A stretch of 64,000 bases of DNA from Pseudomonas benzenivorans (GTDB lineage Bacteria; Pseudomonadota; Gammaproteobacteria; Pseudomonadales; Pseudomonadaceae). The DNA lies in NCBI RefSeq assembly GCF_033547155.1, contig NZ_CP137892.1, forward strand, positions 3,348,001 to 3,412,000, written 5' to 3'. Shown piece by piece: positions 1 through 64,000 of this stretch. Each line of letters begins with the position of its first letter. The stretch's first letter is position 1. Both the position numbers and the translations under genes were made by a program. Below the pieces are notes generated by a model. That model saw nothing but the letters and a program-made list of their open reading frames with translations. It ran no database searches and was not told the origin of the DNA.

Positions 1-1
1 C

Positions 2-238
2 GGCGACTATTTCTTCAACGGCAAGACGGTGTTCGTCGACCACGGGCAGGGCCTGATCAGCATGTTCTGCCACCTCTCGGCCATCGACGTGAAGCTGGGC
101 GACGAACTACCCCGCGGCGCCGTGCTGGGCAAGGTCGGCGCCACAGGCCGGGCCACCGGGCCGCATTTGCACTGGAATGTCAGCCTCAACGATGCGCGCA
201 TCGACCCGGCGATCTTTATCGGCGCCTTCAACCCCTAA
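2..238 (+). CDS. M23 family peptidoglycan endopeptidase, C-terminal fragment
   Basis: This is the 3' end of a gene entering from the left edge. The reading frame opens at base 2 and ends with TAA at 236-238, giving 78 residues. It shows the M23 (LytM/lysostaphin-type) C-terminal signature: a VDHGQG strand, a FCHLS segment with a zinc-region histidine, and the GATGRATGPHLHW motif holding the HxH metal ligands. The family cleaves peptidoglycan cross-bridges in the periplasm or activates amidases. The N-terminus, including any signal peptide and the first metal ligands, lies outside the window, so the subclass cannot be assigned. Confidence 0.85.
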   Translation, partial: GDYFFNGKTVFVDHGQGLISMFCHLSAIDVKLGDELPRGAVLGKVGATGRATGPHLHWNVSLNDARIDPAIFIGAFNP

Positions 239-267
239 AACGAGAGGAGCAGGGCCTCGACGCGCGC

Positions 268-684
268 TCAGGTCTCACCCGCCTCGACCCTCGGCACCCT
301 CTCCAGCCGGTAGATCCCATCGATCAGGCAGTAGGCCGGGGTGCCCGTGGAGTCGATCGACACGATCCTGTCCAGAGTGGTCAGGGCGCCGACCGTGGTG
401 CTGTAGCCGATGGTGCTGCTGAAGCTCAGGTTACGGCAGGGGTAGGCGAACTCGACCAGATAGGAGCGGCCCGGCCCGGTGCCGAGCACCATATGGCGCT
501 TGTCGAGATACTGCCAGCCGTCGATATCGCCCCGCCACACGGACTTGACCGCGTCGCCCTGGCGCCAGCCGAGCTGCGCCAGACGCTGCTCCAGCGGCAG
601 GCTCTCATCCCACCGCGCCTGCTGGGCGCACGCCGTGAGCAGCAGAACCCCGAGAAGCATGCCGAATCCCCATGGCGTGTGCAT
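268..684 (-). CDS. Small lipoprotein, DUF6491-like
   Basis: A 138-residue protein read from the ATG at 684, which is preceded by a strong GGAGGAG ribosome binding site. The frame stays open further upstream but has no comparable site there. The N-terminus is a lipoprotein signal peptide: hydrophobic FGMLLGVLLL followed by the lipobox LTAC, so the mature protein starts at a lipidated cysteine. The rest contains two further cysteines (PCR and YCLI) and a short beta-rich body resembling small Pseudomonas lipoproteins called DUF6491. The molecular function is unknown. It is convergent with the M23 peptidase gene, with only 29 bases between the stops. Confidence 0.7.
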   Translation of the reverse strand: MHTPWGFGMLLGVLLLTACAQQARWDESLPLEQRLAQLGWRQGDAVKSVWRGDIDGWQYLDKRHMVLGTGPGRSYLVEFAYPCRNLSFSSTIGYSTTVGALTTLDRIVSIDSTGTPAYCLIDGIYRLERVPRVEAGET

Positions 685-893
685 AGCGCTCCTCCTCACC
701 GACCGGCCGAAGGGTTCGAGCGACCAGAGGCGGCGTCCCGACACGCAACGAAAGAAAACCGCGCAGGTAAATGGGCAGTCGGTTTGCTAAGGTGCGCCCT
801 CATCGCCTTTTGGTGCCCTCACAAGCACTAGCCTACTCCCGATTCGGGGCGCCAGAAATACGCGACCAGCCCACGAAACGCGCGAGGACCGCC

Positions 894-2150
894 ATGACAG
901 ATCACTACGCCACCGCCCTCGAGTGGCTGGAACGTTACCCCGAGCTGTACAGCCTGATCGGCCTGGGCCTGTTGCTGCTGAGCGCCTGGCTGGGTAACTG
1001 GCTGGTCAAGCGCATACTGGTGCGCGCCCTGTGCCGCCTGATCGACGCCACCGCCCTGGGGCGTAATGCCCAGCACCTCGACAACGAACTGATCAAGCGC
1101 CTGGCCAATATAGTGCCGGCACTGATCATCTCCGCCGGTATCGGCCTGGTACCCCACCTGCCCGATGCCGTGGGCACGGTGGTGGTCAACGTCAGCAGCG
1201 CCTTCATCGTGCTGACCGTTGCGCTGGCCTTGAGCACCCTGCTGGACATCGCCAACACGCTCTACAACCTGCGCCGCGACGCCCACCTACGGCCGATCAA
1301 GGGTTACCTGCAGGTGCTGAAGATCGCCCTGTTCGCCGTCGCGGCGATCCTCATGGTCGCCACCCTGATCGATCGCTCGCCGCTGATCCTGCTGTCCGGC
1401 CTCGGCGCCATGGCCGCTGTGCTCATGCTGATTTTCCAGGACACCCTGCTGTCGCTGGTGGCCAGCGTGCAGATCACCTCCAGCGACATCATCCGCGTCG
1501 GCGACTGGGTGGAGATGCCGCAGCTGAACGCCGATGGCGACGTGATCGACATCGCCCTGCACACGGTCAAGGTGCAGAACTGGGACAAGACCATCTCGAC
1601 CATCCCGACCCGGCGCTTCATCACCGATCCGTTCAAGAACTGGCGCGGCATGCAGGAGTGCGGCGGCCGACGCATCATGCGCAACCTGTACCTGGATCAG
1701 ACCAGCATCGCCTTCCTCGAGCCGGAGCAGATCGAGCGTCTGGGGCGTTTCCGCCTGCTCGGCGACTACCTGCAGCACAAGCAGAGCGAGCTACGCAGCT
1801 GGAACAGCGCCCTGGCCGAGGCCGGCGAGGAGCCGGCCAACACCCGCCGCCTGACCAACCTCGGCACCTTCCGCGCCTACGTCGAGCACTACCTGCGCCA
1901 GCACCCCGACATCCACCAGCAGATGACCCAGCTGGTGCGCCAGCTCAGCCCGACCGCCGACGGCCTGCCGCTGCAGCTCTACTGCTTCACCAACACCACA
2001 GCCTGGGGCCGCTACGAAAGCATCCAGGCCGACATCTTCGACCACCTGCTGGCGCTGCTGCCGGAGTTCGGCCTGCGCGTGTTCCAGCACCCCAGCGGGG
2101 CGGACATGCGCGAGCTGGGACGCAGCGCTGCACCCGCGACGCGGCCCTAA
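894..2150 (+). CDS. Mechanosensitive ion channel, MscS superfamily (YbdG-like)
   Basis: A 418-residue inner-membrane channel of the MscS superfamily, length and layout like E. coli YbdG. The ATG at 894 follows a GAGG ribosome site; upstream in-frame codons are low-complexity and lack a site. Five hydrophobic segments lie in the first 190 residues, ending with the pore-lining helix rich in Gly/Ala (LLSGLGAMAAVLMLIFQDTLLS). The beta-domain entry follows (DIIRVGDWVEMP) and then the typical VQNWDKTISTIPTRRF stretch. The family opens under membrane tension to release solutes on hypo-osmotic shock. YbdG-type channels have small conductance. It sits alone between a lipoprotein gene and a convergent regulator. 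Confidence 0.88.
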   Translation: MTDHYATALEWLERYPELYSLIGLGLLLLSAWLGNWLVKRILVRALCRLIDATALGRNAQHLDNELIKRLANIVPALIISAGIGLVPHLPDAVGTVVVNVSSAFIVLTVALALSTLLDIANTLYNLRRDAHLRPIKGYLQVLKIALFAVAAILMVATLIDRSPLILLSGLGAMAAVLMLIFQDTLLSLVASVQITSSDIIRVGDWVEMPQLNADGDVIDIALHTVKVQNWDKTISTIPTRRFITDPFKNWRGMQECGGRRIMRNLYLDQTSIAFLEPEQIERLGRFRLLGDYLQHKQSELRSWNSALAEAGEEPANTRRLTNLGTFRAYVEHYLRQHPDIHQQMTQLVRQLSPTADGLPLQLYCFTNTTAWGRYESIQADIFDHLLALLPEFGLRVFQHPSGADMRELGRSAAPATRP

Positions 2151-2172
2151 CGAACACTGGCCGGCACGAAGC

Positions 2173-3639
2173 TCAGCAGAGGCGCTGAATCAGCTCGGCG
2201 AGCAGCTTGATGCCCGGGCGGATGCGTTCGCTGGCGATCGAGGAGTAGCCCAGACGGAAGTAGTTCTGCGGCGGCGGGTCGGCGTAGAAGTGGATGTCGC
2301 CCGGCTCGATAAGGATGCCGCGGGCGGCCGCCTCCTTCTGCAGCCGCCGCGCATCCAGCCCCTCGGGGCCCTTGACCCAGTAGCAGGAGCCACCGAAGCT
2401 CGGCTGCTGCGAGGAGGCCGGCAGGAATTCGTGCAGGGCCTCGCCCATCTGCCGATGACGCTCCTCGTAGGCGCGCATCAGGCTCATGATCAGGGCGTCG
2501 TGGTAACCGCGCTCGAGGAACAGCGCCACCGAGCGCTGATTGTTCGCCGCCGGGTGGCGCACCATCAGCCGGCGCAGCGCCCGCGCCTCGCGAATCAGCG
2601 GCTCGGGGCCGACCAGATAGCCCAGACGCAGGCCCGGGGCCAGGGTCTTCGACAGGCTGCCGACGTAGATCACCCGGTCGCTCTTATCCAGGCTCTTGAG
2701 CGCCGGGGTCGGATTGGACTTGATGTTGGTCTCGCTCTCGTAGTCGTCCTCGATGATCAAGAAATCGTGCTGATTGGCCCGCTGCAGCAGTTCGTAGCGA
2801 CGCTCCAGGGGCATGGTCACGGTGGTCGGACACTGATGACTGGGGGTGGTGTAGATCAGGTCGCAGCGGTTCAGCTCGTCGCTGAGCACCAGGCCCTGGT
2901 CATCCACCGCCAAGGGCTGCAACCGCGAGGGGTTGAGCGTGGCGATGTTGCGGATGTCCATATAGCCGGGCTCCTCGACGCCCATCAGGCTGTCGCCGCG
3001 CAGCAGCAGGCGCGCCAGGATATAGAGCGCGTGCTGGGCGCCGACCGTGACCAGGATCTGCTCCGGCGAGGCCCAGACCCCGCGCCGGGGCAGCAGGCGG
3101 GTGCGGATCTGCTCCATCAGCAGCGGGTCGTCGTCGTCGAAATGGTCCGAGGCCCAGTCGCGGATCGCCGGAATGCTCACCGCATCGCGGCAGCACTCGC
3201 GCCAGTTGGCGGTGGGGAACAGGGCCGGGTCGAACTGCCCGTAGATGAAGGGGTACTGGTAGTTCTGCCAATCCCGCGGCTTGCTGATGTTGCGCTGCCG
3301 GGAAGGCTGCACCACCAGGCGACCCGCCCAGTCGGGGCGGGTGCCGGCAGGCTCTTCGCGGGCCGCGCTGGGGGTCTCCACCTTGCGCCCCAGGATGGCC
3401 GGATTGACGTAGTAACCGCTGCGTTCGCGCGCCAACAGGTAGCCATCGTCGAGCAGATGCTCATAGGCCAGAACCACGGTGTTGCGGGCGATGTTCAGTT
3501 GCTTGGCCAGCTTGCGACTGGACGGCAGCGGGCTGTCGAGGGGAATGTTGCCGTTGAGGATGACCTGGGCGATCTGCTCGCGCAGTTGCTGTTGCAGGCT
3601 GGTGGCTTTGTCGGCGGACAGGTGGAACAACTGGAACAT
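2173..3639 (-). CDS. tauR: MocR/GabR-type transcriptional regulator (TauR-like)
   Basis: A 488-residue fusion of an N-terminal GntR winged helix (about residues 14-80, with PSSRKLAKQL and NTVVLAYEHLLDDGYL) to a fold-type I aminotransferase domain (about 125-488). The PLP lysine is K331 in VGSLSKTLAPGLRLGYL, with the IIEDDYESE motif upstream. Such MocR proteins bind PLP and usually control a neighbouring PLP or transport gene. The next gene upstream on the same strand is a taurine:pyruvate-type aminotransferase, and in Rhodobacter TauR is a regulator of this class controlling tpa. The name tauR is therefore inferred from context, not from sequence identity. Start chosen at the ATG directly before FQLFHLSADK. 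Confidence 0.75.
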   Translation of the reverse strand: MFQLFHLSADKATSLQQQLREQIAQVILNGNIPLDSPLPSSRKLAKQLNIARNTVVLAYEHLLDDGYLLARERSGYYVNPAILGRKVETPSAAREEPAGTRPDWAGRLVVQPSRQRNISKPRDWQNYQYPFIYGQFDPALFPTANWRECCRDAVSIPAIRDWASDHFDDDDPLLMEQIRTRLLPRRGVWASPEQILVTVGAQHALYILARLLLRGDSLMGVEEPGYMDIRNIATLNPSRLQPLAVDDQGLVLSDELNRCDLIYTTPSHQCPTTVTMPLERRYELLQRANQHDFLIIEDDYESETNIKSNPTPALKSLDKSDRVIYVGSLSKTLAPGLRLGYLVGPEPLIREARALRRLMVRHPAANNQRSVALFLERGYHDALIMSLMRAYEERHRQMGEALHEFLPASSQQPSFGGSCYWVKGPEGLDARRLQKEAAARGILIEPGDIHFYADPPPQNYFRLGYSSIASERIRPGIKLLAELIQRLC

Positions 3640-3855
3640 AACGGCCTCGGCTGACTGTACGACAAGCGCCGGGCCAGCGAACGCCTGGCCGGCGACCTCG
3701 AAATGCCCCTGCCACAAGGTGCGGCGGTTGCCGGGCAGCCTAGCAACATGCCATCGGCAAGACCATCCGCTGCGCGCCGCCCGACAATGCAAATACGGCA
3801 GAACCGGCCCCCCCAGCGACTGGGTGGCCCGGTAGCCATGCGCCGGCAGACCGCC

Positions 3856-5244
3856 TTAGGGGTTGGCTGCCAGGCGGCCGAAGGCGCCGTCCAGCGCGGC
3901 GATGATGCGGTCCAGATCGGCTTGGGTGGCGATCAGCGCCGGGCTGAAGCACAGGGTGTTGTTGTACTGCTCGAAGCTGCGGTTGGTGCGACCGATGATC
4001 ACCCCCTGGCGCATGCAGTCGGCGGCGATGGCCATCGGCAGGCTCTCGGCCACCGGCTCCTTGGTGGTGCGGTCCTTGACCAGCTCCAGGCCGCAGAACA
4101 GGCCCTTGCCGCGCACGTCGCCGATCACCTGGTACTTGTCCTGCAGCTCGCGCAGGCGGGCCAGGAAGTACTCGCCCATCTGGGTGACGTTCTCCAGCAG
4201 GCCCTCCTCCTCGATGATGCGCATGTTCTCCAGCGCCGCCGCCGGGCCGGCGGTGCAGCCGCCGAAGGTGCTGATGTCGCGGAAGTAGCCCATGCGGTCG
4301 TCGGCCTCGCCCTTGAACGCCTCGAACACCGCCTCGGTGGTCACGGTGCAGGAGATCGCCGCATAGCCGCTGGCCACGCCCTTGGCCATGGTGACGATGT
4401 CCGGCTGGATGCCGTAGTGCTGATAGCCGAACCACTTGCCGGTGCGGCCCAGGCCGCAGACCACCTCGTCGATGTGCAGGAGGATGTCGTACTTCTTGCA
4501 CAGCGCCTGGATGGTTTCCCAGTAGCCGGCCGGCGGGGTGATCACCCCACCGCCGGCGGTGATCGGCTCGAGCACCACGGCGCCGATGCTGTCCGGCCCC
4601 TCGGCGAGGATCACCCGTTCCATTTCCAGGGCGGCGCGCACGCCGTAGTCGGCGACCTCGCCGAACTGCGAGCGGTATTCGCAGCAGTGCGGAAACTCGA
4701 CGAAGCCCGGGGTGAAGGGGCCGTACTGGTTCTTGCGCTCGAACTGGCCGGTGGAGCTCAGCGCGGTGATGGTGGTGCCGTGGTAGTCGCGTTCGCGGAA
4801 CAGGATCTTGTGCTTCTTGCCGCCGTACTTCTTGTGGGCGATCTGCCGCACGATCTTGTAGGCCTTCTCGTTGGCCTCGGAGCCGGAGTTGGAGTAGTAG
4901 ACCCGGCTCATGCCCGGCATCTTCTCGATCAGCTTCTTGGCGAACAGCGCGCCGGGGATGTTGCCGGCGGTGTTGGCGAAGTAGTTCATGGTCACCAGCT
5001 GCTCGCGCACCGCATCGGCGATGCTCTCGCGACCGTAGCCGACGTTGACGGTCCACACCGCGCCGGACACCGCGTCCAGGTATTCGTTGCCCTTGGCGTC
5101 CCAGACCCGCATGCCCTGGCCCTTGACGATCATCAGGGGGTCGTTCTGCTCCAGCGGCTTGTGCTGGGACAGGTGGTGCCAGACGTGGGCGCGGTCGCTG
5201 GCCAAGGCCTCGGCTGCATCGAATTCGTGAGCTGTGCTGTTCAT
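3856..5244 (-). CDS. tpa: Class III aminotransferase, probable taurine:pyruvate aminotransferase
   Basis: A 462-residue PLP-dependent class III transaminase with an AGGAGG ribosome site before the ATG at 5244. Visible motifs are the SNSGSEANEKA phosphate-binding region (118-128), DYHGTT (153-158), the DE pair D259-E260 in IDEVVCGLGRTGKW, and the PLP lysine K288 in TMAKGVASGYA. The overall pattern, including FPHCCEYRSQFG and the STFGG loop, matches my knowledge of Tpa, which converts taurine and pyruvate to sulfoacetaldehyde and alanine. A beta-alanine or polyamine transaminase of the same class is the main alternative. The adjacent MocR-type regulator supports taurine use, but sulfoacetaldehyde acetyltransferase (xsc) and taurine transport genes are not in the window. 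Confidence 0.75.
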   Translation of the reverse strand: MNSTAHEFDAAEALASDRAHVWHHLSQHKPLEQNDPLMIVKGQGMRVWDAKGNEYLDAVSGAVWTVNVGYGRESIADAVREQLVTMNYFANTAGNIPGALFAKKLIEKMPGMSRVYYSNSGSEANEKAYKIVRQIAHKKYGGKKHKILFRERDYHGTTITALSSTGQFERKNQYGPFTPGFVEFPHCCEYRSQFGEVADYGVRAALEMERVILAEGPDSIGAVVLEPITAGGGVITPPAGYWETIQALCKKYDILLHIDEVVCGLGRTGKWFGYQHYGIQPDIVTMAKGVASGYAAISCTVTTEAVFEAFKGEADDRMGYFRDISTFGGCTAGPAAALENMRIIEEEGLLENVTQMGEYFLARLRELQDKYQVIGDVRGKGLFCGLELVKDRTTKEPVAESLPMAIAADCMRQGVIIGRTNRSFEQYNNTLCFSPALIATQADLDRIIAALDGAFGRLAANP

Positions 5245-5374
5245 GCTTACCTCCTGACTGGAGCATTTTTATTGTGGGCCGCCGGCGGGAGAAGAACTCC
5301 AGACACCGATAGGTCGACGGCGGCGAGCACGCTTCGCGATGCGGCACGCGCCCCGCCACCCTTGCCGACGAAAC

Positions 5375-5406
5375 TAAGAGCAAGTCGCAGGCGCAGTTAG
5401 AACCAG
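5375..5406 (-). promoter_or_regulatory. Candidate direct-repeat operator upstream of tpa
   Basis: On the minus strand two 10-base units, CTGGTTCTAA (5397-5406) and CTTGCTCTTA (5375-5384), lie 22 bases apart and 131-162 bases upstream of the tpa start codon. They agree at seven of ten positions. MocR regulators usually bind two direct repeats about two helical turns apart. The first unit resembles the CTGGACYTAA repeat I recall for Rhodobacter TauR. This is a pattern match only, with no binding evidence. Confidence 0.3.
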
Positions 5407-5543
5407 TTATCCCCCGGCCGTGATGCCAGCCCCGGCACGGGGCTGGACCAGTGCCGCGGCCGCGACTGGCCCTTCAAGGGCGCCCCCCGATGCCCCAACC
5501 ATGCAGGCACGACAGCCACGCAGCCCGATTCCAGGAGAGGCGG

Positions 5544-5747
5544 ATGATTGAAGTGCAGATCAACGGGACCACCGAGCGGCTCCCGGAGGGCATCAGCCTG
5601 GCGCAACTGCTGGTGCACCTGGACCTGCACGCCCGGCGCCTGGCCATCGAGCACAACCTGGACGTGGTGCCCCGCAGCCAGTACGGCGCGGTGCGCCTGC
5701 AACAGGGCGACCGCCTGGAGATCGTCCACGCCATCGGCGGCGGCTGA
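5544..5747 (+). CDS. thiS: Sulfur carrier protein ThiS
   Basis: A 67-residue ubiquitin-fold sulfur carrier ending in the Gly-Gly tail (HAIGGG) that is adenylated and thiocarboxylated by ThiF/IscS-type enzymes. It delivers sulfur to ThiG for the thiazole ring of thiamine. The ATG at 5544 has a CAGGAGAGG site. The sequence [23 protein letters not shown] and the length (about 66 residues) are typical. It is followed by thiG after 35 bases, the usual Pseudomonas pairing. The wider setting, between an aminotransferase and a class V aminotransferase, is not the standard thiSG-trmB context I know, so this may be a second copy. Confidence 0.88.
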
Positions 5748-5782
5748 GCGGCGCCCCTCCCCACCCGACCCGGAGCTCCCCC

Positions 5783-6580
5783 ATGACCCACGCGACCCCA
5801 GTACCCGATCCGCTGCTCATTGCCGGCCAGGCCTTCGCCTCGCGCCTGCTGGTCGGCACCGGCCACTACGCCGACCTGCACGAGACCCGCGCGGCGATTC
5901 AGGCCAGCGCGGCGCAGATCATCACCTTCGCCGTGCGCCGCAGCAACCTCGGCCAGGACGCCGACCAGCCCAACCTGCTCGACGCCATCGCCCCCGAGCG
6001 CTATACCCTGCTGCCCAATACCGCCGGCTGCTACACGGCCAAGGATGCGGTGCGCACCTGCCTGCTGGCGCGCGAACTGCTGGACGGCCACAACCTGGTG
6101 AAGCTGGAGGTGCTCGGCGACGCCCAGACCCTCTACCCGGACATCGGCGAGACCCTGGTCGCCGCCCGCCAGCTGGTCGAGCTGGGCTTCGAGGTGATGG
6201 TCTACACCAGCGACGACCCGCTGGTGGCGCGGCGTCTGGAGGAGCTTGGCTGCGTGGCGGTGATGCCCCTGGGCGCGCCGATCGGCTCCGGCCTGGGCAT
6301 CCGCAACCCCTACAACATCCGCCTGATAGTCGAGAACGCCAGGGTGCCGATCATCGTCGATGCCGGCGTCGGCACCGCCTCGGATGCCGCCATCGCCATG
6401 GAACTGGGCTGCGCCGGGGTGCTGATGAACACCGCCATCGCCCGCGCCCGCGAGCCGGTGCGCATGGCCCAGGCGATGCGCAAGGCGGTGGAGGCCGGGC
6501 GCGAGGCCTACCTGGCCGGACGCATGCCGCGGCGCCTCGGCGGCGACGCCTCCTCGCCGTTGGGCGGTCTGTTCCTGTGA
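5783..6580 (+). CDS. thiG: Thiazole synthase ThiG
   Basis: A 265-residue TIM-barrel enzyme that condenses 1-deoxyxylulose 5-phosphate, dehydroglycine/glycine-derived imine and ThiS thiocarboxylate into the thiazole phosphate of thiamine. The substrate-binding lysine is K107 in [11 protein letters not shown]. Other family blocks are [19 protein letters not shown] [35 protein letters not shown] and [17 protein letters not shown]. Length is normal. Some positions are unusual for the family in my memory, for instance [12 protein letters not shown] and PLGAPIGSG, in line with a diverged paralogue. It is cotranscribed with thiS and lies 141 bases before a class V aminotransferase gene. Confidence 0.9.
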
Positions 6581-6596
6581 ACCGCCGCTCCCGTAG

Positions 6597-6628
6597 GCTG
6601 GGTTAGCCGCGCAGCGGCGTAACCCAGC
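6597..6628. repeat. REP-like inverted repeat
   Basis: The arms GCTGGGTTAGCCGC (6597-6610) and its complement GCGGCGTAACCCAGC (6614-6628) form a 14-bp stem with a one-base bulge and a three-base loop. The GTAGGCTGGGTTAGCC...GTAACCCAGC form is a widespread intergenic repeat in several Pseudomonas species. It lies between thiG and the class V aminotransferase and could also stabilise or end the thiG transcript, though there is no T-run. Confidence 0.6.
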
Positions 6629-6721
6629 AAACCGACTGAAGGTCCGCTGCGCGCAGACTTGCCCTTTGCCGAGGCTTGGGGCAGGGTCGAAGCAAAGGAC
6701 AACCCGCCACAGGAGGCCCCC

Positions 6722-7855
6722 ATGTCGAAACTCTTCCCCAGTATCGATCCCGATGGCCTGATCGAGTATTCGGTGGTCTACACCGACCGCGCCCTCAACC
6801 ATATGTCGCAGGCCTTCCAGCAGGTGATGAACGACATCTCGCGCACCCTCAAGCGGGTCTATAACGCCCAGGCCGTGGCGGTGGTGCCGGGCAGCGGGAC
6901 CTTCGGCATGGAAGCGGTGGCACGCCAGCTGGCCACGGGACAGAAGTGCCTGGTGCTGCGCAACGGCTGGTTCAGCTACCGCTGGAGCCAGATCCTCGAG
7001 ATGGGTGCCATTCCGGCCGCCACCACCGTGCTCAAGGCCCGCCCGGTCGAGACCGGGCCCCAGGCCGCCTTCGCCCCGGCGCCCCTCGAGGAGGTGCTGG
7101 CGACCATCCGCGCGGAGAAGCCGCAGCTGGTGTTCGCCCCCCATGTGGAGACCGCCTCGGGCATGCTCCTGCCCGACGACTACCTGCGCGCCGTGGCCGA
7201 CGCCGTGCACGCCGTCGGCGGCCTGTTCGTGCTCGACTGCATCGCCTCCGGCACCCTCTGGGTGGACATGCAGGCCTGTGGCATCGACGTGCTGCTCAGC
7301 GCGCCGCAGAAGGGTTGGAGCGCCTCGCCCTGCTGCGCCCTGGTGATGCTCGGCGAACGGGCCGTGGCAAGGGTCGAGGCCACCCAGAGCAGCAGCTTCG
7401 CCTGCGACCTGAAGAAGTGGCTGCAGATCATGCAGGCCTACGAGCAGGGCGGCCATGCCTACCACGCGACCATGCCCTGCGACGCCCTGGCGCGCTTCCG
7501 CGACGCGATGCAGGAAGCCGAGGCCTACGGCTTCGCCAAGGTGTGCGAGGAACAGCTGCAACTCGGCCAGCGGGTGCGCCAGCTACTGAGTGCCAGGGGC
7601 TTCAAGAGCGTCGCCGCCACGGGTTTCGAGGCCCCCGGCGTGGTGGTCTGCTACACCGACGACGCCGAGATCAAGAGCGGTAGGAAGTTCGCCGCCCAAG
7701 GCCTGCAGACCGCCGCCGGCGTGCCCCTGCAGTGCGACGAGCCGGCCGACTTCCAGACCTTCCGTATCGGCCTGTTCGGCCTCGACAAGCTGCACAATAT
7801 CCAGCGTACGCTCGACACCCTGGAACAGGCGCTGGCGCACATCGGGCGAGGGTGA
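6722..7855 (+). CDS. Class V PLP-dependent aminotransferase, substrate unknown
   Basis: A 377-residue fold-type I enzyme of the serine-pyruvate / alanine-glyoxylate aminotransferase group. The ATG at 6722 follows AGGAGG. The PLP lysine is K197 in SAPQKGWSASPCCA. The cofactor-binding acid is D172 in VLDCIASGTLW, and the phosphate loop is GSGTFGMEAV near residue 57. The family moves amino groups between small amino acids and oxoacids or cleaves C-S bonds. The sequence alone does not fix the substrate. It follows thiS-thiG on the same strand and precedes a convergent folD, suggesting a link to glycine, one-carbon or sulfur metabolism, but that is inference. Confidence 0.82.
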   Translation: MSKLFPSIDPDGLIEYSVVYTDRALNHMSQAFQQVMNDISRTLKRVYNAQAVAVVPGSGTFGMEAVARQLATGQKCLVLRNGWFSYRWSQILEMGAIPAATTVLKARPVETGPQAAFAPAPLEEVLATIRAEKPQLVFAPHVETASGMLLPDDYLRAVADAVHAVGGLFVLDCIASGTLWVDMQACGIDVLLSAPQKGWSASPCCALVMLGERAVARVEATQSSSFACDLKKWLQIMQAYEQGGHAYHATMPCDALARFRDAMQEAEAYGFAKVCEEQLQLGQRVRQLLSARGFKSVAATGFEAPGVVVCYTDDAEIKSGRKFAAQGLQTAAGVPLQCDEPADFQTFRIGLFGLDKLHNIQRTLDTLEQALAHIGRG

Positions 7856-7869
7856 ACGGAAAAACTGCC

Positions 7870-7915
7870 GAGGCCGCGCGGGCTCGCCCCCCGCGGCACC
7901 ATTCGCTGCGGCCTC
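7870..7915. terminator. Long imperfect hairpin between convergent genes
   Basis: GAGGCCGC (7870-7877) pairs with GCGGCCTC (7908-7915), with additional GC-rich pairing inside. It sits exactly between the class V aminotransferase stop and the folD stop, and its right arm enters the folD stop codon. There is no clear T-run, so intrinsic termination is uncertain. Confidence 0.3.
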
Positions 7916-8828
7916 AGCCCTGCGGCTGCTGAACGCGCTGCCGGGCCGCGGTGAGGGTATTGCGCAGCAGACAGGCGACCGTCATCGGGCCTATGCCGCC
8001 GGGCACCGGCGTCAGCGCGCCGGCGACGGCGGACGCCGCGGCGAAGTCGACATCTCCGACCAACTGCCCCTGGCCCTCGGCAGCCTCGATGCGGTTGATG
8101 CCGACATCCAGCACCGTGGCCCCCGGCTTGATGTGCTCGGCCCCGATCATCCCGGGCCGCCCCACCGCGACCACCAGAATATCGGCCTGGCGACACTCCT
8201 CGGCCAGGTTGCGGCTGCGCGAATGCACGGTGGTCACCGTGCAGTCGGCATTCAGCAACAGCTGCGCCATGGGCCTGCCGACGATATTCGAACGCCCGAC
8301 CACCACCGCCTTGAGCCCGCTCAGATCGCCGAGACGGTCCTGCAACAGCAGCAGGCAACCCAGCGGCGTACAGGGCACCAGGGCCGCCCGGCCGCCACTC
8401 AGGCGACCGACGTTATAGGGGTGAAAACCGTCGACATCCTTGGCCGGATCGATCGCCTCGATCACCACCTTCTCGTTGATCGACGCCGGTAGCGGCAGCT
8501 GCACCAGGATGGCGTCGACCCGGTCATCGCGGTTCAACGAGTCGATCAGGGCCAGCAACTCGGCCTCGCTGGCGTCGGCCCCGAGCAGATGGGGAAAGGA
8601 CGCGATGCCCACCTCGGCGGCCTGACGCATCTTGGTCCGCACGTAGACCTGGCTGGCCGGATCATCGCCCACCAGCACCACCGCCAGCCCCGGCTGACGC
8701 CCATGTTCCTGGGCAAACCGGCTTGCATCGACCGCCACCTCGGCCCGCAGTTTATCGGCGAAGGCTTTGCCGTCGATCCGCGCGGCCCGAGGCTGGTCCT
8801 GGCGGGAGTCTTCTGCAAGCTTGGTCAT
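7914..8828 (-). CDS. folD: Bifunctional methylenetetrahydrofolate dehydrogenase / cyclohydrolase FolD
   Basis: A 304-residue FolD that interconverts 5,10-methylene-, methenyl- and 10-formyl-tetrahydrofolate with NADP. The active-site Tyr-x3-Lys is Y62 and K66 in [11 protein letters not shown]. Other blocks are [21 protein letters not shown], the nucleotide-binding [15 protein letters not shown] and the terminal [12 protein letters not shown]. The start ATG has a GAGGA site. The N-terminus is about 15 residues longer than E. coli FolD. Pseudomonads often hold a separate housekeeping folD; the metabolic neighbourhood here suggests this may be an additional copy serving a one-carbon-releasing pathway, which cannot be proven from the window. 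Confidence 0.92.
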
Positions 8829-9445
8829 TGGTGCTAGTCCTCATTGTTGGCAAACCTGGGGCGGCCAGGCCGATATACCGGGCGATACGCGGGGTACGCC
8901 CCGAGCATTCGCGTGTGTCACGACTTGGCGGTTGTCGCCACCTGTGGCCGGGCAACAGGCTCGAGCATGCGTTAGCGACTCGTACACGCGCCGGGCAGCA
9001 GCTGCCGAGATGAACTGCCACCAACAAGGGATGATCGGGAATGGCCGCGTGAGCGCAGGGTAATACGGGCAGGGTTGTGGCGCTAGCCGAGGCGATTTGC
9101 GGCATTGGCTCGGGCCTGGGCAAGCACCCAGGCTCTCAAGGCGTCGTCCGGGCGAACAGCGGCGAGCCCCATGCAGTCTATGTGGACCGTTACAGGGACC
9201 AAGCGCTTTAGGGAACATGGCCTGAGCTTGGTAATGCGTGACGACGCAGTCGTGACCAGCACAACGACTGGAACAGAGATCACGGACAAAGGAGTCGCAC
9301 GAATCACGGCGAGCAGCCCTACCCATGGCGTAATGCGCACTTTAGTGGCCTACTGGCCAACCTAAATCTCGCGTTCAATCAGCGCTAGCCAGGGCCGTCT
9401 CGTTGTGAATAATGCCCGGGCCTGTACTCGCCCAAGCGGATTGCC
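8829..9445. other. 617-bp stretch without a supportable gene
   Basis: Between folD and rlmF no reading frame has a recognisable product, good start site and normal codon bias together. Frames on both strands (for example 9105-9365 plus) have atypical composition rich in Ser, Thr and Ala without family motifs. The base composition is less extreme than the flanks. I see no repeats, tRNA or terminator. It must contain the divergent promoters of folD and rlmF; it may be an eroded gene. Confidence 0.5.
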
Positions 9446-10435
9446 ATGCCTCGCCGACCCTCACGCCCCGCCCAGCCCAAGTCCGCCGCCCAGGTCGACA
9501 AGGGTCGGCTGCACCCACGCAACCGCCACCAGGGACGCTACGACTTCCCGGCGCTGATCGAGAGCAGCCCGGAGCTGGCGCAGTTCGTCATCCTCAACCC
9601 CTACGGCAAGCAGAGCATCGACTTCGCCAACCCAGCTGCGGTCAAGGTCTTCAACCGCGCCCTGCTCAAGCAGCATTACGGCATCGCGCACTGGGACATT
9701 CCCGCCGACTACCTGTGCCCGCCTATTCCTGGCCGCGCCGACTACCTGCATTACCTGGCCGACCTGCTGGCCGAGGACTGTGCCGGCACCATCCCCCGCG
9801 GACCGCGGGTACGCGCCCTGGACATCGGCGTCGGCGCCAACTGCATCTACCCGCTGCTGGGCCAGCGCGAGTACGGCTGGCGCTTCCTCGGCGCCGATAT
9901 CGCCACCAGCGCCATCGCCTCGGCCCAGGCCATAGTCCAGGCCAACCGCTTGGACACCGATATCGAACTGCGCCGGCAAGACGATCCCCGGCACATCTTC
10001 CAGGGCCTGCTGCAAGCCGGCGAACGCTTCGACCTGAGCCTGTGCAACCCGCCCTTCCACGCCTCGGCCGCCGAGGCCAGCAGCGGCAGCAAGCGCAAGT
10101 GGCGCAACCTGGGCAAGCTCGACCCCAAGCGCAAGTTGCCGGTGCTCAATTTCGGCGGGCAGGCCGCCGAGCTGTGGTGCCAGGGCGGCGAGGCGGCCTT
10201 CGTCGCGCGCCTGATCCGTGAAAGCGCGCAGTACGCCGAGCAGGTGCTGTGGTTCAGCTCCCTGGTGTCCAAGGCCAGCAACCTGCCCGGAGTCCAGGCC
10301 GCCCTGCAGCAAGCCGGCGCGCTGTCGGTACGCACCGTGAACATGGCTCAGGGACAGAAACAGAGCCGCTTCGTCGCCTGGACCTTCCTCACCCCCGAGC
10401 AACGACAGGCCTGGCACAGGACCCGCGGACAGTAG
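9446..10435 (+). CDS. rlmF: 23S rRNA m6A1618 methyltransferase RlmF
   Basis: A 329-residue SAM-dependent methyltransferase that modifies A1618 of 23S rRNA. The SAM-binding motif is [16 protein letters not shown] (about 125-139) and the catalytic N6-adenine motif is NPPFH (201-205). The conserved N-terminal block [16 protein letters not shown] and [13 protein letters not shown] identify RlmF rather than other N6-methyltransferases. Length matches the family (about 310-330). The ATG at 9446 has only a weak AAGCGG site. It appears monocistronic and converges on a potassium-channel gene. Confidence 0.93.
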
Positions 10436-10463
10436 CCGGGACGTCGACTCGCCGGCAGCCGCG

Positions 10464-10889
10464 CTACCTGGTACCCCAGTAGCGTTGCATTTCCACGAAC
10501 AGGAAGGACGCCGTCCAGGTGATCAGCACCAGGCCGGTCAGCGCCTCTATCCCGGTCAGGTAGCGCAGCTCCCCGTAGGGCTGGATATCGCCGAAGCCCA
10601 GGGTGGTGAAGGTGGTGAAAGAGAAATACACGCAGTCCAGCAGGCTGCCGTCGAAGCTGCCCGCCAGCCGCCCCCAGCCCTCGGCCCTGTGGGTGAAGAA
10701 ATAGACGAAGGCGAACAGCCAGACCTCCACCGCATGGGCGACCAGCGCCCCGCACACGCCCAACACTATGCGCAGGCGGTGACGCACCTTGAGCCTGGGC
10801 AACAGCACGGAGAGGCGCGAGAGGAACTCGTAATGAATCACCACGGCGGCGACCACCACCAGGCTGTTGACGACAAATACACTGACCAC
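10464..10889 (-). CDS. Two-pore-helix potassium channel family protein
   Basis: A small Ion_trans_2-type channel subunit of about 141 residues. It has an N-terminal membrane helix (FVVNSLVVVAAVVIHY), a second helix (VWLFAFVYFF), a pore helix with selectivity filter TTLGFGD (in FTTFTTLGFGDIQPYG) and a last helix (GLVLITWTASFLFVEMQ). The filter is the canonical K+ form. I use the GTG at 10889, preceded by AGGGG; a TTG at 10907 in the same frame is possible. No cytoplasmic RCK/TrkA domain is present, so its gating is unknown. It is read toward rlmF. Confidence 0.8.
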   Translation of the reverse strand: MVSVFVVNSLVVVAAVVIHYEFLSRLSVLLPRLKVRHRLRIVLGVCGALVAHAVEVWLFAFVYFFTHRAEGWGRLAGSFDGSLLDCVYFSFTTFTTLGFGDIQPYGELRYLTGIEALTGLVLITWTASFLFVEMQRYWGTR

Positions 10890-11393
10890 GGGGGCCCCTA
10901 ATGCCAAAGACCGAAGGGATGCGCAGGCCCTTGCCGAGCGCGCAACGCCGATCAGTATGGCGCCGTCGGAGCCGCGTGGTCACGCTGCACCATGGCCATC
11001 GCCCGCGTCGGACGACTTCTCCTGCCAATGGTGCGACATTCACGGGCCGCCCTTCGCCGTTCAGCCCTACGCCGGCAGTACAGGCTGATTGTCCCTGCCC
11101 GCCCGAATGAACAACCTACCAAGAGCTCACAACCAGCCCACACCTATAGCCCTCTGACGCTGGTACGACGCTATAGGCGATCGGACCGGCGCCCCATAAG
11201 CCTGGCTGCACGCCTCGCGACTGTGCAGCTCAGGCCCGTGGCGCATCCCATCTGCGGCGTCTAGGCTATAAGTCCTAATGGCCAGGTGCCGCCATCCGGC
11301 GCGTGCGTGCCGGCTGCGGCGCCGAGCGGGTAGAACAGCCCTGCGGCCAGCAGTGCTTGTTCCAAGCCTCAGGTGCAAGGAGTGGCTGGGTCC
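10890..11393. other. Roughly 500-bp intergenic region
   Basis: This region lies between the divergent channel gene and the GGDEF-EAL gene and should hold both promoters. Reading frames here are short, overlap in all frames and lack recognisable motifs. No clear terminator or operator was found. Confidence 0.4.
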
Positions 11394-14021
11394 ATGAGCA
11401 GTAAGCCCGCTCGCCCCAAACCGGGCGCCCAGGCGAAGGGTTGTCTTCGCGAGTGGCGCAAATACTCGATCAGTGCCGGTTTCGTCCTGCTCTGGCTGAT
11501 CGGCCTGCTGGTGATCTACCGCGACGCCGAGCAGATGGCGGCCAATACCGAGACCAAGATCCGCAAGGAAATGGGCATCGAAACCCGGGCCATGGCTGCA
11601 AAGCTGGCCGGCATGCTCGAGCGCACCTACCTGACCGTCAAGACCATCTCCCTGCTGCCGGCGGTGCGCGCCGCCGCATCGCGCAACCGCGGCGATGCCG
11701 CTGAAGATGTCGTCGATGAGGGGCATTTCAGCGGCGACGACGCCACCATCATCCAACAGCTGTACAACCACATTGCCGCCGATGTCGAAGTCTCGGAGAT
11801 CTACCTGGTCTACGACGGCTTCGCCCCGGAACAGGGCCAGGTGCCCTTCCTGATGTTCGACGAGGTGCTGCTCGAGCGTATCAGCACGGCCCATACCCAC
11901 GCCCCGACCCACGATGCCGACGTGCCGGAGGAGTACGAGGCCGCCGAGTACGCCGAATACGTGCGCCAGCTCGACCACCTGCGCCGACACGCCCCGCGGC
12001 TGCCGGACGAAGCGCCGCAGGGCATCGCCGCGGTGACCTCGGCCCTGTTGCGCACCTGCGACAACTCCCAGTACACCTCCCTGGCGAACGGCGACCAGCG
12101 CGACAGCCACGGCCTGCTGCTGTCGGTCCCCATCTACGACCTGAGCAGCAAGGCCTTCAAGGGCCTGGTCACCGCCGTGCTGCGGGCCAATGTACTGGAA
12201 GCGGCGCTGCTGGGCTGGCCCCGGCTACCCGTCACCGAACTCGACCGGGCCATGCTCGCCCAGCAGCGCATCGACCTGCAGTCGCCCCCGGCCGAGTACG
12301 TGCTGGAGAACCGCGGTACCGGCGACCGCATCATGGACAGACGCAGCACCAGCCTGCCGCGCGTGCTGGCCGAGCAGGAACGGGCCGCCATCCACCTGGC
12401 GCAGGATGTCAGGCTGCCCTACTCCTCGGCCTGGCGCCTGCACCGCTACAAGAGCGCGGCAGACCTCGACCGGGCCATCGCCCCCATCCGGCGCGAGATG
12501 TGGCAGCGCCTCGGCCTGCTGAGCATGCTGCTGGCCGCCCTGGGCCTGGCGGTGGAGCGGGTCTTCGCGGTGCAGCGGCGCTCGACCCGCACCCTCACCC
12601 TGATGGCCAACTACGATGCCCTGACCGGCCTGCCCAACCGCCGCCTGGTCGCCGAACATCTGGCCAACGCCCTCAGCCGCGCCCCCACCGCCAGCAGCCA
12701 GTACGCGGTGCTGATGATCGACTTGGACGACTTCAAGGAGGTCAACGACAGCCTCGGCCATCAGGTCGGCGACCGCCTGCTGGTCGAGGTGGCACAGCGT
12801 TTCGTCGACAGCCTGCGCGCCTCGGACCAGCTGTTGCAGCTGCACTGTGAAGCCGAGCCTCTGGACGTGAACAGCTCGATGGTCGGCCGCCTGGGCGGCG
12901 ACGAGTTTCTCGTGCTGCTGCCCGAGCAGTCCGGCCTGGCTCAGGTCGTGGGCATCGCCGAGCGCCTGCAGGCGAGCCTGCGCGAGCCCATCGCCCTGGA
13001 CCGGGAGCAGATCTACGTGCATGCCAGCATCGGCATCGCGGTCTACCCCGAGCACGGCAGCGATGGCCCATTGCTGCTGCGCAGCGCCGACGCCGCCATG
13101 TACCTGGCCAAACGCCAGGGGCGTGGCCAGACCGTGGTGTTCCAGCAGGACCTCGACGAGCAGTCGCGCCAGCGCCTGCACCTGCTGACCGACCTGCATT
13201 CGGCCCTGGCGCTGAACCAGTTCACCCTGCACTACCAGCCGGAGCTGAATCTGGCCAGCGGCCAGATCGACTGCGTCGAAGCGCTGATCCGCTGGCAGCA
13301 TCCGACCCTGGGACTGATCTACCCGGCCCACTTCATTGCATTGTTGGAGCAGTCGGGACTGGTCCTGGAGGTCGGTCAGTGGGCCCTGGAGAGCGCCTGC
13401 CGGCAGCTCAAGAGTTGGCAAGACAACCACTCGCCGATCAAACACCTGTGCGTCAATGTCTCGGTCAAACAGCTGGCCCAGCCAGGGTTTGCCGAGTCGC
13501 TGCAGGACACCATCCGCAACGTCGGCATCGCCCCCGAGGCGCTGACCCTGGAGCTGACCGAGTCGATGCTGATGCAGCACCCGGAGGCCAATATTCACCT
13601 GCTGCAGAGCTTGCGCAAGACCGGGGTCAAGGTGGCCCTGGACGACTTCGGCACCGGCTACTCGTCGTTCAGCTACCTGCGCCAACTGCCGTTGGACGTG
13701 CTGAAGATCGACCGCAGCTTCGTCATCGACACCGGCACCCCGCAGGGCCTGGCCATCTGCCATACGATCACCGCACTGGCGCAACGTCTCGGCCTCAAGG
13801 TCATCGCCGAGGGCATCGAGTCGGCCGAGCAGTTCTGCAACATGCACGCCACCGGCAGCGACTGGATGCAGGGCTATCTGATCGCCCGCCCATTGCCGGC
13901 GGAGCAGATCGACCCGTTCGCCCGCGGCTTCGACTGGCACGCCTTCAGGGTCGACAATGACCTGCTGGAGCACAGTCCGGAGTGGCTCCCCTGGCCACAC
14001 CGCGCGCCGTCGCCCTCCTAG
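11394..14021 (+). CDS. Membrane-bound GGDEF-EAL c-di-GMP turnover protein
   Basis: An 875-residue signalling protein. A membrane helix near residues 27-45 is followed by a roughly 330-residue periplasmic sensor region, then a second helix (LGLLSMLLAALGLAV, about 370-385). The GGDEF domain has its active motif intact at 501-505. The EAL domain has E629-A-L, the loop DDFGTGYSS and the conserved LKIDRSF. Both diguanylate cyclase and c-di-GMP phosphodiesterase activities are thus possible. The ATG at 11394 follows AAGGAG; a GTG 21 bases upstream is in frame. It converges with sbcC, with 35 bases between the stops. The signal sensed is unknown. Confidence 0.9.
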   Translation: MSSKPARPKPGAQAKGCLREWRKYSISAGFVLLWLIGLLVIYRDAEQMAANTETKIRKEMGIETRAMAAKLAGMLERTYLTVKTISLLPAVRAAASRNRGDAAEDVVDEGHFSGDDATIIQQLYNHIAADVEVSEIYLVYDGFAPEQGQVPFLMFDEVLLERISTAHTHAPTHDADVPEEYEAAEYAEYVRQLDHLRRHAPRLPDEAPQGIAAVTSALLRTCDNSQYTSLANGDQRDSHGLLLSVPIYDLSSKAFKGLVTAVLRANVLEAALLGWPRLPVTELDRAMLAQQRIDLQSPPAEYVLENRGTGDRIMDRRSTSLPRVLAEQERAAIHLAQDVRLPYSSAWRLHRYKSAADLDRAIAPIRREMWQRLGLLSMLLAALGLAVERVFAVQRRSTRTLTLMANYDALTGLPNRRLVAEHLANALSRAPTASSQYAVLMIDLDDFKEVNDSLGHQVGDRLLVEVAQRFVDSLRASDQLLQLHCEAEPLDVNSSMVGRLGGDEFLVLLPEQSGLAQVVGIAERLQASLREPIALDREQIYVHASIGIAVYPEHGSDGPLLLRSADAAMYLAKRQGRGQTVVFQQDLDEQSRQRLHLLTDLHSALALNQFTLHYQPELNLASGQIDCVEALIRWQHPTLGLIYPAHFIALLEQSGLVLEVGQWALESACRQLKSWQDNHSPIKHLCVNVSVKQLAQPGFAESLQDTIRNVGIAPEALTLELTESMLMQHPEANIHLLQSLRKTGVKVALDDFGTGYSSFSYLRQLPLDVLKIDRSFVIDTGTPQGLAICHTITALAQRLGLKVIAEGIESAEQFCNMHATGSDWMQGYLIARPLPAEQIDPFARGFDWHAFRVDNDLLEHSPEWLPWPHRAPSPS

Positions 14022-14056
14022 CCCCCGCTGTGCCCTGCCTTCGTCTGGCCACGGAC

Positions 14057-17000
14057 CTACAGGGCGAAGCACCGATCCAGGGCGCTGTAGCCCAGGCCCA
14101 CGCCCTTGTGCACCTTCAGCTGCACCGGAATGCGCTCCTTGAGTGCCTCGACGTGGCTGATCACGCCGATCATCTTGCCGCTGGCGTTGAGGCTGTCGAG
14201 GGCATCCAGGGCCACTTCCAGGGTCTCGCCATCGAGGGTGCCGAAGCCTTCGTCGAGGAAAAGCGAGTCGATGCTGGTCTTGTGGCTGACCAGGTCGGAA
14301 AGCCCCAGGGCCAGGGCCAGGCTGACCAGGAAGCTCTCGCCGCCGGACAGGGTGCGGGTATCGCGGGCCACGTCGGCTTGCCAGGTGTCGACCACTGCCA
14401 ACTCCAGCTCGCCGCCCGGCTTGCGCGCCAGCTGGTAGCGGCCGTGCAGGCGCTGCAGTTGCCGGTTGGCCAGGTAGACCAGGTGATCGAGGGTCAGGCC
14501 CTGGGCAAACCTGCGGTACTTGGCACCGTCGGCCGAACCGATCAGGCCGTTGAGCCGCTGCCACAGGTCGTAGTCGGCCTGCTGCGCGGCGATCGCCGCG
14601 AACAGTGCCTGCTGGCCCTGGCGGCGGGCATCGTCGCCCAGCAGTTGGGCGCGAATCTCGCCCTGGCGCTGGCTCAGGCGCTTCAGTTGCGCGGCCAGGG
14701 CCTGCAGCTGCTCGTCCAGTTCGGTCAGTTCCAGGCTGCTGAGCGGCTCGGCGCGCAGGCGCTGCAGCTGCTCCTCGGCGGCCAGACGCAGGGCCACCGC
14801 CTCGGTCAGCGCGGTATCCAGGCGGCTCTTGAATGCAACCAGACGCTGGCGCTCGTCGTCGTCCAGCAGGGCGGCGCGGAAGGCCGCGAGGTCGGCGAAG
14901 GGGCTGGCCTGCAAGGCGCTCGCCCAGGCCGCCTCATGCTCGGCCAGGCGTCCGCGCGCCTGCTCCAGCTGCGCGGCCTGGCTCTGCGCCCGGCCTTGCA
15001 GGGCATCGGCCTGGCGTTGCCCCTGGGCCAACGCCGCCTCGGCCGCCTGCAGGGCCTGCTGGGGACATTCGGTGGGGGCCAATGGCGCCAGATCCTGCTC
15101 GCCGCCGGCCAGCCAGCGCGCCCGCCACTGCTCGGCCAGGGCCTCGGCTTCCTGCTGCAGGCGCTGGGCCTCGCGCACCTCATCTTGCAGCTGTTGCTCG
15201 CGCTGCTGGTCCTGCTGCCACTGCTGCCACTGCCGCTCGCGCTCGGCCAGCCAGGCGGCGCCATCCTCCGGCAGCGTATCGGCAAATCCGTCGAGGCTGG
15301 CCAACAGGCTGGCGGCCTGTGCCTCGACCTGCCGAAACAGCTGCTGCAGGTGCTGCTGCTGTTCGTGTTGACGCTGGCCGGCGTTGTCCAGATCGCGCTG
15401 CGACAGAGCCTGCTGCGCCTCGGCGGCGGCACAGGCCTTCTCGCATCGCTCGCGCTGACCGGCGGCCTGCTGCGCCTCGGCCTTGCAGGCCTCGATGGCG
15501 CCTAGCCGCTGCTGCAGTTCGGCCAATGCCTGTTCATGGGCCCGTAGCACCTGCGGCAACGCCGTGGCATCGCTGAGCGTCAGCCCCTGCTCGGCCACCT
15601 GGCGCCGCCACTGCTCGTCCAGTTGGCGCAGCTGGGCATCGGCCTCGTCACGGCGCGCGCCCGCCTGCTCGACCTGGGCCACCAGGCGCGCCAGCTCGTC
15701 GCGCAGGCCCACGCCGCGCTCCTCCAGGTTCGCCAGGGCCTCGCGCCGCTCAGTCAGCTGCCGCTGTGTGGTGGAAACATCCAGCGCCTGGTAGCTGGCG
15801 ATCGCCGGGTGTTCGACGGAGCCGCACAGCGGGCAGGCCTCGCCGGGCTGCAACTGGGCCCGATAGGCCTCCAGCGCCTGGATGCGCCGCTCCTGCTCCA
15901 GCAGCTGTTCCTTGTCGGCGACCTGCTGCTTGAGCTCCTTGTAGCGCGTGCGCAGCTCACCGAGTTCGGCCTCCTTGGCCGCCCGGCGCCGGCCCAGCTC
16001 GGCCAGCTGCGGGCGCTGTTCGGCGAGCCGGCTCTCGACCTGCTGACGCGAGCGGGCCAGCTGTTCCAAACGGTCGAGGCCGCGGCCCTGCTGTTGCAGC
16101 CCTTGCCAGCGCTCCCGCAGGCCCGCCTCGCTGGCGCCCTCGAGCAAGGCCTGCAGGGCATCCTGCTGCCGGGCTTCGGCCTGGCGAGCGGCGTGCAGCT
16201 CGTCTTGGGCCGTCGCGACCTGCTCGCGCAGTCGGCTCAACTGGCTCTGCAGCCCCTCGATGGCCGTCGTGCTGTGCTGCACCTGGGCCTGGGCCGCCGT
16301 CGACTCCTCCGCCAATTGGCGCCGCCGGTCGAACTGGGCACGCCAACCCACGAGCAACTCGCCCAGACGACTGCGCCGCGGCTGCTCGGCCAATCGTGCC
16401 TGCAGCAGACCGCGCTGCTCTGATAGCTCGATCACCGCCTCCCGGCGCCGGGAGGCGAGCTGAACAGCGTACTGGCTGGCCTGCCAGAGGCCGCGGGTGA
16501 CCTGCTCGGCGCAGCCCCGCTGCTGGCGCTGGATGTCCTCCAGCCCACCTTGCGCCTGCTGCAGATCCGCGTGGGCCTGCTGCCAGGCCTGGTACAGCGG
16601 CTGCAGGCGCGTCGCCGGCTCGCCGGCGGCCAGGCGCTGCAACTGCGGCGCGGCATCGTCCAGGGCCTGGCGCGCCAATCGCTCACGCTCGCTCTGTTGC
16701 CGATGCTGTTGCTCGGCCCGGGCCAGGTCCTCGCGCCAGCGGCGCTGTAGCAGCAGGCTCTGCTGGGCTACGCCCAGCGGCGCTTCCTCGGCCAGCAGGC
16801 ACACGGCCTCGGCGTCCAGTGCCGCACGCTGCTCGTCGCCAAGCAGCTCGACACCTTTGGCCCGGCTCTGCAACTTCTCCAGCTCGACCGCCGCCACCTT
16901 GGTGCGCTCATAAACCCGCTGGGAGATCTGCCCGTAGATCTCGGTGCCGGTCAGCTCCTCCAGCAGCTCGGCGCGCTGGTTGGCGCCCGCCTCGAGGAAG

Positions 17001-17476
17001 GCCGCGAAGCCGCCCTGGGCCAGCAGCATGGACTTGGTGAAACGCTCGAAATCCAGGCCGGTGAGGCGCTCGGTCTCGCGCAGCTTCTCGTTGATCTTGT
17101 CGGTGAGGATCTGCCCGTCGGCCGCGGCCAGCTCCACCTTCGGCGCCTGCAGCGCGCCCTCGGCCTTGTCGCGGGCGCGGCGCTGGCTCCAGAACGCACG
17201 GTAACCGACGCCCTTGACCTCGAACTCGACCTCGGCCAGGCAGTCGGCGGTATGCCGGGTCATCAGCTCGTTGCCGCCGGCCGACAGGCTGCTCATGCGC
17301 GGGGTGCGGTGGTACAGGGCCAGGCAGATGGCGTCGAGCAGGGTGGTCTTGCCGGCGCCAGTCGGCCCGGTGATGGCGAACAGGCCATTGCCGGCGAAGG
17401 GCTCGGCGGTGAAATCCACCTTCCACTCGCCCTTCAGCGAATTGAGGTTCTTCAGGCGCAGGCTGAGGATTTTCAT
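14057..17476 (-). CDS. sbcC: DNA repair exonuclease subunit SbcC (Rad50-like)
   Basis: A 1139-residue SMC-like ATPase that works with SbcD to cleave DNA hairpins and protein-blocked ends. The N-terminus has MKILSLRLKNLNSLKG and Walker A GPTGAGKTT (about 38-46). A very long Gln/Arg/Glu/Leu-rich coiled coil is folded at the zinc hook CPLC (C548 and C551). The C-terminus has the signature LSGGESFLVSLALALGL and Walker B SLFLDEGFGTLD. The start has no strong ribosome site. In most bacteria the gene directly follows or overlaps sbcD; here it is 1.9 kb away from it on the same strand, with an MFS gene between. Confidence 0.94.
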   Translation of the reverse strand: MKILSLRLKNLNSLKGEWKVDFTAEPFAGNGLFAITGPTGAGKTTLLDAICLALYHRTPRMSSLSAGGNELMTRHTADCLAEVEFEVKGVGYRAFWSQRRARDKAEGALQAPKVELAAADGQILTDKINEKLRETERLTGLDFERFTKSMLLAQGGFAAFLEAGANQRAELLEELTGTEIYGQISQRVYERTKVAAVELEKLQSRAKGVELLGDEQRAALDAEAVCLLAEEAPLGVAQQSLLLQRRWREDLARAEQQHRQQSERERLARQALDDAAPQLQRLAAGEPATRLQPLYQAWQQAHADLQQAQGGLEDIQRQQRGCAEQVTRGLWQASQYAVQLASRRREAVIELSEQRGLLQARLAEQPRRSRLGELLVGWRAQFDRRRQLAEESTAAQAQVQHSTTAIEGLQSQLSRLREQVATAQDELHAARQAEARQQDALQALLEGASEAGLRERWQGLQQQGRGLDRLEQLARSRQQVESRLAEQRPQLAELGRRRAAKEAELGELRTRYKELKQQVADKEQLLEQERRIQALEAYRAQLQPGEACPLCGSVEHPAIASYQALDVSTTQRQLTERREALANLEERGVGLRDELARLVAQVEQAGARRDEADAQLRQLDEQWRRQVAEQGLTLSDATALPQVLRAHEQALAELQQRLGAIEACKAEAQQAAGQRERCEKACAAAEAQQALSQRDLDNAGQRQHEQQQHLQQLFRQVEAQAASLLASLDGFADTLPEDGAAWLAERERQWQQWQQDQQREQQLQDEVREAQRLQQEAEALAEQWRARWLAGGEQDLAPLAPTECPQQALQAAEAALAQGQRQADALQGRAQSQAAQLEQARGRLAEHEAAWASALQASPFADLAAFRAALLDDDERQRLVAFKSRLDTALTEAVALRLAAEEQLQRLRAEPLSSLELTELDEQLQALAAQLKRLSQRQGEIRAQLLGDDARRQGQQALFAAIAAQQADYDLWQRLNGLIGSADGAKYRRFAQGLTLDHLVYLANRQLQRLHGRYQLARKPGGELELAVVDTWQADVARDTRTLSGGESFLVSLALALGLSDLVSHKTSIDSLFLDEGFGTLDGETLEVALDALDSLNASGKMIGVISHVEALKERIPVQLKVHKGVGLGYSALDRCFAL

Positions 17477-17689
17477 GTCGGGGTCGGGACGCGTCGGAAA
17501 ACGGCCATTCTGCCATTGTTACCGGTGTGACGCCGACGCCCCCTATACGCAGCGCGTGCCCGGATGAACACCGAAAGAGCGATCACATCAGGTCAAGACG
17601 TGGAGCACCTTAAGCGCTGTGCGCGGAGACAGAGCGCCCCCAGCGATCAGCGCCCTGGCTGCGCGGGGTTCTCGCCTTGTTCGTGTCGG

Positions 17690-18961
17690 CTAATGGTTTC
17701 GGCTTGTCCCGTTATGGGGGTCCAGTGGCTCTCCAGCCGCATCCTCGAGCTGGTGATCGAACGCCGCCTGGAGGCCGGTTTCGTCCTCAACCGACTCCCC
17801 GGGCTCATGGTCGATATAACGCGGATACAGCGGCGACAAGATGGCCACCAGCGTGCCGATCGCGGAAAAGATGGCAAACGCATCGGCGTAGCCAAACTCA
17901 TTCACCAGCACGCCGACGAGGGGCGAGCCGGTCGCCTGCCCGAGGGCAACGGCCATGAACGGCAGGACCGGCCCCATTGACAGTCGACCGGGCAACAGGC
18001 GGATGCCGGTCATCAGATAGAGTCCCGTCAGGCTCATGTAGGCCAGGCCGAAGACCAGCGCGGAAAACGCCGTGAGCACCAGCTGGCCGGGGCTGGCCGC
18101 GAGCAATGCCATGCTCGAGGACAGCATCATCAGCATCAGTGCGTGGGTGATCGGTGGGTTGTTGCGATCGGCCAGGTCGGCCACCACGGCACCGCCAAGG
18201 CCAGCGATGCCAACCGCCAGCCACAGCCACCCGGTTGCGCCGGACGGCAGGTCACCGAGGGTGACCACGAGATCGGGTGCGAATATCCAGTAGGCGGATG
18301 AGACGAAGCCCATCGCGAATGCAAACAGTGAGAGCCTGAACAGACGCGACCACTGCAGGGCGTTGATCGGCGGCGGCGGCGCGGCGTTCGCCGGAGTGAC
18401 TCGCGACACCGAGGGGATAAAGTACCAAGCGGCCACTACCCCGACGGCCGCCAGGACGGCAAAGGATAGGTAGGCGAAACGCCAGGCACCAGCCAGGAAC
18501 AGAACCGCCGGGACGGCCACGACCACCCCAATGCTGGTGCCGGCATTCATGACCGCACTCACCCGGCCATGCAGCGAGCGCTTGACCAGCGCCTGCATGG
18601 CAGCGGTAAGCGCCGGCATCATCAGTCCGGTGCAGATACCGCAGGCGAATACTCCCACCCCCAGCGAGAGAGCGCTGGAGGCCTGACTGATCAGTGCCAG
18701 GCCGCCGACGGCGAAACCACCCGACATCACCGCGGTGTAGCGGGCGCCGAGGCGATCGGCGGCGAAAGGCGCAACCAGCGTGGCCAGCAAGAAGCTGATG
18801 AGCGGCAACGCGCCAATGATGCCGATGGCATAAGGCGTCAGCTCCAGGTCGACGCGGATAGGAGGCACGAACAGCCCGAAGGCGAAGCGCGCGAGCCCGA
18901 AACTGATGGCCACGAGCGCTGCACCGAACAGTGCAAACCCCGTGCTCGAAAGAGACTTCAT
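17690..18961 (-). CDS. MFS transporter (YbfB/YjiJ-like)
   Basis: A 423-residue major facilitator with twelve predicted membrane helices, starting FALFGAALVAISFGLARFAFGLFVPPIR, which is typical of the YbfB/YjiJ group. The intracellular motif after TM2 is APFAADRLGARYTAVMSGG. Its C-terminal tail after the last helix is acidic and polar (about 45 residues). The substrate is unknown. It lies between sbcD and sbcC on the same strand, with 428 bases to sbcD and 213 to sbcC, so it looks like an insertion into an ancestral sbcDC operon. An uptake or drug-export role cannot be told from sequence. Confidence 0.85.
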   Translation of the reverse strand: MKSLSSTGFALFGAALVAISFGLARFAFGLFVPPIRVDLELTPYAIGIIGALPLISFLLATLVAPFAADRLGARYTAVMSGGFAVGGLALISQASSALSLGVGVFACGICTGLMMPALTAAMQALVKRSLHGRVSAVMNAGTSIGVVVAVPAVLFLAGAWRFAYLSFAVLAAVGVVAAWYFIPSVSRVTPANAAPPPPINALQWSRLFRLSLFAFAMGFVSSAYWIFAPDLVVTLGDLPSGATGWLWLAVGIAGLGGAVVADLADRNNPPITHALMLMMLSSSMALLAASPGQLVLTAFSALVFGLAYMSLTGLYLMTGIRLLPGRLSMGPVLPFMAVALGQATGSPLVGVLVNEFGYADAFAIFSAIGTLVAILSPLYPRYIDHEPGESVEDETGLQAAFDHQLEDAAGEPLDPHNGTSRNH

Positions 18962-19389
18962 GCCGCCCCCGCCAGATAGACATCAAGAATCGCGGCCCGC
19001 CTAGGTCCTGGGCCAAGCCCCTTTCTCGCGATGACGCCCCGTTGATGCTCAAAGTCCGTAGTGGCGTTGATCACCGTGCAGCCCTCACGGCAAGGAGACA
19101 GGCAAGGAAGTTTGACGCAGACATGCCGCAACGCTTCGGCAACGGCATACCCGTCTGGAGAGGGGCAGGCTTTCCCCCTCGATGACCGTTGATTTCGCCC
19201 TTTGAAAACGCTCTCGCATGCCACAAACCAGACACTGACAGCGTAGGAGCCCTTTGCGCCGTACTCAAGCCGGATTGCGCCCATCCCGGTTCACGCATCA
19301 CCGGAATCCCTTCTCACCCGGCGCGTGGTGAGCGCTGACCGGCCTGCCGGGCCAGGCCTTCGCCGGGGCACGAGTCCCTGGGCGAGGAC
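18962..19389. other. 428-bp gap between sbcD and the MFS gene
   Basis: No convincing gene. It contains short overlapping frames only. It presumably holds the promoter of the MFS gene. Together with 17477-17689 it marks the edges of the segment separating sbcD from sbcC. I saw no terminal inverted repeats or target-site duplication at its limits. Confidence 0.4.
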
Positions 19390-20616
19390 TCAGTCCAGCT
19401 CGCTCTGCACGGCTTCCAACACCTCGCGATAAAGCCCCTGCAAGCGCTCTGCGGCGGCTCCATCCAGTTGCTCGAGCTGCAGGCGCTGAGCGAACACCTC
19501 CTCGGCGCTGAGTTCGTCCAGGGTCTCCCGGGCCATTGCGTTCAGCGCGGCACTGGCCGTGCCGCGCTCGCGGCGGATACGCAGCACCTCCACCGGCAGC
19601 CCCTCGCACAGCGCGGCGATGCGCTGCTGCAGGTCGCTCAGGTAGTCGTCGCCGCGCACCCGCACCTCCAGCCACACCGGCAGCTCGCGGCTGCCCTGGG
19701 CGGCCGCCTCGGCAATCGCCAGTTGCAGCTCCCCTAGCGAGCCCGCCACCGACAGCAACGGCTGGAAGCGCGGCACCGCCAGCGCGGTTACCTGGCGCAG
19801 GTCGCCGTCGCCCAGTTCGACCAACAGCACCTCCTTCTGCTGACGGGCCTCGTCGAAGCTCAGCGGGATCGGCGAGCCGCAGTAGCGGACGTGCTCCAGG
19901 CCGCCGACCTTCTGCGGCCGATGAATGTGCCCCAGGGCGATATAGGCGGCCGGCGGGAAGGCACTGGTGGGAAAGGCCTCCAGGCTGCCGACGTAGATCT
20001 CGCGCACCGACTCGCTGGCGCTGGCGCCGACGGTGGTCAGGTGCCCGGTGGCGATGATCGGCAGGGTGCCGCCCAGCTCGTCGCGCTTGGCCTCGGCCAG
20101 GGCATACAGCGCCTGGTAGTGCCGGGCGATCGCCTGCTGCAGGGACTGCTGCTTGTCCACGGCGCTCTGCCCGGCCTGACTCAGCAGCACATCGCGCGGG
20201 CGGATGAAGGGAATGCCGCAGAGGATCGCCCCGGGCCGGCCGTCGCGGCGCCCTAGCACCACCAGCTGCTCGGCCGGATCGGCGCACACGCCGGGAATCA
20301 CCCGGGTGCCCAGCTGGGCCAGCAGGGTCTTGCTCTCGCCGAGCATGGCCACCGAGTCGTGGTTGCCGCCGAGCACCACCAATGCGCAACCAGTGGCGCT
20401 CAGCTCGACCACGAAACGGTTGTACTGCTCGCGGGCATAGCTGGGCGGCGCGCCGGTGTCGAACACGTCGCCGGCGATCACCAGGGCGTCGACCTCATGC
20501 GCGCGCACCTGCTCGACCAGCCAGGCGCAGAAGGCCCCATGCTCGGCCTGGCGGGTCTTACCCATGAAGTGCTGGCCCAGGTGCCAGTCGGAAGTGTGGA
20601 GGAGGCGCAGGCTCAC
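19390..20616 (-). CDS. sbcD: DNA repair exonuclease subunit SbcD (Mre11-like)
   Basis: A 408-residue metallophosphoesterase nuclease, partner of SbcC. Metal-binding motifs are LHTSDWHLGQ at the N-terminus, GDVFDTG, GGNHDS, GHL (in ATGHLTTVG) and GHIHRPQ. The C-terminal capping domain follows. The start is the GTG at 20616, chosen because MSLRLLHTSDWHLG begins exactly where family members do. Its GTGA overlaps the stop of the upstream Lrp-type gene by four bases, so translation is likely coupled. The frame stays open far upstream only as an antisense shadow of the permease gene. Confidence 0.93.
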   Translation of the reverse strand: MSLRLLHTSDWHLGQHFMGKTRQAEHGAFCAWLVEQVRAHEVDALVIAGDVFDTGAPPSYAREQYNRFVVELSATGCALVVLGGNHDSVAMLGESKTLLAQLGTRVIPGVCADPAEQLVVLGRRDGRPGAILCGIPFIRPRDVLLSQAGQSAVDKQQSLQQAIARHYQALYALAEAKRDELGGTLPIIATGHLTTVGASASESVREIYVGSLEAFPTSAFPPAAYIALGHIHRPQKVGGLEHVRYCGSPIPLSFDEARQQKEVLLVELGDGDLRQVTALAVPRFQPLLSVAGSLGELQLAIAEAAAQGSRELPVWLEVRVRGDDYLSDLQQRIAALCEGLPVEVLRIRRERGTASAALNAMARETLDELSAEEVFAQRLQLEQLDGAAAERLQGLYREVLEAVQSELD

Positions 20617-21032
20617 ATCGCCCACTCCTGCACCACCATATGGGTCTTGACCCGCTGCATCTGCGGGAAGCGCTCGATTTCGTCGCGGATCTCGCTGAGC
20701 CGCGCCATGGACGCCGCCTCCACGTAGACCAGCATGTCGGTCTCGCCGCTGATGCCGCAGCAGCGGCGTATCTCCGGGAAGGCGCGCATGCGCTCGACGT
20801 AGTCCTGGCAACGGCCATCCTTGTAGAAGAGTTCGAAGAACGCCTTGACCGCACCGCCCTCGGCCTCGGCGACCCGGGCGTGATAGCCCTGGATCACCCC
20901 GCTCTGTTCCAGGTGGCGGATGCGTTCGCCGACCGCCGACCGCGACAGGTTGACGTCGCGGGCGATCTGGCTGACAGGGGTGCGCGCGTCGCTGCGCAGC
21001 AGGGCGAGGATCTGGCGATCGAACTTGTCCAC
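20613..21032 (-). CDS. Lrp/AsnC family transcriptional regulator
   Basis: A 139-residue Lrp-type regulator with an N-terminal helix-turn-helix (residues 1-55, DKFDRQILALLRSDARTPVSQIARDVNLSRSAV) and a C-terminal RAM/ligand domain with the GETDMLVYVEA strand. It is divergent from a YjeH-like amino-acid permease, the usual arrangement for an Lrp protein controlling an exporter in response to an amino acid. Its 3' end overlaps the sbcD start by four bases (GTGA), placing a DNA repair gene in the same transcript. The ligand is unknown. Confidence 0.9.
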   Translation of the reverse strand: MDKFDRQILALLRSDARTPVSQIARDVNLSRSAVGERIRHLEQSGVIQGYHARVAEAEGGAVKAFFELFYKDGRCQDYVERMRAFPEIRRCCGISGETDMLVYVEAASMARLSEIRDEIERFPQMQRVKTHMVVQEWAM

Positions 21033-21156
21033 GGGGCTCAGGTATATCCGGCAGTTTGAAGGGCAATGGCGGCGATTCGCCGGTTAAAGCCGGCAGCTTG
21101 CGCCGGGCCGGCGGCTTAACATGGCGGCATTCATCGAAAGGACACGAGCATACCCC

Positions 21157-22434
21157 ATGAGCCGTCTGAACAAGGAACTCGGCCTGCTGCAAGGCATCGC
21201 CCTGCTGAGCACTTCGCTGCTCGGCACCGGCATCTTCGTGGTGCCGGCACTGGCCGCCACCGCCGCCGGCACGGCGTCGCTGTGGGCCTGGCTGATCCTC
21301 ATCGCCCTGGTGCTGCCGGTGGCCTTCACCTTCGCCCAACTGGGCCGGCGCTTTCCCCATGCCGGCGGCGCGCCGCATCTGATCGGCCGCGCCTTCGGCC
21401 CGCGCCTGGAACGCATCAGCGCCTGGCTGTTCCTCGCCGTATTGCCGGTCGGCCTGCCCGCGGCGCTGAACATCGCCAGCGGCTTCTGGCAGGCGCTGTT
21501 CGACCTGACACCGGCCCAGGCGCTGCTCATCCAGCTCGCCACCCTGCTCGCCATCCTGGTGCTCGGCCAGCGCCCGGCCAAGGCCTCCGGCCTGGTGCAA
21601 GGCGCCATCGCCCTGGCGATCATCGCCACCGTCGCGCTGATCTGGTGGCTCGGCGAGCTGCCGCTGGCCAACCAGCCGCTGCTGCCGCCCATCGCGGGAA
21701 GCTGGCAGCTGCTGCCGGCCGCACTGGGGGTGATGTTCTGGTGCTTCGTCGGCATCGAGGCCTTCACCCACCTGGGCGAGGAGTTCAAGCGTCCCGAGCG
21801 CGACTTTCCCCTGGCCCTGCTGCTCGGCGTACTGCTGGCCGGGCTGGTGTACTGGGCCTGTTCGGTGGCGGTGCTGAGCTTCGGCGTCTACGGCAACCTG
21901 GACTCGGACGCCGCCTCGCTGCCGCGTCTGCTCGACCTGCTGCTGGGCAGCGAGGCCCGCTGGCTCAGCGCGCTGGTCGGCTACCTGGCCTGTTTCGCCT
22001 CGATGAACGTCTATATCCAGGGTTTCGCCCGGCTGCTGTGGAGCCTGGCCGACGAAGGCAAGCTGCCCGGCGGCCTGGCCCGGCGCAACGAACACGGCGT
22101 GCCGGCCCGCGCCCTGCTGCTGGTGGTGCTGGGCTGCGCCCTGTGCGCGACCCTGGCCTGGAGCCTGTCGCTGTCGCTGGATCAGCTGATCCGCTACGCC
22201 AACGGCAACTTCGTGCTGATCTACCTGCTGAGCATGGCCGCAGGCGCGGTGCTGCTCGAGGGCCTGTGGCGCTGGCTGGCCGCCTTCAGCACCCTGCTCT
22301 GCAGCCTGGTGCTGGCGATGCTCGGCCTCGAGGCCTGGTATGCCCTGGGGCTGCTGGCCGCTCTCGCGGCGCTGGACGGCGCCCGCGGCCTGCACCTGCG
22401 CAAGCTCCCGGGCGGCACACGGCCCTCGGCCTGA
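21157..22434 (+). CDS. APC-family amino acid transporter, YjeH-like
   Basis: A 425-residue APC-superfamily permease. About twelve hydrophobic segments begin with GIALLSTSLLGTGIFVVPAL, the TM1 break typical of the family, and MFWCFVGIEAFTHLGEEFKRPERDFP is the TM6 region. It resembles E. coli YjeH, which exports methionine and branched-chain amino acids. Start is taken at the ATG before SRLNKELGLLQG, the usual YjeH N-terminus; a GTG/ATG further upstream (21121) would add a non-conserved leader. The divergent Lrp-type gene at 21032 is its probable regulator. Substrate direction is inferred from the homologue only. Confidence 0.85.
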   Translation: MSRLNKELGLLQGIALLSTSLLGTGIFVVPALAATAAGTASLWAWLILIALVLPVAFTFAQLGRRFPHAGGAPHLIGRAFGPRLERISAWLFLAVLPVGLPAALNIASGFWQALFDLTPAQALLIQLATLLAILVLGQRPAKASGLVQGAIALAIIATVALIWWLGELPLANQPLLPPIAGSWQLLPAALGVMFWCFVGIEAFTHLGEEFKRPERDFPLALLLGVLLAGLVYWACSVAVLSFGVYGNLDSDAASLPRLLDLLLGSEARWLSALVGYLACFASMNVYIQGFARLLWSLADEGKLPGGLARRNEHGVPARALLLVVLGCALCATLAWSLSLSLDQLIRYANGNFVLIYLLSMAAGAVLLEGLWRWLAAFSTLLCSLVLAMLGLEAWYALGLLAALAALDGARGLHLRKLPGGTRPSA

Positions 22435-22515
22435 CCCAGGCCGGGGCGCCCCGCGGGGTGACCGCGCACGACACCTGGCTCTATGCTTGGGGCAGACCCG
22501 CCGAAAGGAAGCCCC

Positions 22516-23859
22516 ATGCGCCGCGTGCTCAAAGACCTGAAGATCATCCTCCTGGCCAACCTGTGGATAGTGCCGGTGGTGGCCGGCCTGGTGGGGGCGC
22601 TGTTCTACTTCGTGGCACCACCACCGCCACTGCACGCGACCATGGCCACCGGCGTCGAGGGCGGTGGCTACCGGGCATTCGCCGAGCAACTCAGGGACGA
22701 GTTGGCCAAGCAGGGTTTCGAACTGACCCTGCAACCCAGCGCCGGCTCGCGGGACAATCTCGAACGCCTGCTGGCCGATGAGCCTCAGGTGCAGATCGCC
22801 CTGGTGCAGAGCGGCCTGGAGCGCCAGTTCGAGGCCGACGACCAGGCCCGCCTGGAGAGCCTCGGCGCGGTATACCAGGAGCCCCTGTGGCTGTTCCTGC
22901 GTCGGGATGTGCACTTCGAGTTACTATCCGACCTGCTGCCCCTGCGCCTGGCACTGGGCGGCGCCGGCAGCGGCACCCGCGCCGCCAGCGAGGCGGTTCT
23001 GGCGGTCAACGGCATCGCCGCCGAACAGTACCCGAGCCACTGGCAGACCCTGGGAGGCAGCAAGGCGGAACAGGCCCTGAACGCCGGCGAGCTGGACGCC
23101 GCCTTCTTCGTCAGCCCGGCGGGCAACGCGCGGATACAGCGCCTGGCCGCCAACCCCGACCTGGTTCTGGCACATTTCCGCCGTGCCGCGGCCTACCAGG
23201 CGCACCTGCCGTTCCTCAAACAACTCAGGATCGGCGAAGGCCTGCTCAACCTCGAGCTGAACACCCCGGCCCGGCCGACGGACATCCTCTCGCCGGTGGC
23301 CACCCTGGTGGTCAACCAGGATTTCCACCCCGGTCTGGCGCCACTGATCCTCGAGGCGGCCCGCGAGGTGATGAAGAGCGGTAGCCTGCTGGCCCCGGCC
23401 GGCAGCTTCCCCAGCGCCGAGCCGCGGACCTTCTCCCTGTCCCGCGACGCCGCGCACTACTACCAGAACGGCCTGCCCCTGCTGCAACGCTACCTGCCGT
23501 TTCGCATCGCCTCCCTGGCCGACCGCTACATCATCCTGCTGATCCCCCTGCTGATGGTGCTGATCCCCCTGTTCAAGGCGGTCGGCCCGCTCTACCGCTG
23601 GCGCATTCGCGCGCGCATCTACCGCTGGTACAAGTACCTGCGCGAGATCGACCGGCAGCTGGACGCCGGCACCCTGCCCGAACGTCTGGGCAGCGAGATC
23701 GCGCGTCTGGAGCAGTTGCAGGACGAGCTGGCCAAGGTCGAGGTGCCGCTGTCCTACTCCAACGAGCTGTACGAGTTGCATATGCACCTGCGCTACGTGA
23801 TCGAGCGCCTGCAGACCCTGCAGCGGCGACGGGCGACCCAGGCCGAGTCGCTCGGGTAA
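22516..23859 (+). CDS. TAXI-family TRAP-type solute-binding protein, membrane-anchored
   Basis: A 447-residue protein with an N-terminal signal anchor ([21 protein letters not shown]), a periplasmic TAXI-type binding domain ([17 protein letters not shown] at its start, [19 protein letters not shown]) and a second membrane helix near residue 340 ([15 protein letters not shown]). A basic, partly coiled cytoplasmic tail follows. Normal TAXI receptors are soluble and work with a 4TM/12TM TRAP permease. No such permease is next to it, and the second helix with cytoplasmic tail suggests a sensing role. The ATG at 22516 is preceded by GAAAGGAAG. Confidence 0.82.
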
Positions 23860-23945
23860 ACTGCGCGGCACTGTCGCGCCGCTGCCAACCGGCAGCGGCT
23901 AGCTCCACGCCCCGTTCACCGCCGAAGCTTGCCAAGAGAACCGCC

Positions 23946-24953
23946 ATGCCGATCCGTCATTGCATCGTCCACCTGATCGACAAGAAGCCCGATGGCTCCC
24001 CCGCCGTGCTGCATGCCCGCGACACCGAGCTGGGTGCCTCCCAGGCCATCGAGAACCTGCTCGCCGACCTCAACGAGAGCTATAACGCCAAGCAGGGCAA
24101 GGCCTGGGGCCTGTTCCACGAAGAGTCCACGGCCTTTCCGTTCAGCGGCTGGCTGAAGGCCTACCTCGACGACAACCAGGACTTCACCGCCTTCAGCCGC
24201 CAGGCGGTCGAACACCTGCAGAAGCTGATGGAGGAGTCCAATCTATCGGCCGGCGGCCATGTGCTGTTCGCCCACTACCAGCAGGGCATGACCGAGTACC
24301 TGGCCATCGCCCTGCTGCACCACAGCGAGGGCGTGGCGGTGACCGAGAGCCTGGACGTGACCCCGGCCAAGCACCTGGACCTCGGCCAGCTGCACCTGGC
24401 GGCGCGTATCAACATTTCCGAGTGGCGCAACAACGCCAACTCCAAGCAGTACATCTCCTTTATCAAGGGCAAGAACGGCAAGAAGGTCTCGGAATACTTC
24501 CGCGACTTCATCGGCTGCCAGGAGGGCGTCGACGGCCCCGGCGAGACCCGCACCCTGCTCAAGGCCTTCAGCGACTTCGTGGAGAGCGAGGACCTGCCGG
24601 AAGAGTCGGCGCGGGAGAAGACCAAGGCCCTGGTCGACTACGCCAGCAGCCAGGCCAAGCAGGGCGAGCCGATGACCCTGCAGGAGCTCTCCGGGCTGAT
24701 CGACGAGGAGCGTCCCCAGGCCTTCTACGAGCATATCCGCAACAAGGACTACGGCCTGTCGCCGGAGATTCCGCCGGACAAGCGCACCCTCAACCAGTTC
24801 CGCCGCTTCACCGGCCGCGCCGAGGGCCTGTCGATCAGCTTCGAGTCGCACCTGCTCGGCTCGAAGATCGAGTACGACGAGGCCCAGGACTGCCTGATCA
24901 TCCGCCACCTGCCGACCCAGCTGACCGATCAGCTCAAGCGCCGCAAGGACTGA
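23946..24953 (+). CDS. ndpA: Nucleoid-associated protein NdpA/YejK
   Basis: A 335-residue member of the NdpA (YejK, 37-kDa nucleoid-associated) family. It begins [17 protein letters not shown] and contains the conserved blocks [39 protein letters not shown] and [28 protein letters not shown]. These proteins bind the nucleoid; their exact role is unsettled. Length matches the family. It appears single in its transcript. Pseudomonas genomes carry it near pcs, consistent with the order here. Confidence 0.93.
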
Positions 24954-25122
24954 ATGTCGCGAGGGCGCCCCCCCGCAAGGGGCCCCCATGCCGACGGCCA
25001 TCGGCGCCCCAACTGCTAGAGTCAAACAGGCACCCACGCCGTTTTCCGAGGTGCCGATATGCGCGAACCCGACCGACCTGCTGGCGTCCGCCAGGGCGCC
25101 AACCTTACCCAGCCGCGGCACC

Positions 25123-25980
25123 ATGGCCGCCTGGGCTGAGGCGCGGGCGCTGTGCCTGTGCGCCCTGGTACTGCTGCAGAGCGGCCCCAGCAGGGCGCAG
25201 AGCACGCCCCCGGCGGCGGCCCTGCACTCGAACGAGGCCCGCTTCGTCACCGCCAACGCCGAGTTCACCCTGTTGCACGAGATGGGCCATCTGCTGATCG
25301 CCGAACTGCAACTGCCGGTGCTCGGCCGCGAGGAAGACGCCGCCGACCAGCTGGGTTTCATCAGCCTGTTCCTCTCCTACGACCGCCACCACGACGCCGG
25401 CTTCTACGCCAAGCTGCTGGATATCGCCGACTACTGGCGCCTGGAATGGCAGCGGCCGAAACCGGCCTACGAAGAGGTACATGCCTGGGACAGCCACGGC
25501 CTGGATGCCCAGCGCTTCTATAACCTGGCGTGCCTGATCTATGGCAGCGATCCGGATGACCTGGAGTGGGTGCCGCACATCACCGGCCTGCCGGTGGAAC
25601 GCGCGCTGTACTGCGACCAGGAGTATGCCCAGGTGCGCCGGGCCCTGGCCTGGGTCGCGCAGCAACACGGACGGCCGCCGGGCACGCCGCCGGAGCATCG
25701 CCTGAAGGTGCTCTACGACCCGCCCAGCCCGCGCCTCAAGGACGGCCCGCGGCTGCTCGAATGGGTGCGCGAGTCCGGGGTGGTAGAGGCCATCGCCGAG
25801 CGCGTCAGCCAGGCCTACCGCCTCCCCCGCCCGCTGACCCTGCGCCTGAGCAACTGCGGCGCCGCGGACGCCTGGTACAGTCGCAACGGCGCCGAGGTCG
25901 TGCTCTGCTACGAGAGCCTGGCGCATTTCCGCAGCCTGGCCAGGCAGCTGCCGCGCCTGCGCCAGGCCGAGCCGGACTAG
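25123..25980 (+). CDS. Secreted DUF4344 metallopeptidase-like protein
   Basis: A 285-residue protein. From the ATG at 25123 it has a signal peptide (AEARALCLCALVLLQSGPSRAQS). The mature part has the zinc-protease motif HEMGH followed by an acid-rich segment (LGREEDAADQLGF), as expected for a metal-dependent peptidase of the DUF4344 group. Two cysteine-containing segments follow (NLACLIYGSD, LYCDQEY). An upstream in-frame ATG at 24988 with an AAGGGG site would add 45 residues and bury the signal peptide, so I prefer 25123. The substrate is unknown. Its stop is directly adjacent to the convergent GST gene. Confidence 0.75.
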   Translation: MAAWAEARALCLCALVLLQSGPSRAQSTPPAAALHSNEARFVTANAEFTLLHEMGHLLIAELQLPVLGREEDAADQLGFISLFLSYDRHHDAGFYAKLLDIADYWRLEWQRPKPAYEEVHAWDSHGLDAQRFYNLACLIYGSDPDDLEWVPHITGLPVERALYCDQEYAQVRRALAWVAQQHGRPPGTPPEHRLKVLYDPPSPRLKDGPRLLEWVRESGVVEAIAERVSQAYRLPRPLTLRLSNCGAADAWYSRNGAEVVLCYESLAHFRSLARQLPRLRQAEPD

Positions 25981-26916
25981 CTAGCGCGTCTCGAGGCGAA
26001 AGCCCAGACGCGGGAAGTGCACATGCACGACGCCGGCACGCGGGTCTTCGCGGCGCAGGATCAGCTCCTCGGCGCCGCAGAACAGCAGCTCGCCCTCGAC
26101 CGGATCGACGCCGTAATCCACGGCCGCGATCGCCACCCGCTGCCCGGGCGCAAAGCCGTTGGGATCGACGAAGGCCTCCTCCGGCAGCGCCGCCGGCGGC
26201 GCCTCGCGCGCCACCGCGATGGCCTCCTCGGCACTCATCTCGCTGAGCGAACCGTGGCCGAAGCCCAGCACCCGCGCCAGCCAGGCGGCGATCTCCGGGT
26301 AGTCGTCGACCAGCGGCGCGGTCACCGGCGTGCCGCGCAGGAACCACAGCGCATGGGCCAGGGCGAAGTCGGCCAGCGAGGGCTCGCCGAACAGGAAGTC
26401 GCCCTCCTCACGCGCCAATTGCTGCTGCAGGCGCGCCATCAGGGTCGGCCACTGGTGCTTGGCCTGCTCCAGCGGCAGGCGGGAGGCCTGGCCGCCGCTG
26501 AACAGCGCGCCGCGGTCGGCCATGAAGCTCTTGAGGAACTCCGGCGGCAGCGTGGCGAAGCGCACGGCGATGGACTCGGGTTGGAACACCAGGCTCACCG
26601 CGTGCTGAAACACTACGGAGTCGGCCCACTGGGCGAGACTCGCGACATTGAACTCCTGGCCCTCGGGGAACAGCGTCGGGGTGAGCTTCTCCGCCTCCAG
26701 GCGCCGGGCGATCAGCGCCGTATCGCAGTAGATGTCGGCGCCGACCTGCAACACCGGGGTCTTGCGGTAGCCGCCGGTCAGCGCGGTCAGGTCCGGCTTG
26801 GGCATCAGCGGCGGGATCATCACCGAACGCCAGGACAGCTGCTTGAAGCCCAGCATCAGGCGGGCCTTCTCGGCGAACGGCGAGGTCGGATAATGGTGCA
26901 GGATCAACTCGTGCAT
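25981..26916 (-). CDS. Glutathione S-transferase family protein with C-terminal extension
   Basis: A 311-residue protein. The N-terminal thioredoxin-fold GST domain (HHYPTSPFAEKARLMLGF, TPVLQVGADIYCDTALIARRL) is followed by a helical GST-C domain (LFGEPSLADFALAHALWFL). About 90 extra residues form a beta-rich tail (PEEAFVDPNGFAPGQRVAIAAVDYG). That architecture is known in Pseudomonas as a GST with a DUF7962-like tail. A catalytic Ser of the SPF type is present. The start is the ATG giving MHELILHHYP; a longer in-frame start 33 bases upstream is less likely. The substrate is unknown. Confidence 0.85.
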   Translation of the reverse strand: MHELILHHYPTSPFAEKARLMLGFKQLSWRSVMIPPLMPKPDLTALTGGYRKTPVLQVGADIYCDTALIARRLEAEKLTPTLFPEGQEFNVASLAQWADSVVFQHAVSLVFQPESIAVRFATLPPEFLKSFMADRGALFSGGQASRLPLEQAKHQWPTLMARLQQQLAREEGDFLFGEPSLADFALAHALWFLRGTPVTAPLVDDYPEIAAWLARVLGFGHGSLSEMSAEEAIAVAREAPPAALPEEAFVDPNGFAPGQRVAIAAVDYGVDPVEGELLFCGAEELILRREDPRAGVVHVHFPRLGFRLETR

Positions 26917-26982
26917 GACTGGCTCCGTGTCGCTAGGGGGAAGTAGCAAGCTTACCCGGCCGGCCGGCGCCGGCCTACCTGC

Positions 26983-27282
26983 CTAGCCTGATAGTACGCC
27001 ATCAGGCGCACCGATAAGGCCGCCGGCGGCGACCAGGGCCTCCTTGGCCGCCTTGCCCAGGCGCTTGATCGCCCGCTCGCGGCGCAGGGCGTCGCCCTTG
27101 CCGGCACAGGCCTCGGTGTAGACCAGGGCCACCGCCGGGCTGGAATGGAAGAAGCGCGCGCCCTTGCCGCTGCGGTGCTGGACGAAGCGCCGCTGCGGGT
27201 CGTCGCTGATGCCGCAGTACAGCGCGCCGTTGCCGGCGCGCACCAGGTAGACGAACCAGACCTTGCCCCCCGCCTCACTCAT
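26983..27282 (-). CDS. GIY-YIG nuclease family protein (UPF0213)
   Basis: A 99-residue stand-alone GIY-YIG domain of the UPF0213/YhbQ group. The core is [28 protein letters not shown], with the second strand ALYCGI in place of a canonical YIG, and a basic C-terminus with [16 protein letters not shown]. YhbQ-type proteins have weak DNA endonuclease activity. It overlaps the end of pcs by 8 bases on the same strand and is probably cotranscribed with it. Confidence 0.9.
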
Positions 27283-27994
27283 CGGCGGAAAACCACTCCC
27301 GGGCCGAGCGCCACAGGCAGATGCCGACGAAATAGGCCGAGGCCGACAGCCAGATCGCCAGCAGCCAGATCGGCTGGCTGGGGTAGCGCAGGATCAGCGC
27401 CAGGCAGGCGAGCATCCACACCAGGGTCACGGCGATATTGAGCGGCATGAACTGGCGGACGCGGAAGGGGTGGAGGAACTTCATCCGCGTGAGGGTCAGC
27501 CCCGCGAGCAGGAGGATGGTGGCAAAACTCAGCCAGGGGACGAAATCCAGCAGGTAGAGGTAGACCACCACCACGTTCCACGCAGCCGGAAAGCCGACGA
27601 AGTAGTTGTCCTGGCTCTTCATGTTGACGTTGCAGAAGCAGAACAGCGACGACAGCAGGATCAGCCCGACCGCCGGCAACAGGGTGTAGTCGGGCAGTGG
27701 CACGAAGCGATAGACGAAGATCGCCGGAATGAACACATAGGTGAGGTAGTCGATCACCAGGTCCAGGGTCACTCCGTCGAAATGCGGCAACACGCCCTTG
27801 ACGTCGAACTTGCGCGCCAGGGTGCCATCCAGGCCGTCCACCAGCAGGGCCAGGCCGAGCCACAGCAGGCAGGTTTGCGGCCGCCCGTCGAGCACCGCCA
27901 GCAACGCCAGCAGCGCGAGAATCACCCCGCTGGCGGTCACCGCGTGCACGGTCCAGGCCTTGGCCTTGTTCAACGATAGCAGCAGTTCACTCAC
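27275..27994 (-). CDS. pcs: Phosphatidylcholine synthase
   Basis: A 239-residue inner-membrane enzyme that makes phosphatidylcholine from CDP-diacylglycerol and choline. It has about eight hydrophobic segments and the Pcs form of the CDP-alcohol phosphotransferase motif: DG (56-57), AR (60-61), then DG...D (73-78) in HFDGVTLD. The GTG at 27994 has an AGGAAG site and gives the usual 238-240 residue length; the frame remains open upstream but without a site. It precedes the GIY-YIG gene with an 8-base overlap. The presence of pcs means the membrane can contain phosphatidylcholine when choline is available. Confidence 0.92.
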
Positions 27995-28134
27995 GGTCGG
28001 GCTTCCTGAAAGGCGACGCTCATGGTCATCGGACAGCGCGGCTGTGCAGGCCGTCGCTATCTTGGATGAAAGCACGGGGCACAGAGATTACCACCGCCCC
28101 CGGTCACCTACCTAGGCAGCCGCACCAGGCGCCG

Positions 28135-28605
28135 CTAGCGCGTAGCCCTGAATTGCGCCAAGCCCTTGAGCGCCTGACGGCGGATGGCCTGCTGCACCGG
28201 CGGCGCCCAGCCCAGCACCCACCCCTTGAGCCCCAGGGCCTGACGAGACCAGCGCCACAGGTCGAAACTATCGTGGTGCTCGATGATCTTGCCGTCGCGG
28301 AACAGGAAGTGCGCCTCGATTGGGTTGACCACGCGCCGGCCGGTCTGGCCGAACCGATAACGGGCGACCCAGCGGGCACTGCCCTGGCGATCGTCCGCCT
28401 GCACCCGGTCGAAGGTCAGGGAAAAGTCCTGGGCCCGCGCCGTGAGCATGCGCCACATGTCCGCCGCTGCGGCACCGCGCAGATCCTCGAACACCGGATC
28501 GCCGAAACGCACGTCCTCGGCGTAGCAGGTGGCCATGGTTTCGGCGTCCAGTTGCTGGAAGGCCCGGTAGAACCGGCTGATCAGTTCGACATTGGGATGA
28601 CGCAT
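28135..28605 (-). CDS. SnoaL-like / NTF2-fold protein
   Basis: A 156-residue NTF2-fold protein beginning MRHPNVELISRFYRAFQQLDAETMATCYAEDVRFGDPVF, the standard SnoaL/ketosteroid-isomerase-like opening. An EAHFLFRDGKIIEHHDSFDLW block follows. Members bind small hydrophobic molecules and include isomerases and cyclases as well as proteins of unknown function. It is divergent from a GlxA-type regulator at 28723, which is its likely controller. No specific substrate can be given. Confidence 0.85.
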   Translation of the reverse strand: MRHPNVELISRFYRAFQQLDAETMATCYAEDVRFGDPVFEDLRGAAAADMWRMLTARAQDFSLTFDRVQADDRQGSARWVARYRFGQTGRRVVNPIEAHFLFRDGKIIEHHDSFDLWRWSRQALGLKGWVLGWAPPVQQAIRRQALKGLAQFRATR

Positions 28606-28722
28606 AGGCCCGGCTCCAAAGATATAAGCCCATGAGTATGGGTGCAGCTACGCCGCGACGCGATTGGCGTAATCGACAATCTTGTGTCAATAATCGCCAT
28701 CCTCCTGTCGACTGCCTACCCC

Positions 28723-29676
28723 ATGCTCCAGATCGCGCTGCATGTCTGCCCGCAAACCTTGTGCTCCAGCCTGAGCATGGCCCACGATGCCTTCGCCCTG
28801 GCCAACCGCCTGGCCGGACGGCCAGTGTTCAATCTGCAGCGCTTCAGCGCCGATGCCCGGCCGGTCGAACTGGAGTTCGCCTGCATCCGGGTCGACGGCG
28901 GCCTGGAGCTGGCAACCCGCGCCGAGCTGCTGATAGTGCCGGCGACCGGCAGCGCCATCGACAGCAACCTGACCGCGAATGCCGCGTTCCTGGCCTGGCT
29001 GGCGCAGCGCCCCGTCCACCAGCAGATCGCCAGCCTATGCAGCAGCGCCTTCCTGCTCGCCGCCGCCGGCTTGCTCGACGGTCGCCGGGCCACCACCCAC
29101 TGGGCCCTGGCCGATGCGTTCCGCAGACGCTTCCCGCGGGTTGCGCTGGATGTCGAGCAGATGCTCTGCCACGACGGCAACCTGCTCAGCTCCGGCGGCG
29201 CCCATGCCGGCCTGGACCTGTGCCTGTACCTGATCGCCCGGCATGCAGGGGATGACCTGGCGCGGCAAGTTGCCAACGCCCTGGTGTTCGACAGCCCGCG
29301 CGGCCAGCAAGCGCGCTTCGCTCCGCTGCTCCCCCAGGACAGTCGCGACGACCCGCAGCTCGGCCCGCTGCTGCACTGGCTGCATCAGCATCACGCCGAA
29401 CCGATCGACCTCAACCGCCTGGCCGCGCGGGCCAACTGCTCGCCACGCACCCTGCTGCGACGCTTCAAGGCCAGCACCGGGCTGACGCCCAACGACTATC
29501 TGCAGCGCCTGCGCATCACTGCCGCGCAGCGCGCCCTGAGCGACCCGACGCACTCTCTGGAGCAGATTGCCGAGCGGGTCGGCTACGGCGACCGCGCGAC
29601 CTTCGCCAAACGCTTCAAGCAGCTGTGCGGAGAGTCTCCGGGCGCCTTCCGCCAGCGCCTGCGCCAAACGGCCTGA
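28723..29676 (+). CDS. GlxA-type AraC family transcriptional regulator
   Basis: A 317-residue regulator with an N-terminal DJ-1/PfpI-like domain (LLIVPATGSAIDSNLTANAAFLAWL, SLCSSAFLLAAAGLLDGRRATTHW) and a C-terminal AraC double helix-turn-helix (about 215-310: LNRLAARANCSPRTLLRRFKASTG and the second HTH ending RATFAKRFKQLCGESPGAFRQRL). The cysteine in SLCSSAF sits at the nucleophile elbow position but catalytic use is not expected. The start at 28723 (MLQIALHV) fits the family; an ATG 81 bases earlier is in frame. It is divergent from the SnoaL gene. Confidence 0.85.
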   Translation: MLQIALHVCPQTLCSSLSMAHDAFALANRLAGRPVFNLQRFSADARPVELEFACIRVDGGLELATRAELLIVPATGSAIDSNLTANAAFLAWLAQRPVHQQIASLCSSAFLLAAAGLLDGRRATTHWALADAFRRRFPRVALDVEQMLCHDGNLLSSGGAHAGLDLCLYLIARHAGDDLARQVANALVFDSPRGQQARFAPLLPQDSRDDPQLGPLLHWLHQHHAEPIDLNRLAARANCSPRTLLRRFKASTGLTPNDYLQRLRITAAQRALSDPTHSLEQIAERVGYGDRATFAKRFKQLCGESPGAFRQRLRQTA

Positions 29677-29707
29677 GCCGCGGCTGTGGCCCGGCAGGCC
29701 GAACACG

Positions 29708-29751
29708 GCCGCATAAAAAAGGGAGCCTCCTGGCTCCCCTTTTTATGCGGC
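29708..29751. terminator. Bidirectional intrinsic terminator
   Basis: The arms 29708-29727 and 29732-29751 form a 20-bp stem with one mismatch and a TCCT loop. The GC core (GGGAGCC/GGCTCC) is flanked by A6 on one side and T5 on the other, so it can end transcripts from both directions. It sits between the AraC-type gene and the convergent aapP gene, the expected place. Confidence 0.9.
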
Positions 29752-29765
29752 ACGTTACCGATGGG

Positions 29766-30533
29766 TCAGTGCAGGATCTGGCTGAGGAACAGCTGGGTGC
29801 GCTCGTTCTTCGGGTTGGTGAAGAAGGTGTCCGGGTCGGCCTCCTCGACGATCTCGCCCTTGTCGAGGAACAGCACCCGATTGGCCACGGTACGGGCGAA
29901 GCCCATCTCGTGGGTCACGCAGAGCATGGTCATGCCGTCTTCGGCCAGGCCGACCATGGTGTCCAGCACTTCCTTGACCATTTCCGGGTCGAGGGCCGAG
30001 GTCGGCTCGTCGAACAGCATGATCTTCGGTTTCATGCACAGCGCCCGGGCGATCGCCACGCGCTGCTGCTGGCCGCCGGACAGCTGCCCCGGATACTTGC
30101 CGGCCTGCTCCGGGATGCGCACGCGCTCCAGGTAATGCATGGCCACCTCCTCGGCCTCGCGCTTGGGCATCTTGCGTACCCACATCGGCGCCAGGGTGCA
30201 GTTCTGCAGCACGGTGAGGTGGGGGAACAGGTTGAAGTGCTGGAACACCATGCCGACCTCGCGGCGCACCGCCTCGATGTGCTTGAGGTCGTGGGTCAGC
30301 TCGGTGCCGTCGATGACGATGCGCCCCTGCTGATGTTCCTCCAGGCGGTTGAGGCAGCGGATGGCGGTGGACTTGCCCGAACCGGACGGGCCGCAGAGGA
30401 CGATGCGCTCGCCCTGCTGCACGTTCAGGTTGATGTCCTTGAGCACATGGAACTGGCCGTACCACTTGTGCACGCCGTCCATCTGGATGATCCCCGGCGC
30501 GGCGCTGATCGACTGCTTGATAGCTTCACTCAT
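29766..30533 (-). CDS. aapP: General L-amino acid ABC transporter ATPase AapP
   Basis: A 255-residue ABC ATPase of the polar amino-acid class. Walker A is GPSGSGKST (48-56), the Q-loop is in [11 protein letters not shown], the signature is LSGGQQQR and Walker B is [14 protein letters not shown], with the H-loop in VTHEMGFA. It energises uptake by AapQM. It is the last gene of the aapJQMP operon, 10 bases after aapM, and is followed by a strong terminator. The start at 30533 gives MSEAIKQS; the open frame upstream is not conserved. Confidence 0.92.
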
Positions 30534-30543
30534 GACATAACTC

Positions 30544-31641
30544 CTAACGCTTGTGGCCAGTGTCCAGCTTGCGCTCCAGGTGCATGGAGTAGCGGGACAT
30601 ACCAAAACAGAAAATCCAGAAAATCAGCGCCGCGAACACATAGCCCTCGGTGGCCATGCCCAGCCAGGCCGGGTCGGTGGTCGCCTGCTTGATGCTGTTG
30701 AGCAGGTCGAACAGGCCGATGATGATCACCAGGCTGGTGTCCTTGAACAGGGCGATGAAGGTGTTGACGATGCCGGGAATCACCAGTTTCAGGGCCTGCG
30801 GCAGGATCACCAGCCCCATCATCCGCCAATAGCCCAGGCCCATGGCCGCGGCCGCCTCGTACTGCCCCTTGGGGATGGCCTGCAGACCGCCACGCACCAC
30901 CTCGGCGATATAGGCCGACTGGAACAGGATCACCCCGATCAAGGCGCGCATCAGTTTGTCGAAGCTGAGCCCTTCCGGCAGGAACAGCGGCAGCATCACC
31001 GAGGACATGAACAGCACGGTGATCAGCGGCACGCCGCGCCAGAACTCGATGAAGGTCACGCACAGCACGCGGATCGCCGGCATGTCCGAACGCCGACCGA
31101 GGGCCAGCACTATGCCCAATGGCAGGGCGCCGGCTATGCCCACCGAGGCGATCACCAGGGTCAGCATCAGACCGCCCCAGCGGCTGGTCGGCACGGTCGA
31201 CAGACCGAAGAAGCCGCCGTGCAGCAACCAGTAGGCCAGCAGCGGATACAGCACCAGGAAGGCCAGGCCGTACACGGCCTTGCGCGGCATCTGCGGGATG
31301 AACAGCGGCGCCGCGCCGATGACCGCCATCCACAGGGTGAGGTCGACACGCCAGCGCAGGGTCTCCGGGTAGAAGCCGTACATGAACTGGCCGATACGCT
31401 GCTGCACGAACACCCAGCAGGCGCCGTCCTTGGTGCAGTCGGCCCGGGTGGTGCCGACCCAGTTGGCGTCGAGGAAGGCCCACTGGATGATCGGCGGGAT
31501 GATCAGCCAGACCAGGTAGGCGGCGAACAGGGTCAGCAGGGTGTTGAACCAGTTGGAAAACAGGTTGGCACGCAGCCAGCCGAGCACGCCGACGCTCAGC
31601 ACGGGTGGCGGCATGTCGGGTCTGAAGGTATGGGTTTGCAT
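30544..31641 (-). CDS. aapM: General L-amino acid ABC transporter permease AapM
   Basis: A 365-residue inner-membrane permease. Beyond the usual five-helix HisM-type core it has an N-terminal extension with further hydrophobic segments and a large polar loop containing two cysteines ([13 protein letters not shown]), typical of AapM/BztC. The EAA loop is [29 protein letters not shown], which contacts the ATPase. It lies 10 bases after aapQ and 10 bases before aapP, indicating one transcript. Confidence 0.9.
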
Positions 31642-31651
31642 GGGCTGCTCC

Positions 31652-32836
31652 TTACCGCTCGATCAGCGCAATGCGCTTGTTGTACCAGTTCATCAGGATG
31701 GAAATGCTGATGCTGATGGCCAGGTAGACGCTCATGGTGATGGCGATCACCTCGATGGCCTGCCCCGTCTGGTTGAGCACGGTGCCGGCAAACAACGAGA
31801 CCATGTCCGGATAGCCGATACCGGCCGCCAGGGAGGAGTTCTTCGCCAGGTTGAGGTACTGACTGGTGAGCGGCGGAATGATCACCCGCAGGGCTTGGGG
31901 AATGATCACCAGACGCAGGGTATAGCTTCCGCGCAGGCCCAGGGAGCGCGCCGCCTCGGTCTGCCCATGGCTGACCGCCATGATCCCGGAACGCACGTTC
32001 TCGGCGATAAAGGCCGCGGTGTAGATGGTCAGCGCCAGGGTCAGGGCGATCAACTCGGGGATCATCACCCAGCCGCCGCGGAAGTTGAAGCCGGCCAGCT
32101 CGGGCATGCTCCATTGCAGCGGATTACCCGCCACCGCGACTGCCAGGCCCGGCAGCCCGACTATCAGCGCCACTGCGGCGATCGACACGTGGAAGACCTT
32201 GCCGGTCGCTTCCCGGCGCGCCTTCGCCCAGCGCCCGATCAGCACGATGGCGACGACGGCGATCAACACCGCCCCGATAAAGGTGCCGAATGCGTCTGAC
32301 GCGCTAGGCGCCGGCATGTACAGGCCGCGGCTGTTGAGGAAGAAGCTCTGCCCGACCTCCAGGCTCTGCCGAGGCCCGGGCAAGGACAGCATGACTGCGA
32401 AGTACCAGAAGAATATCTGCAGCAACGGCGGGATGTTACGGAAGGTCTCGATGTAGACGGTGGCCAGCCGGCTGATCAGCCAGTTATGCGAGAGCCGCGC
32501 GACGCCGAGGATGAAGCCCAGGATGGTCGCCAGCACTATGCCGATGACCGATACCAGCAGGGTGTTGAGCAGGCCGATGACGAACACCCGTCCGTAGGTG
32601 TCGCTCTCGCTGTAGTCGATCAGGTGCTGGGCGATGCCGAAGCCGGCGCTGTTGTTGAGGAAGGAGAAACCGGAGGTGATGCCGCGTTTCTCCAGGTTGG
32701 TCTGGGTGTTATCGAACAGGTACCAGCCGATCGCCATGACGGCGATGACGGCGAGAATCTGGAATATCCATGCGCGTACCTTGGGATCGGTCCAGACCGA
32801 GCCCTTGGGGTGCGAGGTATCTGCGGTATTTTGCAT
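31652..32836 (-). CDS. aapQ: General L-amino acid ABC transporter permease AapQ
   Basis: A 394-residue inner-membrane permease, partner of AapM. It shows an N-terminal helix (IFQILAVIAVMAIGWYLF), the HisM-type core and the EAA loop ending SLGLRGSYTLRLVIIPQALRVIIPPLTSQYLNL. The central insertion (about 150-220) with two extra hydrophobic stretches is normal for AapQ/BztB. A start near TTTTGCATAGGAG is used; the ATG follows AGGGCTCCT-complement sequence with an AGGAG-like site. It follows aapJ after 98 bases that contain stem-loops. Confidence 0.9.
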   Translation of the reverse strand: MQNTADTSHPKGSVWTDPKVRAWIFQILAVIAVMAIGWYLFDNTQTNLEKRGITSGFSFLNNSAGFGIAQHLIDYSESDTYGRVFVIGLLNTLLVSVIGIVLATILGFILGVARLSHNWLISRLATVYIETFRNIPPLLQIFFWYFAVMLSLPGPRQSLEVGQSFFLNSRGLYMPAPSASDAFGTFIGAVLIAVVAIVLIGRWAKARREATGKVFHVSIAAVALIVGLPGLAVAVAGNPLQWSMPELAGFNFRGGWVMIPELIALTLALTIYTAAFIAENVRSGIMAVSHGQTEAARSLGLRGSYTLRLVIIPQALRVIIPPLTSQYLNLAKNSSLAAGIGYPDMVSLFAGTVLNQTGQAIEVIAITMSVYLAISISISILMNWYNKRIALIER

Positions 32837-32860
32837 AGGAGCCCTCTTGGAACACCCTAG

Positions 32861-32927
32861 CCCGCGTCCGCGGGCCAGGGGTTCACGTCGTCAGAACGAT
32901 GCCGGTGCCCCAGGACGGGACACCGGC
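32861..32927 (-). other. Stem-loops in the aapJ-aapQ intercistronic region
   Basis: Two hairpins lie between aapJ and aapQ: arms 32901-32911 and 32917-32927 (11 bp with one G-U wobble in the minus-strand RNA and a 5-base loop), and a 6-bp perfect hairpin at 32861-32874. Such elements between a binding-protein gene and its permease genes usually protect the upstream mRNA end or reduce read-through, giving more binding protein than membrane subunits. No T-run follows, so full termination is unlikely. Confidence 0.55.
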
Positions 32928-32934
32928 AAGACGG

Positions 32935-33963
32935 TCAGCGCACCGGCGGTGCGTACTGCAGACCACCTTTGTTCCACAGGGCATTGAGGCCACGTTCGAT
33001 CTTCAGCTCGCTGCCGGCACCGACGTTGCGATTGAAGCTTTCGCCGTAGTTACCCACTTGCTTGACGATCTGCACCGCCCAGTCTTTCGGCAGTTTCAGG
33101 TCCTTGCCGAACTCACCCTCGGCGCCCAGCAGGCGAGCGATGTCCGGGTTCTTGGTGGACTTGGCCATCTCCTCGACGTTCTTCGAGTCGATGCCCAGCT
33201 CTTCGGCGTTGAGCATGGCGAACAGCGACCAACGCACGATGTCGAACCACTCTTCGTCACCCTGGCGCACGACCGGGCCCAGCGGCTCCTTGGAGATCAC
33301 TTCCGGCAGCACCACGTACTCTTCCGGCGCGGCCAACTTGATGCGCTGCGCGTACAGCTGCGACTGGTCGGAGGTCAACACGTCGCAACGGCCGGCTTCC
33401 ACCGACTTGGCGCTCTCGTCGGAGGTATCGTAGGTGATGGGGGTGTACTTCATGCCGTTGGCACGGAAGTAGTCGGAGAGGTTCAGCTCAGTGGTGGTAC
33501 CGGCCTGGATACAGACGGTGGCGCCATCGAGTTCCTTGGCGCTGGACACGCCGAGCTTCTTGTTCACCAGGAAGCCCTGACCGTCGTAGTAGTTCACGCC
33601 GGCGAAGTTCAGGCCCAGGCCGGAGTCGCGCGAGCTGGTCCAGGTGGTGTTACGCGACAGGATGTCGACCTCGCCGGACTGCAGCGCGGTGAAGCGCTCC
33701 TTGGCGGTCAGCGGGCTGTACTTGACCTTGGTTGCGTCGCCGAATACGGCGGCTGCCACGGCACGGCACACATCGACGTCGAGCCCCAGGTAATTGCCCT
33801 TCTCGTCCGCGTAGGAGAAGCCCGGCAGACCATCGCTGATACCGCACTGCACGAAACCTTTCTTCTGCACCGCGTCCAGGGTAGCGCCCGCCTGAGCGAA
33901 GCTGCTGACACCGAGAACGGCTGCGGTAGTCAGTACCGCCAGGGTGGATTTCACCATCTTCAT
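32935..33963 (-). CDS. aapJ: General L-amino acid ABC transporter binding protein AapJ
   Basis: A 342-residue periplasmic binding protein with signal peptide MKMVKSTLAVLTTAAVLGVS and likely cleavage after AQA (about residue 25). The mature start GATLDAVQKKGFVQCGI and GYL-type ligand blocks (GFSYADEKGNYLGLDVDVCRA, LSRNTTWTSSRD) match AapJ/BztA. The ATG at 33963 has a GGAGG site. It is the first gene of aapJQMP, which imports a broad set of L-amino acids including acidic ones. From memory the P. aeruginosa counterpart also neighbours the carboxylesterase and pcs genes. Confidence 0.93.
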   Translation of the reverse strand: MKMVKSTLAVLTTAAVLGVSSFAQAGATLDAVQKKGFVQCGISDGLPGFSYADEKGNYLGLDVDVCRAVAAAVFGDATKVKYSPLTAKERFTALQSGEVDILSRNTTWTSSRDSGLGLNFAGVNYYDGQGFLVNKKLGVSSAKELDGATVCIQAGTTTELNLSDYFRANGMKYTPITYDTSDESAKSVEAGRCDVLTSDQSQLYAQRIKLAAPEEYVVLPEVISKEPLGPVVRQGDEEWFDIVRWSLFAMLNAEELGIDSKNVEEMAKSTKNPDIARLLGAEGEFGKDLKLPKDWAVQIVKQVGNYGESFNRNVGAGSELKIERGLNALWNKGGLQYAPPVR

Positions 33964-35131
<1,168 letters not shown>

Positions 35132-35307
35132 TGCCGGGCAAGGCGTAGGGGGCTCCTGCGTCATGGCCCTGCCGGTGGCGCCGAAACGTGACGAGCTAGT
35201 CAGATTCCTCAGCCACCGGTCGGGCAAGGCGCCTCGAGGATTGCCAGCCCCGGTTCGCCGGCATACTGTCGGGATTGGAGATCGCCTGACAACAGGGAGT
35301 GTTCGCG

Positions 35308-35352
35308 ATGCCCGCCCCCCTTCACAGCCAGCGCCGCGCGCCTTCGCCATGA
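35308..35352 (+). CDS. Possible 14-residue leader peptide upstream of the cNMP-GGDEF gene
   Basis: An ATG at 35308 is preceded by CAGGGAG with eight bases of spacing. It opens a 14-codon frame (MPAPLHSQRRAPSP) whose TGA overlaps the ATG of the next gene (ATGA at 35349-35352). The downstream gene itself has almost no ribosome site, so reinitiation from this leader could set its translation. The peptide has no known relative; it is proposed from position and signals only. Confidence 0.3.
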   Translation: MPAPLHSQRRAPSP

Positions 35353-36287
35353 AAGAAGCGCATTGGCAAGTCGACCCGCAACGTATCCATCAACTGCGAC
35401 TGTTCAACAACGTCGCCGCCAGCTGCGTGAACCAGGTGCTGAAGTCCTTCCGGGCCTGCGAGCTGGAAGCCGGCGAGATTCTGCTCTCGCCCTTCCAGCG
35501 CAACCAGCACCTGTATCTGCTGCTCAGTGGCCAGCTCAAGGTCTATCTCGGTTCACTGGACAACCAGCCGGTGAATACCCTGAACGTCGGCGACTGTGCA
35601 GGAGAGATCAGCTTCATCGACAACCAGGCGCCGTCGGCCTACGTGGTGGCGAGTACGCCCTGCAGCCTGCTACGCCTGCATCGTGAAGCCCTGATCAAGC
35701 TGTTTCAACAATCGCCGCAACTGATGCACAACCTGCTCAGCCTGCTCTGCGAACGGCTGCGCTCAGGCAACCGCATTCTCCTGGACAGCGAACAGAGCGC
35801 CAATATCGATGCCCTCACCGGCGCGTTCAACCGCCGCTGGCTCAAGCATGTATTCGAACGGGAAAGCACCCGCTGCGCGTTCAACAGCCAGCCGCTGTGC
35901 CTGCTGATGCTGGATGTCGACCACTTCAAGGCCTACAACGACCGGCACGGGCACCTGGCCGGCGACTATGCCTTGAGCATGGTCGCCCACACGCTGCGCG
36001 AGCAGTTGCGGCCCAAGGACAGCCTGATCCGCTACGGCGGCGAAGAGTTCGTCATCCTGCTGCCGGAGATCGGCGAGGACGATGGTCGGCGCATCGGCGA
36101 GCGCCTGCGCATGGCCCTGCAGCAGATCCCCTCCTTCTACGCGCCCAGCGGCGTGCTGCCGGGGGTAACGGTATCCATCGGCCTGGCCCTGATGCGCCAG
36201 AGGGATGAGCTATCAGACCTGATCGCCCGGGCCGACAGCGCGCTATACCGGGCCAAGCAACAGGGCCGCAACTGCCTGTACGGCTAG
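35349..36287 (+). CDS. Diguanylate cyclase with cyclic-nucleotide-binding domain
   Basis: A 312-residue cytoplasmic protein. An N-terminal Crp-type cNMP-binding fold (about 20-140: LLSPFQRNQHLYLLLSGQLKVYL, GDCAGEISFIDNQAPSAYVVAS) is joined by a short helix to a GGDEF domain (about 150-312). The cyclase motif is GGEEF at 230-234, the active form, in LIRYGGEEFVILLPE. An RxxD inhibitory site is not evident before it. It should make c-di-GMP under control of the N-terminal domain. Whether that domain really binds a cyclic nucleotide is unproven: the phosphate-binding arginine of Crp is not obvious, with AGEISFIDNQAPSAYVV at the phosphate cassette. Confidence 0.86.
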   Translation: MKEAHWQVDPQRIHQLRLFNNVAASCVNQVLKSFRACELEAGEILLSPFQRNQHLYLLLSGQLKVYLGSLDNQPVNTLNVGDCAGEISFIDNQAPSAYVVASTPCSLLRLHREALIKLFQQSPQLMHNLLSLLCERLRSGNRILLDSEQSANIDALTGAFNRRWLKHVFERESTRCAFNSQPLCLLMLDVDHFKAYNDRHGHLAGDYALSMVAHTLREQLRPKDSLIRYGGEEFVILLPEIGEDDGRRIGERLRMALQQIPSFYAPSGVLPGVTVSIGLALMRQRDELSDLIARADSALYRAKQQGRNCLYG

Positions 36288-36445
36288 CGGCGACCTCTCG
36301 GTAGGTTGTTCCGCCGGTGGATTCCCGGCGTTCTGGGCGTGCAGCCAACCGAGGCCTCCAGTAGCCCCCGGATGAACCTGCCTCACCTTTGGCTAGGCTC
36401 ATACCAGCGCCATGCCTTTGCTCGCCCCGCACTTCCGGAGACCCC

Positions 36446-37606
36446 ATGCGCAAGCTCCTGCTTATCCTGCTGCTCGCCATGGGTGCTGGGGCGCTCTTTT
36501 TCAGCCTGCCTCAGCTGCTCGACCGCCTGCTCAACGGCGTCGCCCTCGGCCCGCCCTACTCGGCGAGCGAAGCGGCGCGACGTCTTCACCAGCAGCTGTT
36601 CATCGCCGACCTGCACGACGATGCGCTGCTCTGGCAGCGCGACCTCCTCGAACGCCACAATTACGGCCACTCCGACCTGCCGCGGCTGCTCGAAGGCGGT
36701 GTGGCGCTGCAGGTATTCTCCACCGTGACCAAGACCCCGCGCGGGCTCAACTACCAGCGCAACGCCGCCGACAGCGACAACATCACCCTGCTGGCGCTGG
36801 CCCAGCGCTGGCCAAGGACGACCTGGGACAGCCTGTTGCAACGGGCCCTGTACCAGGCCGCTAAACTCCGGCAGGCGGCGACCGCCAGCCAGGGTCGCCT
36901 GGTGCTGATCCGCAGCCGGAAAGACCTAGCGGCCTTTATCCAGGCCCGCCAGCAGGACCCACGGCGGGTCGCCGCGCTGCTCGCCACCGAGGGCCTGCAT
37001 CCGCTCGAGGGCAACCTGGACAACCTCGAGCACCTGTATGACGCCGGTTTTCGCATCGCCGGCCTGACCCATTTCTTCGACAACGAAGTCGGCGGCTCCG
37101 CCCACGGCCTGGACAAGGGCGGCCTCACCCCATTCGGGCGCCGGGTGATCGCCCGTCTGGAAGACAAGGCCATGCTGATCGACCTGGCCCACGCCTCCGC
37201 CGCCCTGATCGACGACGTGCTGGCCATGGCCCGACGACCGCTGCTGGTATCCCACACCGGCGTCGCGGGCACCTGCCCCGGCCCGCGCAATCTCAGCGAC
37301 CCGCAGCTGCGCGGCATCGCCGCCAGCGGCGGGCTGGTCGGCATCGGCTACTGGGACGCGGCCGTCTGCGCCACCTCGGTCGAGGCCATAGTACGGGCGA
37401 TCCGCTACACCAGCGAGTTGATCGGCGTCGAACATGTGGCCCTCGGTTCGGACTTCAACGGCACCATCCGCGCGCCCTTCGATGTCAGCGGCCTGGCCCA
37501 GCTGACCGAGGGCCTACAGGCGGCCGGCTTCAGCCATGCCGAGATCGCCGCGATCATGGGCGGCAATGTCCAGCGCCTGCTGCTGGCGACCCTGCCGCCG
37601 GACTGA
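36446..37606 (+). CDS. Membrane dipeptidase (renal dipeptidase family, M19)
   Basis: A 386-residue M19 zinc dipeptidase with an N-terminal membrane anchor or signal (LLLILLLAMGAGALFFSLPQLL). Metal-binding and family blocks are the FIADLHDDALLW motif (D-x-H-x-D), LLATEGLHPLEG with the bridging Glu, LTHFFDNEVGGSAHG, LIDLAHAS, LLVSHTG and ALGSDFNGTI. The ATG at 36446 follows CGGAG. The family hydrolyses dipeptides, including D-residue forms, in the periplasm or at the membrane. It is transcribed on its own between the cyclase gene and rhlB. Confidence 0.9.
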   Translation: MRKLLLILLLAMGAGALFFSLPQLLDRLLNGVALGPPYSASEAARRLHQQLFIADLHDDALLWQRDLLERHNYGHSDLPRLLEGGVALQVFSTVTKTPRGLNYQRNAADSDNITLLALAQRWPRTTWDSLLQRALYQAAKLRQAATASQGRLVLIRSRKDLAAFIQARQQDPRRVAALLATEGLHPLEGNLDNLEHLYDAGFRIAGLTHFFDNEVGGSAHGLDKGGLTPFGRRVIARLEDKAMLIDLAHASAALIDDVLAMARRPLLVSHTGVAGTCPGPRNLSDPQLRGIAASGGLVGIGYWDAAVCATSVEAIVRAIRYTSELIGVEHVALGSDFNGTIRAPFDVSGLAQLTEGLQAAGFSHAEIAAIMGGNVQRLLLATLPPD

Positions 37607-37735
37607 CCGAGCAGTCAGGCAGCCCCTTGAGGAAAATGCCGCACAGGCATTGACAAGTCGCCCGAGCAGGGAGCTTCGCCGCGCCGACTTCTTGCTTTAC
37701 ACTGGCCGCCGTTCACTCCTTAACCAATTGACGAG

Positions 37736-39208
37736 ATGACCGTGCTCAAAGCACTCAAGAAGATGTTCGGCAAAGCCGAGGGCGAGCAAGCCGATACGCT
37801 CACTGCGCCGGCAACCCCTCGCAGCCAAAACGCCCGAGACGAGAAGCCCAACCGCCCCGCCAAGCCCAAAGACGCCGGACGTGCGGCCACTGACAGTGCC
37901 GAGGCGCCAGACAATGCCGCAGCCAAACCGGCACGCGGCGGCAAGGGCAACGCCAGCAAGCCACGCCGCGAACGTGCGGCCAAGCCCGTCGACAACTGGA
38001 AGCTGGAAGACTTCGTGGTGGCACCTGCCGAAGGCAAGACCCGCTTCCACGACTTCGACCTCGATCCGCGGGTGATGCACGCCATCCACGACCTCGGCTT
38101 CCCTTATTGCACGCCGATCCAGGCCCAGGTCCTCGGCTACACCCTCAAGGGCCAGGACGCCATCGGCCGCGCCCAGACCGGCACCGGCAAGACCGCGGCC
38201 TTCCTCGTCTCGATCATCAGTCAGCTGCTGCAGACCCCGCCGCCGAAAGAGCGCTACATGGGCGAGCCGCGCGCACTGATCATCGCCCCGACCCGCGAGC
38301 TGGTGGTGCAGATCGCCAACGATGCCATCGGCCTGACCAAGTACAGCGGCCTGAACGTGATGAGCTTCGTCGGCGGCATGGACTTCGACAAGCAGCTCAA
38401 GCAACTGGAATCGCGCTTCTGCGACATCCTGGTCGCCACCCCGGGCCGCCTGCTGGACTTCAACCAGCGCGGCGAGGTGCACCTGGACATGGTCGAGGTG
38501 ATGGTGCTCGACGAGGCCGACCGTATGCTCGACATGGGCTTCATCCCCCAGGTACGGCAGATCATCCGCCAGACCCCGATGAAGGGCGAACGCCAGACCC
38601 TGCTGTTCTCCGCCACCTTCACCGAAGACGTGATGAACCTGGCCAAGCAGTGGACGGTGAATCCGGCCATCGTCGAGATCGAGCCGGAGAACGTCGCCAG
38701 CGACACGGTCGAGCAGCACGTCTATGCGGTCGCCAGCGCCGACAAGTACAAGCTGCTGTACAACCTGATCACCCAGAACGACTGGAGCCGGGTGATGGTC
38801 TTCGCCAACCGCAAGGACGAGGTGCGGCGCATCGAGGAGCGCCTGACCCGCGACGGCGTCAGCGCCGTGCAGATGTCCGGCGACGTGCCCCAGCACAAGC
38901 GCATCCGCGCCCTGGAAGGCTTCCGCGAAGGCAAGATCCGCGTGATGGTGGCCACCGACGTGGCCGGCCGCGGCATCCATGTCGAAGGCATCAGCCATGT
39001 GATCAACTTCACCCTGCCGGAAGACCCGGACGACTACGTGCACCGCATCGGCCGCACCGGCCGCGCCGGCACCAGCGGCACCTCCATCAGCTTCGCCGGC
39101 GAGGACGACGCCTTCGCCCTGCCGCCGATCGAGGCGCTGCTGGGGCGCAAGATCAACTGCGAGATGCCGCCGGACGCGCTGCTCAAGCCGGTGCCGCGCA
39201 AGCACTGA
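37736..39208 (+). CDS. rhlB: ATP-dependent RNA helicase RhlB
   Basis: A 490-residue DEAD-box helicase. An N-terminal Lys/Ala/Pro-rich basic extension (about 1-90) precedes the helicase core: Q motif near [10 protein letters not shown], Walker A AQTGTGKT (146-153), DEAD at 259-262 and SAT in LFSATFTED. Motif V is [11 protein letters not shown] and motif [12 protein letters not shown]. RhlB unwinds structured RNA, in enterics as part of the degradosome. The long N-terminal extension and short C-terminus are the pseudomonad form. A clear intrinsic terminator follows the stop. Confidence 0.92.
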
Positions 39209-39214
39209 GGCGAC

Positions 39215-39246
39215 AAAAAAGGCGCAGCCCCGGCTTCGCCTTTTTT
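39215..39246 (+). terminator. Intrinsic terminator after rhlB
   Basis: The arms AAAAAAGGCGCAGCC (39215-39229) and GGCTTCGCCTTTTTT (39232-39246) pair with one mismatch and a two-base loop, ending in T6. It begins seven bases after the rhlB stop codon. Confidence 0.9.
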
Positions 39247-39464
39247 ATGCTCGCCCCTGGCCCGAGCGCAGTGGGCGAGCCATTCGCGAGGTCGCGCCGC
39301 AACGTCAAATGACAACGGCCCACGACCGTTCGACGAGCCGGTCAGGATTATGGGCCGACCGGACAAAACCGAGACAATCGAGGACACCAGGGCAGAAGCA
39401 TGGATAGCATCTTGTCGGTAAGGTTACCGCTCCCCAGTTCTACCCCCCCAATGGCGAGCGCCGG

Positions 39465-40871
39465 ATGAACCGGACCCGTTGGCCCTGGGGGCTGGTGCGA
39501 ACGCTCATCTATATTGGCGGCCTCCTCTGCGCCTTGATCCTGGCCCTATTCAGCCTACTGCTAGCAGGCGCCGACGAGCTCTGGGGCAGCCTGCTCAGCG
39601 GCGCCGCCTGGCTGGGCTGCCTGGGGCTGATTGCGGCGCTGGTGTGGCCCCCCAGCCGCGAGGCCCCAGGCTGCACCCAGGCGATCTGCGCCCTGCTGCT
39701 CTGCGGCCTGACAGCCAGCCTCCCCCTGCTGATCATGCTGGCACAGAACCCGGACACGCTGCGCAGCGCCCCCTCGCTGAGCGCGGCCATCCTCGCCCCG
39801 GCCGGGGTGGCACTGCACTACCTATGGCGCGCCCTGCGGCTGTTCAGCGCCGCACAGCGGCTCGGCCTCGGCCTGGTGCTGCTGCTCGCTGGCGCCACCC
39901 TCGGCCTGGTGTACCTGCTGCAGCCGCGCCCACCGTTGCAGGTCATCCACGCCACCGCGCCTACCGACGAAATCACCCTGATCATCGAAGAGGGCACGCC
40001 GGGGCTAACAGCGAGCATGGGCCTGAGCTATGCCAGCAAGCTTCCCTATGCCGCCATTCACCACCAGGGCCGCACCTACCGACCGCTACCGGCGCAGGCG
40101 CGCACCTCCATCCCCTGGGACGGCACAGGCTCGCGCTATGTGGTCAAGGAAAGCCTGCTGGCCAATCCCCACAGCGAGCGCTGGCCGCAGCGGGTGGTCT
40201 GGACCCTGCACGACCGACAAACCGGACAACTGATGGCCCGTCGCGAGCTATGGCGACGCGGCATCAGCGAATGGTCGAGGGACACCCCCTCCGGTTGGCA
40301 GGGCGAGCATGCCGCGGACTTTATCCGCCAGGTGCTCAGGCCCAACGCAGCCCGCCGGCTCAGCGGCGGTTACCCACGGGCCCACGTGCGCGTAGAAGAA
40401 TGGCGCGATCGACAGCCGCTGAGCCGGGAGGCGGTGGAGCGGCGCGTGGTCGGCTGCGCCGCCGGCATCGGGCTGATCCACGACGGACCGCGCACCTACC
40501 TGCAATCCAGCACGCCCAATTGGCGCTTCGAGAACCTCTACCCCATGGGACAGGTGTTCTGTCTCGGCACTGACATTTACGTGATCTCACAGCTGCTGGC
40601 GCAGGAGCTCTACATCGACCGGCTGGATGTCACCGGCCGCCTGCTCGGCCAATGGCACGCCAGCGCATCGCGGGCACTCGATCGCGAGCACCTGCCCATC
40701 CTGCACATCGCATCTCTAGGCGTGGAGGGGCATGTCATGCGCCTGCGCTTGGCCTGGTTCGAGGAACTGCCCGAGACGGGCAGCCTCCGCCTACCGGAGA
40801 AGAGCGCCCTGCTACGCCTGGATATGACGCCCCGTCACGCGAGTGACCGAGGCGCCGCGAACAGCCCCTAA
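39465..40871 (+). CDS. Unrecognised membrane protein
   Basis: A 468-residue protein I do not recognise. The first 160 residues hold four hydrophobic segments (LIYIGGLLCALILALFSLLL, GAAWLGCLGLIAALVW, AICALLLCGLTASLPLLIML and LGLGLVLLLAGATLGLVYLL). A soluble, probably periplasmic C-terminal part of about 310 residues follows. It starts with VIHATAPTDEITLIIEEGTPGL and contains many Trp, Arg and His residues but no catalytic motif I can name. Codon use is normal for the genome. It converges on moaE with two bases between the stops, and follows the rhlB terminator, so it is its own transcript. Confidence 0.75.
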   Translation: MNRTRWPWGLVRTLIYIGGLLCALILALFSLLLAGADELWGSLLSGAAWLGCLGLIAALVWPPSREAPGCTQAICALLLCGLTASLPLLIMLAQNPDTLRSAPSLSAAILAPAGVALHYLWRALRLFSAAQRLGLGLVLLLAGATLGLVYLLQPRPPLQVIHATAPTDEITLIIEEGTPGLTASMGLSYASKLPYAAIHHQGRTYRPLPAQARTSIPWDGTGSRYVVKESLLANPHSERWPQRVVWTLHDRQTGQLMARRELWRRGISEWSRDTPSGWQGEHAADFIRQVLRPNAARRLSGGYPRAHVRVEEWRDRQPLSREAVERRVVGCAAGIGLIHDGPRTYLQSSTPNWRFENLYPMGQVFCLGTDIYVISQLLAQELYIDRLDVTGRLLGQWHASASRALDREHLPILHIASLGVEGHVMRLRLAWFEELPETGSLRLPEKSALLRLDMTPRHASDRGAANSP

Positions 40872-40873
40872 CT

Positions 40874-41329
40874 TCAGTCGCTGCGCCAGCGCTCCGCCGC
40901 GGCCTGGTCGCTGGCCCGTCCCTCGACCCAGCGCGGACCGTCGCAGGTGTCTTCCTTCTTCCAGAACGGCGCGCGGGTCTTGAGGTAGTCCATGACGAAG
41001 GCGCAGGCGTCGAACGCGGCCTGGCGGTGGGCGCTGCTGGTGCCGACGAAGACGATCGGCTCGCCCGGCTCCAGGCGGCCGATGCGGTGGATGATCTGGA
41101 TATTGAGCAGCGGCCAGCGCCGCCCGGCCTCCTCGGCGATCTTGCCCAGGGCCTTCTCGGTCATGCCGGGGAAGTGCTCGAGGAACATGCCGCCGACCTC
41201 GCGGCCCTCGTTGAAGTCGCGCACGTAGCCGACGAAGCTGACCGCCGCGCCGACGCCGACATTGGCCGCGTGCAGCGCATTGGTTTCGGCGCCCGGATCG
41301 AACGGCTCGTGCTGAACGCGAATGGCCAT
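40874..41329 (-). CDS. moaE: Molybdopterin synthase catalytic subunit MoaE
   Basis: A 151-residue subunit that, with thiocarboxylated MoaD, inserts two sulfurs into precursor Z to form molybdopterin. Visible blocks are AAVSFVGYVRDFNEG, the MFLEHFPGM segment, NIQIIHRIGRLEPGEPIVFVGTSSAHR and the lysine pair in FWKKEDT used in catalysis. The ATG at 41329 lies two bases beyond the moaD stop, giving a coupled moaC-moaD-moaE operon. Length is standard (about 150). Confidence 0.94.
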   Translation of the reverse strand: MAIRVQHEPFDPGAETNALHAANVGVGAAVSFVGYVRDFNEGREVGGMFLEHFPGMTEKALGKIAEEAGRRWPLLNIQIIHRIGRLEPGEPIVFVGTSSAHRQAAFDACAFVMDYLKTRAPFWKKEDTCDGPRWVEGRASDQAAAERWRSD

Positions 41330-41331
41330 GC

Positions 41332-41580
41332 TCAGCCCCCGGTCACGGTGGGGAAGAAGGCCACCTCGTCGCCCTCGGCCAGGGGCTCGTCGAGGCTGCA
41401 CAGTTCCTGGTTGCGCGCGCACATCAAGTTCTGCTCGGCCAGCACCTCCCACACCCCGCCACGGGCCAGCAGGTGGCGGCGCAGGTCGTCGAGGGTGGCG
41501 AAGCCCTGGCTGTCGCGCAGCTGCTCGCCGTCCAGGCCCAGGGTTTCGCGGTAGCGGGCGAAGTACTGCACGCGGATCAT
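41332..41580 (-). CDS. moaD: Molybdopterin synthase sulfur carrier subunit MoaD
   Basis: An 82-residue ubiquitin-like sulfur carrier ending in the required Gly-Gly (FFPTVTGG), which is adenylated by MoeB-type enzymes and thiocarboxylated. It starts [15 protein letters not shown], the standard MoaD opening. The ATG overlaps the moaC stop (ATGA, 41577-41580), so translation of the two is coupled. Confidence 0.93.
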
Positions 41581-42053
41581 TGCTCGTCCCCGGCCTTGTA
41601 GTGGCCACTCTTGCCGCCGAGCTTCTCCAGCAGGCGCACGCTCTCGATGATCATGCCGCGGTCCACCGCCTTGCACATGTCGTAGATGGTCAGCGCGGCG
41701 ACACTGGCGGCGGTCAGCGCCTCCATCTCCACGCCGGTCTGCCCGGAGAGCTTGCAGCGCGCGCGGATGCGCACGGCGTCATCGCCCTCGGCCGTAAGTT
41801 CGACCTTGACGCTGCTGAGCATCAGCGGATGACACAGGGGGATCAGGTCGGCGGTCTTCTTCGCCGCCTGGATGCCGGCGATGCGCGCCACGGCGAACAC
41901 GTCGCCCTTGGGGTGCTCGCCCTCGACGATCATCTGCAGGGTCTGCGGGCGCATGCGCACCCGGGCTTCGGCCACGGCCTCACGGACGGTCAGGGCCTTG
42001 TCGCTGACGTCGACCATATTGGCGCGACCTTGGGAATCGAGATGGGTCAACAC
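41577..42053 (-). CDS. moaC: Cyclic pyranopterin monophosphate synthase MoaC
   Basis: A 158-residue enzyme converting the MoaA product (3',8-cyclo-GTP) to cyclic pyranopterin monophosphate. Family blocks are [43 protein letters not shown] with the catalytic lysine and histidine, [29 protein letters not shown] and the final [10 protein letters not shown]. The GTG at 42053 with a CTGGAG site gives the normal N-terminus; the longer frame upstream is not conserved. moaA is not in the window. Confidence 0.94.
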
Positions 42054-42147
42054 AGGTTTGCTCCAGGCGGGTATCGGCCGATTGTAAACCCGCGGGTCAG
42101 CTTTCGGCACCTGTGAATGCCATGGAATCGGATGGTCAGTCGCCCCC

Positions 42148-42166
42148 GCCTGCGCCGGGCGCAGGC
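42148..42166 (-). repeat. Perfect GC-rich hairpin between phoH and moaC
   Basis: GCCTGCGCC (42148-42156) and GGCGCAGGC (42158-42166) are perfect complements around one base, effectively an 8-bp stem with a three-base loop. It lies between the PhoH stop and the moaC start. It could be a REP-like element or a Rho-independent-like block without a T-run. Confidence 0.45.
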
Positions 42167-42197
42167 CCGACGCGGCGGATAGGACGGGAGGGTGGGG

Positions 42198-43589
42198 TTA
42201 CATATGGCTCTCGGCGAACTCGGCGAGGATCGAGCGCGGCACCCCTTGCAGGGTGATGTGCACGCCGTGTTCGAAGTCCTTGAAGCGTTCGGTGAGGTAG
42301 GTCAGACCCGAGCTGGGCGCCGACAGGTAGGGCGTATCGATCTGCGCCAGGTTACCCAGACAGACCACCTTGGAGCCGCTGCCGGCGCGGGTGATGATGG
42401 TCTTCATCTGGTGCGGGGTGAGGTTCTGGCACTCGTCGATGAGGATCAGGCTCTGCTGGAAGCTGCGCCCACGGATGTAGTTCAGCGATTTGAACTGCAG
42501 CGGCACCTTCTGCAGGATGTAGTCGACGCTGCCGTGGGTGTTCTCGTCCTCCATGTGCAGCGCTTCCAGGTTGTCGGTAATGGCGCCGAGCCAGGGCTCC
42601 ATCTTCTCCGCCTCGGTGCCGGGCAAAAAGCCGATCTCCTGATCCAGGCCCTGCACGCTGCGGGTGGCGATGATGCGCCGGTAACGCTTGCTGACCATGG
42701 TCTGCTCGATGGCCGCGGCCAGGGCCAGGATGGTCTTGCCCGAACCGGCGGCGCCGGACAGGTTGACCAGGTGGATGTCCGGGTCGAGCAGGGCATAGAG
42801 CGCCAGGGCCTGGTAGATGTCGCGCGGGCGCAGGCCCCAGGCCTCCTGGTGCATCAGGGGTTCCTGGTGCAGGTCGAGGATCACCAGCTCATTGGCCTCG
42901 ATACCCTTGATCCAGCCGACGAAGCCCTGCCCGTCGACGATGAACTCGTTGACGTGCACCGCCGGCAGGTTGTCGATCAGCTGCACCCGGTGCCAGGTGC
43001 GACCATGATCCTGACGGGTTTCCACGGTGCTGACGCGGTCCCAGAACGAGCCCTCCATGCTGTGGTAACCCTGGGACAGCAGGGACACGTCGTCGACCAG
43101 CTGGTCGGTGTGGTAGTCCTCCGAGTCGATGCCGCAGGCGCGCGCCTTCAGGCGCATGTTGATGTCCTTGGTCACCAGCACCACGGCCACCCCGGGACGC
43201 CGCGACTTGAGCTCGACCAACTGGTTGATGATCTTGTTGTCGTTGAGGTCTTCCGGCAGCCAGGTGATCGGCGAGGCGCTCTTGCTCATGAGAATCGACA
43301 GGAACCCGCAGGGCCCGCTCTTCTCCCGCTGAATGGGTACGCCCAGCTCGACTTCGTCGGGCGCGGCACTGCCGAGAATCTTGTCGATCAGGCGAATGGC
43401 CTGCCGGCATTCGGCGGCGACGCCGGCCTTTCCGGTTTTCAGCTTGTCCAGTTCCTCCAGCACGGTCATCGGGATGGCAACGTGGTGTTCCTGAAAGTTC
43501 AGCAACGCATTGGGATCGTGGATCAGGACATTGGTGTCGAGAGCGTAGAGGGTCGGAGCGGTGGGCGTGGAGCGTCCATGGTCATCCAT
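42198..43589 (-). CDS. PIN-domain PhoH-family ATPase (PhoH2-like)
   Basis: A 463-residue fusion of an N-terminal PIN ribonuclease domain (about 13-150, acidic positions in YALDTNVLIHD, VLEELDKL and VLVTKDINMRLKA) and a C-terminal PhoH P-loop ATPase (about 245-463). Walker A is GAAGSGKT (279-286) and Walker B ILIDECQNLTPHQMKTI. PIN-PhoH proteins of this type act as ATP-dependent RNA unwinding nucleases in other bacteria. The usual pseudomonad gene is this long form, distinct from the ybeZ-type PhoH. A candidate promoter lies about 155 bases upstream. Confidence 0.92.
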   Translation of the reverse strand: MDDHGRSTPTAPTLYALDTNVLIHDPNALLNFQEHHVAIPMTVLEELDKLKTGKAGVAAECRQAIRLIDKILGSAAPDEVELGVPIQREKSGPCGFLSILMSKSASPITWLPEDLNDNKIINQLVELKSRRPGVAVVLVTKDINMRLKARACGIDSEDYHTDQLVDDVSLLSQGYHSMEGSFWDRVSTVETRQDHGRTWHRVQLIDNLPAVHVNEFIVDGQGFVGWIKGIEANELVILDLHQEPLMHQEAWGLRPRDIYQALALYALLDPDIHLVNLSGAAGSGKTILALAAAIEQTMVSKRYRRIIATRSVQGLDQEIGFLPGTEAEKMEPWLGAITDNLEALHMEDENTHGSVDYILQKVPLQFKSLNYIRGRSFQQSLILIDECQNLTPHQMKTIITRAGSGSKVVCLGNLAQIDTPYLSAPSSGLTYLTERFKDFEHGVHITLQGVPRSILAEFAESHM

Positions 43590-43904
43590 ACTCGGTCACC
43601 TTCTTCTAGTAGCCATGCGACGGAATGCCACAGCAGCGCTCCGCCGCGGGAGGCCGCCGACGACTCAGGCGGGGCTGAGAAGGTGCAAGCAGGATGAGGG
43701 CCGATGGCCGCCACCTGTCTGCAGGATTCGGCGGTCTTGCTTTTTAATTACTCCAAAAAACATGACAGGCAAACGTTCTTTTCAACTTTTTGAACTTTAT
43801 TTTGCCTATCGACGAATAACCCTTGGCGATCCCCCCCCAGCCCGTTACAGTCAAAAGTCCTACCGGCGCGATTGACGCCATTTTCCCGCCTCTTCTCTGC
43901 CGCC
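43590..43904. other. 315-bp gap between the PhoH and DmeF-like genes
   Basis: No gene seen. A locally AT-rich block around 43741-43810 contains the candidate minus-strand promoter described separately. It must also hold any terminator for the minus-strand metal transporter, but no hairpin with T-run was found. Confidence 0.5.
43745..43772 (-). promoter_or_regulatory. Candidate sigma-70 promoter for the PhoH gene
   Basis: On the minus strand TTGCCT (43767-43772) and TAATTA (43745-43750) are separated by 16 bases in a locally AT-rich block, about 155 bases before the PhoH start. The match is reasonable but untested. Confidence 0.35.
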
Positions 43905-44849
43905 TTACTCGGTGTGCCCATTCTCGGCGCAGCGGTTGACCTCGACCGTCACGTGCACCAGTTCGCCGAACCCTTGCAGGCGCGCCTTGTAGCGATCCGC
44001 CGAGCCATTGCCATGGGTCACCACACTGGCGATGCAGGCGAACTGCGCCCGCCCGACACGCCACAGGTGCAGGTCCGCCAGTTCGGTGTCCGGCTCCGCG
44101 ACCAGGGCGCTGCGTACCCGCGCCACCAGCGGGCTGTCCATCTCCCGGTCGAGCAGCACCTTGCCGGTCTCCAGCAACAGGCCCTTGGCCCAGACCGCGA
44201 TGATCACCGCGCCGATCACGCCCATCAGCGGATCGAGCCAGGTCCAGCCCAGCCACCAGCCGCCGAGCAGGGCGATGATCGCCGCCACCGAGGTCAGCGC
44301 ATCGGCCAGCACGTGGACGAAGGCCGCGTGGCGATTGAGGTCGCGTCCGCCGCTCGGTCCGTGGTCGTGGTGAGCATGGCCGTGATCGTGGCTGTGCTCG
44401 CCGCCGAGCATCCAGGCCGATGCCAGGTTGACCAGCAGACCGACCACGGCGATCAGCAGGGCCATGTCGAAGGCGATCTGCTGCGGTTGCCACAGGCGCC
44501 ACAACGACTCGAAGGCGAGCATGGCGATGACCACGAGCAGCAGGATGGAACTGGCGAAGCCCGCCAGCACCTCGATCTTCCAGGTGCCGAAGGCGAAACG
44601 CCGGTCGTTGGCATAGCGCCGGGCCAGCAGGTAGGCCAGCGCGGTCAGGCCGATGGCGAGCATATGCGAGGCCATGTGCCAGCCGTCGGCCAGCAGGGCC
44701 ATGGAGTTGAAGGCATAGCCGGCGGCGATCTCCACCAGCATGGTCGCCCCGGTCAGGGCGGTGACGCGCCAGGCCTGGCGCTCGGCACGGCTTTCCAGTG
44801 GGCGGTAATCGTGGGAGGGTTCCCAGCGCGAGTGGTTGCAGGCGGTCAT
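43905..44849 (-). CDS. dmeF: Cation diffusion facilitator metal exporter (DmeF-like)
   Basis: A 314-residue CDF transporter with six membrane helices. Metal-site residues are in MALLADGWHMASHMLAIGL (D-x3-H in TM2) and HVLADALTSVAAII (H-x3-D in TM5). A His/Asp-rich loop GGEHSHDHGHAHHDHG lies between TM4 and TM5. The conserved FAFGTWKIEVLAGFASS is typical of DmeF, a Co/Ni(/Zn) exporter. The ATG at 44849 has an AAGGAG site; a longer in-frame start adds 12 residues. Metal specificity is from the homologue only. Confidence 0.82.
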   Translation of the reverse strand: MTACNHSRWEPSHDYRPLESRAERQAWRVTALTGATMLVEIAAGYAFNSMALLADGWHMASHMLAIGLTALAYLLARRYANDRRFAFGTWKIEVLAGFASSILLLVVIAMLAFESLWRLWQPQQIAFDMALLIAVVGLLVNLASAWMLGGEHSHDHGHAHHDHGPSGGRDLNRHAAFVHVLADALTSVAAIIALLGGWWLGWTWLDPLMGVIGAVIIAVWAKGLLLETGKVLLDREMDSPLVARVRSALVAEPDTELADLHLWRVGRAQFACIASVVTHGNGSADRYKARLQGFGELVHVTVEVNRCAENGHTE

Positions 44850-45017
44850 AACGACTCCTTGTTGGCCATGGGTACCTGCCCACACTAAAAGACCGGGGCG
44901 GCCCCCGGGTCAAGCCTCGCCCGGACGCTACCGCCGGGCACTCAATCGCCGCGATAGGTAGAGCCAGGGCCGCTGCTCGGCCTAGAATCGCCGCCAGGAC
45001 TTTCAGGAGCAGCCCCT

Positions 45018-45797
45018 ATGCTGATGGTGATTTCCCCCGCCAAGACCCTCGACTACCAGACGCCGCCGGCGACCCAGCGCTACAGCCAGCCCGAACACCT
45101 CGACCACGCCCAGGCCCTGATCAGCCAGCTGCGCGACCTCAGCCCCGTGCAGATCGCCGAACTGATGCACCTGTCGGACAAGCTCGCCGGGCTCAACGCG
45201 GCGCGCTTCGCCAGCTGGACGCCGCACTTCACCCCGGACAACGCCAAGCAGGCGCTGCTGGCGTTCAAGGGCGACGTCTACACCGGCCTGCATGCCGAGG
45301 ACTTCGACGAGGACGACTTCGACTTCGCCCAGACGCATCTGCGCATGCTCTCCGGCCTGTACGGCGTGCTGCGCCCCCTGGACCTGATGCAGCCCTACCG
45401 CCTGGAGATGGGCACCAAGCTGGCCAACCCGCGTGGCAAGGACCTCTATGCCTTCTGGGGCGAGCGCATCAGCGGCTGGTTGAACGAGGCCCTGGCGGCC
45501 CAGGGCGACCGGGTGCTGCTCAATCTGGCCTCCACCGAGTATTTCGGCGCGGTCAAACGCAAGGCCCTGGACGCGCGCATCATCGACACCGAGTTCAAGG
45601 ACCTGAAGAACGGCCAGTACAAGATCATCAGCTTCTACGCCAAGAAGGCCCGTGGCCTGATGGCCCGCTATGTGATCAAGCACCGCCTGACCGATTCCGA
45701 GGCCCTCAAGAACTTCGACGCCCAGGGCTATCGCTACTCGGCCGAGCACTCCACGGCCGACAAGCTGGTGTTCCTGCGCGACCAGCCGCTGGACTGA
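45018..45797 (+). CDS. yaaA: Peroxide stress protein YaaA
   Basis: A 259-residue UPF0246/YaaA protein. Family blocks are [76 protein letters not shown] and [12 protein letters not shown]. YaaA lowers intracellular free iron during hydrogen peroxide stress in E. coli and has a DNA-binding fold. Length is standard. A 9-bp hairpin follows the stop. Confidence 0.94.
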
Positions 45798-45806
45798 ACT
45801 CGCCCC

Positions 45807-45829
45807 GGCGGCGGGACTAGCCTGCCGCC
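45807..45829 (+). terminator. Hairpin after yaaA
   Basis: GGCGGCGGG (45807-45815) pairs with CCTGCCGCC (45821-45829) around ACTAG, with one mismatch. It starts nine bases after the stop codon. There is no T-run, so its termination strength is uncertain. Confidence 0.4.
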
Positions 45830-45892
45830 CCCATGCCCGTCGCCCCGGCCTTGTGTAGGATGGCAAGGTGTCCATCCGCCAAGGCCATCGCC

Positions 45893-46357
45893 ATGCTAAT
45901 CGGCGCCTTCCTGCTGCTGACCTGGTTCATCCTGCTGATCCGCTATCCGGGCAAGGCCCTGCCGATCTCCATGGCCGCCCTGCTCGGCCTGGGCCTGGTG
46001 GCCAGCTGGGTGCTCTGGCAGGAGAGCCGGGAAAGCCGCCACCTGGCCCACCTGCAACTGCGCCTGGAGTACGCCCCGCAGCGCTGCCCGGACAACCGCC
46101 CGCTGGCGCTGGAGCTGACCAACGGCAGCGACGCCGTCCTGCGGGAGCTGCATTGGCAGATCGCCGCCTACCGCCCCGGCGAGACGGTCAACCTGGCCCG
46201 CCGGCTGTACGAGTCGCCGCGCTACAGCGGCCCCGGCGACCTGCTGCCCGGCGCCAGCTGGCAGGACTGCCTGCCGCTGCCGACCCTGCGCAGCGGCTAC
46301 CGCGCCAGCACCCTGGAGTTCCGCGCCGAACGCCTGCAGGGCAGCTTCGCCGATTGA
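45893..46357 (+). CDS. Small membrane-anchored protein of unknown function
   Basis: A 154-residue protein. Two hydrophobic segments (IGAFLLLTWFILLIRYP and ISMAALLGLGLVASWVLW) are followed by a beta-rich soluble domain, LQLRLEYAPQRCPDNRPLALELTNGSDAVLRELHWQIAAYRPGETVNLA. This resembles an immunoglobulin-like fold with two cysteines (QRC and QDC). Pseudomonas homologues are sometimes labelled multidrug transporter, which the sequence does not support. The ATG at 45893 is used; the frame is open 60 bases further upstream. Function unknown. Confidence 0.7.
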   Translation: MLIGAFLLLTWFILLIRYPGKALPISMAALLGLGLVASWVLWQESRESRHLAHLQLRLEYAPQRCPDNRPLALELTNGSDAVLRELHWQIAAYRPGETVNLARRLYESPRYSGPGDLLPGASWQDCLPLPTLRSGYRASTLEFRAERLQGSFAD

Positions 46358-46409
46358 ATCCAGACTGCCCGGATACCCCCGTCCACCCGAACCAGAGAAA
46401 GGAAGCCCC

Positions 46410-47240
46410 ATGACCCCGCCCAGCGTTCTGATCACCGGTTGTTCCAGCGGCATCGGCCGCGCCCTGGCCGACGCCTTCCAGGCCGCCGGCTACCGGGTCT
46501 GGGCCTGCGCGCGCAAGGCCGAGGACCTCGCCGCCCTGGAAGCCGCCGGTTTTGCCGCGGTGCCGCTGGATGTCAACGACGGCGCCGCGCTCGAGCAACT
46601 GGCCGAGCGCCTGCAACGGGAGAGCGGCGGTCTCGATGTGCTGATCAACAACGCCGGCTACGGCGCCATGGGCCCGCTGCTGGACGGCGGCGTGGAGGCC
46701 CTGCGCCGGCAGTTCGAGACCAACGTGTTCGCCCTGGTCGGCGTCACCCGCGCGCTGTTCCCGCTGCTGCGCCGCAGCCGCGGCCTGGTGGTGAACATCG
46801 GCAGCGTCTCCGGCGTCCTCGCCACCCCCTTCGCCGGCGCCTACTGCGCCTCCAAGGCCGCGGTGCACGCCCTCTCCGACGCCCTGCGCCTGGAACTGGC
46901 ACCCTTCGCAATCGAGCTGATGGAGGTGCAGCCCGGGGCCATCGCCTCCAGCTTCGGCGCCAACGCCAGCCGCGAGGCCGAACAGCTGCTCGGCGAGGGC
47001 TCGCCCTGGTGGCCGCTGCGCGAAGGCATCCGCGCCCGCGCCAAGGCCTCCCAGGACAACCCGACCCCGACCGCACAGTTCGCCGCCGAGCTGCTGGCCG
47101 CGGTGCAGCGGCGCAAGCGTCCGCAGCTGCTGCGCCTGGGCAACGGCAGCCGCGCCATGCCGCTGATGGCCGCGCTACTGCCCAGGCCCTGGCTGAGCGC
47201 GCTGTTGCGAAAGCGCTTCGGCCTCAACGTGCAACTCTGA
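46410..47240 (+). CDS. Short-chain dehydrogenase/reductase
   Basis: A 276-residue classical SDR. The cofactor loop is TGCSSGIG (9-16), followed by NNAGYGAMGP and the catalytic Ser in NIGSVSGVL. The YxxxK motif is YCASK. The sequence AGYRVWACARKAEDL after the loop has Arg at the NADP-selecting position, suggesting NADPH use. It has the C-terminal extension of the AcpA-like/short-chain oxidoreductase group that acts on lipophilic ketones. The ATG follows GAAAGGAAG. It is the first of three same-strand genes with short gaps (46410-48122). Confidence 0.88.
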   Translation: MTPPSVLITGCSSGIGRALADAFQAAGYRVWACARKAEDLAALEAAGFAAVPLDVNDGAALEQLAERLQRESGGLDVLINNAGYGAMGPLLDGGVEALRRQFETNVFALVGVTRALFPLLRRSRGLVVNIGSVSGVLATPFAGAYCASKAAVHALSDALRLELAPFAIELMEVQPGAIASSFGANASREAEQLLGEGSPWWPLREGIRARAKASQDNPTPTAQFAAELLAAVQRRKRPQLLRLGNGSRAMPLMAALLPRPWLSALLRKRFGLNVQL

Positions 47241-47292
47241 GACGGCTCCGTCCGCCGACGCGGGCCGCGCACCACCGAACGGGAGACTCGCC

Positions 47293-47730
47293 ATGCCCCA
47301 GCCATTCGACGCCACCGCGAACCGCCAGGCCGAACGCCTGGCCCTGACCTTTCTCGACCGGGTCTGGCAGCCGCCCCATGACCTGGATGCCATCGACGAG
47401 CTGATGACCGAAGACTATGTCATCACCTCCGGCGGCCAGACCATTCGCGGCCGCGACGCCTTCAAGGCCTGGGTCAAGGCGTTCCAGGAACTGCTGCTGG
47501 ACGCGCGCACCGACAACCTGGAGGTCTTCGCCAACCCCGCCGGCGACCGGGTGGTGTCGCGCTGGCGCTGCTCGGGGCGCAACAACGGCATGCTCGGCAC
47601 CCCCGCCGACGGCCGGCCGATCGCCTTCAGCGGCGTGGCCATCTGGACCGTGCGCGACGGCCGCCTGGCCGAGTGCTGGGTCGAGCGCAGTGCCTGGGAA
47701 CTCTACCAACAGCTGACCACCCTGCCCTGA
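47293..47730 (+). CDS. SnoaL-like NTF2-fold protein
   Basis: A 145-residue protein of the SnoaL/ester cyclase group: ALTFLDRVWQPPHDLDAIDELMTEDYVITSGGQTIRGRDAFKAWVKAF opens the fold, followed by VVSRWRCSGRNNGMLGTPADGRPIAFSGVAIWTVRDGRLAECWVERS. The function is unknown; relatives act on polyketides or detoxify small molecules. The ATG has a GGGAGA site. Its TGA overlaps the next gene's ATG by one base (TGATG), so the two are coupled. Confidence 0.85.
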   Translation: MPQPFDATANRQAERLALTFLDRVWQPPHDLDAIDELMTEDYVITSGGQTIRGRDAFKAWVKAFQELLLDARTDNLEVFANPAGDRVVSRWRCSGRNNGMLGTPADGRPIAFSGVAIWTVRDGRLAECWVERSAWELYQQLTTLP

Positions 47731-48122
47731 TGCCGCCGCAGCGCGTGGCCATGCTGCGCTACGCCCTCGGCGGGGTGGCCGCCGTGGTCCTGCTCAACCT
47801 GCTGCTGCGCAGCCTGGTGAAGCTCGGCGGCCTGCCGGCCACCCTGTTGATCGCCGTTACGGTCGCCGCCGCCATGGCCCTGTGCTTTGCCGCCAAGGCC
47901 CGCCGCGCGCCCCAGCCGCAGGAGCGCCGGCGCCTGCTCTGGCTCTATGGCGGGTTGCTCGCGCTGCTCTATCTGGCGCTGCTGGGGATGATGAGCCTGC
48001 AGGACAGCCCAGGCCCCATGGGCGTGCTGATCTTCGCCCTGCACTACCTGTGCTACCCGGCGAGCGCCGCGCTGCTGTTCTCCAAGCGGACCTTCTCGTG
48101 GCTCGCCCCGCCGCGTCCGTAG
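47730..48122 (+). CDS. Small four-helix membrane protein
   Basis: A 130-residue integral membrane protein of unknown function with four hydrophobic segments: LGGVAAVVLLNLLLRSLV, ATLLIAVTVAAAMALCFAA, LLWLYGGLLALLYLALLGMM and GVLIFALHYLCYPASAALLF. A basic loop separates the second and third. Start overlaps the SnoaL stop (TGATG). No family motif recognised. Confidence 0.7.
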   Translation: MPPQRVAMLRYALGGVAAVVLLNLLLRSLVKLGGLPATLLIAVTVAAAMALCFAAKARRAPQPQERRRLLWLYGGLLALLYLALLGMMSLQDSPGPMGVLIFALHYLCYPASAALLFSKRTFSWLAPPRP

Positions 48123-48216
48123 GACCAGGGGCTTCCGCCCGTCCTGCCGGTGGAACCGGGCTCGCAAGCGGCGGCTCTATATGCCACCTAGGCCCTGCAT
48201 GGGTTGGAGGCCAGCC

Positions 48217-50637
48217 ATGCCAGAACCAGACCCCGCCAGTCAGGAACACCAGTACCTCACCCGCGCGCTGCGCACCCTCAGCGGCTGCAACCGGGCGCTG
48301 TTGCGCGCCGGCGACGAAGCCACCCTGCTGCAGGAGATCTGCCGGGTCATAGTCGAGCAATGCGGTTATCGCATGGCCTGGGTCGGCCGCGCCGAACAGG
48401 ACGCGGCGAAGACCGTCACGCCGATGGCTTTCGCCGGGGTCGAACGCAGCTACATCGAATCGCTGCACATCAGCTGGGCGGATAACGAACGCGGCCGCGG
48501 TCCCAGCGGCCGGGCGATCCGCACCGGCCAACCGAGCCTGTCGCGCAACCTGCTGACCGATCCGAACACCGCGCTTTGGCGCGAGGGCGCGATCCGCCAC
48601 GAGATCGCCTCGGTGCTGTCACTGCCGCTGCGGGTCGGCGGCGACATCTTCGGTGTCCTGGCCATCGGCGCCCCGGAGGCGGATGCCTTCGGCCCCCAGG
48701 AACTGGACCTGCTCGGCGAGGCCGCCGAGGACCTGGCCTTCGGCCTCCAGGCCCTGCGCATCAAGGCCCGGCGCAACCAGGCGGAAGTGGAAATCCAGCG
48801 CCTCAATCGCGCCCTGGCGACGCGGGTCGCGGTCAACCATGCGCTGATCCATGCCAGCGACGAGCCGGCCCTGCTCGAGGACATCTGCCGGGTGCTGGTA
48901 CAGGACTGCGGCTACCGCCTGGCCTGCGTCGCCTATCGCCAGGACCAGGCGCCGCAACGCTTTCGCCCCGAGGCCCATGCCGGGCTCGACCGAGGCTTCC
49001 TGATGCTGGGCGACGCCTGGGGCGCCAGCACCGAAGGCCTGGCCTTCATCCACAGGCTGGAGGCGACGATGGAGACGGGGCGGCCGTTCGTCCTGCGTGA
49101 CATCCTCAGCCATGCCAACCCTCCGCTGCGCGATGAGGCCCGCGCCCGAGGCTTCGCCGCGGCCATCGTGCTGCCGCTGCGGCTCGAGGGCGAGCTGATC
49201 GGCATGCTGGTCATCATGGCGGCGGAAGCCGACGCCTTCGATGCTCGCGAGGTCGAGTTGCTGGGTGCCACGGCCAAGGACCTGGGCTTCGGTATCAGTA
49301 CCCTGCGCACCCGGGTCCGGGCCGCTCAGGCCGAGGCCACCATCCGGCGCATGGCCTACACCGACGGCCTCACCGAGCTGCCCAACCGTCTGCACCTGTG
49401 CGAACTGCTGGAGGACGCCATCGCCCGCGCCCGGCAGGAGCATCGCCCGCTGGGCCTGCTGCAGCTGGAAGTCGGCAGCAACCAGGAAATCAACGATACC
49501 CTCGGCTACCGCGAAGGCGATCGCCTGCAGCAGGCCATCGCCGCCCGTCTGGTGCAGGCGGTCGGGCCGCGGATGCCGGTGGCGCGGATCGGCGAGAAGG
49601 AATACGCCGTGCTGATGCCCAGCGGCGGCGCCGAACAGGCCACCCAGCTGGCGCAGCAGATACTCGAGGCGCTGTACGAGCCGATCGACCTGTCCGGCCT
49701 GTACCTCGATGCCCGCGCCAGCATCGGCATCGCCCTCTATCCCGGCCACGGCACCGAGACCGACGCCCTGCTGCGCCGAGCCGGCAGCGCCCTGGACCGG
49801 GCCAAGCGCTCCGGGGCCGGCTATGCCCTGTTCCACGATGAACAGGAGCGCGCCTGCGCCCAGCACCTGACCCTGATGAGCGACCTGCGCCGGGCGATCG
49901 ACGCCAACCAGCTGCGCCTGCACTACCAGCCGCAGCTGCAGATCGCCACCAACAAGGTGTGCGGCACCGAGGCCCTGCTGCGCTGGCAGCACCCGCAGCG
50001 CGGCCTGCTGGCGCCCAACCAGTTCATCCAGCTGGCGGAAAGCTCGGGGCTGATCACCCCGCTCACCTACTGGGTGCTCGACAATGCGCTGAGCCAGGGC
50101 TATGCCTGGCGCGAGGAAGGCGACTCGCGGCCGATCTCGGTCAACCTCTCGGCCCGCGACCTGCGCGACCCCAAGCTGGTCGAGCGCATCCGCGGCGCCT
50201 TCGCCACCTGGGGCGCCGCACCCGACTGGATCGAGTTCGAACTGACCGAGAGCGCGCTGATGGATGACCCGAGCACGGCCCTGGAAACCCTGGTGCAGCT
50301 GAAGAAGTTCGACACCCGCCTGACCATCGACGACTTCGGCACCGGCTATTCCTCCCTGGCCTACCTGCAGCGGCTGCCGGTGGACGCGCTGAAGATCGAC
50401 CAGTCCTTCGTCGCCGGCATGCTCAGCGACGATGACGACTCGGCGAAGATCGTCCGCTCCATCGTCGAACTGGCCCACAACCTCGACCTCGAGGTGGTCG
50501 CCGAGGGCGTGGAGGACCAGGAGACCCTGACCCGTCTGGGCAACTTCGGCTGCGACATCGCCCAGGGCTTCAGGATCTGCCGGCCACTGCCGGGCAACCG
50601 CGTCCTCGCCTGGGAGGCCCGTTCGGCCTGGCAATGA
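48217..50637 (+). CDS. GAF-GAF-GGDEF-EAL protein, probable c-di-GMP phosphodiesterase
   Basis: An 806-residue cytoplasmic protein with two tandem GAF domains (about 30-185 and 210-370), a GGDEF domain and an EAL domain. The GGDEF motif reads GEKEY (459-463), lacking the second Gly, Asp and Phe, so the cyclase is very likely inactive and may bind GTP only. The EAL motif is complete: E585-A-L in GTEALLRWQHP, with the loop DDFGTGYSS and LKIDQSF. It therefore most likely degrades c-di-GMP under control of a ligand or redox signal at the GAF domains. The ATG at 48217 has a GGAGG site; a start 36 bases earlier is weaker. Confidence 0.88.
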   Translation: MPEPDPASQEHQYLTRALRTLSGCNRALLRAGDEATLLQEICRVIVEQCGYRMAWVGRAEQDAAKTVTPMAFAGVERSYIESLHISWADNERGRGPSGRAIRTGQPSLSRNLLTDPNTALWREGAIRHEIASVLSLPLRVGGDIFGVLAIGAPEADAFGPQELDLLGEAAEDLAFGLQALRIKARRNQAEVEIQRLNRALATRVAVNHALIHASDEPALLEDICRVLVQDCGYRLACVAYRQDQAPQRFRPEAHAGLDRGFLMLGDAWGASTEGLAFIHRLEATMETGRPFVLRDILSHANPPLRDEARARGFAAAIVLPLRLEGELIGMLVIMAAEADAFDAREVELLGATAKDLGFGISTLRTRVRAAQAEATIRRMAYTDGLTELPNRLHLCELLEDAIARARQEHRPLGLLQLEVGSNQEINDTLGYREGDRLQQAIAARLVQAVGPRMPVARIGEKEYAVLMPSGGAEQATQLAQQILEALYEPIDLSGLYLDARASIGIALYPGHGTETDALLRRAGSALDRAKRSGAGYALFHDEQERACAQHLTLMSDLRRAIDANQLRLHYQPQLQIATNKVCGTEALLRWQHPQRGLLAPNQFIQLAESSGLITPLTYWVLDNALSQGYAWREEGDSRPISVNLSARDLRDPKLVERIRGAFATWGAAPDWIEFELTESALMDDPSTALETLVQLKKFDTRLTIDDFGTGYSSLAYLQRLPVDALKIDQSFVAGMLSDDDDSAKIVRSIVELAHNLDLEVVAEGVEDQETLTRLGNFGCDIAQGFRICRPLPGNRVLAWEARSAWQ

Positions 50638-50652
50638 GCGCCGCGCGCCGGC

Positions 50653-51564
50653 TCAGCCGGCCTTGCCGCCCAGCGCCTGGGCCAGCGGCAGCAGCGGCTT
50701 GGGCTTGCTGAACACCAGCACGTTGCCGAGCATCACCAGGACCAGACCCAGCAGCGCCGGGGCGCTCCACTGGTAGCCCTCGGCGAACACCGAGATATTC
50801 AGCGCCACCACCGGGAACAGCACGGTGCAGTAGGCCGCGCGCTCCGGGCCGAGACGCCCGACCAGAGTCAGGTAGGCGGTGAAGCCGATCACCGAGCCGG
50901 GAATCGCCAGGTACAGCAGCGAGCCGACATAGCGCGTGCTCCACTCGAAGGCGAAGGGCGTGCCGCTGACCAGGCAGATCGCCGCCAGCATCACGGCGCC
51001 ATAGAGCATGCCCCAGGCATTGCTGGTCAGTGGCTTGAGGCCGGCCTTCTGCTGCAGGCTGGAGAGCATATTGCCGGCGGAGAAACACAGGGTGCCGAGC
51101 AGCGCCAGGCCGATGCCCAGCAGGGACTCGCGGCTGGCCGGGTGGTCGGCCACCTGCGGCCAGAACAGCAACAGCAGCCCGCCCAGGCCCAGGGCGCCGC
51201 CGGCCAGCACCTTGGCGGCGATCCGCTGCTTGAAGAACAACCGTGCATTGAGCGCGTTCCACAGCGTCGCGGTGGAGAAGATCACCGCCACCAGACCGCT
51301 GGGGATCCACTGGCTGGCGGTGTAGAAGCACAGGAAGTTGAGGCAGAACAGGCACAGCCCCTGGGCCAGGCAGATCAGCTGACCGCGGCCGTCGACTCGT
51401 TGCAGCCGACCGCTGAGCAGCAGGACGGCGAACAGCACCGCGGCGGCCAGGGCGAAGCGGTAGGCGATGGACGCGGCGACCGCCACCTCGCCCACCTGCA
51501 GCTTGATGGCGATCCAGGTGGTGCCCCAGATCAGGACGGTCAACAGATACAACGACAGGCTCAT
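50653..51564 (-). CDS. EamA/DMT family transporter
   Basis: A 303-residue inner-membrane exporter of the drug/metabolite (EamA) superfamily with ten predicted helices in two repeats. The first begins LYLLTVLIWGTTWIAIKLQVG and the second FSAGNMLSSLQQKAG. The family exports amino acids, nucleotides or small drugs; this one cannot be assigned. The ATG at 51564 is used; the frame stays open about 170 bases upstream over the divergent ABC operon promoter. It is divergent from the ABC ATPase gene at 51680. Confidence 0.87.
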   Translation of the reverse strand: MSLSLYLLTVLIWGTTWIAIKLQVGEVAVAASIAYRFALAAAVLFAVLLLSGRLQRVDGRGQLICLAQGLCLFCLNFLCFYTASQWIPSGLVAVIFSTATLWNALNARLFFKQRIAAKVLAGGALGLGGLLLLFWPQVADHPASRESLLGIGLALLGTLCFSAGNMLSSLQQKAGLKPLTSNAWGMLYGAVMLAAICLVSGTPFAFEWSTRYVGSLLYLAIPGSVIGFTAYLTLVGRLGPERAAYCTVLFPVVALNISVFAEGYQWSAPALLGLVLVMLGNVLVFSKPKPLLPLAQALGGKAG

Positions 51565-51679
51565 CGCACGGCTCCCAGTGATTGGCCTCCAGTCTGGGTC
51601 CCGCCTGCGCCGGGCGCTTGCGCAAAGTTGCGCTTTTTCCGCGCCTTGAGCCTGGCCGACCAGCGCCCATACTGAGCCT

Positions 51680-52405
51680 ATGGCCAGCTCCAGCGGCACC
51701 ACAGCCCCGGTGTTCCACGCCGCCGGCATCACCAAGGTCTACGGCACGGGCCCCGGCGCCGTGCGCGCGTTGCGCGGCGTCGACCTGGAGCTGCCCAGCG
51801 GCGAACTGGTGGTGCTGCTCGGCGCCTCCGGCAGCGGCAAGTCGACCCTGCTGAATATCCTCGGCGGCCTGGACCGGGCCAGCAGCGGCAGCCTGCACTT
51901 CTACGACCAGGAGCTGACGAGCCTGAGCGACAGCCAGCTCACCCAGTACCGCCGGCGGCATGTCGGCTTCGTGTTCCAGTCCTACAACCTGATGCCCAGC
52001 CTCACCGCCGAGGAGAACGTCGAGCTGGTCACCGAGATCGCCGAGCAGCCGCTGGCGCCACTCGAAGCCCTGGAGCTGGTCGGCCTGCGGCCACGTCGCG
52101 AGCATTTCCCGGCGCAGCTCTCCGGCGGCGAGCAGCAGCGCGTGGCCATCGCCCGGGCCATCGCCAAGCGGCCCACCGTGCTGTTCTGCGACGAGCCCAC
52201 CGGCGCCCTCGACAGCGACACCGGGCGCACCGTGCTGCGGGTGCTGCAGGACATCAACCAGGACCTCGGCACCAGCGTGCTGATCATCACCCATGCCGCC
52301 GCCACCGCGGCCATGGCCGACCGCGTCCTGCACTTCGCCGACGGGCGCATCCGCGAGGTGACGCTCAACGCCAGCAAGCGCCCGGCCGAAGAGATCGTCT
52401 GGTGA
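51680..52405 (+). CDS. ABC transporter ATPase (MacB/LolD type)
   Basis: A 241-residue ATPase of the MacB/LolD/FtsE type. Walker A is GASGSGKST (48-56), the Q-loop is in [12 protein letters not shown], the signature [14 protein letters not shown], Walker [12 protein letters not shown] and the H-loop is in ITHAA. It is the first gene of a three-gene set with a FtsX-like permease (16 bases later) and a HlyD-type adaptor. The complex should be a mechanotransmission-type exporter. The substrate is unknown. Confidence 0.88.
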
Positions 52406-52421
52406 CGAGCCGGCGCCGCCC

Positions 52422-54785
52422 ATGAGCCCCCTGGACCATAAACTGCTGCGCGACCTCAGGCGGGTGCGCGGCCAGGCCCTGGCCATCGCCGTGGTCATCG
52501 CCCTCGGCGTGCTGTTGCTGGTGATGATGGATGGCCTGGTCAACTCCCTGGAGGAGAGCAAACGCGCCTACTACCAGCGCTATCGCCTGGCCGAGGTGTT
52601 CGCCCCGGTCAAGCGGGCGCCGCGCCAACTGCTCGCGCAGATCGCCGCGCTGCCCGGGGTCGCCGCCGTCGAGGGACGCGTCAACGGCGCCGCCCTGATC
52701 GACCTGCCGGAAGAGGCGGTGCCGATCCGCGCCCAGGCCGTGTCGCTGCCGGATCATCGGCGGCCACGGCTCAACGCCGTGCACCTGGTCGAGGGCCGCC
52801 GCCTCGCGGCCGGGCAGCACGACGAGATCCTCCTGCTGCAGGGCTTCGCCGCGGCCCGGGGCCTGGCCCCCGGCGACCGTCTGAGGGTCAACCTCAATGG
52901 CGCCCGGCGCACCCTGCGCATCGTCGGCCTGGCCCAGGCCCCGGAGTTTCTCTATAGCGTGGCGCCGGGCGAACTGGCCCCGGACGACGCCCGCTTCGCC
53001 GTGCTGTGGATGAACGAGGAGGCCCTGGCCGCCGCCTTCGACCTGGACGGCGCGTTCAACCAGGCGCTGCTGGCGCTGGGCCGCGACGCCCGCCTGGCAC
53101 AGGTGCTCGAAGACCTGGAGCGGCTGCTCGCGCCCTATGGCAGCACCGGGGCCTTCGGCCTGGCCGACCAGCTCTCCAACCGTTTCATCTCCGAGGAAAT
53201 CGCCGGTCTCAGGGCCTCCAGCCGCGTGGTGCCGCCGATCTTCCTCGGCGTCGCCGCCTTCCTGCTGTACATCGTCATCTCGCGCATGATCCAGGCCGAA
53301 CGCGAGCAGATCGGCCTGCTCAAGGCCTTCGGCTACTCCGGCGCCGCGGTCGCCGCCCACTACGGCAAGTTCGTCCTGGCCATCGCCGTGGCCGGCGCCC
53401 TGCTCGGCTGCCTGCTCGGCGTGCTGGCCGGGCGCAGCCTGGTCGGGGTCTACCTGACCTACTACAAGTTCCCCTTCCTGCTGTTCCGGGTCGACCCCGG
53501 GGTGTTCCTCACCGGCCTCGCCGTGAGCATCCTGGTCGCCTCGGCCGGCGGCCTGCTGGTGCTGCGCCAGGTGTTCGCCCTGAACCCGGCGGTGGCCATG
53601 CGCCCGCCGGCGCCCCCCGACTACAGCCGCTCGGCACGCCTGGGGCGGCTGCTCAGGCGCCTGCTCGACCCGCCCAGCCGCATGGTCGTGCGCCGCCTGC
53701 TGCGCCAGCCCGGGCGCACCCTCAGCGCAGCCGGCGGAATAGGCGCCGGCATGGCCCTGACGGTGGCCATGCTCAGCGTGATGAGCGCCTTCGAGCGCAG
53801 CCTGGAGCTGAGCTTCGGCGTCATCGACCGCAGCGACGCGACCCTCAGCTTCATCGAACCGCTGTCGGACAAGACCCTCCTCGAGCTGGGGCGCATGGCC
53901 GGGGTGATCGAGGTCGAGCCCTTTCGTCAGGTGGCGGTGATGCTGCGCCACGGCCGCCACAGCTACCGCGGCGCGATCAGCGGCCTGGTCGGCCGGCCAC
54001 GCCTGAACCGCCCGGTGGATAAGCACATGCAGGGCCTGTTCATCCGCGCCGATGGCCTGATCCTCGGTGAGTCCCTGGCGCAGATCCTCCGGGTCCAGCC
54101 CGGCCAGAGCCTGAGCGTCGAGGTGCGCGAGGGCCGCCGGCCGCGCCTGCAACTGCCGGTGGCCGGCGTCGCCGAGACCCTGCTCGGCGCCCCCGCCTAC
54201 CTGGAACTGGGCGCCCTGAACCGGGCGCTGCAGGAGCCCAACCGGGTTTCCGGCGCCTACCTGCGCGTCGACAGCGCCCAGGGCGAGGCGCTCTACCGCA
54301 CGCTCAAGGAGATGCCGGCGGTGGCCGGCGTCAGCCTGCGCAGCGAGGCGCGGAGCGCCTTGCGCAAGCTGCTGGACAGCGGCGCCGGGGCGATCCGCTA
54401 CGTGATGGCGGCCATCGCCGCGATCATCACCTTCGGCATCGTCTACAACAGCGCGCGCATCGCCTTCGCCGAGCGCGCCCGCGACCTCGCCAGCCTGCGG
54501 GTGCTCGGCTTCACCCGAGGCGAGGCGGCGTTCGTCCTGCTCGGCGAACTGGCGCTGATCACCCTGCTGGCCCTGCCGCTCGGCGCGCTACTCGGCTACT
54601 ACTTAACCGAGGCGGTGGCGACCGGCTTCAGCACCGATCTGTACCGCGTGCCGCTGCTGTTGGTGCCCAGCAGCTACGGCATCGCGGCCCTGGCGGTGCT
54701 GGCGGCGGCGACGCTGTCCGGCTGGCTGGTCAAGCGCGACCTCGACCGCCTCGCGCCGATTGACGCACTGAAGACACAGGAGTGA
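52422..54785 (+). CDS. FtsX-like ABC permease with two FtsX domains
   Basis: A 787-residue permease. An N-terminal helix (ALAIAVVIALGVLLLVMM) and a large periplasmic domain are followed by an FtsX core with helices near residues 265, 320 and 365 (LGVAAFLLYIVI, LAIAVAGALLGCLLGVLAG, VFLTGLAVSILVASAGGLLVL). A second unit has a helix near 440, another periplasmic part, and terminal helices (IRYVMAAIAAIITFGIVYN, LGELALITLLALPLGALLGYY, GIAALAVLAAATLSGWLV). The double FtsX plan resembles LolC/YbbP-type permeases. It is cotranscribed with its ATPase. ATG at 52422; a second in-frame ATG follows soon after. Confidence 0.86.
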   Translation: MSPLDHKLLRDLRRVRGQALAIAVVIALGVLLLVMMDGLVNSLEESKRAYYQRYRLAEVFAPVKRAPRQLLAQIAALPGVAAVEGRVNGAALIDLPEEAVPIRAQAVSLPDHRRPRLNAVHLVEGRRLAAGQHDEILLLQGFAAARGLAPGDRLRVNLNGARRTLRIVGLAQAPEFLYSVAPGELAPDDARFAVLWMNEEALAAAFDLDGAFNQALLALGRDARLAQVLEDLERLLAPYGSTGAFGLADQLSNRFISEEIAGLRASSRVVPPIFLGVAAFLLYIVISRMIQAEREQIGLLKAFGYSGAAVAAHYGKFVLAIAVAGALLGCLLGVLAGRSLVGVYLTYYKFPFLLFRVDPGVFLTGLAVSILVASAGGLLVLRQVFALNPAVAMRPPAPPDYSRSARLGRLLRRLLDPPSRMVVRRLLRQPGRTLSAAGGIGAGMALTVAMLSVMSAFERSLELSFGVIDRSDATLSFIEPLSDKTLLELGRMAGVIEVEPFRQVAVMLRHGRHSYRGAISGLVGRPRLNRPVDKHMQGLFIRADGLILGESLAQILRVQPGQSLSVEVREGRRPRLQLPVAGVAETLLGAPAYLELGALNRALQEPNRVSGAYLRVDSAQGEALYRTLKEMPAVAGVSLRSEARSALRKLLDSGAGAIRYVMAAIAAIITFGIVYNSARIAFAERARDLASLRVLGFTRGEAAFVLLGELALITLLALPLGALLGYYLTEAVATGFSTDLYRVPLLLVPSSYGIAALAVLAAATLSGWLVKRDLDRLAPIDALKTQE

Positions 54786-54788
54786 GCC

Positions 54789-56012
54789 TTGGCCCACAGC
54801 CGATCACGCCTCTGGATCACCCTCGGCCTCGCGGCCCTGCTCGCCGCCGCCCTGGCCTTCGCCTTCTGGCCACGGCCGCTGCTGGTGGACCTCGGCACCG
54901 TGCAGCGCGGGCCCATGCAGCTGAGCATCGACGAGGAAGGCCGCACCCGGGTGCGCGACCCCTATGTGCTCTCCGCGCCGGTGGCCGGCCGGCTGCTGCG
55001 CGTCGAGGCGGAGCCGGGCGACCGCGTCGTGGGCGGCCAGAGCGTGGTCGCGCGCATGCTGCCGGGCCTGCCCACGCCCCTGGACCGCCGCGCCCATGCG
55101 CAGGCCCGCGCCCAGGTCGAGTCCCGCGCGGCGGCGCTGCGGGTAGCGCGAGCCGAGCAGGCCGGCGCCGGCGCCGAACAGCGCCTGGCCAGCCTGGAGC
55201 TGCGCCGCACCCGCGCCCTGCATGCCCGCGACGCCGTGGCCCAGGCCGAGCTGGACCGCAGCGAACGCACCGCCGGCATCGCCCAGGCGGCGCTGGAGCG
55301 GGCACAGGCGGCCGTGGTCCAGGCCGAGGCGGAACTGGCCAACGCCCGCGCCGGCCTGCTCGGCCTCGCCGACGATGGCACTCCGGCCGCGCCGCTGGCG
55401 CTGGCGCTGGTCGCTCCCCTCTCGGGACAGATTCTGCGGCTGATGCAGGAGAGCGAGACCAGCCTGGCCGCCGGCACGCCGATCCTCGAGATCGGCGATA
55501 TCGCCGGCGACCTGGAGGTGCTGGTCGAGCTGCTGTCCAGCGATGCCGTGCAGGTCGCCCCCGGCGACACGGTGCTGATCGACAACTGGGGCGGCCCCCA
55601 GGTGCTGAATGGCGTGGTCGATCGCATCGAGCCGGCCGGCTTCACCAAGTTCTCGGCCCTGGGGGTGGAGGAGCAGCGGGTCAACACCCTGATCCGCCTG
55701 AGCGACCCGCCCGAGCGCCGCCCGGGCCTGGGTCATGGCTTTCGCGTACTGGCGCGCATCCTCGTCTGGCAGAGCGCCGAGACCCTCTACCTGCCGTCCA
55801 GCGCCCTGTTCCGCCAGGGTAGCGACTGGGCCGTGTTCGCCGTAGAGGCCGGGCGGGCGCGCCGGGTGGCGGTGCAGATCGGCGCCAACAACGGTCACCA
55901 GGCGCAGCTACTCGCGGGGCTCGAAGCCGGCGAGCGCGTCGTCCTGTTCCCCAGCGCCGAGCTGAGCGATGGCGCGCGGGTACGGCCGCGCCAACTCACG
56001 CCGCGGCGCTGA
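54789..56012 (+). CDS. HlyD/RND-type periplasmic adaptor protein
   Basis: A 407-residue membrane-fusion protein. The N-terminal anchor is LWITLGLAALLAAALAFAFW, followed by a lipoyl/barrel-sandwich half (VLSAPVAGRLLRVEAEPGDRVVGGQSVVA), an Ala/Arg-rich helical hairpin (about 95-190) and the second half LVAPLSGQILRLMQESETSLAAGTPILEIGD. A beta-barrel and membrane-proximal domain complete it. The start is a TTG at 54789 with an ACAGGAG site, three bases after the permease stop. It links the ABC exporter to an outer-membrane channel, which is not encoded nearby. Confidence 0.87.
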   Translation: MAHSRSRLWITLGLAALLAAALAFAFWPRPLLVDLGTVQRGPMQLSIDEEGRTRVRDPYVLSAPVAGRLLRVEAEPGDRVVGGQSVVARMLPGLPTPLDRRAHAQARAQVESRAAALRVARAEQAGAGAEQRLASLELRRTRALHARDAVAQAELDRSERTAGIAQAALERAQAAVVQAEAELANARAGLLGLADDGTPAAPLALALVAPLSGQILRLMQESETSLAAGTPILEIGDIAGDLEVLVELLSSDAVQVAPGDTVLIDNWGGPQVLNGVVDRIEPAGFTKFSALGVEEQRVNTLIRLSDPPERRPGLGHGFRVLARILVWQSAETLYLPSSALFRQGSDWAVFAVEAGRARRVAVQIGANNGHQAQLLAGLEAGERVVLFPSAELSDGARVRPRQLTPRR

Positions 56013-56090
56013 CGGCGGGTGGCGCGCGCCGGCCGCTCGCCAGCGGCGTGCTAAGGTGCCAGTCGATAACCGCCCCGAGGTTGCCCCGCC

Positions 56091-56825
56091 ATGCCGAAGA
56101 TCGAGTCCCTGCTGCTCACCGCGGCGCGCATCTGCACCTACGACGGCCAGCACCAGCTGACCAACGCCAGCGGCTTCTTCTTCGCCCGCGGCGAACGCCT
56201 GTTCCTGGTGACCAGCCGCCACGTGATGATCGACGAGCCGAGCAAGCACTTTCCCGATCGCATCGTCATCGAGGTGCATACCGCCGAGGCCAACATGGCC
56301 AGCTCCACCGGCTTCTCCATTCCGCTGTACCGCGACGGCAAGAGTCTCTGGCGCCAGGGCCTGGACAGCGCCGGCGAGATCGACGTGGCGGCCATCGAGC
56401 TGGACCGCGGCGCCCTGCCCGAGGCCATGGTCTACAGCGCCTTCACCCCCGAGCACCTGCCGGGTTCGGAGGAGCCGGTCGAGGTCGGCGCGTCGCTGCT
56501 GGTTGTGGGCTTCCCCCTCGGTTTCCACGACACCCTGCACCACATGCCGGTGGTGCGCCACGCGGTGCTCGCCTCCTCCTTCGGCCTGCGCTTCCAGGGC
56601 CAGGGTTACTTCCTCACCGACGGCCGCACCCACCGCGGCACCAGCGGCGCCCCGGTGGTGCTGCGCCTGCCCGAGCGGCAAGGCGCAGCGGACGAGCTTC
56701 CCTGGCGCCTGCTGGGCGTGCACTCGGCACGCCTCGACCTGGGCACCCGCGACCTGCAGCTGGACGAGGCCCTCGGCCTGAACTGCACCTGGTACGCGGA
56801 CATCCTGCTGACGCTGACGCAATAG
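56091..56825 (+). CDS. Trypsin-like serine peptidase domain protein without signal peptide
   Basis: A 244-residue protein with an apparent trypsin-fold catalytic triad: H44 in LVTSRHVMI, D98 in EIDVAAIEL and S185 in HRGTSGAPVV, with FPLGF before the oxyanion region. There is no signal peptide or membrane segment, so it should act in the cytoplasm, which is unusual for this fold. Its function is unknown; similar stand-alone domains occur in Pseudomonas as hypothetical serine proteases. It is 78 bases after the adaptor gene on the same strand and converges on a DUF1348 gene. Confidence 0.75.
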   Translation: MPKIESLLLTAARICTYDGQHQLTNASGFFFARGERLFLVTSRHVMIDEPSKHFPDRIVIEVHTAEANMASSTGFSIPLYRDGKSLWRQGLDSAGEIDVAAIELDRGALPEAMVYSAFTPEHLPGSEEPVEVGASLLVVGFPLGFHDTLHHMPVVRHAVLASSFGLRFQGQGYFLTDGRTHRGTSGAPVVLRLPERQGAADELPWRLLGVHSARLDLGTRDLQLDEALGLNCTWYADILLTLTQ

Positions 56826-56881
56826 CCGCCGAACGGCAAAAAACCGTCCCGATCCGACGGGGCGATTGCCGCCCGGTCAGC

Positions 56882-57355
56882 TCACAGGCCCAGCTCGCTG
56901 AGGCCCGGATGGTCGTCGGGACGGCGCCCCTGGGGCCAGCGGAACAGGCGCTGGCTTTCCTCGATCGGCAGGTCGTTGATGCTGGCGTGGCGCTCGCGCA
57001 TCAGGCCCTGTTCGTCGAACGCCCAGTTCTCGTTGCCATAGGAGCGGTACCACTGGCCGTCGGCATCCTGCCACTCGTAGGCGAAGCGCACGGCGATCCG
57101 GTCGTTGTCGTGGGCCCAGAGCTCCTTGATCAGGCGGTACTCCCGCTCACGCTGCCACTTGGCGGCGAGGAAGGCGCGGATCTGCTCGCGGCCGACCGGA
57201 AACTCGCTGCGGTTGCGCCAGCGGCTATCCGGCGTATAGGCCAGGGCCACGCGCTCGGGGTCCCGGCTGTTCCAGCCGTCCTCGGCCATGCGCACTTTCT
57301 GCGCGGCCGTTTCGCGGCTGAAGGGCGGAAAGGGTGGGCGGCTTTCATGGGTCAT
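56882..57355 (-). CDS. DUF1348 / SnoaL-like protein
   Basis: A 157-residue NTF2-fold protein of the DUF1348 family. Blocks are [95 protein letters not shown] and a final [14 protein letters not shown]1348 proteins are common next to redox and GST genes; the function is unknown. It is 60 bases from the PNPOx-fold gene upstream on the same strand and probably in one transcript with it and the GST gene. Confidence 0.88.
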
Positions 57356-57415
57356 GCTGATGTCCTCCTGATGGGGGTGAAAGGTTAGTTCGGCGAGCGC
57401 CCGCTCAGCGAATGC

Positions 57416-58336
57416 TCAGGGCGTCTCAGGCAGTCGCCAGCGCAGGGCCAGCGCCGCCGGCCGCCGCACCAGCTGCTCGACATCCAGGTGCCAGAGCCGC
57501 TCGGCGCCCGGAAAGGCGCGGATCGCCTCGCCCTCCAGGGTCAACTCGGTGCGCCCGCTGAGCTGCAACAGCGTCCCGCTGGCGAAGTCGATAAACAGCA
57601 GGCCGGCACGGGGGTTGAGCAGCAGGTTGCCCAGGGTGTTGAAGTGCAGGTTGCCGGCGAAGTCCGGAATGCTCAGGCGATTGCCCGCCACCCGCACGAA
57701 ACCGGCCGGGCCGCCGCGGTGCGAGACGTCCACGGCCGGGCGGCCGTCGGCCTGTACCACGTAGCTGGCGACGAAGCAGGTGTCCGCCGCCTCGATCATG
57801 GCCGCGGCGCGGGCATCGAGGTGATCGCGGCGTTCGGCGGGCTGGCCGGTGTCCACCGCCGCCGGCCGGGGCTCGAGCTGGCGCGGCTGGATGTAGCGCG
57901 GGCAATTACCGAAGCTCTGCTCGACCCGAATGTCGAGGCGCTCGGGCTGGCAGCGGCTGACCCGGCCGTTGAGGCGATTGCGCCGACGGCTGTGCAGCTC
58001 GATGCCGAGCAGGCCGATGGCCGCGCCCTCGCCCAGGGCCCGGGCAGCGGGGTCGCGCGGGTCGCGGCGGCCGTGCAGTTGCAGGCTGTCCGGCGTCGGC
58101 GCCCGGGCGAATCCCGGCTGGCCCTCGAGCAGCCCCGCCCAGGGGCGTCCCCGCTCGTCCACCGCGCCGATCAGCACGAAAGGCAGCTGGCGGTAGAAGT
58201 CGCGGTGTTGGTCGGGCAGGTAATCGCGAATCACCTTGCGGCCGACCGCCTCCATCCGCTCGGCCACGCCGGCGCGGGCCTGCAGGTGCTGCTCCCCGGC
58301 GTGCCAGGGTGAGGAAGGGCTGGAGACTGTATGCAT
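57416..58336 (-). CDS. Pyridoxamine 5'-phosphate oxidase-fold FMN-binding protein
   Basis: A 306-residue protein with two split-barrel PNPOx-like halves. The first includes IRDYLPDQHRDFYRQLPFVLIGAVDERGRPWAGLLEG; the second DTCFVASYVVQADGRPAVDVSHRGGPAGFVRVAGNRLSIPDFAGNLHFNTLGNLLLNPRAGLLFIDFASGTLLQLSGR. These proteins bind FMN or heme and are often called flavin-nucleotide-binding proteins. The ATG at 58336 has a GAGGAG site; an in-frame start 48 bases before it is less likely. It lies 69 bases after the GST gene, forming a small redox cluster. Confidence 0.86.
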   Translation of the reverse strand: MHTVSSPSSPWHAGEQHLQARAGVAERMEAVGRKVIRDYLPDQHRDFYRQLPFVLIGAVDERGRPWAGLLEGQPGFARAPTPDSLQLHGRRDPRDPAARALGEGAAIGLLGIELHSRRRNRLNGRVSRCQPERLDIRVEQSFGNCPRYIQPRQLEPRPAAVDTGQPAERRDHLDARAAAMIEAADTCFVASYVVQADGRPAVDVSHRGGPAGFVRVAGNRLSIPDFAGNLHFNTLGNLLLNPRAGLLFIDFASGTLLQLSGRTELTLEGEAIRAFPGAERLWHLDVEQLVRRPAALALRWRLPETP

Positions 58337-58405
58337 GGCGACGGCTCCTCGATCGAAGAAAGGGCGGCGGCGCACCGCTTGCACGGTGCGGCGGGCGCCG
58401 CGCGC

Positions 58406-59035
58406 TCAGGCGGTCTGCAGGCCGACGGCGCTGCGCGGCATCGGCACGAAACCCGGCAGGGCCTCGATGCGCGCCAGCCAGGCACGCACATTGGGATAGT
58501 CGTCCAGGGACACATTGCCCTCCGGGGCATGGGCGATGTAGCTGTAGCCGGCCACGTCGGCGATGGTCGGCGCGTTGCCGGCTAGGAACGGGCTGCCGGC
58601 CAGCTCCTGATCGATGACCCCGAGCAGGGCGTGGGAGCTGGCGATGGTCGCCTCGGCATCGTAGGGCGCCGCGAAAACGGTGATCAGCCGCGCCCTGGCC
58701 GGCCCCGAGGCAAGGGGCCCGGCCGCCACCGAGAGCCAGCGCTGCACCCGGGCGGCGGCCACCGGCTCGTCCGGCAGCCAGCGACCGCTGCTGTCGTACT
58801 GCTTGGCGAGGTACACCAGGATGGCGTTGGAGTCGCTGAGCACCGTGCCGTTGTCGTCGATCACCGGCACCTGGCCGAAGGGATTCATCGCGAGGAACTC
58901 CGGGTGCTTGTGGGCGCCCTTGGCCAGGTCGACGAAGACCGCTTCGGTCGGCAGACCGAGCAGCGAGAGCATCAGCTCTACGCGGTGTGCATGGCCGGAC
59001 AGCGGGTGACGGAAGAGTTTGATGGCATGGGACAT
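58406..59035 (-). CDS. Glutathione S-transferase
   Basis: A 209-residue GST. The N-terminal domain is [75 protein letters not shown], with S13 as the likely activating residue and DSNA binding the glutathione gamma-glutamyl part. The C-terminal helical domain ends in [19 protein letters not shown]. The ATG has a GGAG site. It heads the minus-strand GST-PNPOx-DUF1348 cluster, which points to handling of electrophiles or oxidants. The substrate is unknown. Confidence 0.9.
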
Positions 59036-59188
59036 GATGAACTCCGCATTCGGGTGAGTGGCTCAGGCGGTGGCGTTGCCGGGCCGGTCCGCGCTGATGT
59101 GGGGTCATCTTGTCCGGCAAAGACGCAAGACAGAATCACCAGAACCGGCAATCCTTTCTTTCACTCAGCGAAATAAAGCGGGGATCGT

Positions 59189-60088
59189 TCAGCCCAGGGC
59201 CGGATGCTCGCGCAGCCGCCTGACGGCGAAGTCGACGAAGCTGCGCACCCGCGCCGCGGCGCGCCGGCCCTCGCGATAGACCAGCTGTACCGGCAGCTCG
59301 GGCGGCTCGAAGTCGCTCAGCACGCGGCGCAGCTGCCCCTGTTGCAGCAGCCCGTGGACCTGATAACTCATGCAGCGGGTCAGGCCCGCGCCACCGCAGG
59401 CGGCGGCGATGGCCGCCTGGTCGGTGGCGCAACTCAGGCGCGGGACGAAGCCCAGGGTGCGCCAGCGCCCCTGTTCGACAAAGCGCCATTCCGGCAGACG
59501 CGAATCCGCGCTGGAGTGGATGAGGCGATGATCCGTCAACTCCGCGGGCTGCCGCGGCTCGCCCTGCTCGGCCAGGTAAGCCGGGCTGGCGCAGACGATC
59601 CGGCGAACCGCGCCGACCCGGCGGGCGAACAGCGACGAATCCGCCAACGCACCGACCGCGATGGCCACATCCACGCCCTCCTCCTGCAGGTTGGGCACTC
59701 CATCCCGGTACTGGGCGAAGATCTGCACCTCGGGGTAGGCGCCCAGGTAATCGAGCAGGATCGGCGTCAGCACCTGCTGGCCGAACAGCAGCGGCACGAC
59801 CAGATGGAGTCGGCCGCGGGCCTCCACGTGCAGGCCGCAGGCCGAGGCTTCGGCCTCGGCGACCTGGGCGAGGATGCGCCGGCAGTCGACGAGAAAGCCC
59901 TCGCCGGCCTCGGTCAGCGTCACGCCACGGGGACCGCGCGCCAGCAGTGCGACGCCGAGGCGGCCCTCCAGCGCGCCTATGGCCCGCGTCACCGTCGGCG
60001 CAGAGAGCCCCAGGCGGCGCGCGGCGGCAGCCAGGCCGCGGGCCTCGGCCACGGCCTCGAATACCCGCAGTTCCTGGTAGCGGTCCAC
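59189..60088 (-). CDS. LysR family transcriptional regulator (downstream paralogue)
   Basis: A 299-residue LysR protein starting at the GTG at 60088 (MDRYQELRVFEAVAEARGLAAAARRLGLSAPTVTRAIGALEGRLG). It has an N-terminal winged helix and a LysR substrate-binding domain with VPLLFGQQVLTPILLDYLGAYPEVQ and DVAIAVGALADSSLFARRVG. It is closely similar to the gene directly upstream (60091-61005), and its start is only two bases past that gene's stop. The pair looks like a tandem duplication. The minus-strand GST cluster downstream is a possible target. Confidence 0.88.
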   Translation of the reverse strand: MDRYQELRVFEAVAEARGLAAAARRLGLSAPTVTRAIGALEGRLGVALLARGPRGVTLTEAGEGFLVDCRRILAQVAEAEASACGLHVEARGRLHLVVPLLFGQQVLTPILLDYLGAYPEVQIFAQYRDGVPNLQEEGVDVAIAVGALADSSLFARRVGAVRRIVCASPAYLAEQGEPRQPAELTDHRLIHSSADSRLPEWRFVEQGRWRTLGFVPRLSCATDQAAIAAACGGAGLTRCMSYQVHGLLQQGQLRRVLSDFEPPELPVQLVYREGRRAAARVRSFVDFAVRRLREHPALG

Positions 60089-60090
60089 GC

Positions 60091-61005
60091 TCAGCCCTGC
60101 CGCTGCGGGTTCAACGCGGCATTGGCGCCGAGGCCGGCGGCGCAGAAGTCGACGAAGGTGCGCACCTTCGCCGCGACCTTGCGCCCCCCCAGGTGGACCA
60201 CATGGACCGGCAGCGCCGGCAGTTCGTAATCGGCCAGGACGATCTCCAGCTCGCCGGCGGCGACCTGGCGGGCAACCTGATAGGACAGGGCCCGCGTCGG
60301 CCCCCAGCCGAGGCAGGCGGCATTGATGGCCGCCTGGTTGGCGGTGACCACCAGGCGCGGCTGCGACCGCACGCTGAGCGGGCCGCCGGGGCCACTGAAC
60401 TGCCAGTCGCTGACCAGGCTGCTGCTGGCGGCGACCACCGCATCCTCCAAGCGCAGGTCCTGCGGACACCTCGGGCGGCCGTGCTCGGCCAGGTAGGCCG
60501 GCGCCGCGCAGATCACCTGGCGCACCTCGCCGACCTTGACCGTGTGCAGGCCGCTGTCGGGCAGGTTGCCGATGCGCACCGCCACATCGACGCCCTCGTC
60601 GACCATGCTCACCACGCGGTCCACCAGCAGGGCCTTGATCTGTACCGCCGGATGACGCTTCAGGTAATCCACCAGCAGCGGCGTGACGAACAGCTCGCCG
60701 AACAGCACCGGCGCGGTGACGGTAAGCTGGCCACGGGCGACGGCGTGGCTGCCGGCGGCCGACTCCTCGGCCTCCTCCAGCTCGGCGAGGATGCGCCGAC
60801 AGTCCTCCCCATAGCGCTGGCCGGCCTCGGTAAGGCGCACGCTGCGGGTGGTGCGGGCCAGCAACAGGGTGCCGATGCGCGCCTCCAGGGCGGCCACGGC
60901 GCGGGTCACGCTGGGCGGCGACATGTTCAGGCGGCGCGCGGCCGCAGCAAAACCCTGCGCCTCGGCCACGGCCAGAAACACCTGCATTTCCTGGAAACGA
61001 TCCAT
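60091..61005 (-). CDS. LysR family transcriptional regulator (upstream paralogue)
   Basis: A 304-residue LysR protein (MDRFQEMQVFLAVAEAQGFAAAARRLNMSPPSVTRAVAALEARIG) with the standard helix-turn-helix and inducer-binding domain (APVLFGELFVTPLLVDYLKRHPAVQIKALLVDRVVSMVDEGVDVAVRIGNLPDSGLHTVKVG). It shares most motif positions with the following gene. An 8-bp perfect palindrome lies 46-67 bases upstream of the ATG and may be its operator. The inducer is unknown; relatives of this subgroup often control aromatic or quinone reductase genes. Confidence 0.9.
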   Translation of the reverse strand: MDRFQEMQVFLAVAEAQGFAAAARRLNMSPPSVTRAVAALEARIGTLLLARTTRSVRLTEAGQRYGEDCRRILAELEEAEESAAGSHAVARGQLTVTAPVLFGELFVTPLLVDYLKRHPAVQIKALLVDRVVSMVDEGVDVAVRIGNLPDSGLHTVKVGEVRQVICAAPAYLAEHGRPRCPQDLRLEDAVVAASSSLVSDWQFSGPGGPLSVRSQPRLVVTANQAAINAACLGWGPTRALSYQVARQVAAGELEIVLADYELPALPVHVVHLGGRKVAAKVRTFVDFCAAGLGANAALNPQRQG

Positions 61006-61050
61006 TAGCGGCTCCTGTGCGAATGCCGGCAGTGTCGGCGAGTTGTTTCA

Positions 61051-61072
61051 CCGTGCGCAACAGTGCGCACGG
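61051..61072 (-). promoter_or_regulatory. Palindrome upstream of the LysR pair
   Basis: CCGTGCGC (61051-61058) and GCGCACGG (61065-61072) are perfect complements around AACAGT. It lies 46-67 bases before the first LysR start codon, where an autoregulatory site would be expected. The centre does not show the usual T-N11-A core clearly. Confidence 0.4.
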
Positions 61073-61470
61073 AGGGCCGCTTATTTCCTCGATCCTTGTT
61101 AGGAGCCCAGCGCTGCCAGGCCAACACGCCCGCGCTGCAACGCCGGGCCACGCAGACAGTGGCGCCCATCGGCCACAACGAGGCGACGGCCCTCGCCAAC
61201 CAACTGGTGCGGGTTGGCTGGCCGCGGTGGTGCCATGCGCGGCGCTTCAGCGGCGATTGGCACAGCGCCAGGCCCGCCTGACGGCGGGGGTAATCAGGAT
61301 GGGGTGAAGGTTTTCATGGGGTTGTGTTGAGCAGCAGCACTGTCGGAACAGGCGAGTCCTGCAGCGGAACAAGGCCGATAACAATCATGATCTGAGGGAT
61401 CGATTGAACGCTTGGCCCCCGCTGCGCGAACTACAGAATGGCCAGGGCGGCAATGCCCACAACAGGCCGG

Positions 61471-61550
61471 ATATACGCATGCAACCGCACTGACGACAGG
61501 GTTGGAAAAGCTATTCCTCATCTACTTGCGGGGAGAGTCCATATACGCAT
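61471..61550. repeat. 10-bp direct repeat near the left edge of the AT-rich segment
   Basis: ATATACGCAT occurs at 61471-61480 and again at 61541-61550, exactly 70 bases apart, in the same orientation. The similarity does not extend beyond one or two flanking bases. The second copy adjoins GTTATAT, so it may belong to a recombination site of the cassette that ends at 61570. Confidence 0.35.
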
Positions 61551-61569
61551 TGTTATATGACTCCCACTG

Positions 61570-62313
61570 TTACTTTCCGTCTCTTTGCTTAATATGCTCT
61601 TGGGTTTCGTCAGGTATAATGCCGCTGTAGAGCTGGTCTAGCTCTCTTGGTTTTGTTATTACTTCGTCAGCAATGAAGTTGAGTATGCTGAATAGTTTGG
61701 TGGCAATTTCGCTGTTGTCGTCCAGGTTTATTTGACCAGGGTGGACGGCGTTATTGCCTACTACTCTTAGTATATCTAGTGCCTGTTGGATTTTTGGGCT
61801 CAAGCCTTCTGCTACTAGCTCTTTTATATCGTTGTTTATGTTTTTACCGCTTTTCCCTACTTGCTTTAATAGTTTTTGTAGGGCGAGGCGAAGTAGCGCC
61901 GTAGCTCCTTTGGGTGAGTCAACGAATATGGTTGCTGCTTCTTGGTATATTTCTTTAATGTCTTCATCCATGTCGCCATTTGGAGGTGGGAGATTGGTTT
62001 TTCTTGGGTAAACCAATTTTTGGTCAACCCATAATGAAATGTCTTTGCAAGATATGCAGGTTGAAACAGAGAAGTTTTTTGGTATGGCGCTATGAATGTT
62101 TCTTTAAAAATATCTGTTGATTGTTTCGATGAATGAAGAAACAGCATTCTGCTGGTAATCTTTGATTCCAGTTATATAGTCGTAATAAATATGGCTTATA
62201 GTTTCTCTGATGATGCTTCCTGCATTGATTGCATTGAACCAATCTTGTTGTGCTGTAACCTTGCAGTGTGGGCATTGAAACTTACTGCTTCCAAAGGATG
62301 GCGATTTTTCCAA
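61570..62313 (-). pseudogene. DUF4145 protein gene interrupted by an in-frame ochre codon
   Basis: One 248-codon frame from the TTG at 62313 (site AAGGAG, eight bases before) to 61570. It is broken by a single TAA at 62104-62106 after 69 residues. The upstream part holds one zinc-ribbon knuckle, CPHC, in FQCPHCKVTAQQDWF. Past the stop the frame goes on in phase with the second knuckle CISC, then SLWVDQKLVYPRKTNLPPPN and the DUF4145 core (EIYQEAATIFVDSPKGATALLRLALQKLL, ALDILRVVGNNAVHPGQI). The two knuckles must belong to one protein, so this is a nonsense mutation, unless the downstream part restarts at a TTG such as 62016. Composition is AT-rich and unlike the chromosome. DUF4145 proteins of unknown role often occur in mobile or defence-related DNA. 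Confidence 0.8.
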
Positions 62314-62339
62314 TTTGATTTCTCCTTCGGTCAGAGATC

Positions 62340-62430
62340 ATATAACGCTCCGCTAAACGGCGAGCGTTAGCGAGTCCGGTGGAGGCCACGTTTTTTTTGT
62401 GGCCGGAACGAATTTGAGCGGCTTGTTACA
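62340..62430 (-). other. attC integron cassette recombination site
   Basis: On the minus strand the element runs from TGTAAC (62425-62430) to GTTATAT (62340-62346). The outer arms pair as the R boxes, and the next arms, GCCGCTCAAA and TTTAGCGGAG, pair as the L boxes with one extrahelical base (62416 on the plus strand). This is the diagnostic attC plan. Inside, GGCCAC (62384-62389) and GTGGCC (62399-62404) form the central stem around a T8 run, with TCCGG/CCGGA outside it. It starts 11 bases after the stop at 62441 and ends 27 bases before the next start at 62313, as expected between cassettes. Confidence 0.75.
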
Positions 62431-62440
62431 TTCTGACGTA

Positions 62441-63075
62441 CTAAAGATCAGAATAGCCTTTTGCAAACTCTCTATCTATTTCATTAGTAGACTGATATTT
62501 GGAGACTGCTATCGAAACCGAAAGATTTGCAAGCTTATTTAGCTTTTTTTCATACTCTTCTTTCTGTTCAAGTGTTTCTTCTAGCTTTGTTCCCAAGTCA
62601 ATTTTTGGCTGAGCCATTTTCTTTTCAAGCATATATTCTGAGGAACTTGTGCAACGATCAATTATTCTTTGGTGCAAATCTATTTGCTGTGCAATTACCG
62701 ACAATATAGTTTGCTTATAGGAGTTCACTTTTTCGTGCTCATAAGAAGATTTAGCGCTGGAAAGCTGCTCTTCTTGGGAGTTGAGAGTTTTGACTTGTAA
62801 TTCATGCAGTTTTGAAAACTCGGCAACTTGGGTTTCTAAAAACTTTTTTGCAGCCTTATGGTGACAATAATGGCTACCAGTGTCACAAAAGAAACTACTG
62901 GCGCAAACACTCCACCAAAGAAAGAGCCTAATGCTGACCAGTCAGCCGAAGCACTTGATATTTCACCCGAAAATGTACTTTTGTAAAAGTATACAGCTAC
63001 TAACAAGCCTGAGAGCAAACCGAATATGGAGAAATAAAGAACCAACTCTAAAGGGTCTTTCTTATTATTTTTCAT
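62441..63075 (-). pseudogene. Membrane/coiled-coil protein gene with a frameshift in a poly-A run
   Basis: The first 79 codons, from the ATG at 63075, encode two membrane helices (LVLYFSIFGLLSGLLVAVYFY and APVVSFVTLVAIIVTIRL) with the family-like WSALGSFFGGVFAPV linker, then stop at 62836 just after LQK. A minus-one shift (or one more A) in the run of six A at about 62846-62851 rejoins a frame reading LETQVAEFSKLHELQVKTLNSQEEQLSSAKSSYEHEK. This continues to MNSYKQTILSVIAQQIDLHQRII and ends at 62441. The restored protein would be about 211 residues: two helices plus a long coiled coil. Such proteins are known as hypothetical cassette or phage-region proteins. Either a frameshift mutation or recoding explains the break. 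Confidence 0.75.
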
Positions 63076-63116
63076 AGAATCACGCAACCCTGACAAAGAA
63101 TGCAACTAAAATTAGA

Positions 63117-63150
63117 CGTCAAGTGATGTGCATAAACGCGTCATTTGACG
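63117..63150. repeat. Inverted repeat upstream of the membrane/coiled-coil gene
   Basis: CGTCAAGTGA (63117-63126) and TCATTTGACG (63141-63150) are complementary at nine of ten positions around a 14-base loop. It lies 42-75 bases before the start of the frameshifted gene and could be an operator or a leftover integrase-binding region. Confidence 0.5.
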
Positions 63151-63157
63151 GATAACA

Positions 63158-63237
63158 TTCCCTGCCATTATCAGCGCAGCCTCTCTAGCTTGAGGCTTCC
63201 GGCCTGTGGCGGGGGTCTTGTGGGGTGTTATGCACCT
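63158..63237 (-). other. Weak second attC-like site
   Basis: In minus-strand orientation the ends GCATAAC and GTTATCC can pair over seven or eight positions, with CCC/GGG next to them and an inner stem AGCCTC/GAGGCT around AAGCTAGA. The length, about 80 bases, and place, upstream of the first cassette gene, suit an attC or attI end. L-box complementarity is poor, so this may be chance. Confidence 0.3.
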
Positions 63238-63522
63238 GAGGTGGCGCATCGGCAACCCTGGGTAAGCATTGGCGTACCATTTTTGCATCGGCGAATTACT
63301 CAGTTAAAACAGTCGATGCAAGCAGGGGAAAGCTATTCGGCGTCCTGCCTGCGGGGTGCGTCATTGCGTGGGCTGAAACTACCCGAATGCGGAGTGCCGT
63401 CACAAGTTGTTGTGGCGAAGCGCCCTCCATTTCATCGGACTTGCCCTGCCCATTGCACCGGGCTAGAGTGCGCCGGTCACGGTCAATCCCGTGGCCGGGC
63501 GTGACAACCCGAAATCAACCAA

Positions 63523-63536
63523 GGCGCGGTAGCGCC
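63523..63536. repeat. Short perfect hairpin
   Basis: GGCGC (63523-63527) and GCGCC (63532-63536) pair around GGTA. It is followed at about 63548-63572 by AGCCGG...CCGGCT around a T7-containing loop. Both are part of the structured leader region ahead of the 63586 element. Confidence 0.45.
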
Positions 63537-63585
63537 ATAGCTGAGTAGCCGGCGCTTTTTTTGTGCCCGGCTATCGCATTTCTAT

Positions 63586-63663
63586 GGTGGGCCGTGCGGG
63601 GCAGGCTTCGGCCTGGCCGGTTTCCTTGGTTGCCGGTTTGTCACCCCCGTACGGTCCGCCACC
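63586..63663 (+). ncRNA. Candidate structured leader RNA (three-way junction)
   Basis: GGTGG (63586-63590) pairs with CCACC (63659-63663). After a small internal loop CCGTGCGGGG (63592-63601) pairs with CCCCGTACGG (63645-63654) over ten positions with one G-U wobble. Inside are a very stable CAGGC-TTCG-GCCTG hairpin (63602-63615) and a second hairpin of CCGG (63617-63620) with CCGG (63633-63636), around a loop with CCTTGG. The unit GCCGGTTT is directly repeated. The element ends 57 bases before a leader ORF. I cannot match it to a named RNA family from memory; a similar sequence may be present in Pseudomonas integrative elements. Confidence 0.5.
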
Positions 63664-63720
63664 CAAACCGCGTGACAACGGTGGGTGACGGCTCCTTAAT
63701 CAAACCAGGGAGCATAAGGA

Positions 63721-63807
63721 ATGCGCTATCCACCTTTTACCCAAGGGCTCCACCTTGGGCTGTTTGTCTTGTCGTTCGCCTCCTGCCTGGAGGTGCGTTA
63801 TGGCTAG
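63721..63807 (+). CDS. 28-residue leader ORF containing a Shine-Dalgarno-masking hairpin
   Basis: An ATG at 63721 with AGGGAG eight bases upstream opens a 28-codon frame, MRYPPFTQGLHLGLFVLSFA then SCLEVRYG, ending TAG at 63805-63807. Its end overlaps the start of the next gene (ATG at 63800) by eight bases in another frame. The frame contains a perfect 7-bp hairpin (63740-63746 with 63753-63759). A second hairpin, CCTCC (63779-63783) with GGAGG (63789-63793), covers the ribosome site of the next gene. Translation of the leader would open that hairpin, so coupling is likely. No homologue is recognised. Confidence 0.45.
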   Translation: MRYPPFTQGLHLGLFVLSFASCLEVRYG

Positions 63808-64000
63808 ATTCCACGCTGTTGTCGTTCCCTTCCCCAGGCGTTACGAACCACTCGATTGCCTCGATGGCCAGGGCTGGCATTTCCAGGCGGCGGCCGAGTT
63901 GCGGGTGGCGATGCTGCATAAGCTGTTCGACATCCTGGCGCGCATGGAGGCGTCCAGCCCCGGCGCAGGGCCGCTGCATGAGGCCTGCGACAGCGCCCGC
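63800..64000 (+). CDS. Unidentified protein, 5' part, running off the window
   Basis: An open frame from the ATG at 63800, with a GGAGG site six bases upstream, stays open to the right edge: 67 residues with no stop. It begins MARFHAVVVPFPRRYEPLDC and includes a Trp-rich DGQGWHFQAAAELRVAMLHKLFDILARM helix region. Codon use is GC-rich. I do not recognise the family. Its leader and composition suggest it is the first gene of an integrative or plasmid-like element, but only the next sequence can show this. Confidence 0.6.
   Translation, partial: MARFHAVVVPFPRRYEPLDCLDGQGWHFQAAAELRVAMLHKLFDILARMEASSPGAGPLHEACDSAR

Follow-up and report, generated by a model that had tools for sequence, protein, structure and literature searches.

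An orphan attI site with a small cassette array in Pseudomonas benzenivorans, and the spread of such sites through the genus

The DNA analysed here, called the window, is a stretch of 64,000 nucleotides from Pseudomonas benzenivorans (GCF_033547155.1, NZ_CP137892.1, positions 3,348,001 to 3,412,000), which lies on a one-contig chromosome of 4.50 Mb. In keeping with the genus, the best named matches of the PlsB protein of this genome are in Pseudomonas sp. MBLB4123 (99%) and P. lalucatii (93%). Between 61094 and 63236 it shows an attI site, two cassettes with recognizable boundaries and broken genes, an attC site, a second attC split by an insertion sequence (IS) and, in the place of an integron integrase gene (intI), a C4 unit (Table 1). 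Read on the minus strand, the order is attI (63236–63104), cassette B (63105–62346), attC, cassette A from 62345 leftward, an attC half (61559–61541) and a truncated IS to 61094. The segment 61094–63236 is best explained as a small array of integron cassettes attached to an orphan attI, here meaning an attI that has its promoter region but lacks intI.

Table 1. Features at the right end of the window (window numbering)
Feature	Position	Strand	Basis
Truncated IS, IS1111-attC type (IS110-family transposase end)	61094..61545	-	83–94% identity to copies in the intI array; right edge by eye
5' half of cassette A attC (CATATAAC), split by IS	61541..61559	-	By eye; covariance model 4.9 bits, E 9.7, very weak
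Gene A, second piece, 177 aa	61570..62103	-	Pfam PF13643 (DUF4145) 58.9 bits; PADLOC PD-T7-4 235.6 bits
Gene A, first piece, 69 aa	62107..62313	-	ORF; PADLOC PD-T7-4 24 bits
attC between cassettes B and A	62340..62431	-	Covariance model 40.2 bits, E 2.7e-6; top box-pair score
Cassette B	62346..63105	-	TTGCAT directly after attI crossover; end at attC; sequence by eye, junction alignment
Gene B, second piece, 135 aa	62441..62848	-	Coiled-coil-like by eye; 8 homologues
Gene B, first piece, 79 aa	62836..63075	-	ORF; membrane segments by eye
Orphan attI with intI promoter region, crossover G 63106	63104..63236	-	nhmmer, 40.0 bits, E 3.3e-11
C4 unit in place of intI, two small ORFs	63230..64000	+	Same-genome copies 92.4%, 76%; left edge by eye
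c4-a1b1, C4 RNA targets	63463..63515	+	Rfam RF03163, 51.8 bits
C4 antisense RNA	63580..63666	+	Rfam RF01695, 90.4 bits

Both cassette genes are broken in the window, and unbroken copies of both exist elsewhere. Gene B is interrupted by a frameshift near 62840–62850; its second piece has no Pfam match above the cut-off and no clear match in PADLOC. The closest of the eight relatives of that piece is an unbroken protein of 223 aa (96% identical), and one relative is from P. taeanensis. Gene A contains an in-frame stop at 62104–62106, with both pieces in one frame. At E ≤ 0.001 there are 4070 relatives of its second piece; the nearest unbroken one is a 247-aa protein that is 97% identical over the piece. 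The same 3' piece matches the PADLOC model of the phage-defence gene PD-T7-4 at E 9.5e-71, so that cassette A fits the remark in a preliminary description of this DNA that anti-phage functions have been found among cassettes of this kind. Compared with PD-T7-4 (PMC9519451; the papers given by PMC number were available in part, and what is said of them holds for those parts), the pieces of gene A match model positions 6–36 and 41–208 of 211, whereas the in-frame stop and the location in a cassette set it apart. Other phage-defence-like cassettes were seen at related attI sites (L and G numbers denote our loci and genomes): a TIR-domain protein at L139 2743–3615 (by eye) and, by PADLOC, a PDC-S21 cassette at L021 5506–6492, which joins the PD-T7-4 homologue at 61570–62313 of the window. 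A plasmid search with the cassette pair gave one 51-bp match only.

The element at 62340–62431 is an attC site by its box architecture and its covariance-model score. Because the cassette genes lie on the minus strand, its bottom strand is the plus strand of the window. The boxes are R'' ATGTAAC, L'' CCGCT(C)AAA with one extrahelical base, L' TTTAGCGG and R' GTTATAT. When both strands of the 64 kb were searched for box pairs, the site ranked first with a score of 14.4, which was reached in none of 60 whole-window and none of 1500 local (61500–63140) dinucleotide shuffles (best shuffle 14.1); an earlier control with cruder shuffles gave two hits in 10, the best at 13.8. The covariance model, with R and L pairs, was built from 19 sites at 10 loci of other genomes, with 13 sites originating outside the genus. 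With default filters the site was its sole match at E ≤ 10 in 64 kb; with filters off, three further matches appeared in 58000–64000, at E 2.2 to 9.7. A profile of 13 Pseudomonas-type attC sites matched part of the element at E 0.5 only, so that this attC is of another type. Further, the R'' of cassette B (ATGTAAC) pairs with the first bases of its own cassette (GTTGCAT) except for one G–T, and the R'' of cassette A (CATATAAC) is the exact complement of the start of cassette A (GTTATATG), both by eye. Each cassette thus closes on itself, as cassettes do.

The preliminary description had read 62340–62430 as an attC-like element with R and L boxes and an extrahelical base, set between two same-strand genes, and had proposed a covariance-model run and a bottom-strand fold as checks. 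The element itself is confirmed by the box-pair and covariance-model scores. Its position between genes on the minus strand also stands, with the amendment that both genes are broken and that the attI at the far end had been missed. Free folding of the bottom strand is modestly better than that of shuffled sequences (z −2.0; 4 of 200 shuffles equally good), but the minimum-energy fold differs from the canonical R/L pairing, and free folding is weak as proof of the site. A low covariance score, together with the absence of other attC sites and of an integrase from the genome, had been named as what would speak against the proposal; the score is high, other attC sites lie in the same genome beyond the window (covariance model), and a broken intI lies at 3.244 Mb. 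We regard as negligible the probability that the element is a chance hairpin or a REP-like repeat between ordinary genes. The modest advantage in free folding and the lack of a second copy of the element in the genome would suit such an origin, which is already contradicted by the covariance-model match, the R''/R' agreement for both cassettes and the attI at the other end.

The attC of cassette A is split by the truncated IS. The stretch 61094–61556 matches three places in the array beside the broken intI (L021) at 83–94% identity, two of them whole copies with long transposase frames and one a remnant. Each of the three sits behind an attC half (by eye), and a whole copy in L021 has the transposase domains PF02371 and PF01548. 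The IS1111-attC group, including ISPst6 and ISKpn4, is characterized by an IS110/IS1111 transposase and by insertion in attC (PMC11187229). The window IS shares the transposase type, shown by the whole copy in L021 and for the window copy by DNA identity, and the insertion in attC, as attC halves flank the L021 copies (by eye) and an attC half precedes the window copy; it differs from the group in being truncated. As a separate observation, all three attC sites read in the intI array (L021 4040–9000) bear a copy or a remnant of this IS, so the family seems to have shut that array site by site. Related IS ends at both places could also mean that the cassette pair is a piece of the intI array (3.244–3.250 Mb) moved by recombination between IS1111-attC copies. 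We consider this very improbable: the pair owns an attI and a C4 unit, and the intI array has an attI and three cassettes different from these and ends beside plsB. Transposition or inversion out of the intI array was likewise ruled out by the pair's own attI and its different neighbours.

The attI was recognized with a profile of nine attI/promoter regions that adjoin intI, eight from relatives and one from the broken intI of this genome. The window match covers model positions 4–137 of 141, with homology up to the crossover. Over 16 loci comprising 241 kb, the same profile gave 77.5 bits at L108, 47.3 at L140, 43.4 at L104, 41.6 at L139, 40.0 in the window (a stretch also contained in L022), 32.4 at L145 and 23.0 at L105, and the next match had E 0.9. 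A covariance-model search of the P. benzenivorans genome found five attI matches. The same attI stretch recurs at 313.6 kb (L104) and 774.5 kb (L105) of the genome, followed by different cassettes that begin at the same base. L108, the fourth orphan attI of this genome, carries other cassettes again and keeps about five intI codons (by eye); the gene beside it is presumably a DUF3422 gene. A promoter search on the attI side of the window gave one match against 0.7 expected in shuffles, and thus no clear promoter, which counts against the best explanation given above. In the intI promoter regions (e.g. L144 4371–4453), a pair GTATAAC ... GTTATGC about 80 bp apart resembles attC R boxes; this pair between intI and attI is possibly a second recombination site or a product of chance.

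Stray cassettes are otherwise known to originate from insertion at a non-classical genomic site (attG; PMC12444791). The window could accordingly be a small integrase-less cluster inserted by chance at such a site, which we hold to be highly improbable: its junction matches attI together with the intI promoter region over model positions 4–137 (40.0 bits), not a short core, and this match already contradicts an attG origin. For such an origin it can be said that attG insertion by IntI is already known, reportedly from the work of Loot and colleagues of 2024, which is cited in PMC11023631.

The C4 unit beside the attI consists of a C4 RNA, its a1b1 targets and two small ORFs, the first without a Pfam match. 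It occurs four times in the genome, in the window and at L104, L105 and L106, with 70–92% identity of the other units to that of the window, where the homology to other copies extends to 64414 in window numbering. At L104 and L105, PAAR-like genes follow the unit, the one at L105 with a long C-terminal part like that of a type VI secretion effector (by eye). We take the C4–attI stretch to have been copied as a unit. Among the 107 attI loci inspected (see below), C4 units lie at most 700 bp upstream of six, three in this genome, two in the related genome G262 and one in G308; the confinement of the link to three genomes is a point against the best explanation given above. When the best two candidates per genome were scored, 63100–63600 was matched in at least 75 of 398 genomes of the genus, and most of the matches listed cover the C4 part alone. 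An exact pattern of the platform had no match in genome and viral contig collections, in which this genome is possibly not included.

The only recognizable intI of the genome lies at 3243361–3244435, 166 kb from the window array and beside a different array, and it is broken (TIGR02249, 353.9 bits summed over pieces), with one TGA, several frames and, mid-match, a gap of about 135 bp containing a palindrome of the MITE-like kind (by eye; L021 2750–2890, genome 3.2437 Mb). Over 260 bp across this insertion G262 shows 98.8% identity, and an open frame of 410 aa, free of stops, is reported there to span both intI pieces; the interrupted integrase of G262 might still be working. That the interruption is common to G262 counts against assigning which integrase served the window sites. 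The cassettes of the intI array encode a membrane-looking protein, a DUF4917 protein (PDC-S21 in PADLOC, 429 bits) and a cold-shock-domain protein. The preliminary description had seen integron cassettes with an attC and no integrase in view, and had advised searches for intI and for further attC sites. Its observation holds: the window has an attC by the covariance model and no intI match, so that no intI adjoins the attI of the array, and beyond the window the genome contains other attC sites and the one broken intI. Its suggestion that this is the end of a larger array with an integrase outside the window fails, as the array possesses an attI and is delimited by the C4 unit and, at the opposite end, by the truncated IS. 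Another cassette cluster in this genome (L107 5000–7500, at about 1.571–1.573 Mb) has an attC of 38.1 bits and an IS end, and no match to the nine-site attI profile.

The chromosomal integrons of Pseudomonas (P. stutzeri type) comprise the IntI, attI and attC arrays of the genus. The window array differs from them in lacking intI and in its attC of 92 bp, compared with 76–78 bp in the arrays compared. The preliminary description also offered a cluster of attC sites lacking integrase (CALIN), and this reading survives in part: no intI lies nearby, as in the CALIN definition of IntegronFinder 2, but the array has one whole attC and a second split by the IS, below the default of at least two. A single attC without an integron integrase, as found in the window, is termed SALIN in Shewanella, where CALINs occur as well and slightly more attC sites per array were noted in genomes with intI (PMC9229058). 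The window is thus closest to a SALIN, with one whole attC. It resembles CALINs and SALINs in having cassettes and attC without a nearby intI, whereas its array starts at a recognizable attI. In Xanthomonas, conserved chromosomal places of CALINs were reported and their mobilization in trans was discussed (PMC12444791). Sites of the attI type outside class 1 are poorly described and are undetected by IntegronFinder 2, so an orphan attI would go unseen (PMC9024848, as far as available).

Additional or displaced attI sites have been described in a few settings. A CALIN with its own attI is known from the Shewanella prophage M16-3, where the available text concerns one prophage with two attI (PMC9892861), compared with up to seven scattered attI per genome in 129 of 398 sampled genomes in Pseudomonas. 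Complex class 1 integrons such as SGI1 contain two attI, a first and a second one, within a single element, with separate cassettes at each (PMC7056807); SGI1 is a mobile resistance island, whereas the Pseudomonas attI are chromosomal and at separate loci. Unusual Delta-attI-type cassettes of mobile integrons carry an attI away from intI that is functional with IntI1 (PMC12901181); there, a partial attI lies inside a resistance cassette, whereas the window attI opens a chromosomal array. Use of attI-like secondary sites by an integrase has also been described (PMC10127599, available part).

What is new in the present work is the orphan attI together with the spread of such sites in Pseudomonas; a literature search, with most subscription papers outside its scope, found no report of scattered multicopy attI in Pseudomonas. 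The genus was surveyed with a sequence-only covariance model of the nine attI sites in 398 genomes at E 0.01 per genome, a threshold at which about four false matches are expected. At least 255 matches were found in at least 129 genomes, both counts being lower bounds, as the best eight candidates per genome were scored under stricter filters. An intI match (E ≤ 1e-40; best five candidates per genome scored) was found in 48 genomes; 43 genomes had both attI and intI and 86 had attI only, among them G413, in which an internally deleted intI lies beside an attI. The mean number of attI was 2.65 in genomes with intI and 0.37 in the others (rank test p 3e-25, kinship ignored), and 17 of the 48 intI genomes had four or more matches, with a maximum of seven in G280.

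We inspected 107 attI loci, comprising 100 fetched attI places and seven found earlier. They were hand-chosen, and the second batch passed over places adjoining a listed intI, so that proportions among them are not population estimates. An intI is adjacent at 10 of these loci (nine full length; L315 with an internal deletion), 12 have an intI fragment of less than 150 aa, and 85, from 53 genomes, have none in the sequence retrieved, which usually extended 2 kb towards the intI side and less at some contig ends. Of these 85 loci, 11 have less than 3 kb of downstream sequence. At least one attC lies downstream on the same strand at 61 of the 85; in total, 169 attC sites lie downstream on the same strand versus two elsewhere (HMM of 13 sites from intI-linked arrays, E < 1e-3). 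The window scored zero here, as its attC belongs to another type. At 43 of 97 intI-less attI loci (L274–L373) the homology into intI stops within −3 to +27 bp of the start codon, and at 18 within +89 to +111; the full range is −78 to +149 bp. With this spread, the ends are at most a possible sign of a single common excision point.

We consider it likely that the window holds a decayed array at an orphan attI that was once served in trans, service in trans being what we infer. Counted in favour are the attC, the attI homology, the five attI matches of this genome beside a single, broken intI, and the other cassettes at its other orphan attI; across the genus they are joined by the larger number of genomes with attI than with intI, the attC downstream of 61 of 85 loci and the higher attI number where intI is present. 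An integron integrase acting in trans would have inserted the cassettes by recombining the orphan attI with attC, the latter as its folded bottom strand, and the cassettes would have been read from the attI side. Since the only recognizable intI is now broken and the distal attC is split by an attC-targeting IS, the array is probably frozen and decaying, and the pair of cassettes looks dead. A simpler course of events would be plain decay, in which the orphan attI and its array are the remnant of a complete integron that lost its intI in place, with nothing happening since. This we find unlikely, though well within consideration. It is in keeping with the broken intI of this genome, with the intI fragments of less than 150 aa at 12 of 107 loci and the internally deleted intI of L315, and with the very different ends of intI homology (−78 to +149 bp). 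Against it, up to seven attI per genome would require many complete integrons in one genome.

Three further comparisons bear on use in trans, the first two also on plain decay. Orphan attI sites keep 0.873 of the conserved columns in the attI half versus 0.722 in that of the promoter, the values for ten held-out intI-adjacent sites being 0.930 and 0.940. The better preservation of the attI half speaks against plain decay and favours use in trans. Similarly, clustering of orphan loci by upstream sequence gave 54 clusters, 10 of them with more than one member, and 77 within-cluster comparisons with homologous upstream flanks (75–96% identity over 154 to 705 bp), 73 of which were between genomes and 38 of these with attC on both sides. 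No comparison (0 of 77) showed a match of at least 100 bp in the first 450 bp after the attI, and 19 of 77 shared something of at least 130 bp within 3.5 kb. As homologous intI-less flanks share no first stretch after the attI, the content changed after the loss of intI, contrary to plain decay. Third, L104 of this genome and L140 of G262, which represent a single locus, are 84–91% identical on both sides and carry different cassettes in between. Both the divergent content after attI and the L104/L140 difference favour use in trans. Deep divergence, old cassette loss and paralogy in the C4 cluster could explain part of the cassette differences; the cluster mates of the window, in the C4 cluster, include paralogues, and at loci that gave no attC match, what follows attI may simply be chromosome.

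The distribution of attC with respect to intI points the other way. Orphan attI with attC make up 39 of 53 in genomes with intI and 22 of 32 in the others (Fisher p 0.63; counts p 0.11), or 40 of 54 and 21 of 31 when G413 is moved (p 0.62 and 0.12). This equal share is against use in trans and in line with plain decay. From 29 of the first 40 loci it had seemed that orphan attI with attC go along with an intI in the same genome, a correlation that vanished with 85.

The textbook integron is one block of intI, attI and array. The integrase-less landing sites scattered through many Pseudomonas genomes suggest that an integron need not be one compact machine. As a tentative model, to which we give slightly less than an even chance, Pseudomonas would have distributed integrons: attI, multiplied and dispersed on its own, would provide several landing pads per chromosome, each with a promoter side and an array and all served by one IntI in trans; in some lineages it would have fused with a C4 unit and been duplicated together with it as a composite. 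Should attI be multicopy and in most cases without intI, many CALINs, which are currently interpreted as degraded integrons or as stray attG insertions, would be platforms that work in trans, and their origin becomes testable by simple attI × attC assays. Searching with the attI model also uncovers arrays of cassettes, phage-defence homologues among them in some cases, that integrase-based searches leave unassigned to a platform. If distributed integrons are real, a genome would keep its cassettes in many separate places, and present software would miss most of these, since it does not look for attI outside class 1.
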